In this document: positions 1 through 64,000 of the stretch, in pieces
How the letters are laid out: each line of letters begins with the position of its first letter
Numbering within the stretch: position 1 is the first letter of the stretch
NCBI RefSeq assembly: GCF_002104995.1
Contig: NW_024468251.1
Coordinates: 434,001 to 498,000 of the forward strand
Origin: Linderina pennispora
Lineage: Eukaryota > Kickxellomycota > Kickxellomycetes > Kickxellales > Kickxellaceae
Direction: 5' to 3'
Length of the DNA stretch: 64,000 bases
The notes under the pieces: generated by a model
Seen by the model: only the letters and a program-made list of their open reading frames with translations
What the model was told of the DNA's origin: nothing
Database searches by the model: none
Translations under genes and position numbers: made by a program

Positions 1-2308
1 AGAGAACCCAAGGGCGGTGTGGGACAGTGAAGAGAGAACGACACAGTGTCATGAAGTAGAGCCCATGGCACCTAGAGAAAGCAGCCGGGCTAGGGACGGT
101 GCACTATTTGCCCATGAGACTGTGCTATTGTCTCTGTAGTTCCCAATTCGCATTGCTGCTACTCCTGAGAAACACACTTCCTGACCCACGGTCAACAATG
201 GTCTCTGTGTTGCGCCCCTAGCCAGTTGGTACTAACAGAAGCATGTATTTCGGCCCTTGTCTACTCGGAGGATCGAGTGCAAGATATGAGGTGGCTGATC
301 AGACACAACCAAGTGGCGACATGGATGGTAGCATTCAGCTTGTTACAGAGCTGAGTCTAATTGCATCAAATTCAGGCATGGGTGAAGAGCAGCCAGACCA
401 ATATCCAGGCTCCAAAAACGCAACCTCCTGACCCCTTGGCACCGGTGGAAGCCCCTGGTGATGACGTGTAGCCTGCAATGAGAAGCCCTCGCTTATAGCA
501 ACCTCCGAAGTCCTTTCTATTTTATACTTGTTGATTTCAAGTAGTAATATTTCACATATATACCATCAAGCGAACTTCAAACATTTCCTCTATTGGCTTC
601 TGCCAGCTTGTTGTGGTGCTTTCTATATAGGTATGCAAATTTTGTATTTTTGAAAAGCATTATTTGCGTGGAGAATAAGAAGAGCAGAACAGAAAAACGA
701 GGGGGAGGACATGGCATATGGCTGCGTCCTGGCCAGTGATGTGTCCCATCAACAGAGATTCGATGCAAGACGCATACACTGACCAGGTACAGCCATTGTA
801 TAGGTTGCAGGTCCAGAGTCTGACCGTGCATTGTCCTCCAGGGGGTCGTATCCTTTAAAAAGGAAAAAAGGGTAATGGGTTTCTGACAACGCCACCAACC
901 GAAATGGCTATAAAATAGTCACTTCAGCCGGGTAGCAGCAAGAACAATAAACTCATTGGAACTACTATGAATGCCTTAGCGGCATCGGAAATGGATGCCA
1001 TGATGTTACGACTCAGCTCGGCTTTTCATCGACGCTACGTGGTCACTCAGCTCTCCGCCAAGAAATCAGCTCCAGCGACCGGATATTGGTTGTAAATCGT
1101 GGTATTCGCTATCAGTGTTCACGATTCGCAGCGGACTTTCTTCTTAGGCAGCCTGTGACCCGGTTCTCAGAAACCGTTGATGGTAGCACCTTCGCTGTCC
1201 TGAATGCTATGAAAGGTGTTCAGACACACCTCGCCCTTTGGTAGGCTATTCCCCTTTCATACGATAAACGATACCTGTGGAATTATTAGGGATTGCCACT
1301 GATGATCCCTGCGGCCAAAAGTAGAAGCAGGTAATGTTGACAAGGTACAGGGTTGTCCACCACCTTGCGTAGCTTCTAAACGCTGCAATGGAATCTTCAA
1401 AAAGGGCGAACGCACGGAGCTCTTAACTTTCCTTCCCCCTTTCCCTTCACTTTCTCCTCAGCTTAGGCATTTTTATTCTTAAACCAATACCGCGGAAAAC
1501 CTAGCGAGGTGAGTGCTGACTATTGAGTGTTGCCATATCGCCCTGCTGTCATCGAACTGTGGTTTGACCAGCTCTTTTTATACCTGCAAATACCTGCATT
1601 TGATCTTTCGTGAGTGCCGCTATTCATTAAACCAGCTGCTACTAATGCTTATTTTCTTGAATAGTCGTCTTCTGGCACTTAGTACACGACTCATTCCAGT
1701 GCAGCGGAGTAAGCACCTGGTTGTGTCTTTCCCCCTCATTGTGTCTGTATTCTTGCATCCTTGCCAGGAATCCAGTCTGCGCAGATCGATTTGCCTCGCG
1801 ATGCTTCGGCTGTGAGAATTCCTGGGAAAAGGGGCTTCATAGCTTAAATGCACTCTGCTTGCCAGTTGTACGCTGGTGGCCGTCGTCGAGGCCGAAGCTG
1901 GCGATATTCCTCATGAATCTCTTTGATCATGCCGTGCGGAATATCAAGATGCTGGATTTGTGGTTAGCGAGTCTTAGCCGGCTTGAACTACCGATCCTTG
2001 CGCATATCGATGCACATGATGAATGTCAGACTCCATTTGGCGCTAGTACACTGCTGAATGCAATGTGGAGTCTGCTATTCATCATGCGCATCGATAAGCG
2101 CAAGGAATCAGTAGCTCAAGACCGGCTAAGATTCGCAGGCCACAAGGTCCAACATCTCGATATTCCTCGCAGCATGATCAAGGGGATCTGGAGCGAAACA
2201 CTCGCCTACGCAGTTTGCAGGTGGAGTTATCTCATGACACGCGATGGATATAGATGCTGTAGGACATGTAAAATGTGTTCGTTACAGAAAATACATGAAA
2301 TGATTATG
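1..2308. other. Gene-poor left edge
   Basis: No reading frame here resembles a known protein. The long open frame running into the AzgA gene on the plus strand is its antisense shadow. The only structured element seen is the palindrome at 1921-2182. Several short AT-rich stretches are present, but no convincing promoter-gene pair. Confidence 0.6.
1921..2182. repeat. Long imperfect inverted repeat (foldback)
   Basis: The left arm (about 1921-2034) and the reverse complement of the right arm (about 2066-2182) align over about 115 bases at roughly 80% identity. They are separated by about 30 bases. Shared blocks include CTTAGCCGG, TATCGATGC and CATGATGAAT. The arms have diverged from each other, so this is an old hairpin-forming element rather than a recent duplication. 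It lies just downstream of the AzgA stop codon. It could be a relic of a foldback element or two oppositely oriented copies of a dispersed repeat. No terminal target-site duplication was recognised. Confidence 0.7.
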
Positions 2309-4119
2309 CTAAAAGTCTTTTTTCTGTCCCTTAAAGTCGCCGTGGATGGTCATGGCAGGCGAATCAGCATTGGAGGCAGGGGTAGCATCGCCAGAACAAT
2401 ACTGAGCCGAGCTCCTGGCCAGATGCTGCTGTTCCACCGAGACTCTCTGGATATGCTCCTCGAGCTCGATATCCTGGGCATCGCTGTTCGCATGTGTCGG
2501 AGCATACTTGATATGGAGGACCTTGCGCAGCCACTTGGGCAGAATACCCAGGGCGCCACCGTCAGCCATAAATGCCGACCACATTTCCTTGTCGAGCCTG
2601 TTTGGCGGAACAATCCGATCGCGCGTAGCCTTGGCAACAATCCAGATGACGCCGTTAATTGCAATGTACGTACCAATGCCAGCAATCAGGCCGTAACCGA
2701 TCGAGTAGCCGAATGGGATCATAATCATTGTCAAGAAGGCAGGCACAGCATCGCCGACGTACTTCCAGTTGATATGGACCACGTTCTGAATCATCATCGA
2801 TCCAACCAGGATGAGCGCTGGGCCAGTCGACCAAGGTGGGAACGAAGCAAAGATGGGTGCGAAGAACAGCGCAATGAAGAAGCAAAAGCCGGTCGTTATA
2901 CTGGCGATGCCGGTCTTGGCACCCTCAGCAATACCAGCCCCTGACTCGACAAAGGAGCTGACTGGCGCTAGCCCAAACACTGAACTCAGCACAACACATA
3001 CCGAGTCGCACAGGAACGCGATGGACGAGCCCTCAAAGTCCTGTGTGCGCTCGTCCATATAGCCGCCAAACTTGGCCATCGAGAACAGCGTGCCAGTGCA
3101 GTCGAGGATGTCGACGTACAGGAATGTGATCAGCGCAATCCAGAACTGCCCGCCGCTGGCATTGAAGTCATATTTGCCCAGGATCATCTCAATCGGGTGG
3201 AACGTGACGACTTTCTTGAAGAAGGCAAAGGCTTCGTCGCCAGCCTCGGTGTACGGGAAATAGGTGACCTTGCTTGTGCGCGGCCACGAGATGATGGCCA
3301 CGATCAGAATGCCGATCAGCACCGAGCCCTTGACCTTGTAGGCCATCAGAATCGCAATGATGACCAAGCCCATGATGCCAACCCATGTCGTGGCACCGCG
3401 CATGTGATGAGATACACACATGTTGTTCTCGTCACGGTACTCGGCCGGACATCCGCCGAGCTCAACCAGCGTCGAGTGGCTGGCAGTGATGAGCCCGATT
3501 CCAGCCGACGACTGCAGGCCGATGAATGCCAGGTAGATTCCGATTCCCGAGCCCGTCGCGGTCTTGAGGCTGGCCGGGATAATACGAGCAAACCACTGCC
3601 GGATACCAAGTATCGACAGGGCAAAGAAGATGACGCCCTCAATGCACACAGCCGACAGGGCGTTCTGGTAGCTGATGTTGCCGGTGCCGTGGTATCCAAC
3701 GACAGTGTATGTAAAGTAGGCAATCAGACCCATTCCTGGAGCCAGTGCAATCGGCAAGTTGGCCAGGGCGCCCATCATCACACACGAAATGCACGAGATG
3801 GCGCAGGTGGCAGTAATAAGGTCCATCTTGAGCGTGTGCAGACATCTCGTGTAGTCGGGGTCGCGGATCGCACGTTGCGCCAAACTGCTCGCGGTCGCAG
3901 TCGCACGGGCCGCCAGAGTCAGTGATAATCAGGGCTGCGGTGGAGATAATATACGACATGGTCACGAAATGTCGCCAGTCCGCCGCGCAGCTCGGTCGAG
4001 AAGTGCGAGCCCTTGCGCATGCGCTTGGCGCCGGAGCCTTCCAGCCGGAACCAGTGGCCAACTGCCGATGCGGCGATCTTGTCGTCTGTTCTCTTGACCA
4101 GCGCACCAAAGCGTCCCAT
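2309..4119 (-). CDS. azgA: AzgA-type adenine/guanine (NCS2) permease
   Basis: Purine:H+ symporter of the plasma membrane, NCS2/AzgA-like subfamily (established for the family). The N-terminus reads MGRFGALVKRTDD and continues into a GGLATF/VTMSYIIS segment. Multiple hydrophobic helices follow, with the family-like stretches ANLPIALAPGMGL, TGSGIGIYLAFIG and ESGAGIAEGAKTG. The protein ends in a hydrophilic tail. The start at 4119 is chosen because it matches the family N-terminus; an upstream in-frame ATG at 4167 is less likely. Two single-base insertions (near 3966 and 3866, both apparently an extra C) split the frame; removing them gives about 600 residues, a normal length. It is divergent from the CBS-like gene, with about 630 bases between starts. 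Family assignment is secure; substrate range is inferred. Confidence 0.9.
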
Positions 4120-4746
4120 CCTGATGTTGATGTAGTTTATATAGTGAGGACAGCTCGTTGCCTGCAACTGCAGAGGATACGCTGAAATAAAGGGTGGGGA
4201 AAATAGATAAAGCGAATGCCTGATGCTTGTCTCCTTTCCAAGCTCAAGCCCGCTTGGCAGGGCAAGTAGCTGGCCCGCAGCCTTTTATACCGCTGTGCTC
4301 TGCAGACGCTTCCTGTCCAACAGGAAAGTAAAAATTTTTCTCTGCTCCTTCCAAGACTGGACAGAAACATGGTGCGGAAAAAAGCGAACTGGGCAAACTA
4401 ACGGCCTGGCATATCGTGTGCTTGGACAAACCCAACAGAGATCGAATATTGGCCATTCAGCAGATGCAGTCTACGGCGGGTAGGGCCGAAGCGTAGGAAT
4501 AGGCTATGGGGGTCTGGACAACAGCGAACACCTGATTCAGCAGACATGTAGCGCTGGGCTAGTCCGGCACTTGGCTGAAGGGCTCGTGAAGCCCATATTC
4601 TCATGCACAGGGTAACTGATCACGTGCAGGGGAGGGCACAGGTGACGTTTTCTGAGCCCCGGTCCTAAACCCGTACCGCACTTGTTGTCTTCAGTCCAGC
4701 TCCGGCTATCACTTCCCCCCGCTTTTTTATATTTTTGACATTCAGA

Positions 4747-6295
4747 ATGCCCCTCTCTAAAATTGTCGATGTTGCAGGTAAGGCGTCCAAGGAGACAGCC
4801 AGCCAAAAGGCCATATCACAGGGAGAGAGCCGGTGCTTAGAGTCTTTAGCCTGGTGTATAGACACCATCGGAAATACGCCGGTGGTGCGGCTGACCAACG
4901 TCGAAGGAATCGGGGCCACGTTTCCGGTGGAGCTGATCGGTAAGCTCGAGTACATGAACCCAGGAGCATCAATCAAGGACCGGGTGGCCAAGCACATTTG
5001 CCAGCAGCTCGACCAGAGGCAGATTCCCAAGGACGCGCTGCTGATAGTGGCAGGGCCGGGCAACCTGGCAATCAGCCTGGCGATGCTGCAGCGACGGCTC
5101 CTTGTGTCTGGTTCCCGAGCGCACGTCGCAGGACCGCATCCATTTGTTGAAGGCGTCGGGGATCACGGACATAGTGCGGACGCTTGACGGGGCGCTGCCG
5201 GGATCCAGCGAGCACCCGGTGGAGATTGGCAAGCGGATCATGCAGCAGCGGCCGGGATCGGTGTATGTGGACGAGGAGCTCGGGGACTGGGATCTGAGCC
5301 AATGCTACCAGGAGCTGGCGGACGAGATCATCGAGCAGACAGATGGGCAGCTGGACGCACTGGTGCTGGGCGTGGATACGGGCAATGCGGCCACGCATCT
5401 GTCGCGGGCACTGAAGCAGAAGCTGCCGCAGCTGCAGGTGGTCGGGGTGGAGCCAAAGAACTCGGCCATTGGCGAGGACTCCCGGGCCAACCCGCTGGCC
5501 AAGCGCTGGCTGTGCGAGGACATCGGGCGGGTGTATGCGCCGCGGGCGCTGGCGGCCAACGCAATCGACTTTTGGGTTCAGATCAGCGACACGGTTGCGT
5601 ATTCGATGGCGCGGCGGCTGATCCGCGGCGGGATCACGGGCGGGCCGTCCTCGGGCGCATCGGTGGCAGCGGCGCGCATGTACGCGGTGGCCAATCTGCA
5701 GATGGGGCAGCGCGCGCTGGTGAATCATGGGCGACACGGCCCGCAACTACTCCGACACGCTGCTGTCCGACGACTGGCTGCTGGCGCACGACCTGTTTGA
5801 CGCGCGCATGCTCAGTGACCTGCAGGCTGCGCAGCAGGACAAGTACCGCGCAGCGTCCATCGAGGACTTGCAGCTGCCGGCGGCGGTCACGGTGTCCGAG
5901 TCGGAGCCGATTGCCAACGCCTGTCGGGCTGATGCTCGAGCACGACTTCTCGCAGGTGCCCGTGACCGGCCGTGGACGCAAGCTGATCGGGTACCTGACG
6001 CTGGCTGCCTGCGCAGACGCTGCTGGGCAACGGCGTGGCGAAGCCCAGTGAGCCTGTCAAGCAGTACATGCTCAGGTTCGCTGGCACCAAGGGAGCGGCG
6101 GGGCGGCGCCCGCCAATAAGCGCAGGCAGTACTGGCTGATCACGCCCCGAGACGCCGCTGCATGACCTGTCGAAGTTCTTCGAGGTCCACAGCGTGGCCT
6201 TCGTCACCGACTACTCGCGCAAGTTCTGCCTGGGCATTGCGACCAAGCAGGACCTGCTGAATTTCCTGGCCCGCCGCAACACCAGCCATTTCTAG
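4747..6295 (+). CDS. Cystathionine beta-synthase-like protein
   Basis: A fold-type II PLP enzyme followed by a Bateman (CBS-pair) region, colinear with yeast Cys4. Visible landmarks: IGNTPVVRL at the start, the PLP-lysine motif NPGASIKDR (Lys77), GGPSSGAS near the end of the catalytic core, and a C-terminus resembling the yeast protein through SKFFEVHSVAFVTD and TKQDLLNFLA. Two active-site loops are unusual. The substrate-binding SGNTG is replaced by GPGNLA (about 5050-5080), and the phosphate-binding GTGGT is replaced by DTGNAA (about 5369-5395). Synthase activity should therefore not be assumed. At least seven +1 insertions break the frame (near 5085, 5728, 5922, 6015, two near 6100, and 6150). 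Convergent with the PMT gene, about 40 bases between stops. Confidence 0.85.
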
Positions 6296-6335
6296 TGCAC
6301 TAACTCTTGTTGTGTTGGATCTGTAAGCTAAAGAA

Positions 6336-8654
6336 CTAAAGGTCAAACTTGTCTTCGTACACGGGCCACGAGTCCACCCACTGCATGCCCCTGAGATCCC
6401 TGATCGGCTTGTCCCAGCCGTAGGTCAGCGGCGAGAACCACCAGAACACAAGCCCCACCACGCCAATGCACACATACAGCACGCGAGTGGCGCTGCGCTG
6501 CGGCAGGTACCACATCGACATGTGGTAGATCTGGTACGCCAGGAACAGGATGCCAAAGTACAGCGCCGGCAGGTAGTGGTGCAGATACGTGACGCGGCCC
6601 ATCAGGAAGAACGGCAGGTAGTGCAGCGCCCAGCCGCCCCACAGGATCATGGCGCCGTCGATGTAGTCGCGGAACTCCGACCCGCGCCACTGCAGGCACT
6701 GGCGCTGGTAGCGCATCAGCCAGTAGAACATCTGGAGCGGGAACGCCAGGCACATAATTGCCGAGCCCCACCACAGCAAGGGGTTGCCGATCTCCAGGTA
6801 CTTGATCCCGTGGTCGTCCCATCCGACCATGCGCATCGGGTACCACATGAACGGCCACGACGCCGGGTCGCTCTCCAGCACATTGTGCTTGTCGTGGTCG
6901 GGAATCAGCGCGTTGTTGGTCAGCCACATCTGCTTGTTCAGCCGGGCAAAGTCGGTCAGGAACGACGACGACATGTGCTTGCCCAGATCAACCGTCTCCA
7001 GCGCCGGGTTCTTGTGCTGCTCGATGGTCCACAGGTACTGCGCCGTGTGCTTGCTGCCGGGCTTGACATCGCAGGCAATCTCCGCCTGGTTCCACCCCCA
7101 GTTCTTGTCGAGCCGGTCGCCGGTCGCCATCAGCACGCAGTCATCGACTATGTTGCGCAGCCGGATCGCCGTGCCCAGCGGGTGGATCAGCCCGTCGCGC
7201 ATGCGCTTCTCCGCACTGACGACCTCCACCACCCACAGGATGTTCGGGTTCTTGGCCTCCTGCGAGTCGGCAGCTATTGCGCTCACCTCGTGGTACTTGT
7301 TGGTCACGGGCGCCGCGTGCCGGAAATCCGTGTATAGCAGCGAGTCGGTTGCATTGTGGTGCATCACCACCAGGTCGCCGTCCTGGATCGCGCCCGGGAT
7401 CGGCTGGTCCGATGCATTGACATCCGTGACCACCTTGAACGTGCCTGCCGCGCGCATCCGCTTAATGCCCCACATGTTGTTGTCATCCGGGTACCCGTAT
7501 CCGGTGATCTGCTGCCGCTGCGACCCGGTCGGGTATATGTGCGAATGCGAGTGCAAGTACCCGGTGCCGGACTCGTGCGACTGCAGCCGGATCTGCGACC
7601 CCGTGATGATCTCGTACGGCTGCATCGAGATCGGGTTGCCGCGCATCTTGACCTGGAATCCGACCGGCATAAAGTTCGCCGAGCCGTCGTACCGGTTCAG
7701 AACCATAAAGTGGATCTTGAAACACAGCATGTAGATGAGCATCGGCACCACGATGAGCCCGGCAATCCGCGCTACCCAGTGCCTAGCGTACGTGCGCACG
7801 GGCATCCGCAAGTCACAGAACTTGTCGTACAGCTCCTCGATCGTATACAGGCCGACCAGCGCCACCGCAAACAGACCCACCCATTTGGAGCTCGCGACCA
7901 GGCCCAGCGCCACGCCCGTCATGAACAGGTACCGCCACCAGAGCTCCGAAAACGCCTGGCTGCGCTGCCGGTAAAACAGCACCAGACTCAAAAGCGCCAG
8001 CGCCGTGAATCCCAGCAGCGGCGCATCCAGCAGAATAAACCGGCTCATCACGCAAATCGCATTGTCGAATGTGACAAACACCGCCGCCATTGCCGCAAAC
8101 CCAACAGGCATCCGCAGCTGCCGGCACGTCACATACGCCATCGGCGTCAGTGCAATCCCAAACATCGCGTTGAACACCCGCATAAACGTGTAGTTGACAT
8201 AGCTCGGGTACGTGTGCCCGCCCTTGAAGTTGAACGTGCCGTTGTGCCCCGCCAGCAGCTCGGAATACCCCACCAGCATCTTGGCCAAGGGCGGGTGAAC
8301 GTCGTGGTAGAACGTGCGGTTCAGGTAGTAGGCGCCGAACTTGCCAAAGTGCGCTTCATCCCACGACACGTTGTCGCGACGCCCGATCCGGTACAGCTTG
8401 GTTGCCATTGCCAAAAGCGTCAGCAGAATGACCATCACCGTGTCGCTGTTTGTGCCGCGCAGCATGCTGGGCCGGGCCCGGCGCCGAGCCGTCGTGCTTG
8501 GAAGCGCCGGCTCGCTGTCGTAGTGCCGCGTCGGGTAGGCGCTGAACCCGACTGGCTTCTGTGGCAGCTGGATGTCGTCGAAGCCGTGGTGGCTCTTGCT
8601 GCCCTGGTCGTAGAACACACCGGGCTTGGTCCCCGATGCGTAGCCGCCGTCCAT
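6336..8654 (-). CDS. Protein O-mannosyltransferase, PMT2-like (dispersed copy)
   Basis: Transfers mannose from dolichyl-phosphate mannose to Ser/Thr of secretory proteins in the ER membrane (family knowledge). The frame is uninterrupted: 772 residues from the ATG at 8654. Upstream in-frame codons exist, but they cross an A/G-rich tract typical of a 5' UTR. The catalytic Asp-Glu lies in WDEAHFGKF (about residues 98-106), followed by FYHDVHPPLAKMLVG. There are several N-terminal membrane helices, a luminal MIR region (YLHSHSHIYPTGSQRQQI type) and a C-terminal helix block with HYLPFFLMGRVTYLHHYLPA. The WDEA/HDVHPPLAK signature places it in the PMT2 subfamily rather than PMT1 or PMT4. It shares AGHNGTFNFKG and YPSYVNY with the copy at 57868-60109, so those two look closest. 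Confidence 0.95.
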   Translation of the reverse strand: MDGGYASGTKPGVFYDQGSKSHHGFDDIQLPQKPVGFSAYPTRHYDSEPALPSTTARRRARPSMLRGTNSDTVMVILLTLLAMATKLYRIGRRDNVSWDEAHFGKFGAYYLNRTFYHDVHPPLAKMLVGYSELLAGHNGTFNFKGGHTYPSYVNYTFMRVFNAMFGIALTPMAYVTCRQLRMPVGFAAMAAVFVTFDNAICVMSRFILLDAPLLGFTALALLSLVLFYRQRSQAFSELWWRYLFMTGVALGLVASSKWVGLFAVALVGLYTIEELYDKFCDLRMPVRTYARHWVARIAGLIVVPMLIYMLCFKIHFMVLNRYDGSANFMPVGFQVKMRGNPISMQPYEIITGSQIRLQSHESGTGYLHSHSHIYPTGSQRQQITGYGYPDDNNMWGIKRMRAAGTFKVVTDVNASDQPIPGAIQDGDLVVMHHNATDSLLYTDFRHAAPVTNKYHEVSAIAADSQEAKNPNILWVVEVVSAEKRMRDGLIHPLGTAIRLRNIVDDCVLMATGDRLDKNWGWNQAEIACDVKPGSKHTAQYLWTIEQHKNPALETVDLGKHMSSSFLTDFARLNKQMWLTNNALIPDHDKHNVLESDPASWPFMWYPMRMVGWDDHGIKYLEIGNPLLWWGSAIMCLAFPLQMFYWLMRYQRQCLQWRGSEFRDYIDGAMILWGGWALHYLPFFLMGRVTYLHHYLPALYFGILFLAYQIYHMSMWYLPQRSATRVLYVCIGVVGLVFWWFSPLTYGWDKPIRDLRGMQWVDSWPVYEDKFDL

Positions 8655-9018
8655 GGTAAAAAAAGAAAGAAAGAAAGAAAGAAAAATGTAGTTTGTGAGG
8701 AAGTAAAAACGAAGCGCAAAAAGAATAGGGCCGATGACAAAAGGATGCTTTCTGCGCTGGAGAAAGAAAGGGGGCTGTTCCAAATGCAAGGTTGCTTTTT
8801 CTTTCATGCACATCGTTTACAGTGATTTGGTGCTGGATACTGCCGCTCATTTTTGAGCCTAAACGCCCAATCGCCGAGAGACAACACTGCTCTGAGCGCA
8901 TCGCTCCACGTGCTGGTCTGTCCCCAAGACTTCTGAAAGGCCCATCATAGCACTGTCCATTCTGTTGCAAAAATTAAAATCAGCTACAGGCGTGGAGGGG
9001 GCCGGCTCGGCTGCTTTC
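8655..9018. other. Intergenic region, PMT 5' side and LSM14 3' side
   Basis: Holds the promoter/5' UTR of the minus-strand PMT gene and the 3' end of the LSM14 gene, which points the same way. A GAAA microsatellite sits directly upstream of the PMT start codon (about 8660-8685). No gene seen. Confidence 0.6.
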
Positions 9019-10690
9019 CTAGGCCTGCGCCCCAGACTCGATGTACCCCTCGTTGCGCGAGGATCCGTCCTGGTTGCTGCTGCTGTACCGGTATCCGCCG
9101 CGCCCCTGGTTGGTGTATCCACTGCCGCGGTTGCTGTACCCGCCGCGCCCACCGCGCCAGCTGCCGCCGCCACTGTTGTTATTGTTGTTATAGTTGTGGT
9201 GATACCCGCCACGGCTGCCCTGGTGCCCGCCACGATACCGGTTGTACCGGTACCGGCTCTGCTCGGCTGCCGTCTGCCCGAATGTCTCGTAGTTCTGCTG
9301 GCGCTCGGCGTTGAGCCGGCTCCGGCGCTCCTCGGGGCTCAGCCCGTGCTCGAGCATCTGGATCCGCTCCTTGGTCTCGCACGAAATGTCGTCAAAGAAC
9401 GACTTCTTGGGTACGTACGCTGTTGACGACACGTCGACGTTCTTGGCTGTGGGCACGGAGCCGTTGCTCAGCGGCGACTCGTCCTCCTCAGTGACATCCA
9501 CCGAGAGCTTGGCAAACTCCTTGGCAATGTCGTCCTTGTTCAGCTTCGAGTTCGACGACTCAAAGTCAAAGTCTGACTCGGGGATCTCGATCCGGCGCCC
9601 ACCCTGGCGCTGCTGGTAGCCGCCCCGCCCGCCGCTGTTCTGGTATCCCCCACGGCCGCGGTAGCCGCCACGGTAGTTGCTGCCGTTCTGGTAGCCGCCG
9701 CGTCCACGGTAGCCGCCACGGCCGCCCTGCTGTTGCCGCTGGTAGCCGCTCTGGCGCTGGAAGGTATCCTATGGCCATTGAGTATGGTGTTAGTAGTCAC
9801 GTCAACAACAACGAATAGCTGCAGTCCTAGAGCTACTGTACGCGTTGGTGGGGGGTTCAGGAGGAAGGCAGAATTTCTGTCCACAGCCGCACAAAAGAGT
9901 GCGTTAAGACACGAAGTCGGAAAAACTTCTCAGTTGTTTCATCAGGATCACCAAACGGGCAGGAGGCGTGGCCCATGTGACAGGAACGTGTAGCTTACCT
10001 GTTCCTCAGTGGTATCCCTGGTAACCGACTCGACTTGCGTGCCTGTCGGCGCGTCAACAGGAGTGGGTTTGGCAGCAGGTGCAGCAGCAGCAGGTGCCTC
10101 CTGGGAAACAGGGGCCGCCTGCGCCGGCTGCTGCTGGGGCTGCTCCCGCGGCTTGGCCCGGGCCTAAAAGCAATTGGTATACGTAACTCCCAGAATTAGT
10201 GCACAGTCAGCAGTCGCAATTTCCAGAGATTCGAGGCAGGCGAGTCGCTTGGAAGAGTCAGGAGGAAGGCAGAATTTTTGTCAACAGCCGCACAAAAGAG
10301 CGCGTTAAGACACGAAGTCGGAAAAACTTCTCAGTTGTTTCATCAGGTCAAGGCAAATGTCGGGGACAGGCTCAGAGAAAAATTTTCACTACTTACATCT
10401 AGAATCGCCGGGTCGTTCGGCACCTGTGGCGGGGGAGGCGGAGCTGCTGGCTCGGTCTCAAACTGCACGCTGATAACGTCAGTCGCGCGGAACTGAATGT
10501 ACTCGTAAATGTCATTCGACGCCGGAATCTCCTCCAGCGGGTTGCCCTTGCGGCCCTCAGTGCCCATGGAACGCACCTGTTCCAGGGAAATTGTCTGTTC
10601 TTGCTCGTTTACATCGTTGAGTGTGCCCGTGTAGCGAATGCCGCTCTTGGAAATCAGCGAGATCCGGTTGCCGTAAACTGTAGCGCTCAT
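9019..10690 (-). CDS. SCD6: LSM14/Scd6-family mRNP protein, three exons
   Basis: Cytoplasmic mRNP protein that represses translation and promotes decapping in P-bodies (known for Scd6/Rap55/LSM14). Exons by splice signals: 10690-10397, 10163-9999 and 9768-9019, all joined in phase 0, giving 402 residues. The N-terminal LSM domain begins MSATVYGNRISLISKSG. A Gln/Pro/Ala-rich linker is encoded by exon 2. Exon 3 has RGG/RGGY repeats, the FDF box (ESDFDFESS), the FFD box (KKSFFDDIS) and the TFG box (NAERQQNYETFGQ), then a second RGG-rich tail. Both introns (10396-10164 and 9998-9769, about 230 nt each) have GTAAG donors and carry a near-identical 90-nt snoRNA, listed separately. No frameshift. 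Confidence 0.95.
9857..9946 (-). ncRNA. Intronic C/D-box snoRNA, snR52-type, copy 2 (LSM14 intron 2)
   Basis: On the host-gene strand the element starts CC-TGATGA (box C) and ends CTGA (box D). Flanking intron bases 9949-9954 and 9845-9850 are complementary (TTGGTG with CACCAA), forming a terminal stem. The ten bases CTGCCTTCCT, one base upstream of box D, are complementary to the near-universal 18S rRNA sequence AGGAAGGCAG. By the box D+5 rule the modified base is the A equivalent to yeast 18S A420, the target of snR52 (from memory of the yeast snoRNA). The yeast D' guide for 25S U2921 is not apparent. Three mismatches separate it from copy 1; none is in the guide. Confidence 0.85.
10258..10347 (-). 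ncRNA. Intronic C/D-box snoRNA, snR52-type, copy 1 (LSM14 intron 1)
   Basis: Same 90-nt core as copy 2: TGATGA box C, CTGA box D and an identical 18S guide. The flanking stem has a different sequence (GCCTTG side near 10349-10354 against CCAAGC near 10247-10252, with one bulged base). The stem sequence has therefore changed while pairing is kept. It lies about 50 nt from the donor and about 94 nt from the acceptor, the placement usual for spliced-out intronic snoRNAs. Confidence 0.85.
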
Positions 10691-11108
10691 TCTGATTGCT
10701 AAAGATCTGTTTTGTTGATTCTTGGAAGGTAATCTAAGAAGACGGGGGTAAAATATAATAGCGGGTAGAAAAAAACCTTGGGCACAATTACAGAGGTGCG
10801 AGATGAAATAGCGGAATAGGGAAAGGGCTGGGAATAAAATAGTGGAGTATCGTAGAAGCGAAGGAAAGGAAAGGAAAGGAGGGAGAGCCGTGGGCAGCGG
10901 ACGCCAACCAGAGGATAAGGCGTGCGCTGCCAGAGCCAATCACACCAAAAAATTTTCACACCGCCGCGTCAGCGAGACTCGTAGCCCAGTGCAGCTGTTG
11001 GAAAAAATTGCAAGGGATTTATTGGAGAGTTGAAGACATGGTTTCGAGCGCCGAACCCCTACGTGGCTCAGCTCACACGACAGAAGCAGCACCAGCACCA
11101 GCACCAGC
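10691..11108. other. Intergenic region upstream of LSM14
   Basis: Between the LSM14 start and the 3' end of the proteasome gene, both on the minus strand. It contains an AAAGG-type purine microsatellite near 10860-10885 and AT-rich promoter-like sequence. No gene seen. Confidence 0.6.
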
Positions 11109-11939
11109 TCAGGCCGAGCGCCCGCCGCGGTTCGTCTTTCTGTCGGCCTCCTCGGCCTTTTCAGCCTCGATGACCTTGATGACCTCTTCGATCTCGGTCA
11201 CGCTGGGCGACCTGCTGCCGTCCTTGGTGACGACCAGAATCTCGATGTTCTTGGCGCCCGTCTGCACGACCTCCAACAGCGACTTTACCGCCAGCTTGAC
11301 GGCCTCCTTCTCATCAATGTCGTCCTTTGTAGTGCTTCTCCAAGAACTCGCGCACCGTCTGCGAGTTGCGTCCAATTGAGTTTGCCTTCCACTCGTAGTA
11401 GATGCCCGACGGGTCCGTCTGGAACAGCTTCGGCGTGTTGTCCGGATCAAATCCGACGATAAGCGTTGAAATGCCGAACGGGCGCCGTCCGCCGCTCTGT
11501 GTGTACTTTTGCTGGATCGCCGCAATGTACCGCGTAATGTACTCCACCGAGGGCGGGTCCTCTACTGTCAGCCGGTGGTTCTGGCACTCCAGGCGCGCGC
11601 GGTCGACCAGAATACGTGCATCGGCCACCAGGCCAGCCGATGCAATGAAAATGTGCTCGTCCAGACGGTGGATCTTGCGCATCGTGCGCGAATCCTGCAG
11701 CTTCAGTGCAGCCTTCTTCTCGACGCCCAGCACGACTGAGTCCGAGCCGCGGATGCCGACCTAACGCCGCATGCTATTAGTGACCTGTATGTGCGTGCTC
11801 TCGCAGAATGTCGGCGCTTGCATGAAATTTCCCAGAAACTTACCGTGCACATGCCCTTGCGCACCGCCTCCTGCGCGTATTCGACCTGGAACAGGTGGCC
11901 ATCAGGCGAGAAAATGGTAAGTGCGCGATCGTAACTCAT
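11109..11939 (-). CDS. PRE6: 20S proteasome subunit alpha type-7 (alpha-4)
   Basis: Non-catalytic alpha-ring subunit of the 20S core. Exon 1 (11939-11844) encodes [20 protein letters not shown], the alpha-subunit signature. An 83-nt intron (11843-11761, GTAAGT donor, CACTAAT branch region, TTAG acceptor) follows. Exon 2 carries [25 protein letters not shown] and [11 protein letters not shown], closely matching human PSMA7 and yeast Pre6, with a Lys/Glu-rich C-terminal tail. One +1 insertion near 11326 (within EKHYK/DDIDEK) splits exon 2; otherwise length is normal. The ring position alpha-4 is supported by the N-terminus and the RRPFGIS segment. Confidence 0.93.
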
Positions 11940-13226
11940 TGTAGATTAGCAAGAAGAAAAAAGGTAGTTGAAGACGAAAAAGCCAAGTCGAATTCACAAT
12001 GCGAAACAGAGCAAAACAAGGCTACCGCGCACTGGGCCACAAGTGGTTACGTAGGCTGAGATTTGGCGAGCTGCTGTCGTGGACTGGGCCGGTCACCTTC
12101 GTGCGTCACCTGTGCAGGCAAAGTGGCGGCGCCAAAGTGACAATATCAAGAGCAGTGTCTCGGATCACGTGGCAGTACGTCCCACCTATTGGCGGTGGAT
12201 CAAACCCCAGTGCAGATCCGGGGTCTGGCCGCTATGACGCTCATGGCTCTTTCCAGCTCTCATTGTTGTTTTCCTGACATCCGGCCGATGTGGCTCTAAA
12301 AGCCCACAGTCAGCGGTGCCGGATTTGAAGCAGCACACAATTCCCACTGGTCTAGCATCGTTGTCAATAGCCAGCTCTGGGCAAAAGCAGAGTCCTGTAT
12401 CACCGCAAGAAGGCCAAGGTACAATGGACTGGATCTTGACAAAGCGCCTGTCTGATCGCAGCTGCTTTGGCAGTACTAGAGGACATGACCTGCGGCCGTT
12501 CTACACCACACCAGTCACCCTCTGAGTCGTTCTTTATTTTCTCCAACATTCTCTACACAGCGCTACCTTCCCACTTTAACTAAGCACTTGTTCCAACTGC
12601 CTCCTGTTCTTTCGTTTGGAAATAGCACGCACTGCCAGTTTTTTTAGTCGTTATCCGTAGGTGCATCCTTCATGAACACTTCAAATCGGCAGTCACACCC
12701 GGCGCTAGGCTGTTTCCTTTGGCCAGAATATTGAAAATCTACTCCTGACCGTGAGCTGATAAGCCTTGGTTGCCTGGATGAAGGCTGTCCTCTACCTCGA
12801 CCGCGCGCTGTATTCGGCTGGTAGCCACGACCATTTAGCGGTGGGTGGTCTAGTAGTTGTTGGCACCAATGCAGTGAATGCCCACGACTGCTATAAACAT
12901 CGGGCAGGCAGGCGATTGGTACGTGAGCCGACTAGCAACGGGCAGGAGTCGTACTGCAATTCGACCCATGCCAAGAAACAGGGACCAATGCTGTCCTACC
13001 ATCGCCGCTGCCTCCGAGTTAGAGACCACGGCCCTGTGCCAGACATTCAATGCGTTGTGTCGCATATCAGCGCATCGATGAAGAAATCCGCGATGCTGTT
13101 GCGGCTTTTCTATATAAGGACTCGCCAAGAGTTGCGGCTTCCACGCTAACCCCCCACTTGTCTTCTTTTTTCCTTTCTGCATTTCGGCATACTCTTCACC
13201 ATTCTAATCTAGCAAAAGGAACAGCA
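11940..13226. other. Intergenic region between divergent proteasome alpha-4 and DnaJ genes
   Basis: About 1.3 kb between two genes transcribed away from each other. Short frames here show no family resemblance and no coding-like composition. A TATATAAGG box at 13111 probably serves the DnaJ gene. Nothing else is recognised. Confidence 0.6.
13111..13119 (+). promoter_or_regulatory. TATA box of the DnaJ-X gene
   Basis: TATATAAGG lies 116 bases upstream of the ATG at 13227, followed by the pyrimidine-rich leader usual for fungal promoters. Sequence-based inference only. Confidence 0.55.
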
Positions 13227-14845
13227 ATGTCGAAGGCTTCACGCCCACCCACATGCATTGCCGTGCAATGCCCGCTTTGCAGCGAATTTGTCGAGTTCGA
13301 CCTCCCAAAGGGCACCGAGCCTGCAATGTGCAATGTCGCGTGCTTTGCCTGCAAGCGCGACTTCCCCATGGACGTCAGCGAGGTCCCGTTCTGGAAGCCA
13401 AACGCCGGCGGATCCGCCAAGGCAGCGTCGCCAAGAGACAGCGCTAGCAAGGACCGTAGTGTGCCAGTGGGCAGCGGCAATGCATCAGGCGGCTCTACCG
13501 GAAACACAGTCACCACCGCCGCCATCGCACAAGCGCAAGGACGGCCGAAGCAAGGGCACAGGTAAGGACAAAAACAGCAAAACATGGGGAGGGGCGGCAA
13601 CAAGCCGCTGCTGGCCCTCTGCAAATGGAATATTCTCGGATATGCTGCGCAAACAATAGGACACGTCTAATAACCCGCCATTTGTTACCAATCGTACACA
13701 TAAACACGCTTTGTAGACGAGAACCCTCTCGAGACCGAGTACTATGACTGGCTCGAGGTGTCGCCGACAGCCACACAGTCCGAAATCAAAAAGAAGTACT
13801 ACGTGCTCGCGCTCAAATACCACCCAGACAAGAACCCGTCAGGCCGAGGCTGAGGACAAGTTCAAGCAGATCTCAGAAGCGTACCAGGTCCTGTCAGACC
13901 CGAAGCTGCGCAAGCAGTACAACGAGCTGGGCGCCGAGAAGAACCGCGAGGAGAACAGCATGATCGACCCGACGTTCTTCTTCAACCAGCTGTTTGGTGG
14001 CGAGCGGTTCGTCAACATGATCGGCGAGCTGAACATCATCGCCGAGCTCAGCTCGGTGGTCGAGGACGCCGAGAACGAGGACGAGGGCAGCGCATCTGAC
14101 GGCAAGGCCATCGAGCACGGCTCGCCGGGCACCGAGCAAGACAAGGCGGCGCGCAAGGCCGAGAAGAAGCGCAAGAAGGAGGAGCAGCTCAAGAAGCAGC
14201 AGGAGGCGGATGCGCGCAACAAGGTGCGGGTGGCGAAGCTGGCTGAGAACCTGAAGAACAAGCTGGACATCTACGTGGAGAACACGCATGCGGACCCGAA
14301 GCGGGCGCTGGCTGCGTGGGAGGCGCAGATCACGGCCGAGGCTGAGGACCTGAAGACAGAATCGCTGGGCGTGGAGCTGCTCCACACGATCGGCCACATC
14401 TACCGCTTCAAGGCCAACAAGTTCCACGAGAAGCAGGAGTTCCTGGGTGGCTTCCGCGGCGTGTACCAGTCGTTCAAGGAGACCGGCCAGATCATCGGCA
14501 GCGCCTACACGACCATCAAGGCCGCCATGGATCTGCAGCGCACGTATGCCGAACTGGCCCGCGCTGAGGAGCGCAGTCCTGTCGCCCGAGGAGAAGCAGC
14601 GCCTGGAGGAGCAGGCCGCCAAGAAGGCGCTCGAGGCGCTGTGGAAGAGCGGCAAGCTGGAGATTGAGAACATTCTGCGCGAGGTGTGCGACGCGGTGCT
14701 GCACGACGCCAGCGCCGACAAGAAGGTGCTGAAGCGGCGAGCGGCTGCGCTCAAGGCCATGGGCGACATCTACTCGGGCGTTGTGGCCGACCCGGACCAG
14801 GTGCCGAACCCGTTCATGCCGTTTGAGACCGGTACCAGCCAGTAG
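13227..14845 (+). CDS. DnaJ (Hsp40) co-chaperone with DnaJ-X domain
   Basis: Class C J-protein of the Caj1/Djp1 type, which stimulates Hsp70. The N-terminal segment has a cysteine-pair pattern (CPLC...CNVACFAC) suggesting a small zinc ribbon. An intron runs 13562-13716 (GTAAGG donor, TTTGTAG acceptor). The J domain follows ([12 protein letters not shown], then HPD in KYHPDKNP), then a charged Lys/Glu helix and the DnaJ-X region ([11 protein letters not shown]-like, [11 protein letters not shown]) ending in [13 protein letters not shown]. Three +1 insertions disturb the frame: between 13480 and 13520, near 13845 and near 14575. With these removed the protein joins through [11 protein letters not shown], as in other fungal members. 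Confidence 0.9.
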
Positions 14846-16031
<1,186 letters not shown>

Positions 16032-16316
16032 GTTCTGTGCTTTTCCCCGGCTCTAGTAAATTCTTTCTGGATTTGTTGTTTTGTGTCAACGGAGATTTCA
16101 CTTTCGGAAAGCTTTGGGTTTTGCCGCTGGTGCAGATTTGATCCGTGATCTACCGATTTAGCACATGCCTCAATTTTTTTTTTTTGCTGATCTGGCGGCT
16201 GGCTGTGGCAAAATCCTGTGGACGGGCTCGGCACAAAAAATTCTTCACTCGCACTTTTTCTTCTCTCCCAGTACCTGCTCTCCTCGCGTATATCTGTTTA
16301 TTTCACATTATCATAG

Positions 16317-18768
16317 ATGGCTCCAGCAAAGAGCAAGGCAGGCAACAGCAAGAAGCGCACGGCTTCGAACCGCGCGGCGCGCGAGCCCGAGGTCCGTTTC
16401 CCCAAGAACTCAAACATCGAAGTCCCGTCGGACGAGGAGGTTGACAGCGACCTTGAGGAGGATGTCGAGGAGGGTGATTTTGACGAAATGCTCAAGATGA
16501 TGGCTGAGGAGCAGGGCATTGACTCTGGCGAAGAGGGAGGCGAGGTTGAGGACGACTATATTGCAGGTGATAGCCTGGACGAGGAGGATCAGGAGGAGGA
16601 GGATGGTGATGAGGATGTCAGTGACTCCGACATCGAGGGCGATAGCGAAGATGCCAGTGACGACGAAGATGACGATCTATTGTTGGCGCCTTCTGCTTCC
16701 CGGTCCACCGACGATCTGGCCACGGCAGTCGATAGTAACTCTGAGGGCGAGGGCGAGGGCGAGGGCGAGGACAAGCAGCTGACGATCCGCGACTTTGGCG
16801 ACGATCTCGAGGCTTGGAAGGAATACCGCAAGACTCTGCCTACCATCGAGGCTGGGTACGCCAGCGACTCGTCAACCGAAGAGCCGTCCAACACTATCGG
16901 CAATGTGCCAATTGAGTGGTACGAGGACTACCCGCATATCGGGTATGACATTGACGGCAAGCGGATACTGCGGCCGGCGACCAGCGACGAGCTGGACAAG
17001 TTCCTTGAGAACCAGGACAACCCTGACGTGTTCCGCACGGGCCGCGACGAGGTCAACCAGCAGAACGTCAAGCTCACCGACGAGGAGATCGATATCATCC
17101 GGCGTATCCAGGGCGGCAGCATCCCGGACGCCGACTTCAACCAGTACGAGGACACCGTCGAGTGGTTCACATCAAAGACCATGCAGACGCCTGTCACCGG
17201 CGCACCCGTGTCCAAGCGCGGCTTTGTGCGCTCCAAGTGGGAGCATAAGCGCGTCATGCAGATCGTGCCGCCTCATCCGTCAAGGCAAGATCACGCCGGG
17301 CAAGCCCAAGCAGGAGAAGCCGCGCTTCTACGATGTGTGGGAGAATGCCGATGAGGAGAGCGCCGACGCGCAGTCGTCGCGTCGCCCGCTGCGTTTGGCC
17401 GCCCCGCGTCTGGCGCTGCCGTCGCACGAGGAGAGCTATCACCCGCCGCCCGAGTACCTGCCGACCGACAAGGAGCGCGAGGCGTGGCTGGAGCAAGACC
17501 CAGACAGCCGCAAGCGCAACTTCCTGCCGCAGGACTTCCAGAACCTGCGCTCGGTGCCGGGCTACCAAAAGTTTTTGCATGAGCGGTTCCAGCGCTGCCT
17601 GGATCTGTACATGGCCCCGCGCATGATCAAGAAGACATCGCAGCTCAATGCCGAGGAGCTGATGCCCAAGCTGCCTGACCCTCGCGACCTGCGGCCCTTC
17701 CCGGCTGCTGAGGCCCTGGTCTACACAGGGCACACCGGCCGCGTGCGCTCGATCTCGATCGACCCGACCGGCCTGTGGCTGCTGTCAGGGTCCGACGACG
17801 GTACCGTGCGTCTGTGGGAGATTGTCACCGGCCGGTGCGCCCAGATCTGGGACCTGAAGGACGTCATCCACACGGTTGCCTGGTGCCCGAACCCTGAAGT
17901 GTGCGCCATTCACTGCAGCCAGCGGCAGTCGTGTCGTAGTCATTGTGCCCACGGAGCTGTGCAGCGATCAAAAGCTGCTTGTCACGGAGGAATTCGTCAA
18001 GGCCGGCTTTGCCTCGACCGCTAATGACGACGGAGGAGGAGGAAGACGCAGCGTCGCTGCCCGTCAGTTGGGACATGCCGCCCAGCAGCGAGCAGTCGCA
18101 GGGCATCTACATCTCGGTTGTATTCCACAAGGCTGTCAAGTCGCTGGCGTGGCACAAGCGCGGTGACTACTGGGCAACCGTCACTGCCGAGGAGGGAGGT
18201 GCATCGGTGCTGATTCACCAGATGACCAAGCACAAGTCGCAGCGGCCGTTCCGCAAGCTCAAGGGTGCCGTGCAGACCGTCAAGTTCCACCCGAACACGG
18301 CCCTGGTTCATTGCCGCCACGCAGCGGTACGTGCGCATCTACAACCTGATGCAGCAGGCGCTGGTCAAGACGCTGCAGCCGGGTGTCAAGTGGATTTCCA
18401 GCGTCGACGTGCACCCGCAGGGCGACAACGTCATTGTCGGTTCGTACGACAAGAAGCTTGCATGGTTTGATATGGATCTGTCTGTCAAGCCGTACCGCTC
18501 GATCCGCTACCACAAGCAGGCAATCCGCCAGGTCAGCTACAGCCGCAAGTACCCGCTGTTTGCCACCGCGTCTGATGACGGCTCGCTGCAGGTCTACCAC
18601 GGCATGGTGTACCAGGATCTGAACATGAACCCGCTGATCGTGCCCCTCAAGATCCTGCGTGGCCACGAGATCCGCAACTCGCTTGGTGTCCTCGACTGCC
18701 TGTTCCATCCGATCCAGCCCTGGCTTTTGTCTGCTGGCGCTGATGGCACAATCCGTCTCTGGACATAA
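16317..18768 (+). CDS. ERB1: Ribosome biogenesis protein ERB1/BOP1
   Basis: Component of the PeBoW complex (with Nop7 and Ytm1), needed for 27S pre-rRNA processing and 60S assembly in the nucleolus. It has a basic start, then a long acidic region with an [11 protein letters not shown] run. The BOP1 N-terminal domain contains [18 protein letters not shown], the helix [15 protein letters not shown] and [14 protein letters not shown]-terminal WD40 propeller follows ([31 protein letters not shown], terminal ADGTIRLWT). Four +1 insertions (near 17270, 17910, 18025 and 18305) break the frame; at the first, deleting one C restores [10 protein letters not shown], as expected for the family. Full length is about 815 residues. 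Confidence 0.93.
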
Positions 18769-19383
18769 TCACTAGAAGCGTATGGTTTTTTTTGGTATGG
18801 TACATTTCAGACAAAAGTATAAAAATGGATAAAGGTTGAAGCAAGAAAGGGCCCATTTCTCCTCAGCTAGGTGTGAGCTAAAGCGAGACAGGCAAACAGG
18901 AAAAAGTATGATGCCGATGAATAGTGGTGGTTTGGGTGGTTGGTGGTTATTATGCTTGCATGCACGCATGCGCTGCGGGGTACAAGTAGGGGACAGCGTG
19001 TGTACCTCACATGTGTGTTCGGATATAGACACCAGGGGAGCTGCAGGACAAGGCACTCGTAGCCTGCATTGCATTCTCAATCGACGGCACCCAGCGTCGC
19101 AGCGCCAAAAAGGAGGGAGTGCAGTAGAGACGAAGAAGGGAAAAGGAACGGTGCGTGTGAACCGAGGAGGACCCGTGCGTAATTTTTTGGCTGATGCAGT
19201 AGGGCGACAATCCGCTCCTCTAAAAAGAGGGGGTTGCACTCCACACCAGGCCTCGCAGAGAGAGGAAACGCACGCCTGCTCTCGATACAGGGACCTGCCG
19301 CTATCCAACAAACAACCAAGCACTGCCCATTCCCCCCTCTCGTCTTCTCGTCCCCCCGCACACACATGGTGGACGCAGCGAGT
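18769..19383. other. Intergenic region between convergent ERB1 and zinc-finger genes
   Basis: Three-prime flanks of two convergent genes. Nothing gene-like. Contains a short alternating purine-pyrimidine tract (TGCATGCACGCATGCGC) near 18958. Confidence 0.6.
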
Positions 19384-20371
19384 TCAGCCTGCCTTTACGC
19401 CCATCATATCGACCAGAACCTGAGCAGCCTAAAACAAAAATCGCCCAAATTGGTTAACCGTGTTCTCTTGTATCTGCAATCGGCAATAAACGGAATGCAT
19501 ATGTATAATGAATTGTGCATTAGGAGGGGAGAGGAGGCAAAGGCGCCCTTTTGCGCTCATAGCAACAAGCGGCATGTGTGGGAGCCAATTAAGAGCGGAG
19601 TTTCAAACAGCCCTTTCTGCAAGCAAAAGAAATATCGACGGCGAATCAATATTTACAACAAGCGGCCACAAACACATTAAAGCGAAGGCGCTCCCCCACC
19701 ACTCGCCAGCCCTTATCCCGGCCGGCCAGCAATAGCCCCATCGACTCCTCATCACTTAAGGAACACACCAGGGCGCACATACTGCGAACCCGGTTGTCAG
19801 ACAAAAAAGAGCATAAAAAGGGGATGGACGTGTGCTGGAATTATTTCATGCGTTTAGAGTAAGGATCTCCCCGGCAGCAAAAACTACACTTTTCTCCACC
19901 TCCCCCGCACCAACAATAAAAAGCGTCGCTTACCTCCATCATCTGGACTTGCTGGTGCTTGGTCAAGTTGTACTTCAAGCAGGCCTCCCAGGCATCGTGG
20001 TGCTCCCACAAGTGCTTGTGAAGGCAGCTCCGGTGCTTGTACCGTTTGCCGCACACCCCGCACACGCACGCCGTCCTCCCCGGGCTCGCACTCGAGCGCC
20101 CGCCGGGGCTGCTGGGTTCGGGTGAGCTGCTCGAGTACCGGCCAAAGCTCGACCGCCGAGTGTGAAGTGGGATACGTGCCGACTGCAGGTGGACTAGGCG
20201 AGAGAAACAGAAGAGAAACAAGTGGTCAGCTTGGTAATTTGCTCGGGGTTCAGGAGATTGCCGTCGAGTAGAAAAAAAGCTACGAAGAAAAACCCAACGC
20301 TATGAATGAACTACTAGGACAGGGGAAAGCTAAGAGAACTTACGCTTGTCTGTCGTCATAGTTGTCATCAT
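19384..20371 (-). CDS. Small C2H2 zinc-finger protein, three exons
   Basis: Exons reconstructed from splice sites: 20371-20344 (MMTTMTTDK), 20193-19934 and 19428-19384, giving 110 residues. Introns are 150 nt (GTAAGT donor) and 505 nt (GTAAGC donor, GTTTTAG acceptor). The second exon carries a Ser/Pro-rich stretch, then one C2H2 finger, C-x2-C-x12-H-x3-H, in CGVCGKRYKHRSCLHKHLWE. Next comes a helix (KYNLTKHQQVQMME) that continues in exon 3 as AAQVLVDMMGVKAG. The exon 3 join is supported by reading phase and by the smooth helix. Probably nuclear; target unknown. An alternative short ending at an internal AG (near 19795) is possible but less convincing. Confidence 0.75.
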
Positions 20372-21246
20372 CTTAAGAAAGTCTTAAATCGTTGTTGGAA
20401 ATAGAGAGGGTTGGCTGAATAGAAGAGAAAAAAGCTGTCAAGAGGCAAGCGAGTGAGAAAAGAAACAGCCTTTCCAGCTTTTTTGTATAAATGTGTTCTA
20501 TTTCGTCCGGGAATTATTTTTTTGAAAAAGCGCACGTTTTAAGCCAAAAGCGCCAGCATAATTTCGGGCCTGATCCAATTTGATTTCCCGGGATAAAGGT
20601 CGAACCGCGCTATGCAGCTCGAGTGTCCGCATGACCTGGCAGGCGTTCGTTTATGGAAATCTTTTTTAGCCCAAGTAATAACAACATTGCAGCAGCAAAT
20701 AGCGGCATGTCCCCCAATTTATCCTGATGCAGAACCGATGTGCCAGTGGCAGCCATGTGCGTTAGGAGACCATGGTATCGAACAGGATCATTTGATAGCA
20801 GCCCCATGCATAAGAAAAAAGGAGATTAAGATAACTGGTGGCAGTAGTCGCCATCAACAATGGCGTGTGAGTACCACCAGTCCAGCGCCAACAGAAAAAA
20901 GAGTGTTTTGCATTGCATGACGGAATAGGGAGGCACTATGATGCCATGGCTGGATATGGTGGTCGCATGTTCTTCATAGCCGAGGAATGCATGTCCAATA
21001 GTAACCGTGTTCAGGTTTCTTGTACTTGAGGAAGGCCCACCCTAGTCCATGCTTAGGAAGGATCACATCATTTCACACGGGACAGGCAAACCATCTCGAG
21101 TTGTAAAGACCGCACGCAGCTATATGCCACCATCATGTGGGAATTGGGTTCATGTTACTAATGGGCATGACACAAATGCAAACGACATGGCATAGGCACC
21201 CCTCTGCCTTTTGCGGTCCCCTTTATGTCTATGCCATCCCAAAAGT
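20372..21246. other. Gene-poor stretch
   Basis: Upstream flank of the zinc-finger gene, then about 800 bases with no recognisable gene. Base composition is more AT-rich than in the genes to the left. Confidence 0.55.
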
Positions 21247-22116
21247 ATGCAGCTCCAATACTATGGCCGATCAAGGTTGGCTGGGAGGTGGTCATTCTGG
21301 GAAAGTGTTCAGTTAATGATATCGAGTTCACTGCTATGGCTTTTTTCTAAAGTGGTGTCTGCTGCTCAGCACCTTCCTGTGCTCATCTTGGAGCGCATGG
21401 CCGATTATTTTGAATACGCAAACCTTGCGACTTGCAGTCACCACGAAGAGGCAGCAGTCTACAGAATTATCCAACTCTCTCAGCTAAATCAAGCTTCATC
21501 TGACGGAATTGCCTTCCCAATCCTCGAAACATTGGTTTTCCATAGCCTCTATCTGTTTGCAGATAAAACTCTATTATGTGGAGCCGAGCAGTCACTTGCT
21601 TCCCTAGACATGCATGTTTTGGACAATACTATCAAGGTATACAGACGGGTCAACTTGCTGGACAAGAGACGGTTAGTAGCACTAAATCAGGTGGCATTTA
21701 TGAGTTCTAGCAGCAGCCGACCTAAGGTTTCCACGGACAATATCACGCTTTTACTCTGCACCTTCCACCATACACTGGTGATTAAGCTCAGCGACGGCCT
21801 CGATATTGACTTCACCATCCTTTACCCGCACGTCAGGAGCCTTGCCCAGACTGTCAGTGTCCTGAAAATCCCTGCACTGGAATCTACACGCGAGGAGATT
21901 CTCCACCTAATTGGGACTCTGCCACTCGTCAAAGTACTTGCCGTGGCTTGTCGCCGACATACTCCTCCGAGAGATGGAACCAGTATGCAAAGAGAAGCCA
22001 GATATCGAAGAGATCTAGTTGTGTCTTCAGTGGGCATCGGCTGGCTCATTAATCATGGTTGTCAAACTATAGCCTGTGAGGATATAGCAGCTGCCACTGG
22101 TCTCCCCATCTCTTGA
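21247..22116 (+). pseudogene. Shortened F-box-like family protein or its remnant
   Basis: An open frame of 289 codons from the ATG at 21247. About 40 residues in, an F-box-like helix start (LPVLILERMADYFEY) is followed by repeated Leu-rich segments such as AFPILETLVFHSLYLF and ILHLIGTLPLVKVL. This is reminiscent of the large expanded F-box/leucine-rich families of Kickxellales. Those are usually 450-600 residues, so this looks truncated, lacking most of the repeat region. The N-terminal 35 residues before the F-box have no counterpart I know. It could be expressed, but shortness and decayed surroundings favour a relic. Confidence 0.4.
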
Positions 22117-22921
22117 ACGCTACAGTGTGTTGGCATCAGCCTGGAACAACCAGGTGGAGGCGTGCAAGCTGCCTGTCTGATGGTCATTCTGGTGCTACGT
22201 TGTCCCTCAATCCACATATTTCTATCTTTTTTCAGTAAAAATTTCGCCACGCCCCGCTCTGAGCTCATGGGCAACAGCATATTCGCTGGGTTTGTCCCTC
22301 GTTTGAGCACCGCCCGCCCCTAGGCTTTCTTGAGATGCTTCATTTACTCATTTTCATCGGCAATATATTTCTTCAGAAAGCTTCATAGCATATATCCAAC
22401 CAAGCATTCAGTCAAGCAAATAGGAAATGCTATCTACTCTGTTTTAGCGAGTGATATCCATGTTTATGTAATGAAATGCTGACGAGTATTTATGGATCAA
22501 AACACCTACGCCACAACGGCCAGTCGTACTATTCCAGACAATTAACATCACTACTTAGACAGGCACCAACACCTTCAGTCCAGGATTCCTCCTTCCTTTT
22601 TTCACATTTCATATTTCTAGACGTTCAATAATATGTCGTGGAAAACCATTTGAAAAGTAAACGCGTTTCGAGTAGCTGCAGGAGGTTGCCCCAGAGTATA
22701 TCATACGTCTGATACCACGCCATATACCACCGTGTGTTTCGATACAGGCTAATGAGAGTGATGCCAGTGGGTAAGGTGGCAAACCATGTGCTCATGACAG
22801 TGTTGTTAGTAATACACACAACCTGGGATCTGGGTACATGAGGAACTAATACTACAGTACTGTATCATTGCTGTGGCGTCAACGGTCCTACGCGCGAGCG
22901 TTTTCGACTCCCCTGCCCCAT
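22117..22921. other. Gene-poor stretch
   Basis: AT-rich DNA with no recognisable gene. A short minus-strand frame near 22625-22819 is Leu/Trp-rich and might be another F-box-family scrap, but it is too short to call. Confidence 0.45.
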
Positions 22922-23336
22922 ATGGCTAGGTTCGACATTTACGCCAAGAAAAGCAGACAGAAGCATCTGTCAACCTTGGTCAAGGGCAGTTTTGTGTGCA
23001 TGCTGCCTGTCCAGAGTGGCTTCGATCCCCTGCATCTTGTCAAGGTCCAAAACATGTGCCCAAACCCAAAGGCGTCTGCAACCAGATGCGCAAGATGCTC
23101 AGGCGTGGAGGCTACTTTACCACCCACGTGTTGTACCTTACTGATAAGTTTGATGAGAGCAACAAACTGTACAAGAAGGTCTCACTGGAGCCTATGCGTG
23201 ACGACAGCATTGGCCCCAAGGCTTCGTACAGAATCATGATGTCCTAGTGGCTGCACCTGATGGCCTGATTGCTGGTGCCATGCTCGACACCTTCACCCCA
23301 GTGTGTCGCATCGTTGACTGCAACCTGTTCGACTAA
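22922..23336 (+). pseudogene. Decayed gene, family not recognised
   Basis: Three protein-like segments follow one another in different frames. First, from 22922, MARFDIYAKKSRQKHLST and on. Second, from about 23050, CNQMRKMLRRGGYFTTHVL through YRIMMS. Third, ending at the TAA at 23334, VLVAAPDGLIAGAMLDTF through CNLFD. Codon use resembles the coding genes. The shifts between segments are +2 (or -1), unlike the +1-only lesions elsewhere, which argues for true decay. I do not recognise the family. Confidence 0.45.
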
Positions 23337-23979
23337 GATTGGTATGTTGTTATTTCCAATATCTAACAAAACCCTTGCCATACTATGTGTGGTGAATAAG
23401 AAAAAACGGTGGTTGGTGATTTTTGCTCAGCGATAAAGCGCTGATCCTCCGGCTAATTCTTTTAGTATATTTCAGAGGGCACTCTTGAATCCTAATGATG
23501 GGGAGCTTACCCGATTTGGACAGACATGTGGTCATTTTGTACTGCCAAAAGTATATGCCGCAAACACAAATAGATTAGCGTATTGTTCTCAGCGGATCCG
23601 CAATACATGTGGAGCTGCAGGTCCACAGTGAGTGTGAAGAGAGAGAGGTAATTTGAGTGCCGAGAGTGGAAGAAAGCATAGGTGGTCACTGGCTAGTGCC
23701 ATTTATCGAATGCTCTTCTGTTTACAAAGTCTGCATTTTTGAGCGATATAAAAGAGGCATATAATCTCCAAAGCAATACACTTGGTCTACCTTCAGATAG
23801 TTTCTTTTTCACTATTATTCCACACTCTCATTAGCATACCTAAATCTAGCTTTCTTTTTCTTGAAAACCTTCGCAAGCTTTCTACATCAGCTAGGTAAGA
23901 AGCAACTTCACAATATGCCTCATGTCTAATTGGAACAAGTACTTTACTACAAACCTACATTTACCATGTTGTAGGACGC
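23337..23979. other. Promoter-like region of the low-complexity locus
   Basis: No gene. Contains a TATA box at 23747. A possible leader intron runs from a GTAAGA donor near 23894 to TTGTAG at about 23974, just before an ATG. Confidence 0.45.
23747..23754 (+). promoter_or_regulatory. TATA box
   Basis: TATAAAAG about 230 bases upstream of the ATG at 23980, followed by a pyrimidine-rich leader. It suggests that the low-complexity locus downstream is, or was, transcribed. Confidence 0.5.
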
Positions 23980-26326
23980 CATGGGGTCGTTTGGTTTCGC
24001 CAACGGCCAGCCGTTCTCGTCAGGGACGGGAGCCACCCATCGGCAATGTCGTCCAGCCCCTCAGCCTGGCAAGAAGTGATGGAGAATGCTAATAAGCTTA
24101 TTGCCGAAATTGGACAAACGGGAGATAGCCCAGGCAGAAAAGACCATAGTCTGTGCCACAGCTACTCCCATCCCTAGGCCACTTCAAGGAAGCTTCCTTG
24201 GTGGGCTGGCCATTGCCTATATAGGGGTGGTGGTCCTTGTTGCTTTGATTCCTTTCTCACACCTTGGTCCTGTTCGTAATTGCTATCATGATTATTATGA
24301 TAGGTGGTCAAGTGATCGATGCGTGTGCGCCAGAACCAGCTGAGCTGGCAGCGCCCAAGATAGCAGCGTCAAAGACTGTATCAGTAGTGGCAGCGCCTAC
24401 ATCGCAGCGCCTACATCAGCAGCGCCTACATCAGCAGCGCCAAAACTGGCAGCAGCGTCAATACTGGCAGCAGCGTCAACACTGGCAGCATCAGCAGCAT
24501 TAGCAGCAAAAATTGCCGAATCAGCAGTGGACTTAGCACAAGTCAACCAGCTTGGCAAGTAGGTACCCGGCCTGTTAGACATATGCAGCCATCAATCATA
24601 GTACCGATTGATGTATATAGTGGCTTGTATCGGCAGAAGCGTGGACAGAAAAAGGCTTTGGATAAGAAGCATACATCACAGAAGAGTCGAGATACCCAAC
24701 CCTCAGCTTGTTCCGGAGCACACATTTTCCTCAGACGAGACAGAATCAGCGACGAATCACCTTGCAGGTGTAGCGGACCAATGTCAGCAGGACTCTACCA
24801 AAGCTAAGCAGGCTAAGGTGTGTCCTGCCACCAACCATCCCTGAGCCCACTCAACCGATATCTGTTACAGGATCAGTCAAACCAGCAAACCTCCACCTCA
24901 TAGTCCTACTGAGCTTTGGCATCAAAATCCAGCTCACAGTCAGTTTCCTGGAGAAACAATGGCCGTCAAGCGCTTTAACTCAGTCCTGGTCGCTCTATGT
25001 TGATACTGGCAATGTTGCTGGAGTGCTGGCCTGATCATTTTGCTGCCCATCCCCTCCAGAATTTCCTTGTACCCAGCAATTTCCTATCGCAACCGGTGAT
25101 TACTACGGAACAAGCCATATCCGATGTCTTCATGGATATTGATACAGAATCCTTCGGTAATCCATCTACTATGGATGTTGAGCTGGAGGATACCTGAATT
25201 AAGATACATATCAGACGTCAAGATGGAGGATGTTGAGTTCGGATACGGAACAGATGTCGAGATGGAGGATGTGAAGTTCGGATACACAACAGATATCATG
25301 ATGGACAATTTTGAGTTTGGATGCATAACGGACATTGAGATGGAGAATATGAAATTCAGATATCATAGCAGATGTCGAGATGGAAGATGCTGAGTTTGGA
25401 TACGCAACAGACATTGAGATGGAGGATACTGAATTAAGATATTTATCAGCGGTCAAGATGGAGGATATTGGATTTAGATACATAGCAGACGTCGAGATGG
25501 AGGATGCTGAGTTCAAATAGTATAACAGACGTCAAGATGAAGGATACGAAGTTTGGTCAATTGATGGCTTTTACGACCATTGGGTGACCTATACTAATAT
25601 TGCGTAAGATGTTGATAATATGATGGTCATCTGTGAGAACGACATGGTTGAACACAAGCTGCTATCTCCAGCAACTGACGATGTGGAGCAACTGACCTAT
25701 GGCAGTACTGACAAATGGTGATTTCTCTGAAGCTGAATGATTCATTTACGGGCAAGAAATCCAGTTTGCTACAGCAGCAAGGCCACAGCAGCAGCAAACA
25801 GATTCTGGCCCGGTCGCATTGAGCTATTTTTGGTATGTACCATCTCCTGCTCAGCAAATGCTCTTAGCCCTGCTACCATATCAGCCAGTTGTACCGTTGC
25901 ACTCACCACTACCAGAATTCAGTATGGATCGCAAGAGGCAAAGCTATAGTGGCACTGGAGCAGGTGGTAGCATTACAAGAGGCGCACACTACCAATGCAA
26001 ACAAAGCTACATGCGACAAATGTCTCTGAGTATAACACGCTGCACCAGCCTTCGATATATTCAGACACCAACATCACGCGATCTATATCACAAAGCAACA
26101 CAAAGACCAGTATTACCAGCCTGAGGATGTCAATGAAAGCCAGCAGCAGTCAGAGAATATTGGCTCAACAAACATTGGTGAAAATGGACAGTTTCCCACT
26201 GTTTACAGAGGGGGCATATCGCAATCCATAATGAATCCAGAGGACGCGCCAGTATTAGCACAGGGGGATAATGGTGACAATACCAACATCAGCGTAGACA
26301 ATGATGGACTGAAACCTCTGTTCTAA
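23980..26326 (+). pseudogene. Low-complexity, acidic-repeat locus with a membrane-like segment (frameshifted or decayed)
   Basis: A chain of plus-strand coding-like segments in shifting frames. It starts MGSFGFANGQPFSSGTGAT. Next come a strongly hydrophobic stretch (VLFVIAIMIIMIGG, about 24265-24310) and an Ala-rich part built on APTSA and LAAAS repeats. A Lys-rich segment (RQKRGQKKALDKKHTSQK) and a run of 13-residue acidic repeats of the form TDVEMEDVKFGY (25195-25545) follow. The last segment is an Asn/Gln/Asp-rich tail ending LKPLF at the stop near 26324. No family is recognised. It is either a real disordered protein hit by consensus insertions or a decaying gene. A membrane-anchored disordered protein is only a guess. 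Confidence 0.35.
25195..25545 (+). repeat. 39-bp minisatellite in a coding-like frame
   Basis: About nine imperfect tandem units of 39 bases (13 codons). Successive units read like TDVEMEDVKFGYT, TDIMMDNFEFGCI and TDIEMENMKFRYH, and after a frame slip ADVEMEDAEFGYA and TDIEMEDTELRYL. Substitutions are spread between units, so the array is old. The unit length is a multiple of three and the acidic/aromatic pattern is conserved across units, suggesting past selection as protein. Confidence 0.75.
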
Positions 26327-27972
26327 ATTATTGAGTATATGGCATTGCTCTTCGGCAGCTTGGCATAGAACCGCAGCCGCTACCTCATGTCTATCAGAAT
26401 TGGTCTGCAGATGCTTTTTGCGAAGTATGGCCATGATGAGGTATACAGTGCCAATTTGACGGTATCCCCAGGAAATTAGTACTTCATTACAAGACGTGCT
26501 GATTAAACATCTGAACGAGGAAGGCACAAGAGACAAACGATTTGTATAGCGAAATACTACTATTCAACAAATCCTTCTCTATGAGTTGCCATAGGACTCT
26601 ATGAGACAGACATATGGCTTTATCGGATATCGATATGCTAATGTTATCCCACACTAACCATTTGGTGAAGCCACAGGAGTGGCTGGTGTGATGCTCAAAG
26701 AGCTAGAGAAGGGAAATAGGCAGGTCTAAAAGTAGTATCGAAGACAAAGCGAGGAGAGAAGAAAAGCCTGAGAGCCAGGCGCTGAGTGAATGCCACTACC
26801 CCACCTGCCGATAAATGAAAAAAGCGTCTACCAATGGCGTTGTACTCGAATCTGACAACACTATAAGACTGTAAGGCTCGTTCAACGTGGTAGCGGTCCA
26901 AATCTCGCTGGGCTCCCAAGACCATTCTACAATGCTTCGTAAATGTCAGTAATTGTGACGATATCCATGTTGTTGCAGGGATGACAGCCACACACCTATA
27001 GTTTGGTTGACTAGAGATATGAGTTTAGTGGCAGGAGATAGGTTATTGATAAAGCGCTTGAGTTGTGTACGAGAAGCCTGCCTGATGCGAATTTTGCACT
27101 GTGTCGGCACCTTTGGTATTTGCTGCTAGATGTCTCCTTTTGCCCATGCTATAGACTACCACAATAGCCTTGCCTTCAATTGGAATCATATCTCGCACCC
27201 TCCTCACTGGCGATGGCCCAGTACCACCGTTGTTTGCGACTGTGCGGACATGCATCTCACTTTTGGATTGTAAGCTGTGGTTGAAACTCACAGGCTAACG
27301 CCGCAATAGAGCAGATACACGTGCATACACCGATATCGACAGCACCTTCGGACATTATCTCTGCACGCCAGGCGTAGGGTATGTAAATCACCGCTGGAGC
27401 GCGCATCTGGAGTCCACACGCTTCACCTATTGATCCTATTTCTTTACGTTTAACACAGCGTACGGAGCAGTCGTTTAGGAAAAATGCTTGCAGACAGGAG
27501 TCCTTCCACTACATGTAGTTCCACGGTAAAGTCCATAACCCTAAAACTACACTGCTTGTATGAGAATATCAAGTTGCGAGTTTACCCCAAGTACAGAAAG
27601 GATGGTTGTAATATAGGGGGTAATATAGGGATCAGGGAGGCAAAAACAAGAGAGATAGCAATGTCAGAAAGGCGAAAAATGCAGGCTGTTTTAGCTCGTA
27701 GCCGGTAGATATTGATCGCACTAAACAGGCCTTCACGCTACCGATCATCAATCGGGACACTGAGATGTGCGTGGTTGAGCACTGGTAAAGGTGGCACAGA
27801 GGACAAAAATAATGATTGGATCAAGCTCGGATTAGTAGTGTTTACTTTTATTTTTGGCGTTCATGTCTGAGTCAAAAAATTTGTGGCTGTTTGTTTTCCT
27901 CCTCTCCACGACTATTTCAGCAGCACATTTTTTTTTAACAATATTAGCAACTACGCCCTATTTCACTTCACA
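26327..27972. other. Gene-poor stretch before MCM7
   Basis: No gene recognised. Two minus-strand open frames (26695-26991 and 27043-27291) have mildly protein-like composition but no family resemblance. The MCM7 promoter lies in the last few hundred bases. Confidence 0.5.
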
Positions 27973-30432
27973 ATGAGCGCGCTTGCGGCAATCAGCCTTG
28001 GAATCAACTACGAAAATGAGATAGGTAAGGGCGGGGTTTGAAATGAGGCAAATCTACGCGTTCTAGACCATCGAAAAATACTAAAGGGTAAAAATGGGAT
28101 AGGCGAGATAAGCAAGTTCATGCAAAAGTTCACGACGGAGGGGGGCAAGAAGACGATGGAGCAGGACGGGGACGCGGAGATGGCGGAGCTGTCTGTGGGG
28201 ACGTCTGAGACAAAGTACATGGATATTCTGCAGGCAGTGGCGGACCGCAAGCAGGACACGATTTCGATTGCGCTCGACGACGTGCGTTCATTCGAGAATG
28301 CGGCGGCGGGCGGACACACAGCGTTTCACGCACGACAAGTCGCTGGCGTTCCGCATTGAGCACAATGCCAAGACATACGTGGAGCTGTTCAGCCGGGCGA
28401 TCGACGCGCTGATGCCGGAAGCCAGGACGGCAGCACTAGGAGGACCCGGATGCCGACGTCCTCGATGTGATCTACCAGGCACGGCGGCAGCGCGACCAGC
28501 GAGATGCGGCAGCGCGGCGGCAGCAAGGGGAGGGAGCGGGGGGTGAGGAGTTTCCAGCAGTTCTGACGCGGCGGTACACGGTGGTGTTTAAGCCGCGCTC
28601 GCAGCAGCCAGCGCAGGCGGTGCGTGCGGTGGGGGCGGGGCAGATCGGGCATCTGGTGACAGTGCGGGGAATAGTGACGCGGGTGTCGGATGTGCGGCCG
28701 GCGATGGTGGTGGCAGCGTATCTGTGCGATGCGTGCGGCAGCGAGGTGTTCCAGGAGGTCAAGGGGCGGCAGTTTTTGCCCCTGACGCAGTGCGCTAGCG
28801 CGCGGTGCGTGCAGAACCGCACGCGCGGGCGGCTCCACCGGCAGACGCGCGGCTCGCGGCTCGTGCGGTTCCAGGAGGTCAAGGTGCAGGAGCAGCCGGA
28901 CCAGGTGCCGATGGGGGACATTCCGCGGACACTCAGCGTGCACTGCTACGAGGGGGCGGTGCGGCAGCTGAACCCGGGCGACGTGGCGGTGATCAGCGGG
29001 GTGTTTCTGCCGCAGCCCTACACTGGGTTCCGGGCGCTGCGGGCGGGGCTGCTGGCGGATACGCTGCTGGAGGCACATCACGTGCGGCCGCTCAAGCGCC
29101 AGTACGACCAGCTGGCCAGCGAGGCGACGGCGGAGCAGTACATGCGGCTGGCGGAGCTGCGGCGCAGCGACGATGTGTATGGACGTGTGTCGCGTGCGAT
29201 TGCCCCCGAAATCTTTGGCCACGACGACGTCAAGAAGGCGCTGCTTTTGCTGCTGGTGGGAGCACCGGCCAAGCGCACCGGCGATGGAATGGCGATCCGT
29301 GGCGACATCAACGTGTGTCTGATGGGTGATCCGGGAGTTGCAAAGTCGCAGCTGCTGCGGTTTGTGTCCAAGGCGGCGCCGCGTGGGGTGTATACGACGG
29401 GACGCGGGTCGTCGGGTGTGGGACTGACGGCAGCGGTGACGCGGGATCCCGTGACCGGCGAGCTTGTGCTGGAGGGCGGGGCGCTGGTGCTGGCGGACCA
29501 CGGGATCTGCGCTATTGATGAGTTCGACAAGATGGACGAGGGCGACCGCACAGCCATCCATGAGGTGATGGAGCAGCAGACGATCTCGGTGGCTAAGGCT
29601 GGCATCACCACGACGCTGAATGCACGCACGGCTATCCTGGCAGCAGCAAATCCGGCTCGCTCGCGGTACAACCCGCGGCTGACGCCCGAGGAGAACATCA
29701 ATCTGCCAGCGGCTTTGCTGAGCCGATTCGATGTGCTGTTCTTGATGCTGGACCGGCCGAACCACGACGACGACCTGCAGCTGGCGCGACATGTCGCACA
29801 CGTGCATACGCACGGGCGGCACCCGCAGGAGTCGGACGACGAGATCGACATGGACCTCTTGCGGCTGTTTGTGGCCGACGCGCGCGCGCGCACGCCCAGC
29901 ATGCCGCGCACTGTGGCGGACTATGTGGTGGGCGCGTATGTGCAGCTGCGGCAGCAGAACAAGCTGAGCCGCGACACAAGCCGCGGCTCAATCGACACGG
30001 GCATGGGGGGAGCGCAGCGCAGCAGCATCGGCAGCACGACGCCGCGCACGCTGCTGGGGATTGTGCGGCTGGCGCAGGCACGTGCGCGGGTGCGCGGGCA
30101 GGACCAGGTTGGCATTGAGGATGTGGACGAGGCCCTGCGGCTGATGGATGCAGCGCAGGTGACGCTGGATGCACAGCCGGGCGTCACGGGCCTGTTTGGC
30201 GAGCGAGCGGTGCGCACTGATCCGGTGTCGGCGATCTTCCAGATCATGGCGCGGCTGGCGCGGCAGGGCGGGCCGGAGCTGCGCTACAATGAGGTGCTGG
30301 AGCGCGTGCGTGCGGCTGGTTTCAACGAGACGGGCCTGGCGCCAGTGCCTGAGGCAGTACGAGGAAATCAACGTGCTGCAGGTCAACCTGGCGCAGACCA
30401 AGATTACGTTTGTCGCGGCCGTCAACGAGTAG
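27973..30432 (+). CDS. MCM7: DNA replication licensing factor MCM7
   Basis: Subunit of the MCM2-7 replicative helicase. Exon 1 is 27973-28024; a 78-nt intron (28025-28102, GTAAGG donor, TACTAAA branch site, ATAG acceptor) joins to EIGEISKFMQKF. The N-terminal domain contains a zinc-finger-like CDACGSEVF...C region. The AAA+ core shows Walker A (GDPGVAKSQLL), Walker B (ICAIDEFDKM), sensor-1 region (AAANPARSRYN) and the arginine finger SRFD. The end reads YEEINVLQVNLAQTKITFV, as in other MCM7 proteins. Three +1 insertions (near 28305, 28435 and 30345) split the frame. Convergent with the ASH-domain gene; stops are 62 bases apart. Confidence 0.95.
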
Positions 30433-30494
30433 AAGAGCGGGTTTACATTTCTTCAGCTAGCATTTCCTTTCCATTTAAAAAAAAAATCATCCGA

Positions 30495-33400
30495 CTATTC
30501 GACCTCTACTGGCGCTGTCAGTGCAACGACCTTGATGCTGTCCTTGTCCTTTTGCTCGTGGACCACCAGGAAGCCCTGCGCAGTGACCAGGCCCTTTTCG
30601 CCTGGCGACTCTTGGTCGACCACGTGCGGCACCACCACCACCGGGATGCTGACATCGGCGTTGGGCGGCAGCGTCACCACCAGGCGCGAGTCATCGTCGG
30701 AGCGCACCACGGTGGCCGGTGGGCTCAGGCGTAGCGACATCCGGTCTCTCGGCGGTGTCCACTACGGGCTGGTTGGCGCCGCGCAGCTTGGCCAGCTTCT
30801 TGTGGTACTTGTCGATTTTCTCCGGCCTGTTCTTGCGCACGGCGATCTTGAGTTTCTGCTCCAGCGCCTCGATCTTCTCCTCGGTCTCGCGATCCAGCAA
30901 ACGGGTCGGCGGTGCATGTGCAATGTCCAGGCGGAAACACCGGCGCCAAGCGCACCCTATTTTCATCTCTGTCTATGGGGCGGACCACCAAAAGGCGGGT
31001 CTTGGGAGTCATGTTTTTCAGCACCAGCGCCTGGTGGTCGGAGCTGCGGCAGTTGCAGGCCAGCGGGCCAGCGAAGGCCAGCGACAGCGACTGGATGTAG
31101 AATTTGGAGGGCCGGCGCACCACGGCCTTGAGGGTGGCGGTTTTGCCGCCGTGGGCATTGAGGACGTTGGCGATGGAGATTTGCTCGCTGTAGGCGCCGG
31201 TCAGCGACGGGCGGAAGACAAAGACGATCTTGCGGCTATCGAAGCCGCGCACCACGCCGTACCGGTTATTGTCGACGAACTGGATATCGCCCGAGGCTAT
31301 CGAGCCGGTCTTGCGAATTGCATACATGAGCGGGGTCTCGGAGCGGTTCTGGATTAACAGGTACTTGCGGCTGGTCTCGTCTACCTGCATGTTGCCGACA
31401 TTGATGCTTTTCTGGCCCAAGCCCAGATCCGACCGGCAGAACGACGCGCGCACCAGGAACCGCCGCTCGGGCAGCCGCGCCATGCCCTCCGGCAGGTCGG
31501 CCGTGGACAGCAGCGAGCGCGGTGCATCCAGAAGCTTCATGTAGACGTTGGCGTCCAGACGCAGGGCTTCAGGCGTCTGCTCCAGAAGCGTCTCCAATGG
31601 CCGCACCATGACGAAAATCGACGCGCTGCCGTTGGCCTGGTACAGTCACGGTGTGCGCAGGAGTCAGGAAGCCGGACTCGATCAGCAGATCGAGGTACTT
31701 TTGCAGGTCCACCTGCCGCCGCACGTACTCGTCCTCAGCTTGTGGCGTGGCAAACATCGTGCGCGGCGCCATGTCCAGCCCCGACTCGATCTCGGCCAGC
31801 AGCTTGGTTGCGCGCGCCATGATCAGCGACGTGGGCTCGATTTCCGCACGCGACACGGCCGTCTCCGGCCCCATGCCCCGCCGCATCCGCACCACTGGTC
31901 CGCAGCCCACGACCCGCGGCCCAGCCACATCCAGATAGTCGGTCGGGGAGCGCACGCGAGAGCGGCGGAACGGCGCCAGGCACGTGTGCCCGTTCTCGAC
32001 GCGCTTGTCCAGGAACATGTCGCGCGGCAATGCGCGCGGCTGCATGGGCGGCTCGCGCACCTGCTCGACGCTCTGGCGCTCGGCCTGCTGCTTGAAGCGC
32101 TCGATGGAGCTGTGGATCTCTGGCCTGGCGCTCCAGCGCCGGCAGCGCCCGGGCAACAGCGGCTGCGTGGGCTGGGCCGGCTATGGCATGCAAGGACACC
32201 AGCGGACTCTCACCAGCGGCCAGCTGGATCTTCATTGGGCCGGCTGCAGCAGCTCTCCAGCGCAACGCGGCGCAGTACGCGCGAGTTCAGCGGAATGGTG
32301 CCGAAATCGACAAAGTTCTGCTCGTGCTCGGGCACCAGTGTGCGGTAGAACAGGTTGTGGTAGGCCATGCGGCGACGGTCCACATGCTCGCTGCGCACCT
32401 CCACCACGCGGTCGTTGCGCCGGTTGTAGAGGTTCCGCACCACTATCTGCTTGCGGTACCGTGCATTGACGCGCCGTGGGTAAATGTCGACACGGATGCG
32501 CAGTGACTGCAGTGGCGGGATGGTTGTGGGGGACCGGTTGCACGTGACCACCTTCGAATCTACCTGGCACTGCACCACCGCCGCCACCAGCGACAGGTTC
32601 TCGACCACCAGATCCGCTGACTTGAGCGTCCCGACATCCACCGGCCCAAAGTCCAGCAGCGCCCGGCGTCACACGTACCAGCGACGTACACATGTTGACC
32701 GTACACGGCAGGGACAGCCGCTCCACCGACCGGTCGCCGTCGGCCTTGCTCACCACGCTGTGCTCGCAGAACAGCGTGAACGACTGCCGCTCAAACTGCC
32801 CGGCGTTGATGCCACCGCTCGGACTGCCGCGCACCGCAAACTCCACCCGTCGCACCGCGCCGGGCTTGATCAGCACGTCGTCCAGCAAGGCTGCCGCTCG
32901 CGCCCGGCGCGCCTTGGCCTCGGCCGATGCCTCACCAGGTATCGCCGCGCGCCACGCCGCCCAGCGAGCTGACTGAGCCGCTGGCAGCCGGGGTGCTGCG
33001 CGCCAGGTCGCCACTACCGGTCTCCGAGAGGAGTTCATCGGGGCGCGCGTGGCTCGCTTCATCCGTGGTCATTGTGGCCACCTCGTCGTCGCCGGCCAAA
33101 CGGCTATCGTCGTCCGAGCGCCCCGCGCATCGGATCCTCGCCGGTCTCCATCACCGGCGTCTCACCGGCTTGCCGCACTGCCGATCTGATCGCTAGCCGT
33201 GACACATTGCCCTCGACGCGGAATCGCATCACCACTAGTGCATCCGACACATTGCGGAACACCACCTCGCGCCTGTACCACACGCCACTGGTGCAGTCGC
33301 CAAAGTTGATGTCTGCTGCGCTCATCAGCTCGATGCGTCGCGGCTTCTGCCGCTGGCTGACGCGCGCCCGGAACACCCAGTGTCGCTGGTTGCCTGCGTC

Positions 33401-34332
33401 GTTTGTGTTTTCAATCAGGAACCGGCACAGGAACTCACCTGCAGCCTCGGGCGTATACCGCAGCACCACCTGCTGGACTGTCATACCCGCTCAAATGCCC
33501 GCCCCGTACCTCCCCTGCCTGCCCGCCGCTCACCAGCTGCAGTGTCGCCAGCGGCGCCGTGCCCTCCACTGCCGCCATGGCCCAGTCCAGACCGATTCGC
33601 CGACGCATTGCGAACCCGGAATTCCCGCTCGTACAGCCGCCCGATCACGCAGTCGTCCAGGTAGATCCGCGATGTCGGCGGATCCATCTCCAGCACCGAA
33701 CGGCAGAAGCTGGCCCGCAGATCCACCTGATACCCGTCTTCATCAGTCCGCAGCCACACCGCACACGCGCTGGTCTGAAACCCGTACGTCTGCCGGGCTG
33801 CCACGAGCTCTTCTGCCACGCTGCTTGGCGCACTGTTGGACACCTGCCCCAATGACGGCCGCCGGCTGTGCGCTGGCGTTGCGTCTGTCCGCTGTGTGGC
33901 CAGAAACAGCAACACCACCTCGACTGTCTCGTGGGCTCCGACTCTTACGGACTCGGTGCCATTGAGCTGATTGAACACCTCACTAAAGTCCTTCTGCGTC
34001 GCCGCGCTACATACCAGTGTCGTCTCTTCCCCCGCCACCACCTGTACGTATGTCTCGCGCACAGCCCCGGGCACTGCGTCCCAGTTCGGGTTCTGTGTGT
34101 GGAACTTTACCGATCCTCCCAGCGTGTCTGACATGCTGATTGTCATGTCGGCGTCCGTTAGGTTTGTGATCCAGAACGGCAGCAGCGTGTGCAGTCCGTT
34201 CAGATATATCCGGTCCAGGTGCGTCTGCCGTGGCAGCCCGCGCACCTGGAACGTGCCGTGGTCCGAACTGTTGCTGAGCCCAAAATTCGACGGCTGCCCC
34301 TGAGTGCTGGTGGCCTCCAAATGGTCGTGCAT
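30495..34332 (-). CDS. Large ASH/MSP-like (ASPM-SPD2-Hydin type) beta-domain protein
   Basis: About 1,280 residues once the frame is joined. It starts MHDHLEATSTQGQPSNFG at 34332 and ends with a beta-rich stretch before the stop at 30495. It shows repeated Ig-like beta modules typical of ASH/MSP repeats: RIYLNGLHTLLPFWITNLTD, INFGDCTSGVWYRREVVFRN, FGTIPLNSRVLRRVALE and VGNMQVDETSRKYLLIQNRS. Each follows the pattern of a 'fixed-position' strand, then a 'surface' strand with N-x-S/T. A short coiled coil (EEKIEALEQKLKIAVRKN) precedes the last module. Several frameshifts are present. Function is unknown; ASH proteins elsewhere act at centrosomes, cilia and trafficking sites. It is head-to-head with HOOK (287 bases between starts). 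Confidence 0.7.
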
Positions 34333-34619
34333 TGTCGCCCCTTTTTGTGTATGAGCAAAAATATTAGCTGTCTAAATTAGAAAAAAAAAAAAAGTCTATG
34401 CCATTTCCTGAGCAGAAGAAAAAGCCCAAGCCCTCTCCCAAAATGCCCCTATTTTTTCCTCCGTCTCACTAGCCTGATCTCTGCACGTGACGGGTTCTCC
34501 TGCTGCAAACGCATCCACAGCCAGGCTGCCTGTATTCCTAAAACCAAATTTGCTTCTCTACTATCCGTTCCTTCAGACTTGCTATTTTTATACTATCCTT
34601 TAAAACACAGCCTTAGCCG
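34333..34619. promoter_or_regulatory. Shared divergent promoter region (ASH protein / HOOK)
   Basis: The 287 bases between the two start codons must hold both promoters. It contains an A-tract at 34380-34393 and a TATA-like TTTTATAC near 34588 on the HOOK side. No palindromic factor site was recognised. Confidence 0.5.
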
Positions 34620-37158
34620 ATGGAGCACGACGACATTGCCAAGGGCTTTGTCCACTGGGTACGTTCTTTCTACAACCATTCGCAGGCTAGACTCGAGCAG
34701 CTCCTAGTCTCAAGTGCCTACACCCGCTTTACTAACATGCTATTTTTGTTTACACTAGGTCGGCACATTTAGCAAACTGAGCAAGCCCGTCACCACACTC
34801 AGCGACCTTACAGATGGAATCGTGCTTTTTGAAATTTGCGCTGAAATGTAAGTCTCCGTCCTTGCTCTGTTACTGTCCCGCATTAACAGCGCCTCAACCC
34901 AGTCCTATCTATACCCTGCTGAGCCACACCTCATCATTTCTCAACTAGCGACCGCCAGTGGTTCAAATCGATCCGGTCTACAGACATGGGCGACAACTGG
35001 ATCCTGAGCTTAAACAATCTAAAGAAACTATACCGTCTGGTGACGCAATACTACGAGGAGGTCCTGGGCTACCCGGCAACGCGGTTGGACGAGCCCGACC
35101 TCTCCACAATTGCCAAGCACGACAACTCCGAGGAGCTGCTGAAACTGTGCCACTTGATCCTGACCTCTGGCCGTGCAATGCGAGAAGAACCAGGTCTATA
35201 TCGGCAAAATCATGTCGCTAGGCGAAGACGACCAGCGCTCCTTGATGGTATCTATCGAGTCCGTGCTAGCACAGCTGGGAAGCATCGACAACGAATCCTG
35301 ACTCCGACAACCACGACATGGAGATCTTTGACGCCCAGCACCACGACGAAGGGATTGATCCCGTCGCCAAACTGCAGGCCTGAGCTGATGAAGTCCTTAC
35401 GCGGAAAAGGACGAGCTCGAAAAGTCTGCGCGCGAGCTCTCGACTGAGCACAAGCATGTGCAAAGCAAGTATGAGGAGCTTCTGGTGCTGAACGAGGAGC
35501 TGAAGATGCGCATGGAGGACCTCGAACAATCCATGGCACGCGCCGACAAATCCGGTCGCGCCGACTTTTTATTGCGCGCCGAAATCGACAACCTGAAGCA
35601 CGAGCTGGAGAAGGCCGATACCCGCGCCCAGGAGACTGAGCGCATCATGGCCGAGCAGCAGAGCGCCCTGGCCGACATGACGCGCAAGCTGGCTGACCGC
35701 GACGCCACCGCAGACGAGGCCGTGCGGCTGCGCGACCAGCTGCAGGAGTACAAGCACGCGGCCGAGCGCTTGGCAAAGTCCGAGCACGTAATTGAGAAGT
35801 ACAAGAAGAAGCTGGAGGAAAGCGTCGATCTGCGTCCGCCAGGTCCGCACGCTTGAGGAGCAGCTGGCCAGCGCCCAGGACCGCACGCGCCAGATCGAAG
35901 ACGAGTTCCACAAGATGTCGAGCCGTCGCCCGGCCATGGATGACGTGCGCGATGGTTTCCAGCAGCTTGAATCGCGCCACAACATGACTGTGCTTGAGCT
36001 GAGCCAGGCCATGGAGCGCCTGCGCAAGACTGAGGACGAGCGCGACCGACTGGCCGCCGACCGCCAGCACGGCCAGGAGCAGATCCAGGCGCTCGAAGAG
36101 CAGCTGCGCGAGCTCGAGCTGTCTGCCGGCGCTCCCACCGGCTAGCACGCTCGACAAGGGTCTGGCCATGGACCTGGACGACGACCGCACCGAGCTATTG
36201 ACCAAGATCGCCCGCCTCGAGCGCGAGCTGAAGGCTGCGCGCAACGCCCAGCCGCAGACCGACGCCACAGAGTTCCTCGAGGAGGTGGCCGATGCGGCGA
36301 CTCGCGAGAAGGACACTGCCCTGGAGCAGCTCGAAAAGGAGCGGGCAGCGCGCGCCCAGCTCGAGCACCAGCTGGCTGAGCACGCCGAGTCAGTGCCGCG
36401 ACTGAAGAGCGACCTGGATGCAGTCACCACGCAGCTTGTCTCGGCCACAAGCGATGCCGGTGCCGCACGCAACGACCTGGCTGCAGTCAAGGAGGAGCTC
36501 GAGCGCTCGCGCGCCGCCCTTCTGGCAGTCGAGCAGCAGCACAAGGCCGTGGTGGAGGCTGCCAGTTTGCGCGACGAGAACAAGTCGCTCGAAGACTGGC
36601 TTGCCGAGACCCACCAGGAGAGCCAGCAGTTCGAGCAGGAAATTGCACGCCTGTCGGCGGCCAACCGCGAACTGACGGGAAAGCTCGGTAAGAGCACCGA
36701 GGAGCAGACGCGGCTCGAAATCGCGCTGCGCGGCCAGGGCGACATTGAGCGTCTGCAGCGCGAGCTCGTCAAGGCCCGCGAAGAAGTGCATGTCTTGCAG
36801 GTCAGCCTGAAGCGCACCAAGGACCATTGCGTGACGCTCGACCAGAAGCTGCAGCAGCAGCAGGCCTGGCAGTGCCCCGCACGAGTCCCTGCAGGCTGCC
36901 CAGGCCCAGCTGGCCCTCAAGGAGGAGCAGCTGGAGAGCGTCCGCACGATGCTGCGCGAGCAGAATAACACGCACTTGCTCGAGTCCCGCACGATGGCGT
37001 CGGCGTGGTTCAACTTGCAGCGCCAGCTTGAGCGCCAGAGCGGCTTCGGCCATTCCAGTGGCATGGGCAGCTTGCCGTCGGCGCGGCAGGCGGGCACCCC
37101 GGCTTCATGGCTCGGCCAGCAAAGGGTTACGCTTGATATGCAGCTGACTGGCGCTTAG
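34620..37158 (+). CDS. HOOK-family dynein adaptor
   Basis: Couples dynein-dynactin to early endosomes (HookA in Aspergillus; family knowledge). Exons: 34620-34658, 34759-34847 and 34949 onward. Introns are 100 and 101 nt, with GTACGT and GTAAGT donors and CTAG acceptors. The N-terminal Hook domain contains VGTFSKLSKPVTTLSDLTDG and WILSLNNLKKLYRLVTQYYE. It is followed by about 600 residues of heptad-rich coiled coil and a Gly/Ser C-terminus ending TLDMQLTGA. Frameshifts occur near 35185, 35285, 35400, 35840, 36145 and 36880; the one checked in detail (35185) is a +1 insertion. The last ~170 coding bases are repeated at 51011-51182. Confidence 0.9.
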
Positions 37159-37401
37159 CTTTGTTTTGTTTCTTTTAGTTTCTCTGCTGCAATCCATGTT
37201 TTCCACATTTGAACGTGCATCTTCCAAGCATCTACACCATGTGCATCATCACCATGGAGACCACCGTATGCCTCAGACATGTACATGCTGCTATGCATGT
37301 TTACTCACGGCGTGCATACGATCACCACCGCCTTTCCATGGCCAGGAATGCCTGTTATTTGAAAGAAACAAGAAGAAAAAGTAAAGTGGATGGGTGGAAG
37401 A

Positions 37402-38848
37402 CTAGTGGTGCCTGGGCACCTTGTGATGGGAGACATGCCGCTCAGTAGAAGACCCGCTAATCATCGGAGCTGGTCAGACAGTCTGTCGCTTCTCACGAGC
37501 CAGCGTCTGGTTGCCGTGCTTGATCAACCATCGTCTGCGCACTTCCGTCCCTCAGCCTGAGGAGCTCCTTCATGATCGGATCGGTGTCTTCGCCGCTGTA
37601 AACAAAGGAAATAAACTCGAGGCGATATCCAAGCAGATCCTCCTACGATGATGCCGCAGTCGAAAACCTTGGGAATCAGATATGGGCGCTCTGTGTATCC
37701 TCAATGCCACCAATGGTGCCCCATGTGCGACTAGGACTTGGGATACCAGGAAAGTAGGATCAGCTTCTTGATTCTGCCCACGTTTGAGATAATGAGTGTG
37801 TTCAACGGCCCGAAGATGGTGGTGTCACCAGGCTTGTGACGCGGGAACCGGAGGAAGTAGTCTTGTGGTGAGTTGGGAAAAGAAATCCAGAGTATCAATA
37901 TCCACCGGCTGCGCATAGCGAGATGCAAAATTGGAGTTAGGTATCTACTGGCGTACGATGAGTGAGTCTCATACTTGACATTTCATCATACCAGTTGCAG
38001 AACCTCCCAAAGTGCTCTGTCTGTAGAAGGTGAAACGCCAGTGGTGTAATCAGGCTGATGAGCGTGTCCTTGTTGGTATCCACGAGCGAGCCAAGCACAG
38101 TGCGCAGGAGTCTGCCACGAGTAAAGACATACAACGTGACATTGAAGTCGTCGTCGATGTACAGTGCTGGGATAAACGCGCGAGTAAATTGGACTGCCCA
38201 CATACCGCGCACACAGGCACACATCTTCTCCATATCCTTGCCCTCGCTGGAGTCGTCGATTAGACCATGTCCTGAAATAACTACTGGCATGTAGATATCC
38301 AGGCAGCATAAGCCATGAAGGCAGCGATTTTCATCCAAACTAGCCCGGTCAGGGTAGCCGACAAGGAGACCAGGCATCAGCTCAGTGTCGAAGATGGAGC
38401 GCCAGTCGTGGTTGATGATGTCAAAAGGTAACACATCTGGAGCTAGCTCGTCCATGACCAGGTGGAGGTACCTGTCAATGAAGCGCACGAGTTCACGTCT
38501 GGTGCCTGTGTCAGACGCAAACCACATGCCCTTGAGGACGTCCCTGGCACAAATCTTGTCGGCAAGCTTGGCTATAGCAGTGCCATGCGATGCCTGAAAC
38601 TCGCGAAACTTCTCCAGGAGGCCAAGGGAATCAAACATGCTTTGAAGGTCCACATCCACCGTTGCGTTGCGCACATCTGACTCCCACTGGCTTTTCATTT
38701 CAGACGTTGGTTTCTTGCCGATTTCGGTGACGAGAAGACTGGGCTTTGGCCTATTCAGCCTAACTGGCGAAACATTCTCTTCGTCTGTCAGATATGGATC
38801 GCGCCAAGGATCATCTTGCATGGCAATATAATCGTCGCTTAGTGTCAT
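37402..38848 (-). pseudogene. FunK1-N-terminal-like protein, broken copy
   Basis: Near-identical to the intact gene at 49336-50769 for its first ~300 residues, beginning MTLSDDYIAMQDDPWRDPYL. The frame then hits a stop after PVDT (near 37937), where the other copy continues. The remaining third is present but shifted, and a local segment (about 37860-37900) is clearly diverged from the partner. Some lesions may be consensus insertions like those elsewhere, but the diverged patch points to real loss of constraint. Convergent with HOOK. Confidence 0.65.
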
Positions 38849-38940
38849 TGCAAAAGTAGTAGAGTAATGAAGAATCGCTGTGAGCTAGGTCTGGTGAGAA
38901 GAAAAAGCGCCTTTGCTGCTGCGCAACAAACGGCCGAGCC

Positions 38941-38946
38941 TTTATA
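38941..38946 (-). promoter_or_regulatory. TATA box of the left duplicated gene
   Basis: TATAAA on the minus strand about 93 bases upstream of the ATG at 38848. In the right copy the same place reads TATAGA, so the promoters differ at this element. Confidence 0.5.
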
Positions 38947-38953
38947 TGCTGTA

Positions 38954-39957
38954 AATAAAATTGCTGAAATGCTCCAAAACTGGCTGCGCCATCAAAGCAC
39001 CAAATTGGCTGATTCGGTTTAGTGCTGCAATCAGTTCAAGCAACGAACCATGCTGCTTCTTGCTACATGTCAAGGGAGTACCAAGAAAGCAAGGATGTCA
39101 TCAATTTGAAACTGAGCAGGTGTAGTTTGCCGTTGGGTGTAGCATGGGACACTACCTCGCATCATCATACTTTTACGACTTAAACCACCCATACCAATAT
39201 CCATGGAGGTAGCCGAAAACCCACGGAATAAGATGAATTATTGTTTTGCCTAGTGGCAATAGCGAGATGTCTCCATAGACATTGCTGACAATGCCGGCTT
39301 AACAAGGTGTGTAGGGCCGTACTATGCTTGATACTTACGCCATTTTCTACTTCAAAAGGTATGTCCAAGCTTTGCAGCCAACGCATGATACGCATATGTC
39401 TTGACTGGTTACTGGCTTCAACACTACCGCCCTTGAGCTTAGGAGCCTTTAGGAGGTGGCAAGGTGTCGGAGTATTCTAGCAATCCTTGCCCTGGGCGAT
39501 GACGTGTGGGCTAAACAATCGGAAAAGTGTGGTCTGCCTTCAGGCTGGCCTGAGAGGGCGAATCCAACCAATCGGGAAATCACGAGCAATCCTCAGCTGT
39601 TTGACAAAAGCGATTTCGGCCCACGACGCGCGCGCAACTCCCCTCCCACTTTTTCTCAATTATTAAAGGTACGTTTGTATTTATGCACTTTTTTTCGCGA
39701 TGAGCAGATCGTATCGATCGTGGCAGAATGGATGCAAGGCGAAAAATATGCGCAACCGGCTGCAGAGGGCCGTAATGTGGTTGAATTCAGCTGGGATTCC
39801 CGCTCAGATTGAGGATTCAGAGGCTGGAGTAGAGAAATTACTGGCAAACGTAATCCCGAATTGCACTGTACTCAATTACGAAAACCCATTGCGGAGCAAT
39901 GGCCTATCTGTGCAAGTGTAGATTCGTTTTTGAATTCCGCGAGGACGAAAAGAAAAC
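38954..39957. other. Intergenic region upstream of NAC-alpha
   Basis: No gene recognised. A GTACGT donor-like site near 39669 after an A-rich tract hints at a leader intron for NAC-alpha, but no matching acceptor is convincing. Confidence 0.5.
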
Positions 39958-40527
39958 ATGGCTGAAGAACAGAAGGTCGCCGTCGAGCAGGTTCCCGAGG
40001 AGAACACCACCAACGCCGCTGCCGCCGCCGCTGCCGCCCAGGGCATCAACCCGGCTGCGTTCATGAAGCAGCAGAGCCGCACCGAGAAGAAGGCGCGCAA
40101 GGCCATGGCCAAGCAGGGTCTGGAGCAGGTTCCGGGTATCACCCGCGTCACCATGCGCCGCCCCAAGGGCGTGATCTTCACGATCCAGGCCCCTGACGTC
40201 TACAAGAGCTCGACCTCGGACACCTGGATCGTGTTCGGCGAGGCCAAGGTCGACGACATGGCCGCCCGGGCGCAGATGGCGCAGGCCCAGCAGCTCCAGG
40301 CTCTGGCCGCTGAGGAGGCTGCCGCCGCCTCGTCGGGCAAGGGCAAGGAGGTCGCCGCCGAGGCTGCTGTCGAGGAGGAGGCTGAGGAGGTCGATGAGGA
40401 GGGTGTTGAGAACAAGGATATCGAGCTTGTCATGAGCCAGGCCAACGCGTCGCGCGCCAAGGCTGTCAAGGCCCTGAAGAACAACAACAACGATATCGTC
40501 AACGCCATCATGGAGCTCACTGCCTAG
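39958..40527 (+). CDS. EGD2: Nascent polypeptide-associated complex subunit alpha
   Basis: Forms the NAC heterodimer with the beta subunit at the ribosome exit tunnel. 189 residues, no intron or frameshift. An Ala-rich N-terminus leads into the NAC domain, with [40 protein letters not shown] and [20 protein letters not shown]. After an acidic linker, the C-terminal UBA domain reads [20 protein letters not shown]. All family landmarks are present and the length is normal. The next gene, SKI2, follows on the same strand. Confidence 0.98.
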
Positions 40528-40753
40528 GTTTAGTGTCTTTTCGTGTGCCAACAAAAACAGATATCTCTATTCTCTTGCGTCGTCACGTTGCATGGCCATT
40601 TCAAAAGAATACACTTAGAAACGCTCTAGATGACGATGCGAGCGACGAGCCCATTCTTTATGACTTGCGATGCATGGAATGATATTCGGAGATCCCGCAG
40701 TGCGAATCGGGTCTTTAATTTTTTCTACAACCCTGCATTGTCTTGTTTGTGTC

Positions 40754-43700
40754 ATGGACGAAGAGCTGTTCCAAACGATCGAGCGCGAGTACCTGCTGCC
40801 GCAGCCCAGCATCTGCAACCCGTATCTGTCATCGGCGCAGCTGTCTGTGGATCACAAGTCCACTCTACATGAAGTGCTCTCGGTGCCATCGACATCTCTT
40901 GGAAGCACGATGACCATGGTTCGCGATCACGTCACCGGCGAGTACTGCGCAGCAACCGAGACCGAGCTATCAGGCGAGGCTAACCCAATGTCGTTTATGC
41001 GTAAAACTGGTCGCAAGCAAAACTATGCTTCCGGATCGAGCAACCAGGTGCCGTTCCAACCTGGCGGTCTGGACGAGAAAGACCTGGAGGCATCCTCAGG
41101 GAATGTGCCAGCGTTTCGATCCAGCCGAATTTTGCACAGTGCCGGACGGATTTGACCGAGGCCTTTTTGTCGTGGCTGATGTCGTGGTTCCAGAGCAAGC
41201 GCAGCCGATCGATTTGGCGGTCGAGCGGTACGGTGACGCTGCCGATGAGGAGCCCAGCCCAGCCAAGGAAGCTGGTGATGGAGTTAAGGATCCGGAGAAC
41301 GATGAGCTTGATCAGCTTGTGTCAAATGACGACGATGCAGAGCAGACGGCTGACGCAAGGGCTCGGGCAGCCAAGGAAGGATGACGCGGCAATGGCACGC
41401 AAAGAGTGGGCCCATGTCATTGACGTTACCGCTGGGTTCTCAAATTTCCACGACCTGGTGCCCAAGCCGGCCAAGCAGTTCCCCTTCGAGCTCGATGTGT
41501 TCCAGAAACGCGCTGTGTATCATCTAGAGCGCGGCGATTCGGTGTTTGTTCGCAGCGCATACTAGTGCTGGCAAGACCGTGGTGGCCGAGTACGCGGTGG
41601 CACTCTCGCAGATGCATATGACCAAGACCGTGTACACGTCGCCGATCAAAGCGCTGTCGAACCAAAAATTCCACGACTTTTCTCAGTCGTTTGGCGAGGA
41701 TAATGTGGGAATTCTGACCGGCGACGTCAAGATCCGGCCTGAGGCGCCGTGCCTGATCATGACTACCGAGGTGCTGAAGAATATGCTGTACCGTGGTGCC
41801 GATGTGCTGCGCGATGTCGAGTTTGTTGTGTTCGATGAGTGCCACTACATCAACGATATTGAGCGCGGCGTCGTGTGGGAGGAAGTCATCATCATGCTCC
41901 CCCGGCATGTGTCGATTATTCTGCTTTCAGCTACTGTGCCCAACACCAAGGAGTTTGCCGAGTGGGTCGGGCGCACAAAGAAGCGCGACATATACGTGAT
42001 CAACACGCCGAAGCGGCCGGTGCCGTTGGAGCACTATCTATATGTTGGCTAAGAACTCGGTGTCGTCGAGCGAGATGATGAAGATTGTCGACAAGAACGG
42101 CAACTTCGACAGCAATGAATGGCGCGATGCCTACGCTGCTGTAAACAAGCCAGCGAGCAAGCCTGGTGGTTCCAGTGCTGGTCGTGGCCGGTCCAATGCT
42201 GGACGGCGTGGCGGTGGGGCTGGTAATCTGACACGCACGGTGGGGCGGCATACGGCCTGAGCGTCAGGGAGCGACGCTGTGGGTGCATTTGGCCGGATTC
42301 TTGCGTAAGCAGAAGCTGCTACCGGCTGTTGTATTCACGTTTTCGCGCAAAAAGTGCGAAGAGTACGCGTCTACGCTGTACAACCTGGACTTTTTGAACG
42401 AGAGCCGCCGCAGCGAAGTCCATATCTTCGTGGATCGCTGCTTGAAGCGGCTCAAGCCAGAGGATCGTACGCTGCCACAGGTGAAAGTGATTCGGGACCT
42501 GCTCAAGCGCGGCATTGGTGTGCACCACTCCGGGTTGCTACCAATTATCAAGGAGATTGTGGAGCTTCTGTTTGCTCGTGGGCTGATCCACTGCCTGTTT
42601 GCTACCGAGACTTTTGCCATGGGGGTCAACATGCCTGCGCGCTGTGTTGTGTTCTCGTCGCTGCGGAAGCATGATGGCCGATCGTTCCGCGAGCTGCTAC
42701 CGGGTGAATACACGCAGATGGCTGGACGTGCTGGGCGCCGTGGTCTCGACGACACGGGTGTTGTGATCATCAATGCTGCCAACGACGTGCCCGATACACC
42801 GACGCTGCACACAATGCTGCTGGGATCGGCAACCAAGCTCGAGTCACAGTTCCGCCTTACGTACAACATGATCCTGAATCTGCTGCGTGCCAAGCAGCTA
42901 CGCGTCGAGGAGGTTATCAAGCGCAGCTTTGGCGAAAACACATCGCAGGGACAGGTGCCGGAGTTTGAGCGCCAGGTGGTCGATATCAAGCAGAAGCTCG
43001 ACGATATGCCAGAGCTATCGTGTCCGATTTGCGAAGAGGACATCAGCGAATACTACCGTATTGCCAGAGCAGTGCAAAGGCTGACTGCCCGTCTGCATTC
43101 TACAGTCGCCCATCGGTTATCAGGAACCGGTGCCTCTGGCTACATTGCCCAGGCATTCTGCCCAGGTCGTCTGGTCGTAATCTCAGAGTTCCCTAAGCTT
43201 GTGCTGGCCATCATCCACAAGCCGCTGACATCGGACGGCTCCAAATTCGCATGTGTCGTTCTCAACGACAGTGGGTATGCATCCAAGGAGCATAGCACTG
43301 TGCCTCCTCGTCCCTTGTCAGATGCACAGACCCAGCTGGCCAAGCTGGACCAGCCACGCATGACATTCACCTATGCTGCTGTGCCAACGTCGTCGATTGC
43401 CTTGGCTTTGGACAGTGTGGTCAAGCTGGGCTCATCGCTGGTGAGCAAGCAGCGGTTGAACAGCACCACGCCTACGGATGTGCCCTCTGATCTGGAGCTC
43501 AAGATCAGCCAGGCATTGCAGGCGCTGATGTCGCAGCCTTCGGCGGAATACCCGTGGGCCAAGGTGCGTGAGCTCGAGTTCCAGGAGCTGGTATACGAGC
43601 GTGCACGCCTGGTGCAGTCTGCAGTTGGATTCCAGTGCATGGCCTGTCCCGATCTGCCAGCACACTTTACCATGACCCATCGGCGCGCTGAGCTGCACGC

Positions 43701-44348
43701 GCATCTGAATGAGCTGACAATCCAGCTTTCAGATCAGAACTTGGATCTTCCTGCCTGACTACCGCGTGCGCCTTGAGGTCTTGCGCGATCTCGGGTATAC
43801 TGACGAGACGGGCAACGTGCAGCTCAAGGGCCGTGTTGCCTGCGAGATGAACTCAGCCGACGAATTGGTTCTGACTGAGCTGATTCTCGACAACACGTTA
43901 GCACAGTATGAGCCCGAGGAGATTGTGGCATTGGTTTCGGCGTTTGTGTGCCCGGAAAGGAGCGAAAGCTCGGATCTGATGAGCAGGCTGCCAGTGCAGC
44001 TCAAGCAGGGCCGGCAGCAGATTGTTGAAACTGCAAAGCGCATTGGGTCACTGCAGGCAGCGTACGGACTTCCGGTGAGTATCGAGGAGTACCAGCGCGA
44101 GTTCCGGTTCGGGCTGATGGAAGTGGCGTACGAGTGGGCGCGCGGGATGTCGTTCCAAAACATCACCATGCTGACAGACACGCAGGAAGGCATTATCGTG
44201 CGCTGCATCCTGCGGATTGATGATGTCTTGAAGAACTGCATGTCAGCAGCCCTGCTGGTCGGCGATACAGGAGCTGAAGCTGAAGCTGCAGGCTGCCAGC
44301 GAGATGATTCGTCGCGACATTGTGTTTGCTGCCTCGCTTTATTTCTAA
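40754..44348 (+). CDS. SKI2: SKI2 DExH-box RNA helicase (Ski complex)
   Basis: Helicase of the cytoplasmic Ski complex that feeds mRNA to the exosome. The start at 40754 ([17 protein letters not shown]) follows a short leader after NAC-alpha. Motif I is AAHTSAGKT and motif II is [11 protein letters not shown] (near 41836). Motif III region is LLSATVPN, and motif VI is [10 protein letters not shown] (near 42717). An arch-like insertion and a C-terminal helical domain ending [10 protein letters not shown] follow, as in Ski2. The protein is split by several frameshifts (near 41100, 41385, 41555, 42050, 42260, 43755 and 44265). The one checked in detail (41555) is an extra C within motif I. Ski2 is preferred over Mtr4 because of the N-terminal segment and the EWAHVIDV lead-in. 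Confidence 0.93.
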
Positions 44349-44701
44349 TAGACATTCGTCGGGCCCGTTATTCTTTCAGCGACCAAGGAGTGGGATGATA
44401 CGCTGCATATCATGCTAGGCAATGCATGTAGCCTGAAGATCAGTAGCAATATGTACAAACCTGATACTCGGCGCGTGAATATTTTCAGATATGGTCCAAT
44501 ACAATTTGCGCTGTGCAAGTACCTTTGAAAGCGACATTCGGTAGTTGATACATATAAAAGAATGCGGAATTTATTACCCATGTCTTCTGCCATCATCGGC
44601 GTGCCGACCATCGCGCCTATACGTGAAGCGTGCTGGTGGACGGGACACCCGACCACTCCTAGTTTGGGTAGGAATAGCTGGGGTCAGCTGCTTGTCTATC
44701 C
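44349..44701. other. Intergenic region between convergent genes
   Basis: Three-prime flanks of SKI2 and the FunK1-type gene. Nothing recognised. Confidence 0.6.
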
Positions 44702-47286
44702 TCACCAGCCACAGGAAGAATAGCCTGGTGGTCCATCATCATCGCCAGTGGGGGCGGCAGCTGGCTGATTGTTGTCGTCATAGGGCGGGGCAGCCGCCTG
44801 TCCACCATCACCGCCTGCAGGAGGGATAACCGCTGGTCCATCGCCATCGCCAACGGGCAGGGCAGCTGGCTGTGCGCCATGGCCGGGGTACATTTGCCGA
44901 ATGCGGTCACTAGTTGGAGCGTCCAAAACCAACTCTAGGGACCGGATGTTTGGTGGCAGTAGCAGGAGATCCGGGAAGCATGGGCGGTATACTCAAAGCT
45001 GCAAAGGCATAGGGAACATCGATGTGCTCACCATACAGACCTGTGCGCATATGGCAGAGCGTTGCTCGTGTCGTATAATCTGCTCCAGCAAGTCCTCCGT
45101 AGGCGATGAATGAATAGTCTGAACAAAGGCAGACTGCACGAACAGCAGCCGCCGACGTGTTTGAAAACGACTCAAATCCCTGGGGAGGCGCGGTTGATAT
45201 CGATAACGGCGGAGTGTAGCTCAATGAAGCGACACTCCAAGCCGTCGCAAGCAGGAGCCCAGTCAGCTCATCCACCACCGTCCGGACCGGCATAATCCAT
45301 TCAAGACTGCCGGACTCGAAAACTCCAGCGCTGCTCTCGCAGTCGATGCAGCGGCGTGCGGTTGAAGGATCTGTTGGAGATTGATACCCCAACGTGCTAC
45401 CGCATCAGCTGCAGTGAGGGTATCATCCCAGCGATGCCCGGGCCGCATACCAGCCAAGGAGGTGGGCCGATATTCTTCCTGTCGTCACCAACGTGGATGT
45501 ATATCCATTTTGGGTGGATTGCCCGATGAATGATCCCCCGTTGGAATCCAAAGACAACCAGTCCACCTACCTGGTTGATGACTGCTGCGGTCACATCCGC
45601 ACATGTCACCACGTGCTCAGGTGTTGGTACACGCTCATTCTCTGGCACTGCCGCACGCTCGCGCTCGGCCTGCTGAACGCCCGTCAGGAACTCCATGATA
45701 GGGACACCCGGATCTGTATAGATGACAACTTCGAGACGCGAACTGTCGAATCGATCTACGACACCAGAAATGAGAACTGTCGGCAAACCGGGAACATGAT
45801 CTGCATTTGCATCGTCTGGGTCGTACAGGTCCTGGTGGTGGACCAGAGCAAGGAGAACTGCGCCTTCTGCCAGGCTGTTCTCAGGAGCCCACGTAAGGCT
45901 ACACACATATGCTGTTTGCAAACCATTCTCGGTGTGTACAGTGCGCAGGAGAATGTTCTGTACACCCGTCAGAGCAGTGCGAGGAGCAACCTGGTCAGTA
46001 AAACGGATATCGCCGGCAGCCCACTCGTCTCCGTCAGTTAATGGCGTCACCTGTAGAGGTAGTGGGTGGGTTTGATCATCCTGTGGATGGCGAGTAAAAC
46101 GAAAACCAGCTGTTTGGCTGGCTGTAGGCATGAAGAAGCAACGCTCACGGAACTCCCGTGATAGGATGAATGTAAGGATACAGATTGTTCGAGCTAGCAT
46201 ACCCCTTGGATAATGCGTCCAATGCCCAATATCAGCACGAGCAACCCGTCTTGGCAGAAATAAGATGAGATCGATCTGATCCCAATGGACAAGAAGATCT
46301 GTTGACATTTGAGGTCTGGAGTCCCCTGCGCCACCATAGATAAGGCCGAAACGCATACGTACAAAAGCCCAGACAGACGACCAGCCTTCCTTCTTCCCCT
46401 CAGTCACTTTGAGAAGTTATTTTTCCATATATTCGATAACCACTCATTCCCCAAGTTAACAAGATCCACTGCGAATCTGCGTGTTGGCTGGTTATCAAGT
46501 ACAACATATCCGTACTCACATATTTGCTTAAAATCGTCGTTATCTGGCGCTCCAAATGTGGATTTTGCAGTCCCAATTACCCCTCGCTTAACCTCCGCTG
46601 TAAAATAGATATTCACCCATGTCTGATACTGCATGTTCTGCCCTTCGCCGCGAGGCGGACTGTCCTAACACAACCAGGTCTGGTTTGAGCAGTGAACCAT
46701 GGACTGCATGATCTTGGTGATCCTCTACCACGTACCGTCCGTCCGGTAAAAGCTGTTGCAGGCCAGCAGTGATATCTGGAAGCAACGCTCTCAATTCTTG
46801 AAGACGTCCGATAGTCTCATCTCTACGCTCAACTCTGGCATGATAATCGGCCCAGGCAGCAGTAGCCTCTGGAGACTGGTCACTTCTGGGGTATTCGGGA
46901 GGTGTCTCCACGGCTGGATTTGCAGGCACATCAAAGCCGTCTCCATTCAAAAGTCGTAGCAACCTCAGAAAACAAGCAGCAACCTGCCTCTCTGAAACCT
47001 GGCGGCGGCCATATCCACGAAGGGCAGTTGCCCATTCATGAGGGAAAAAATCCTCATTGGAAATGAATCGCGCGATATTGTCGATGAGCTCTGCGTGATT
47101 ATGTTCGAATGCTAAAAACTGTTGCTCATAACCAATCTCTTCGAACAAATCCCTAATGTCCATCGTTCCATACGTATGAGAAGCATCCTCTGCTAGTGGG
47201 ACGCGCCGGGTCCCATGATGCCGCTCATCATTCTGTCGAAAGGGAGTAACGTAAGCCGGTGTCGATGGTCGAATAGTATCCGCCAT
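44702..47286 (-). CDS. FunK1-type fungal protein kinase, predicted catalytically dead
   Basis: About 860 residues, starting MADTIRPSTPAYVTPFRQ at 47286 and ending in a Gly/Pro/Asp-rich tail. The FunK1 layout is visible. First comes a helical N-terminus. Then a nuclease-like 'PDLVV...WVNIYFTAEVK' segment, then an Arg-Phe-rich strand region, then the kinase-like core. The catalytic loop reads HRAIHPKWIYI (near 45490-45535) where active kinases have HRD, and the region expected to hold DFG reads VCGPG. Both catalytic aspartates are therefore missing. Frame breaks lie near 46640, 46405, 45395 and 44930. Nothing around it indicates a substrate. Family assignment is moderate; loss of activity is inferred. 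Confidence 0.6.
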
Positions 47287-49237
47287 GAGGATTCTGGTAG
47301 CCTTAAGATTGTTGAAAATGCAACGGTGTGTTCTATAAACTCTGCGTGGTGCTCGTTTGGTATGTGTGTAGAAGGAAGAGTAGAATAAATGGAGGGATAC
47401 ATTTATAAGGAATCCGTCTACAAGACCAAAAAGGAGAACAAGGTTGAGGTATTCCAGTAAGGACCGATCTAAACTAAATCCATCAACGTGTGAGAGGTGA
47501 TGGAATCATTGGTGTTTACATTCGGGATCAGGAATCCCCATGCGGCACCATGGACAAGGCTGAAACGCATATGTACAAAGACCCAGGCAGAAAATCAGCT
47601 TTCCTTCTTTCACTCAGCCATATTTGAAAAGTTGTTTTTCCATATACCCGATAACCAGCCATCTCCTAGGTTAACAGTTAATCTTTCATCATCCTTCACT
47701 ATTCAGAATTGTACTGCAGTGGCTGGCTAGTATCATGAGAGCCCCACCAGTTTGGCAAAGTTCAACTCGGCCTAGCTGGTCGAAAATGTTCTTGTGGTGG
47801 CTGTAACAAGAAGATTATGTTTAGCGTGTTTCAAAGAATTTTTACTTCAGGAAAAATAGAAACAAAAGAGGTACCTGTGAACTGTAGGCGATGATATATA
47901 TACCCAGCCTGATACAGCTGCTTTCGATATGAGTTTGATCGAAACAACATGTCAGGATGATAGCTGCTATTATTTGCCTGCTGATATATGTCGGCGCTTT
48001 CATTGTTCACAGCTGGACAGAAGCCTCTGTTATCACAAGCTTGGTTTTAGGCGCTGCCATTGGCACTGGCGTCTGCCTTCGGCGAAAAACAGCAGTATAG
48101 ACATGGATCCAGAATCATACTTATGTGCGGGATATATACCAGCACGTTACCAGATTTTTCTTCAGCTAGTTTTAAATTTTGGAATATAACCTGTATGGAA
48201 GTCTATTCATAACCCACCTGCTACAGAACATAGCCATTGGCTGCAGTATTGACGTCAATGTTTACCCCAGTCGGTGCACGGCATTTACCAGGTGTTTGTC
48301 CCGCTGTGCATGTGCGCTTGAGTCGTTTGTCTAGTTATCAGTCGTATAGTTGAGCGCCCGGCTTGCCGTCACCTGATTTGGCTGACATGTCGACGTCAGG
48401 GGCAACCATGGTGGGCGCCCAACAATACTAGATGTAAGGTATACAAGTCACTACTTGAGCACATGGAAAATTAACTAAACTGCATCATGCCTCACTATGC
48501 GGTACTGGTGAACGATCTATATCCCAAGCCCAGATTACCCCCTGCTCTTGTCGTATTGACAGAGTACAAGGGTATATGAAGATAGGCTGAGTTGGGGGCA
48601 GTGACAGTAACTAGGACAGCCAACACAGATGTGAATCGGTATGGCTGGTTGGTGAGCATTTAAATTAGAAGGTATCACTTTGAAAGACAAGATGCTCCCT
48701 CTAATGCTTCTGCCTAGACCAAAATGGATGCAAGGTGCAATATAGTGCCAACTACTAGATTGTGAACGTATTGCTCAAGAGACAATGTGTCACAGCAAAA
48801 AGCCGTGGATGATACGCTGCATCACTATCAACGTCCAAAGGGCAAACATGGCGTCTGCGGTGAGTATTATGTGGTCTATATCATCCCCTAATTTTTAATA
48901 GAATATCTATCACACATCATAGCAATAGAGGGCAGCGATATTCGAGATGGGGTGATATCACCTGGTAAAGCCATGAATGATGTTAGGGACTTTGTCTAGT
49001 CATTGTACAAGAAGCGCACTGGAGCGCGGGCACATTACTGCCTAAGTCAGAAGCTTGTTGCCGAAGCCGCAGACAGATCCAAATTTAGCTGATGTGATAG
49101 GGGTGATTAGAGTGCCACTGTTTGATCGATTTGGGTATTTTCGTCGACTAAGCTTGGATAATCGGTGTGGCCGCTGGATGGCTTTGATACTAAAAAAAAG
49201 AGCCTGATGAAAACCTATTGGTGAGGCAAAGTAAAAG
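47287..49237. other. Gene-poor region with a FunK1 relic
   Basis: Apart from the relic at 47505-47705, no gene is recognised in about 1.9 kb. A TGACGTCA (CRE/ATF-type) palindrome occurs near 48250, but there is no adjacent gene to assign it to. Confidence 0.5.
47505..47705 (-). pseudogene. Relic fragment of a second FunK1-type gene
   Basis: About 190 bases match 46310-46490, inside the neighbouring FunK1-type gene, at roughly 75% identity in the same orientation. On the plus strand both contain the antisense track EKLFFHI and the wording CACCAT...AAGGC...GAAACGCATA. It is an isolated internal piece, so a paralogue once lay just upstream and has been almost entirely lost. Confidence 0.6.
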
Positions 49238-49335
49238 CATATAGAGGCTGGCCGTTTGTTGCGCAGCAGCAAAAGCGCTTTTCTTCTCACCAGACCTAGT
49301 TCACCGCCAGTCTTCATTACTCCACTACTTTTGCA

Positions 49336-50769
49336 ATGACACTAAGCGACGATTATATTGCCATGCAAGATGATCCTTGGCGCGATCCATATCTGACAGA
49401 CGAAGAGAATGTTTCGCCAGTTAGGCTGAATAGGCCGAAGCCCAGTCTTCTCGTCACCGAAATCGGCAAGAAACCAACGTCTGAAATGAAAAGCCAGTGG
49501 GAGTCAGACGTGCGCAACGCAACGGTGGATGTGGACCTTCAAAGCATGTTTGATTCCCTTGGCCTCCTGGAAAAGTTTCGCGAGTTTCTGGCACCGCATG
49601 GCACTGCTATAGCCAAGCTTGCCGACAAGATTTGTGCCAGGGACGTCCTCAAGGGCATGTGGTTTGCGTCTGACACAGGCACCAGGCGTGAGCTCGTGCG
49701 CTTCATTGACAGGTACCTCCACTTGGTCATGGACGAGCTAGCTCCACATGTGTTACCTTTTGACATCATCAACCACGACTGGCGCTCCATCTTCGACACT
49801 GAGCTGATGCCTGGTCTTCTTGTCGGCTACCCTGACCGGGCCAGTGTGGATGAAAATCGTCGCTTCATGCTTACGCTGCCTGATATCTACATGCTAGTGG
49901 CTATTTCAGGACATGGTTTAATCAACGACTCCAGCGAGGGCAAGGATATGGAGAAGATGTGTGCCTGTGTGCGCGGTATGTGGGCAGTCCAATTTACTCG
50001 CGCGTTTATCCCAGCACTGTACATCGACGACGACTTCAATGTCACGCTGTATGTCTTTACTCGTGGCAGACTCCTGCGTGCTGTGCTTGGCTCGCTCGTG
50101 GATACCAACAAGGACACGCTCATCAGCCTGATTACACCACTGGCGTTTCACCTTCTACAGACAGAGCACTTTGGGAGGTTCTGCAACTGGTATGATGAGC
50201 TGTCAAGTATGAGACTCACTCATCGTGCGCCAGTAGATACCGACTCCAATTTCGCATCTCGCTATGCGCAGCCAGTGAATGTTGATACTCTTATCGATGC
50301 CTCTGATTCTATTCAGGACTACTTTCTTCAATTCCCATGTCACAAGCCTGGTGACACCACCATCTTCGGGCCGCTGAACACGCTCATTATCTCAAACGTA
50401 GACAGAATCAAGAAGTTGCTCCTACTTTCCTGGTATCCCAAGTCTAGTCCCACATGGGGTACCATTGGCGGCATTGAGGATGCACAGAGCGCCTGTCTGA
50501 TTCCCAAGGTTCTCGACTGCGGCATCATCGTGGAGGATCTGCTTGGATATCGCCTCGAGTTTATTTCCTTTGTTTACAGCGGCGAAGACACCGATCCGAT
50601 CATGAAGGAGCTCCTCAGGCTGAGGGACGGAAGTGTGCAGACGATGGTTGACCAGCACGGCAAACAGATGCTGGCTCGTGAGAAGCGCAGACTGTCTGAC
50701 CGCTCCGATGTTAGCGGGTCTTCTACTGAGCAGCATGTCCCCCATCACAAGGTGCCCAGGCACCGCTAG
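49336..50769 (+). CDS. FunK1-N-terminal-like protein, intact copy, function unknown
   Basis: 477 residues, no frameshift. It starts MTLSDDYIAMQDDPWRDPYL and ends in a basic tail (KVPRHR). A helical N-terminal third precedes a segment MPGLLVGYPDR...DIYMLVAISGHGL. A beta strand region follows (WAVQFTRAFIPALYI, then DDFNVTLYVFTRGRLL). This strand pattern, with Arg-Phe-hydrophobic then Tyr/Leu-Phe-x-Arg, resembles the region preceding the kinase domain in FunK1 proteins. No HRD, DFG or glycine loop is visible. It could be a truncated FunK1 or a separate family built on the same front domain. Its broken sister lies at 37402-38848. Confidence 0.6.
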   Translation: MTLSDDYIAMQDDPWRDPYLTDEENVSPVRLNRPKPSLLVTEIGKKPTSEMKSQWESDVRNATVDVDLQSMFDSLGLLEKFREFLAPHGTAIAKLADKICARDVLKGMWFASDTGTRRELVRFIDRYLHLVMDELAPHVLPFDIINHDWRSIFDTELMPGLLVGYPDRASVDENRRFMLTLPDIYMLVAISGHGLINDSSEGKDMEKMCACVRGMWAVQFTRAFIPALYIDDDFNVTLYVFTRGRLLRAVLGSLVDTNKDTLISLITPLAFHLLQTEHFGRFCNWYDELSSMRLTHRAPVDTDSNFASRYAQPVNVDTLIDASDSIQDYFLQFPCHKPGDTTIFGPLNTLIISNVDRIKKLLLLSWYPKSSPTWGTIGGIEDAQSACLIPKVLDCGIIVEDLLGYRLEFISFVYSGEDTDPIMKELLRLRDGSVQTMVDQHGKQMLAREKRRLSDRSDVSGSSTEQHVPHHKVPRHR

Positions 50770-51010
50770 TCTTCCACCCATCCACTTTACTTTTTCTTCT
50801 TGTTTCTTTCAAATAGCAGCATTATTGGCCATGGAAAGGCGGTGGTGATCGTATGCACGCCGTGAGTAAACATGCATAGCAGCATGTACATGTCTGAGGC
50901 ATACGGTGATATTCATGGTGATGATGCACATGGTGTGGATGCTTGGAAGATGCACGTTCAATGTGGAAAACATGGATTGCAGCAGAGAAACTAAAAGAAA
51001 CAAAATAAAG
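50770..51010. other. Duplicated HOOK/gene 3' flank
   Basis: Copy of the HOOK 3' flanking sequence, colinear with 37159-37400 in reverse. No gene. Confidence 0.7.
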
Positions 51011-51182
51011 CTAAGCGCCAGTCAGCTGCATATCAAGGGTAACCCTTTGCTGGCCGAGCCATGAAGCCGGGGTGCCCGCCTGGCGCGCCGACGGCAAGCT
51101 GCCCATGCCACTGGAATGGCCGAAGCCGCTCTGGCGCTCAAGCTGGCGCTGCAAGTTGAACCACGCTGACGCCATCGTGCAG
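51011..51182 (-). pseudogene. HOOK C-terminal fragment
   Basis: Encodes the final ~55 residues of HOOK (ASAWFNLQRQLERQSGFGHS through TLDMQLTGA and the stop), almost unchanged from 36992-37158. It has no start or upstream coiled coil, so it is a passenger of the duplication and not a gene. Confidence 0.9.
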
Positions 51183-51375
51183 AGAAAATACATGGGTACA
51201 AATTGTGGCTCACACCTTCACTGACAATTATGATTTTTTGCGCAGCCAGATTAGGGAGAAAATAATCCGCAGCCTTGGTTTAGCCTGTGGTTACAACATA
51301 AAAAGCTGACCCATCGTCACCCTTCTGTTTGCCATCCACATTTTTCCTCCTCACCGCTTTTCTCTATAACTAAGA

Positions 51376-51849
51376 ATGCTTGTTTCTCTTACTCCTTCGC
51401 CGTTCCACGCCGACTGCACGTTCTGTGACATCATCAAGGGCGAGACGCAGTCATGCAAGATCCTCGAAACCACTCTGACGACGTCATTCCTCGACATCCA
51501 CCCGCTGTCCGAGGGCCACATCCAGATTGTGCCCAAGCGCCATGCCGACCGCATGCACGAGCTGCCGGACATGTACCTCATGGACGTGATGCTGGTGGCG
51601 AAGAGAATCGCACTGGCGATGGGGCTTGAAAGCTACGACATCCTGCAGCGCAACGGGTCGCTTATTTACCAGCAAGTGCCGCATGTCCACTATCACCTGG
51701 TGCCGAAGCCCAAGCCGCGCCAGGGCCTGCGGGTCGGCTGGCCCAAGAACTACGTGCCGATGGAGGAGCTGAAGGGCGTGGCCAATGCCATCAGGGACAA
51801 GCTGTACCAAGAGTCGCTGTGCGCAGCCATGAAGAGCAGCAGCCTGTAA
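51376..51849 (+). CDS. HNT1: HIT-family nucleotide hydrolase (HINT-like)
   Basis: 157 residues, no frameshift. Histidine-triad protein; HINT members hydrolyse AMP-linked phosphoramidates. It has the zinc-type pair CTFCDI near the N-terminus, then SFLDIHPLSEGHIQIVPK and RHADRMHEL. The triad HVHYHLVP gives His103, His105 and His107. A C-terminal extension (KPKPRQGLRVGWPKNYVPM) matches the HNT1/HINT3-like branch better than FHIT. The TFC leader agrees. The gene starts 194 bases from the edge of the duplication, so its promoter may have been changed by it. Confidence 0.93.
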   Translation: MLVSLTPSPFHADCTFCDIIKGETQSCKILETTLTTSFLDIHPLSEGHIQIVPKRHADRMHELPDMYLMDVMLVAKRIALAMGLESYDILQRNGSLIYQQVPHVHYHLVPKPKPRQGLRVGWPKNYVPMEELKGVANAIRDKLYQESLCAAMKSSSL

Positions 51850-52091
51850 TTTTTTTTCTCTATTTGCAGATTATACTGGCAGCCTAGCCATTTTCCAATT
51901 TCTACTTGATGATCCTTGGCTTAAAAGGGTGGACGCGCTAATCAAATCGCTGCAAAGGAGTTTCTTTAGAGCGTACTATTTCTAGCTGCCGTGCTTGGCG
52001 CAACCGCGACTGTTCTTTTTCTTTTCCCACTGCCATACAACTTGCATTTCATTTTTCTTCTTTTTGAAATTAGCTTCAGCGAATCTCACAG

Positions 52092-52577
52092 ATGTCCTTG
52101 CCATTCAACGTACAGCAGGCCGGCAGCCGGTTCGGCGTGGAGGACCCGATGAGCGACGACCCAGGGCTATTCAAGCTCTCGCGCTCGGAGCGGTACATGG
52201 CGTTTGGGGCGTGCTTTGTAATCGGGCTGGTGCTCAGTGTGCTGGGCACGGTGCTTATATTCTCGAGCAACATGGCGGGGTTTGCGGTGTGCTATTCGCT
52301 GGGCAACGTGATATCTTTGTTCGGGATGGGGTTCCTGATTGGGTTTAAGCGGCAGCTGAAGATGGCGACGCAGCCGGTGCGGCTGACGGCGTTCATCGTG
52401 TATATTGTGCTGCTGGTGCTGACGTTTGTGGTAGCGTTTGCGTGGGGCATCCCGGTGCTGTGTCTGGTGATGGCGATTTGCCAGTTCTGCGCGCTGGCGT
52501 GGTACTCGGCGAGCTATGTGCCGTTCGGGCGCAAGATGATCAAGGGCGCGTGCAGCTCGTGCGCCAAGGCGATTTGA
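52092..52577 (+). CDS. SFT2: SFT2-family Golgi membrane protein
   Basis: 161 residues. Small tetraspanning protein acting in endosome-to-Golgi traffic. The N-terminal cytosolic part (FGVEDPMSDDPGLFKLSRSER) is followed by four membrane segments: AFGACFVIGLVLSVLGTVLI, AVCYSLGNVISLFGMGFLIG, AFIVYIVLLVLTFVVAFAW and LCLVMAICQFCALAWYSASY. The loop KRQLKMATQPVRL and the end SYVPFGRKMIKGAC match the family. The ATG at 52092 follows a short leader. Convergent with the first PMT gene of the array. Confidence 0.92.
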   Translation: MSLPFNVQQAGSRFGVEDPMSDDPGLFKLSRSERYMAFGACFVIGLVLSVLGTVLIFSSNMAGFAVCYSLGNVISLFGMGFLIGFKRQLKMATQPVRLTAFIVYIVLLVLTFVVAFAWGIPVLCLVMAICQFCALAWYSASYVPFGRKMIKGACSSCAKAI

Positions 52578-52707
52578 GCAATAGCCCCACCTGCGACATT
52601 TCTTTCTGTATATTTTGGTTGAATTTATCGCTTTTCAGTTTCCCAAAAATAATCGGCATGATATGATGTCGGACAGGGTAGCATTCATGTGAAACATGCA
52701 AGGGGTT

Positions 52708-55014
52708 CTAGTCGTGGCCGTCGTAAATGTTCCAGGTAGAGATCCACTTGCGGTTCGCCAGCTCCTTGGCCGGGTAGTCGAAGCCGAAGGTGAACGGAGC
52801 AAAGAACATAAAGTTGGCAATGGCGGCGAGTCCAAGCACGGCCAGCACGGTCTTGTTCATACGCGAGGTCACAGAGCCCGAGAGACGGGCGGCGTTCCAC
52901 TCGAGCAAGAAGGCCAGGTACATGGCGGCAAAGTACACGGCTGGGAAGTAGTGGTGCAGATAGGTGACTCTGCCCATAATGAAGAACGGCAGGTAGTGCA
53001 AAGCCCAGCCGCCCCACAGAATGGCCGAGACCAGTGCGTAGTTCTCAAGCGCGCCAGGGTTGCCGTTGAAGTCGTCGATTCCGCGCTGGCTGCGGATGGC
53101 GAAGTACAGGATCTGGATGGGGCCGGCGATAAAGACGGCCAGGGAACTGAGCCACCAGACGACCGGGTTTCCAGTGAGCCAGAACTTGACGCGGTTGTCG
53201 TTCCACCCGCACATGCGCAGACCCAGGCGCATGATGGGCCACTCGTAGGGCGCCGACGTCAGCGAGTCGAACTTGTCGGGGTCCGGCAGCAAGGCATTGT
53301 TGGTGCGCGCCATGGCCTTGTTGAGCCGCACAAAGTCGCGCAGGAACGAGCTGCGCAGCTCGCCGGGCCGGGCATTGGGCAGCAGCGGGTTGACATGGTT
53401 CTCGATGTTCCAGACCGAGTTGTCGTCGATTTTGCCGCTGCGGTCACACACAATCTCGGCCTGCTTCCACCCCCACTGCGGCAGCGACTTGCCCGAAGCA
53501 CGCAAGAGACAGCCTTGTTGCACGTGGCGCAGACGGAACCGCGACGCCAGTGTGCGCAGGTGCTTGTTCGGGTTGCTGTGCGACAGATCCTGCACCACCT
53601 CGACGCGCCAGTGGTCGTTCGGGTCGTTCCACTTGCTGTCCATGCCGTAGCCGGTCACCTCCCACTCGCGCTTCGCCACGTGGGCCTTGACCTGGTGCGA
53701 GTGCAGGTTGCGCGTCGTGCGCTCATGCACCAGCCGCACGATGTCGCCGTTCTTGATGAACTCGACGGTCTCGCTGGTGTTGCCGTAGGTCTGACCGTGC
53801 ACCTTTTTCAGGATCCAGTCGTTGTTCGAGTCCTTGTGGCTGTAGCAGGTGATCTGCTGCTGCTGCGAGCCGCCCGGGTACTGGTCCACGTGCGAATGCA
53901 GCAGACCGACGCCCTGCAGCGCATTCTTGATCGTCACCTTGGAGCCAAATGCAACGTCCAGCGGTTGGTTCTGCAGGTTGGTGCCCTGCAGGTTCGCCTG
54001 GAACAGCGAGTCCATCTCGGCATCGCCTGGGCCCGACTTGTACAGCAGCGCAAAATGCACCTTGAAGCAGGCCAGGTAGATGGTCACTGGGATCACGATC
54101 AGGGCGGCGCCGCGCACAAGCCAGTGCATCAGATAGTTGCTGGGCCGGGTCTCCGGAAGCTCCAGCAAATCGTACAGCTCGTAGACCGTATACAGCCCGA
54201 CTAGCGCCACGGCAAAGAACCCGACCCACTTTGAGCTAGTGACCAGGCCCAGCGACACGCCGGTCATGAACATCCACTTGTACCAGGGCACGGTAAACGG
54301 CTGCTTGCGGTGCTTGTAGACGCCCGACAGACACATGGCGCTCATGGCCGTGAAGCACAGCAGCATGGCGTCCAGAAGAATGAACCGGCTGATAGTGCAC
54401 AGCGCATTGTCAAAGCAGACCAGCAGTCCGCCCAGCAACGCCGCGTTCATCGAGCACCCGAGGTTGCGCAGCGTCACGTATGCAAACGGCGCCAATGGCA
54501 CGCCGAAGCTGGCATTAAAGATGCGCAGGAACCTGTAGTTGACGTTCTCCGGGTACGTCTCGCCCGACGGGAACCTAAACGACCCGTCGAAGCCCGTCAG
54601 GATCTCCGACAGTCCCACCAGCATCTTTGCCAGCGGCGGATGAACGTCGTGGTAGAATGTATGGTTGACGTAGTGCGCGCCAAACTTGCCGAAATGTGCT
54701 TCGTCCCACACCACAAAGTTGCTTTTTCCGATCCGGTAGAACCGCGTCATCGCCGACAGAATCGTCAGCACCACCGGGTTCAGCAGCTCCTGGTTGCGCT
54801 GCCACCACTGGTCGTGCTGCCCACTGCCAACGACCCTAGCCTTACCGCCGGTCTTGCTGGCCATCGGCGCCGCTTCATCGACGTCGGTGTCGTCGCCCTC
54901 GTCGTCAGAAGCAAACAGCGCCGACTTTGCAGGGCTGCCCGATGCCTCGCGCGAAGGTTTCTGCTTGCCCTGCGTCGGAGATGCCTTGCGAGGTTTCTCC
55001 TGGAACAGACTCAT
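52708..55014 (-). CDS. Protein O-mannosyltransferase, PMT2-like (array member 1)
   Basis: 768 residues from the ATG at 55014 (MSLFQEKPRKASPTQGKQKP); the frame is uninterrupted. The N-terminus is charged and disordered, unlike the other three copies. The catalytic motif is VVWDEAHFGKFGAHYVNHTF, then HDVHPPLAKMLVGLSE. The MIR region contains LLHSHVDQYPGGSQQQQIT. The C-terminal helices include HYLPFFIMGRVTYLHHYFPA. The upstream frame extension (to 55158) is discarded because it would add a hydrophobic stretch of UTR-like sequence. It is the most divergent of the four. Confidence 0.95.
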   Translation of the reverse strand: MSLFQEKPRKASPTQGKQKPSREASGSPAKSALFASDDEGDDTDVDEAAPMASKTGGKARVVGSGQHDQWWQRNQELLNPVVLTILSAMTRFYRIGKSNFVVWDEAHFGKFGAHYVNHTFYHDVHPPLAKMLVGLSEILTGFDGSFRFPSGETYPENVNYRFLRIFNASFGVPLAPFAYVTLRNLGCSMNAALLGGLLVCFDNALCTISRFILLDAMLLCFTAMSAMCLSGVYKHRKQPFTVPWYKWMFMTGVSLGLVTSSKWVGFFAVALVGLYTVYELYDLLELPETRPSNYLMHWLVRGAALIVIPVTIYLACFKVHFALLYKSGPGDAEMDSLFQANLQGTNLQNQPLDVAFGSKVTIKNALQGVGLLHSHVDQYPGGSQQQQITCYSHKDSNNDWILKKVHGQTYGNTSETVEFIKNGDIVRLVHERTTRNLHSHQVKAHVAKREWEVTGYGMDSKWNDPNDHWRVEVVQDLSHSNPNKHLRTLASRFRLRHVQQGCLLRASGKSLPQWGWKQAEIVCDRSGKIDDNSVWNIENHVNPLLPNARPGELRSSFLRDFVRLNKAMARTNNALLPDPDKFDSLTSAPYEWPIMRLGLRMCGWNDNRVKFWLTGNPVVWWLSSLAVFIAGPIQILYFAIRSQRGIDDFNGNPGALENYALVSAILWGGWALHYLPFFIMGRVTYLHHYFPAVYFAAMYLAFLLEWNAARLSGSVTSRMNKTVLAVLGLAAIANFMFFAPFTFGFDYPAKELANRKWISTWNIYDGHD

Positions 55015-55413
55015 TTCGTTAAAAAAATCCTTAATCTGTAAACTAGAATAGAATAGCGCGGCGGGAATGAGAATAAAAATAGGTGCGAAGGTAGAGGAAG
55101 AGGTTGAGGAGAAAAGGATGGCGTCGAGTTGCACAGCTGGCACACTACGTATCACCACCAGTTTTGGCCCCCATCGTCATGCTGGAACCACTCAACCCAC
55201 TGTCCTGCCAGCGGCGGTCGGCACGCAAGAAGTTAGACTCCGCCAAACCAGCACGCAACTGCCCTTTCACCCGCAATGCCGTATCGGCTGCAGTAGCAGA
55301 TATCATTGCCGCGACCCCCGCACATTTTTCTTCCTTGACGTTGACAGAAGTTGATTGGGGATGAAGCCAGAACTCTTGAAAATGCTGGGCAGTAGGAAAA
55401 ATCCCAATGGTGC

Positions 55414-57657
55414 TTAGAGAAGGTGCCTGTCCTCGTACACATTCCACGTCGGCAGCCATTGCAGGTACGCCAGGTCCTTGGCCGGCTTGTCCCAGCCAAA
55501 GGTGAAGGGCGAAAACAGCACAAACACGCCCGCGGCCACGCCGATCCCAGCCAGCACCGCCGCCAGATGCAGCGGCTTGGGCAGGAACCACCTGGCAAAG
55601 CACTGGATCTCGAACGCCAGCAGCAGCAGCGCAAAGTACAGCGCCGGCAGGTAGTGGTGCAGATACGTGACACGGCCCATCAGGAAGAACGGCAGGTAGT
55701 GCAGCGCCCAGCCGCCCCACAGCAGCTTGCCAGTGTCCCAGAACGCCGCATACTCGGCCGGGTCGCTCCAGTCCTGGATATGCCGCTGCCGCCGCACAAA
55801 CCAGTACAGCAGCTGCAGCGGGAACAACAGACACGTGAATGACGATGTCCACCACAGCACAGGATTGCCGATCTCGTAGTACTTGATCGAGTCCTTAGCC
55901 CACGACACCAGCCGCATCGGATACAGCAGCAGCGGCCACGACCACGGCTCGCTCTCGGTGGTCTTGTACCGGTCGTGGTCCGGAATCAGCGCATTGTTCG
56001 ACAGCGACATCTCACGGTTCAGCCAAATGGTGTCGCGCACCAGCCGCCGCTTCACCAGCTTCGAAAAGTCCGCCCGCGCAAACCGCCTGTCCCGCACCTG
56101 CTCGATGTTCCACAGCGTGCTCTCCGACCTGGTCGTGTTCGCCTGCGTGCAGATCAGCTCGCTCATCCGCCTGCCCCACGCCGGCAGCCGCGACTGCGTC
56201 GCCTGCAGCAGACACCCCGATATCACATTGTACAGCCGGAAGGTCGTTGTCACCGTCCGCAGATGCGACTTCTCCAGTGGGCTCTCCTCGTCGACAATCT
56301 CGACGCGCCAGGCGTCCCAGATATTCGACTTGGTCGCGTTGCCGTCAAGGAACATGCGCCGGTCCCATCCCATGTAGTAGGGCGTCTCGCGGCCCGTGCG
56401 CAGGTAATGGACCGTACCCACATGCACAAGCCGGATCAGATCGCCGTCATTGACATGCTGCACCGGCGACGTCGAGTTCTCCCATGTGCCGTTGAGCGAC
56501 GTGATCTGCCACCAGTTGAACGCCTGCTTGCCTGCCATGCCGCCGGCTATCTGCTGCATGCCCTTGTCGGGAAACCGCAGCGACTCGTTCGCGTGGATCA
56601 GCCCGAACCCAGGCAGATGCGACCGCAGCGTGACCTGCGACCCATACGCGACCTCGTGCGGCTGCAATGCCACCACGCTGTTCTGCTGCCGCGCCTGGAA
56701 TGCCGACGGCATCTTGAAGTCGCCTGTGCCGCGTGTACTGAGGATGGTAAAGTGCGCCTTGAAGCAGGCCAGGTAAATGGCCACTGGAATGGCAATCAGA
56801 CACACGGCGCGAGCTACCCAGTGTTTGATCTGCGTCGCTGCATCGGTAGTCCGGTCGCTATACAGCCCAAACAACTCCTCGATGGTGCACAGACCGATCC
56901 AGCGCAATGACAAACAGCCCTACCCACTTCGGAGCTGATAACGAGTCCCAGCGATACTCCCGTAAACACCAGCCACCGCCACCATGCCAGGCTAAATGCC
57001 TGCCCCCGCTGTGCCGCAAACGCCGCATACCCCAGCAGCGACATGGCCGTGAAGCACAGCAGCGGCTGGTCCAGCAGGATAAACCGGCTCATCACGCACA
57101 GTGCGTTGTCAAAAATCATAAAGCTCGCTGCCATCGCTGCAAACCCGCGGCTGAACCGCAGAAACCGACATGTGCGGTACGCAAACGGCACCAGCATCAC
57201 GCCCATCAGGGCCACGAACGACCGCTTGGAACACATAGTTTACGTGCTCCGGATACGTCGTCCCCAGCTTATACGCAAACGAGCCGTTGTGCCCGCTGAT
57301 GTACTCGGACAGCCCTACTAACATTTTCGCCAGCGGCGGATGCACGTCGTGATAGAACGTGCGGTTGACGTAGAATGCTCCAAACTTGCCAAAATGTGTT
57401 TCATCCCAAGATACCAGGTTGCGCCGCCCGATCTGGTACAGCCGTGTGAAAGCACAGACAGCTGTCAGCAGCAGAGACACAATCCGGTCCGAGGATGTGA
57501 ACTCGTTCACGTCGCTGTGTCCCGCAGAGCTGCCAACCGTGGGCCTTTTGGCTTCAGGTTGGTCGTCCTTGACACTCTCACCTTCCGAGTCAGAGTATTG
57601 TTGCATGAGTGGTTCCTGCTGGCGACGACGCCGCAGTCCCTCGTCAGTGTCGCCCAT
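55414..57657 (-). CDS. Protein O-mannosyltransferase, PMT2-like (array member 2)
   Basis: Starts MGDTDEGLRRRRQQEPLMQQ at 57657 and ends YEDRHLL. Motifs: LVSWDETHFGKFGAF (note Thr where the others have Ala or Ser), HDVHPPLAKMLVGLSEYISG, the MIR region, and HYLPFFLMGRVTYLHHYLPA. Three +1 insertions break the frame: an extra C after VNYVF near 57233, an extra G near 56934 restoring SSKWVGLFVIAL, and an extra G near 56903. With these removed the gene is about 745 residues, normal for the family. It is 400 bases upstream of member 1, in the same orientation. Confidence 0.92.
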
Positions 57658-57867
57658 TTCGCTAAAAAAAAATAGAAAGGTGGTTGAATTCAGATGGGTT
57701 GGAGAAAAGAAAAGAAAAGGCTGTGACCTAACCAGCATCGCACGAGCCTGCCCGCTAGTTCACCACGAGTAGTTGCCGATCATTCGTGCACGATGCTGGA
57801 CCACGACCGAAACACCAAAACAGAATCGGTTCAGGATATAAAAAGTCTATTTGAAGTAAAGAAAATT

Positions 57868-60109
57868 CTATAGCGCGAACGGATCCTTGTAGATGTTCCA
57901 CGTCGGCAGCCACTGGCGGTACGGCAGGTCGTCCATCGACCCGGTATATCCCGAACGTCAGCGGTGCAAACCAGTAGAACACCGACACCGCCACAAGCGC
58001 CCACACAAACTGGATGCCGGTCGCCAGCTTGCCGCCAAACCACCGCTTGCTGAACTGGTCGATCTGGAACGCCAGGAACAGCAGCGCAAAGTACAGGGCT
58101 GGCAGGTAGTGGTGGATGTAGGTGACGCGCCCCATCAGGAAGAACGGCAGATAGTGGAGGGCCCAGCCGCCCCACAGCAGCTTGCTGACATTCCAAAAGT
58201 GCAGCTCCTCCTCGGGTGATGCCCAGTCGCTGCATCCGCGCATACGGCGCGCCGCATAGTATGCCAGCTGCAGCGGGAATAGCAGGCAGGCCAGAGTCGA
58301 CGACCACCACAGCACAGGGTTGCCGATCTCGTAGTACTTGATGTCGCCCTTCTTCCACGATCCGAGCATGCGCATCGGATACACCAGGAACGGCCACGTG
58401 ATCGGTCCGCTCTCCAGGTGGTTGTACTTGTCGTGGTCCGGAACCAGCGCATTGTTGGAGCGCGCCATCTCGATGTTGAGCCGCACAAAATCCCTAAGGA
58501 AGCTCGAGCGCACCCTGGGCCGCATGTCGACGCTGGGCACACGCTTGTTGATGTGCTTCTCGACCACCCACAGGCTAGCCGGCGCATTCAGGTTGTTGGC
58601 CGGGCTGCACGACACCTCGGTCTGGCGGAAGCCCCACGAGGGCAGCTTGACGGCAGCCGCAGTCAGCAGACATCCGATCTTGGCATGGCGCAGACGGAAC
58701 TGCGTGGTGATCGTGTGCAGGTTCTTGTCCTGCACTGTGCTCTCCTCCTTGACAATCTCGATGCGCCAGTCGTTGTTTGGGTCCTTCCACTGAGGCTTGC
58801 CGTACGCCGTGACCTCAAAATCCCGCGTGGTAATCGGGGCTTTGTGTGCCCGATGTGAATGAAGCATGGCCTTGGTCTGCTTGTGCTGCAGCCGCACGAT
58901 ATCGCCGTCACGCACCGCAACCAGCGGCTCTGCCGTGTAGTTGAACTCCTGCCCAGCCGGCTTCACCAGAACAAAGTTGTTGTTCGAGTCCTTGTGTCCG
59001 TAGCACGTAATCTGCTGCTGCTGCGAGCCCTCCGGGTACTTGTGCGGATGCGAGTGCAAGAGTCCCGAGCCAGGGTGCATTGAGCGCAGGTTCAGCTCTG
59101 AGCCATACATGATCTCGAACGGCTGCGAGCTCAGCGGGCTGCCGCGCAGACGCGCCTGGAATGCAGGCGGCATCGTGGCATCGCCAGGTCCAGTCTTGTT
59201 TAGCACCGTGAAGTGGATTTTGAAGCATGCAAGGTAGATGACCAGCGGCACAGCAATCAGCCCGACAACACGCGCAATAAAGTGCTTGGCGACGGTCTTG
59301 ACCGGCACGAACTCGGTGTACATGTTGAACAGCTCCTCGATCGTGTACAGACCCACCAGCGCAACTGCCAGGAACCCGACCCACTTGGAGCTCGACACGC
59401 AGCCCAGCGACGCACCAGTCAGCAAGAGCCAGCGCCACCACGCACACGAAAACGCCTTATGGCGGCTGTTCTGGAATCCAGCGATGGAGCACAGCGAGGC
59501 CGCCGTGAAGAACAGCAGAGGCTCGTCCAGCAGAATAAACCGGCTCATCACACACAGCCCGTTGTCCAGGATCACAAACAGCGCCGCCAAGGTGCACATC
59601 TTGCGCGACATGTTGAGCTGCAGACACGTCAGGTAGGCCAGCGGCGCCAGCCCAATGCCAAACATCGCTGTGAACATGCGCATAAACTTGTAGTTGACAT
59701 AGCTGGGGTAGTCGCCCTTGAAGTTGAACGTGCCGTTGTGGCCGGCCAGGAACTCCGAGAACCCAATCAGCATCTTGGCCAGCGGCGGATGCACGTCGTG
59801 ATAGAACGTGCGGTTCAGGTAATATGCGCCAAACTTGCCAAAGTGAGATTCATCCCACGTCACGGTCGCCCGCTTGCCGATCTGGTACAGCCGCGTGACC
59901 GCGCACAGAACCGTCAGCACCGCCATTGCCGGGCCATCGACGCTGGTCAGCCAGCTGTTGCGCTGGTACGGAGTACTGGATGAAGCCGCCAGTTTCGACG
60001 GCACAGGGTACGCTGCAAAGCTGCGATCCGCTGTTTTCGAGTCGCTGGTGAGCGGAGCCGGCTGCTGCTTGTCGCTAGCGTCGCTGCCGCCGTTCTTGCT
60101 CTTTCCCAT
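57868..60109 (-). CDS. Protein O-mannosyltransferase, PMT2-like (array member 3)
   Basis: From the ATG at 60109 (MGKSKNGGSDASDKQQPAPL) to the stop at 57868. Motifs: TVTWDESHFGKFGAYYLNRT, HDVHPPLAKMLIGFSEFLAG, LLHSHPHKYPEGSQQQQIT and HYLPFFLMGRVTYIHHYLPA. One +1 insertion (extra C near 57950) shifts the last 27 residues; without it the protein ends LPTWNIYKDPFAL, matching its paralogues, at about 746 residues. The unshifted frame would run on to 57755 with unrelated sequence. It is closest to the dispersed copy at 6336-8654. 210 bases separate it from member 2. Confidence 0.94.
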
Positions 60110-61227
60110 GGCTGAAGCAAATAACAGAAGGTCAAAGGAGAGGGAGAAGTCGTCAAGGGAGAAGGAGGAGGAGGGGGAATTTGCTAGATGAGCACGAGTA
60201 AAGGCGAGGTTATACAATTGCACCGTGTGGCCGATGAGCGCATGCAGTCCGATATTTTTAGCTGATTTCCCCACACCCAGGGTGATTGCCGATTACGCCT
60301 CTGATTAAGAATGCTTCGATCCCAGCCTGATGAACCGATCGGGCAGACACTCGGCTCTGCCATGGTCAGACGAGTCAAAAGCGACACCTGGTTCCCACGA
60401 CGGACGGGTGTGTCCGCAAAACGGATTGACTATCTTCTGCCTTACTCGTTCCTTCTACGCAGATTTGTGAGCATAAGGGGAAAGTTTTCGGTGCGCGTTC
60501 CCACGTAGCCAGACCTGCGAGCCCGGCTCGCTCTGCTGCTTGGGTCACACAGGCGGTGGCCAGTCTCATAGTGTTATGAGCCATTTAAGACGGCCGCCTT
60601 GCTCCATCCACGGGCCAGACCCCTGCCTCTTTGTTTTCCGCTTCGCTATCAAGAGGTTCTCACTATTTTCCGGCTACCAGAGATACAAGATGCCTGTCGC
60701 TTCGCACACATCTGCAGACACTACCAGGTAAGGCTTGATTATGAATGCAATTCCATCGCAGTGCTTCCACATTATACCGGGAAACTTGCAATCTACTTCT
60801 CAGACATGCATGGGTGGTAGCTTTCTTCCGTGCATGCGCCTTGCCGTGCATTTGCCAGTCTGGGCGGCGCCATAGCGCCCCTCTGGAGCTGGTGTTGTAC
60901 GTAAAAGATCAGCCGTTTTCCCACCGTCACAGAGTTTCCCACACTCACGGGCTTCACATGGGCATATCCGCATGGAACGGCTGGCCATTCCTTTGCAACA
61001 AATGTGCGGCCAAACACCTGGCCGCTGCGTGCCTCCACCGCTTGCAGTTGCTGGAATCAGGGCCAAAGAGGGCCAGCGGAGCCGCTGACCCTGGGAGCGT
61101 GCTGCCGTGGTGCAGGCGAGCAAGCACCCCGGGTAGATCGTTTTTCCCGATAGTGACGGGTTAAGAGTTTGACTCACAATCTTGATGGTAGCTGCTCCTG
61201 CCTTCTTGGAACGGCCACTTTTTTGCG
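60110..61227. other. Intergenic region upstream of the PMT array and BCAT
   Basis: About 1.1 kb between divergent genes. No gene recognised. It must contain the promoters of PMT array member 3 and, at the right end, BCAT. Confidence 0.6.
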
Positions 61228-61235
61228 TATAAAAG
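61228..61235 (+). promoter_or_regulatory. TATA box of BCAT
   Basis: TATAAAAG 123 bases upstream of the ATG at 61351, followed by a pyrimidine-rich leader (CCCTCTGCCTTCC and similar). Good fungal promoter layout. Confidence 0.65.
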
Positions 61236-61350
61236 GACGCCGCCGCTTCCAGCCGCGCCCCCTCTGCCTTCCACTACTGCCACCACTTCTCCCACCTGCT
61301 CTCGTTTATTTTACTAACAAGGAATCCTCTCTTTTTCATCACCTGATACC

Positions 61351-62553
61351 ATGGCTCCTTCGTTACTACGCCTGGCTACTCGCTACAACACCATCGGCGC
61401 ACGCTTGTTACACAATACGGGCAAGGTGGCTAGCTCGTCGGCGCTGCCCAACATCCAGTCCGCAGCTATCCAGAAGACGCTGACCACCGAGCCGAAGCCG
61501 CTCGTGGCCAAGGAGAAGCTGTTGTTTGGCCACACGTTCTCGGACCACATGCTGACTGTCGACTGGACGCGCAAGGGCGGGTGGCAGAAGCCGCAGATCA
61601 TTCCGTACGGCCCGCTGTCGATCGACCCGTCGGCGTCGGTGCTGCACTATGCGTTCGAGTGCTTTGAGGGCCTGAAGGCGTACCGTGATGCCAAGGGCAA
61701 CATCCGGCTGTTCCGGCCGGACAAGAACATGACGCGGATGAATTCGAGCGTCGAGCGGCTGTACCTGCCGCAGTTCGACGGCGCCGAGGCCATTGAATGC
61801 ATCAAGGAGCTGGTGCGCACGGACCAGCGCTGGGTTCCCGACGGCAAGGGCTATTCGCTGTACATCCGCCCGACCGTCATCGCCACTGAGAACACATTAG
61901 GCGTGCATGCGGCCAACAGCGCCAAGCTCTTTGTCATCACCTCGCCCTGCGGGCCCTACTTCCCGACCGGCTTCAAGGCCGTCAGCCTGTACTGCGACGA
62001 GACGAACGTGCGCGCGTGGCCCGGAGGCGTCGGCAACCGCAAGCTGGGTGCCAACTACGCGCCGTCGGTGGCCCCGCAGGCCGCAGCCGAGAAGAAGGGG
62101 TACCAGCAGATCCTGTGGACCATCGGCGAGGACCACGAGCTCATGGAGGTTGGAACCATGAACCTGTTTGTGTACTGGAAGAACGAGCAGGGCGAGCTGG
62201 AGCTCGTTACGCCGCCGCTCGACGGCACTATCCTGCCGGGTGTCACCCGTGACTCGATTCTGGAGCTCGCTCGCAGCTGGGGCGGCATCAAGGTGTCGGA
62301 GCGCAAGGTCAACATGAAGCAGGTTGCCAAGGCCAGCGACGAGGGCCGCCTGCTCGAGGTGTTTGGTGCCGGTACTGCGTGCGTTGTCACCCCGGTCAAC
62401 CGCATCCACTTCCAGGGCAAGGACTACGTCATCCCGCTTGACCCGGCCAAGCCCGAGTCGCAGGCTGGCCCGCTGGCCGCCCGTGTCTACGACACGCTGA
62501 CTGGCATCCAGTACGGCGAGATTGAGTCGGACTGGTCGGTGCTGGTCGACTAA
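61351..62553 (+). CDS. BAT1: Branched-chain amino acid aminotransferase, mitochondrial
   Basis: 400 residues, no frameshift. PLP enzyme (fold type IV) interconverting Leu/Ile/Val and their 2-oxo acids. The first ~25 residues (MAPSLLRLATRYNTIGARLL) are Arg/Leu/Ser-rich without acids, a typical mitochondrial presequence. Family landmarks are DHMLTVDW, ALHYAFECFEGLKAYR-like, YIRPTVIATENTLGV and the PLP lysine in GGVGNRKLGANYAPS (Lys231). FGAGTACVVTPV near the C-terminus is also typical. Only one such gene is in the window; a cytosolic form would be elsewhere. Confidence 0.97.
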   Translation: MAPSLLRLATRYNTIGARLLHNTGKVASSSALPNIQSAAIQKTLTTEPKPLVAKEKLLFGHTFSDHMLTVDWTRKGGWQKPQIIPYGPLSIDPSASVLHYAFECFEGLKAYRDAKGNIRLFRPDKNMTRMNSSVERLYLPQFDGAEAIECIKELVRTDQRWVPDGKGYSLYIRPTVIATENTLGVHAANSAKLFVITSPCGPYFPTGFKAVSLYCDETNVRAWPGGVGNRKLGANYAPSVAPQAAAEKKGYQQILWTIGEDHELMEVGTMNLFVYWKNEQGELELVTPPLDGTILPGVTRDSILELARSWGGIKVSERKVNMKQVAKASDEGRLLEVFGAGTACVVTPVNRIHFQGKDYVIPLDPAKPESQAGPLAARVYDTLTGIQYGEIESDWSVLVD

Positions 62554-63484
62554 CGGAGGCGAGAGAGTAGTTGCATGTTTGATTATATAAATCCGGAATC
62601 AGCACATATGCGGTCGAAATACATGCGGCATGTCACTGCATGTGCATAATGTATTGGCGATGGCGGTGATTTGTGAGTAGAAACACCGGCTCAAATTAGG
62701 CAGTCCCTGCCACGTGCAGGCGGTTTTAGAAACTGTGCCTGAGGCTGGTTGATCAGTCCAGCTGCTGCACGGCATAATTGGAACCAATCCCTTTGCGGTG
62801 GCAGCAGCAGCAGTAGCGGGCCCACGATAATCTAGCAAATACTTTTCGCGACAATGTGCGTGCTGCATCTGACTGCCCTCCCCTGCTCCTTGCCCTGTGC
62901 CCGAAAAATCAACGGCGCCCTTTCCCGCGCGGCACTCGCAGCAAAAGAGAAAAACAACCGGCGGCAGGTGGGCAGCTAGCCAGGCACATGCTTTATCTTT
63001 GTGGATTGAAATGCACCGGTCCCAGTTGGGAAAGCCTGAAACGGAAATACTGAAAAAGGCTGCATGTATGCGTGAGCACACCAGCCCGTCGCTCCACAGA
63101 AAAAAGAAAATCAGAGAGAGTGGCAAAGAGTGGCAAAGAGCGCGCAAAGCAGCTAAGCATTGTCGCCAGGAAAACAAAGCTGCCAAATCATGCCTGCTGG
63201 TGATAGCCAGGTGCCAGGTGCTATCGGCCAAGTGGGGGAACGCAAAAATCCCGAGCATTAATGCTAGGGCATTATTTTATTTTGCCCGGGGGAGTCTGCT
63301 GGACGCTGCTGCCCAGCTGCGCACAGCAGTCTGGAAATAAAACGGAGCAGCCGGGACCTGGCAATAATTCTGGCAGTCCTCCCCTCCATCCAAATCTTTT
63401 CTTTCAACATTTTCTTGCCCTCCCCAGACCATTTTTCCCACTCTATCCCGTCTTACAAGCACACATACACATACAAACTACAAG
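62554..63484. other. Intergenic region
   Basis: About 930 bases. The 219-codon minus-strand frame covering 62599-63258 has no family resemblance and a composition unlike the real genes here, so it is not called. A pyrimidine-rich leader precedes the next ATG. Confidence 0.55.
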
Positions 63485-64000
63485 ATGGTAAGTACCTAGT
63501 GCCCATCGGTGTTCAGAGCCGCTGCTATCAGCTCCCTATCGCAGGAATCAAACCCCAAGCCCTTGTGCTGCTGTCGGTTGTACATGCGTGCACTTTCTGT
63601 CTGTCTCGTTCATGCCTCCTTCGCGCCCAGCAATAGAGGCAAACATTTCAGGCGAGTAGGATTTGCCCACTACGGACCGCGGGAAAGAAAAGGAAACGCA
63701 AGGCTGTGCGTCACGCCTGCGACAACCAACATCTCGCTCGGTTTATTTTCCTCTTTTCAGAGTGACTGATAATATCGCTACATTTCCTGGCCTAAAAGGA
63801 GGGATTATATTTGTCCGCCATATACTGCCCAACCAGCGCAAATCTCCAATGGCTTATTTCCCTACCTCTTTCTGCATCCTGTCACGTAGTCCCAGACAGC
63901 ACGTTCGCAGCAAGGTGCCGCATCCGCCGCCGGAGTGCCAATCAGCATGGCCAAGGCAGCTGACGACGTAGGGTGCAGTGGGCACAGCTCCCCTCCCGCC
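63485..64000 (+). CDS. Start of a further gene, first exon is the ATG only (partial)
   Basis: An ATG at 63485 is followed at once by the strong donor GTAAGT. It is preceded by a long C/T-rich leader (from about 63380), the pattern of fungal ribosomal protein and other highly expressed genes whose first intron follows the start codon. A candidate acceptor is CTCTTTTCAG near 63759, after which no clear coding stretch can be recognised before the window ends. The product cannot be named. Confidence 0.4.

Follow-up and report, generated by a model that had tools for sequence, protein, structure and literature searches.

In yeast, snR52 is an independent gene, whereas the two cores described here lie in the introns of a fungal LSM14/Scd6 gene. 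In the Rfam family snR52/snoZ13 (RF00335) a single base separates the box D guide, UGCCUUCCU, from CUGA, and the LSM14 cores have this guide in the same register. CD42 of Neurospora crassa is, like the LSM14 cores, fungal and intronic, with a D-box guide for 18S-Am417 and a length of 92 nt, and it is placed in one table row with snR52 and U83; unlike the LSM14 pair, that row is without A/B forms (PMC2780460). According to the same source, 45 of the 55 Neurospora C/D snoRNAs are intron-encoded (CD42 being marked Intron), as are the majority in S. pombe. Two copies of this guide group in one host are also on record: human SNORD83A and SNORD83B occupy introns 5 and 7 of RPL3, and in Suberites (three sponge species) a SNORD83-like RNA is found in two introns of RPP0 (PMC3412847). 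The target of SNORD83 is called unknown there, although rows in PMC2653536 and PMC2780460 list U83 together with snR52 for the 18S site. Chicken GGgCD10 has two intronic isoforms, an 18S target at A-429 and a listing with snR52 and U83a/b; it differs from the LSM14 pair in that the isoforms are in two different hosts and in having a predicted second guide, to 28S (PMC2653536). Nearly all snoRNA paralogues in chicken derive from intragenic duplication, which that report gives as a usual route for the intronic snoRNAs of this species.

We analysed a 64,000-nt stretch of genomic DNA (the window) from Linderina pennispora, a member of the Kickxellomycotina, together with its 26.2-Mb assembly. Judging from the sequence, it is very likely that the introns of the LSM14 gene in this window give rise to two copies of an snR52/U83-type box C/D snoRNA, duplicated in cis and guiding modification of 18S A426, and that at least one copy, probably both, is functional. 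The features are as follows.

9019..10690, minus strand: LSM14/Scd6 host gene, ATG to stop, with 3 coding exons and 2 introns, 402 aa
10164..10396, minus strand: intron 1, 233 nt, GTAAGT...TTTTAG
9769..9998, minus strand: intron 2, 230 nt, GTAAGC...CATAG
10258..10347, minus strand: snoRNA copy 1 core in intron 1, box C to box D, 90 nt
9857..9946, minus strand: snoRNA copy 2 core in intron 2, box C to box D, 90 nt
10340..10345, minus strand: box C TGATGA, copy 1
9939..9944, minus strand: box C TGATGA, copy 2
10281..10286, minus strand: weak C'-like TGTTGA, copy 1, putatively C'
9880..9885, minus strand: weak C'-like TGTGGA, copy 2, unlike that of copy 1, putatively C'
10263..10272, minus strand: guide CTGCCTTCCT, copy 1, complementary to 18S 423-432, D+5 = A426
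9862..9871, minus strand: guide CTGCCTTCCT, copy 2, with the same 18S 423-432 target
10258..10261, minus strand: box D CTGA, copy 1
9857..9860, minus strand: box D CTGA, copy 2

The spliced open reading frame of the host gene is 1209 nt long with a single terminal stop, and the 402-residue product contains the Pfam domains LSM14 (E 1.5e-24) and FDF (E 3e-13). Along its entire length it matches the deposited L. pennispora protein DL89DRAFT_255661 with 100% identity, and thus both introns fit the published gene model. The initial annotation described the host as an RNA-silencing factor. The term is a loose one, since Scd6 is reported as a translation repressor that is also an activator of decapping-dependent decay (PMC6307823).

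Upstream of LSM14, on the same minus strand (window positions 11109-11399), is a gene whose C-terminus resembles a proteasome alpha subunit; its last 96 residues match PDB chains of proteasome subunits alpha type-4 and type-7, with a best E-value of 3.4e-10. The matches listed for the LSM14 product include proteins of Linderina macrospora, Coemansia, Kickxella and Dipsacomyces, and among them are two Coemansia entries (P0013 and P0018) in which proteasome and LSM14 domains are joined in one protein. The joined entries suggest that this adjacency is a conserved neighbourhood, and they are themselves probably merged gene models.

The two introns had been described as sharing near-identical 90-nt cores in otherwise unrelated sequence, and both parts of this description held. 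The cores differ at 3 sites (core positions 47, 65 and 70), and their identity begins two bases 5' of TGATGA and ends at the final base of CTGA. Outside the core we detected no residual homology by local alignment, with the observed score being equalled in 408 of 1000 shuffles for the upstream flanks and 575 of 1000 for the downstream flanks. Global alignment gave borderline results (54 and 72 of 1000 shuffles reach the score), which might be explained by splice signals common to both introns. The shared unit is the snoRNA rather than the intron, and the sharp ends of the core reflect either constraint on the whole RNA or insertion or conversion of a copy as a unit. A query with 121 nt of intron 2 DNA matches just two places in the assembly, and a third copy of the core was not found.

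Each core starts with box C and ends with box D, TGATGA and CTGA being found at the ends of both copies as had been proposed. There is a minor departure from the consensus in that the base preceding TGATGA is C in both copies, where a purine is usual (RUGAUGA). No D' guide of at least 8 nt in register was found in either core against 18S, 5.8S and the first 647 nt of 28S. Both copies retain a 5-bp hairpin, CGCRC/GTGCG, in which the G to A difference at core position 47 turns a G-U pair into an A-U pair. The folding energies of the cores and the flanked cores are not clearly below those of shuffled sequences (z of -1.79, 0.58, -0.90 and -0.74). It had further been claimed that the stems flanking the two cores differ in sequence yet both pair. 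The external stems do differ in sequence, and they are similarly located, with the first paired base 6-7 nt after box D by our reading; their pairing, however, is marginal for copy 2 in intron 2 (57 of 2000 shuffles pair as well) and not significant for copy 1 in intron 1 (266 of 2000), and the stem argument is weak for this reason.

These structural details bear on a variant nested within the preferred explanation, in which both cores are box C/D snoRNAs but one alone is functional and the other is drifting towards a pseudogene. The unlike C'-like elements (TGTTGA and TGTGGA) and the weak external stem of copy 1 would fit such a drift, whereas boxes C and D, the guide, the spacing and the intron geometry are intact in both copies. 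All three differences between the copies (3/3) also fall outside the boxes and the guide, although this would happen by chance with a probability of about 45%. We consider the variant unlikely, with function of both copies being the probable state.

For the guide we applied the rules that the modified base is the fifth upstream of box D and that 10-21 nt are available for pairing (PMC8162545). Target sequences were taken from the rDNA contig (C138), which provides 18S, 5.8S, 5S and only the first 647 nt of 28S; a 5S rRNA gene is seen in this contig upstream of 18S on the opposite strand (L004 1672-1790, minus). The 10-nt guide CTGCCTTCCT, one base 5' of box D, pairs without mismatch with positions 423-432 of the L. 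pennispora 18S itself, and the D+5 base of both cores falls on A426, which bears out the proposed register on the assembly's own 18S. In copy 1 no other stretch of 9 nt or longer is complementary to the 18S, the 5.8S or the first 647 nt of the 28S; the further rRNA complements listed, whether in copy 1 or in copy 2, have 8 nt. The assignment of the target to the snR52 site also stands: A426 is equivalent to yeast A420 on the basis of the UGCCUUCCU Rfam alignment, the Neurospora 18S-Am417 table row and the yeast numbering.

We scanned both strands of the window for NTGATGA and CTGA combined with a D-register rRNA guide of at least 9 nt, and obtained 2 matches, which are the two cores. The same scan of 40 windows simulated with an order-1 Markov model gave 27 matches in total (22 of 9 nt, 4 of 10 nt and 1 of 11 nt), and a single match is therefore not very rare on its own, 5 of the simulated ones having at least 10 nt. 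When cores were resampled at order 1, a register match of at least 10 nt was seen in 173 of 20000 cases. What exceeds chance is that a preserved repeat carries this combination at both of its ends, with the two copies in introns and the guide on a site listed for snR52/U83.

Of the 6 occurrences of the pattern TGCCTTCCTN{0,2}CTGA that the assembly contains, 2 are the LSM14 cores; the reversed control pattern occurs 0 times, and about 2.3 occurrences are expected with equal bases. We rejected the other 4 loci as guides for the same site as no NTGATGA was found within ~160 nt upstream; two of them have ATGAGGA at 164 nt (L006) and GTGAGGC at 88 nt (L010). Cmscan of these 4 loci and of the U14 locus described below gave 0 matches at the gathering score. 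Yeast snR52 is also listed for 25S Um2921 (PMC3511168), whereas a second guide was not found in the LSM14 cores against 18S, 5.8S and the first 647 nt of 28S. The A-loop pattern around this second target (25S U2921) was not found in the assembly at 3 mismatches, the rDNA contig holding only the first 647 nt of 28S.

U14 targets an 18S stretch that overlaps the snR52-type target, and the motif CTTCCT is common to both 18S complements, such that the LSM14 cores might be taken for U14 homologues rather than snR52-type guides. This is extremely improbable, however, as the 18S pairing in the LSM14 cores ends with one base left before box D and a separate U14 candidate is present in the genome (C157:827390-827486, minus; L011 1501-1597), with a guide, CTTCCTTAGAAG, that matches the L. 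pennispora 18S (CTTCTAAGGAAG). The candidate scores 54.1 bits (E 1e-9), below the cut-off of 64, and by our reading of the sequence it is intronic, being flanked by a GTAAGG donor and, on the other side, a CTGAC...TTTAG acceptor. The 18S stretch CTTCTAAGGAAG presumably differs from its yeast counterpart, and the match is consistent with co-change of the candidate guide and its target. U14 was one of three families sought besides snR52, in a targeted search rather than a genome survey; searches with SNORD24 and SNORD27 gave matches neither in the L. pennispora genome nor in 14 controls and are uninformative.

At the Rfam gathering score the window gives no match. A permissive search over 801 bases lists 16 matches, and snoZ13_snr52 (RF00335) is the top-scoring family on both copies, over its full length and with UGCCUUCCU-N-CUGA aligned. 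A covariance-model search of both introns, which had been suggested as a check, thus returned the expected family as the best-scoring one, but far short of the 47-bit cut-off, with 18.7 bits (E 1.8) for one copy and 17.7 bits (E 3.3) for the other. Lower E-values (1.4 and 1.7) are given by two unrelated families that match other parts of this stretch, and copy 1 is matched by snR56 as well (17.5 bits, E 8.9). A genome-wide search with RF00335 gave 2 other loci, one with 21.6 bits (E 2.46) and one with 19.9 bits (E 6.8), and the LSM14 cores are not among them; at that lax threshold the model also matches 6 of the 14 control genomes, which are prokaryotic. Neither of these loci (L012 and L013) contains GCCTTCC, and both were rejected as snR52 guides. 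They are closely alike (~1480-1620; contigs C1 and C218) and look like a dispersed repeat. We take the RF00335 match to the cores as a pointer and not as proof: it shows a guide in common with yeast snR52 rather than common descent.

The weak Rfam scores and the unremarkable folding are what might be expected if the cores were not snoRNAs at all, being instead a splicing element shared by the introns or a dispersed repeat. We regard this as most unlikely, given that only 2 copies were found in the assembly, that their ends coincide with boxes C and D and that the guide is in the D+5 register.

Within their introns the cores are separated from the 5' splice site by 49 and 52 nt and from the 3' splice site by 94 and 88 nt. 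Candidate branch points, CTAAT and TACTAAC, place the branch A at 62 and 67 nt after box D, and further branch-like motifs are found at 51 and 55 nt. For the intronic C/D RNAs of Neurospora the distance to the 5' splice site is mostly 41-60 nt (PMC2780460), and the optimum for snoRNP assembly is reported to be ~50 nt before the branch point (PMC8162545). The call of C/D snoRNAs with an snR52-type target is accordingly upheld by the boxes, the D+5 position on the organism's own 18S, the intron geometry and a best Rfam match that is below threshold.

The boxes, the guide, its target register, the intron placement and the copy number in the assembly are direct observations, to which the following pathway would conform. 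Both RNAs would be made from the introns of the LSM14/Scd6 pre-mRNA and freed by splicing and lariat debranching, with snoRNP proteins on boxes C and D keeping exonucleases away from ~90-100 nt. The guide upstream of box D would then pair with 18S 423-432, and fibrillarin would methylate the 2'-O of A426, the equivalent of yeast A420. The second copy would have arisen by intragenic (cis-) duplication of the snoRNA unit.

The presence of cores in both introns of one RNA-regulator gene could also be read as a sign that the snoRNAs act mainly in cis, on how the LSM14 transcript is spliced or how stable it is, and guide rRNA secondarily, and effects of intronic snoRNAs on host splicing have been reported (PMC10324135). 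We think this very unlikely, as a guide that pairs perfectly with an already known 18S site accounts for the conservation without a cis function. The co-regulation of snoRNAs and host that the initial annotation raised is purely conjectural. A broader proposal, that LSM14/Scd6 is a dedicated two-intron snoRNA host in Kickxellales, with the dose of the 18S guide tied to transcription and splicing of a repressor gene and the copies perhaps processed differently, is in our estimation very doubtful.

The initial annotation considered an intronic, duplicated form of this guide noteworthy, a view that does not survive comparison with intronic CD42 in Neurospora and with the human U83A/B and Suberites homologues, which are paired in one host. 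Neither the intronic placement nor the presence of a pair in one host is unusual. Among the papers listed from the open-licence literature we found no report of LSM14/Scd6 as a snoRNA host, by title or abstract opening, and none by the same means of snoRNAs in Kickxellomycotina, Linderina, Coemansia or Zoopagomycota, although fungal snoRNA alignments cited in PMC8476143, the main text of which has 0 occurrences of snR52 or Scd6, may cover the lineage. The host gene and the lineage are thus the parts for which no report was found in that literature. The human and Suberites hosts are ribosomal-protein genes, in contrast to LSM14 here. The LSM14 pair adds an early-diverging fungus to the intronic, paired-in-one-host cases of the snR52/U83 guide, and it does so with a host outside the ribosomal-protein genes. 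It agrees with the 'constrained drift' view, according to which snoRNAs shift from one broadly expressed host to another (PMC3511168). The twin snoRNAs open no new mechanism; the guide and the twin-intron arrangement are already known elsewhere, and the LSM14 pair is a new example of an ordinary kind.
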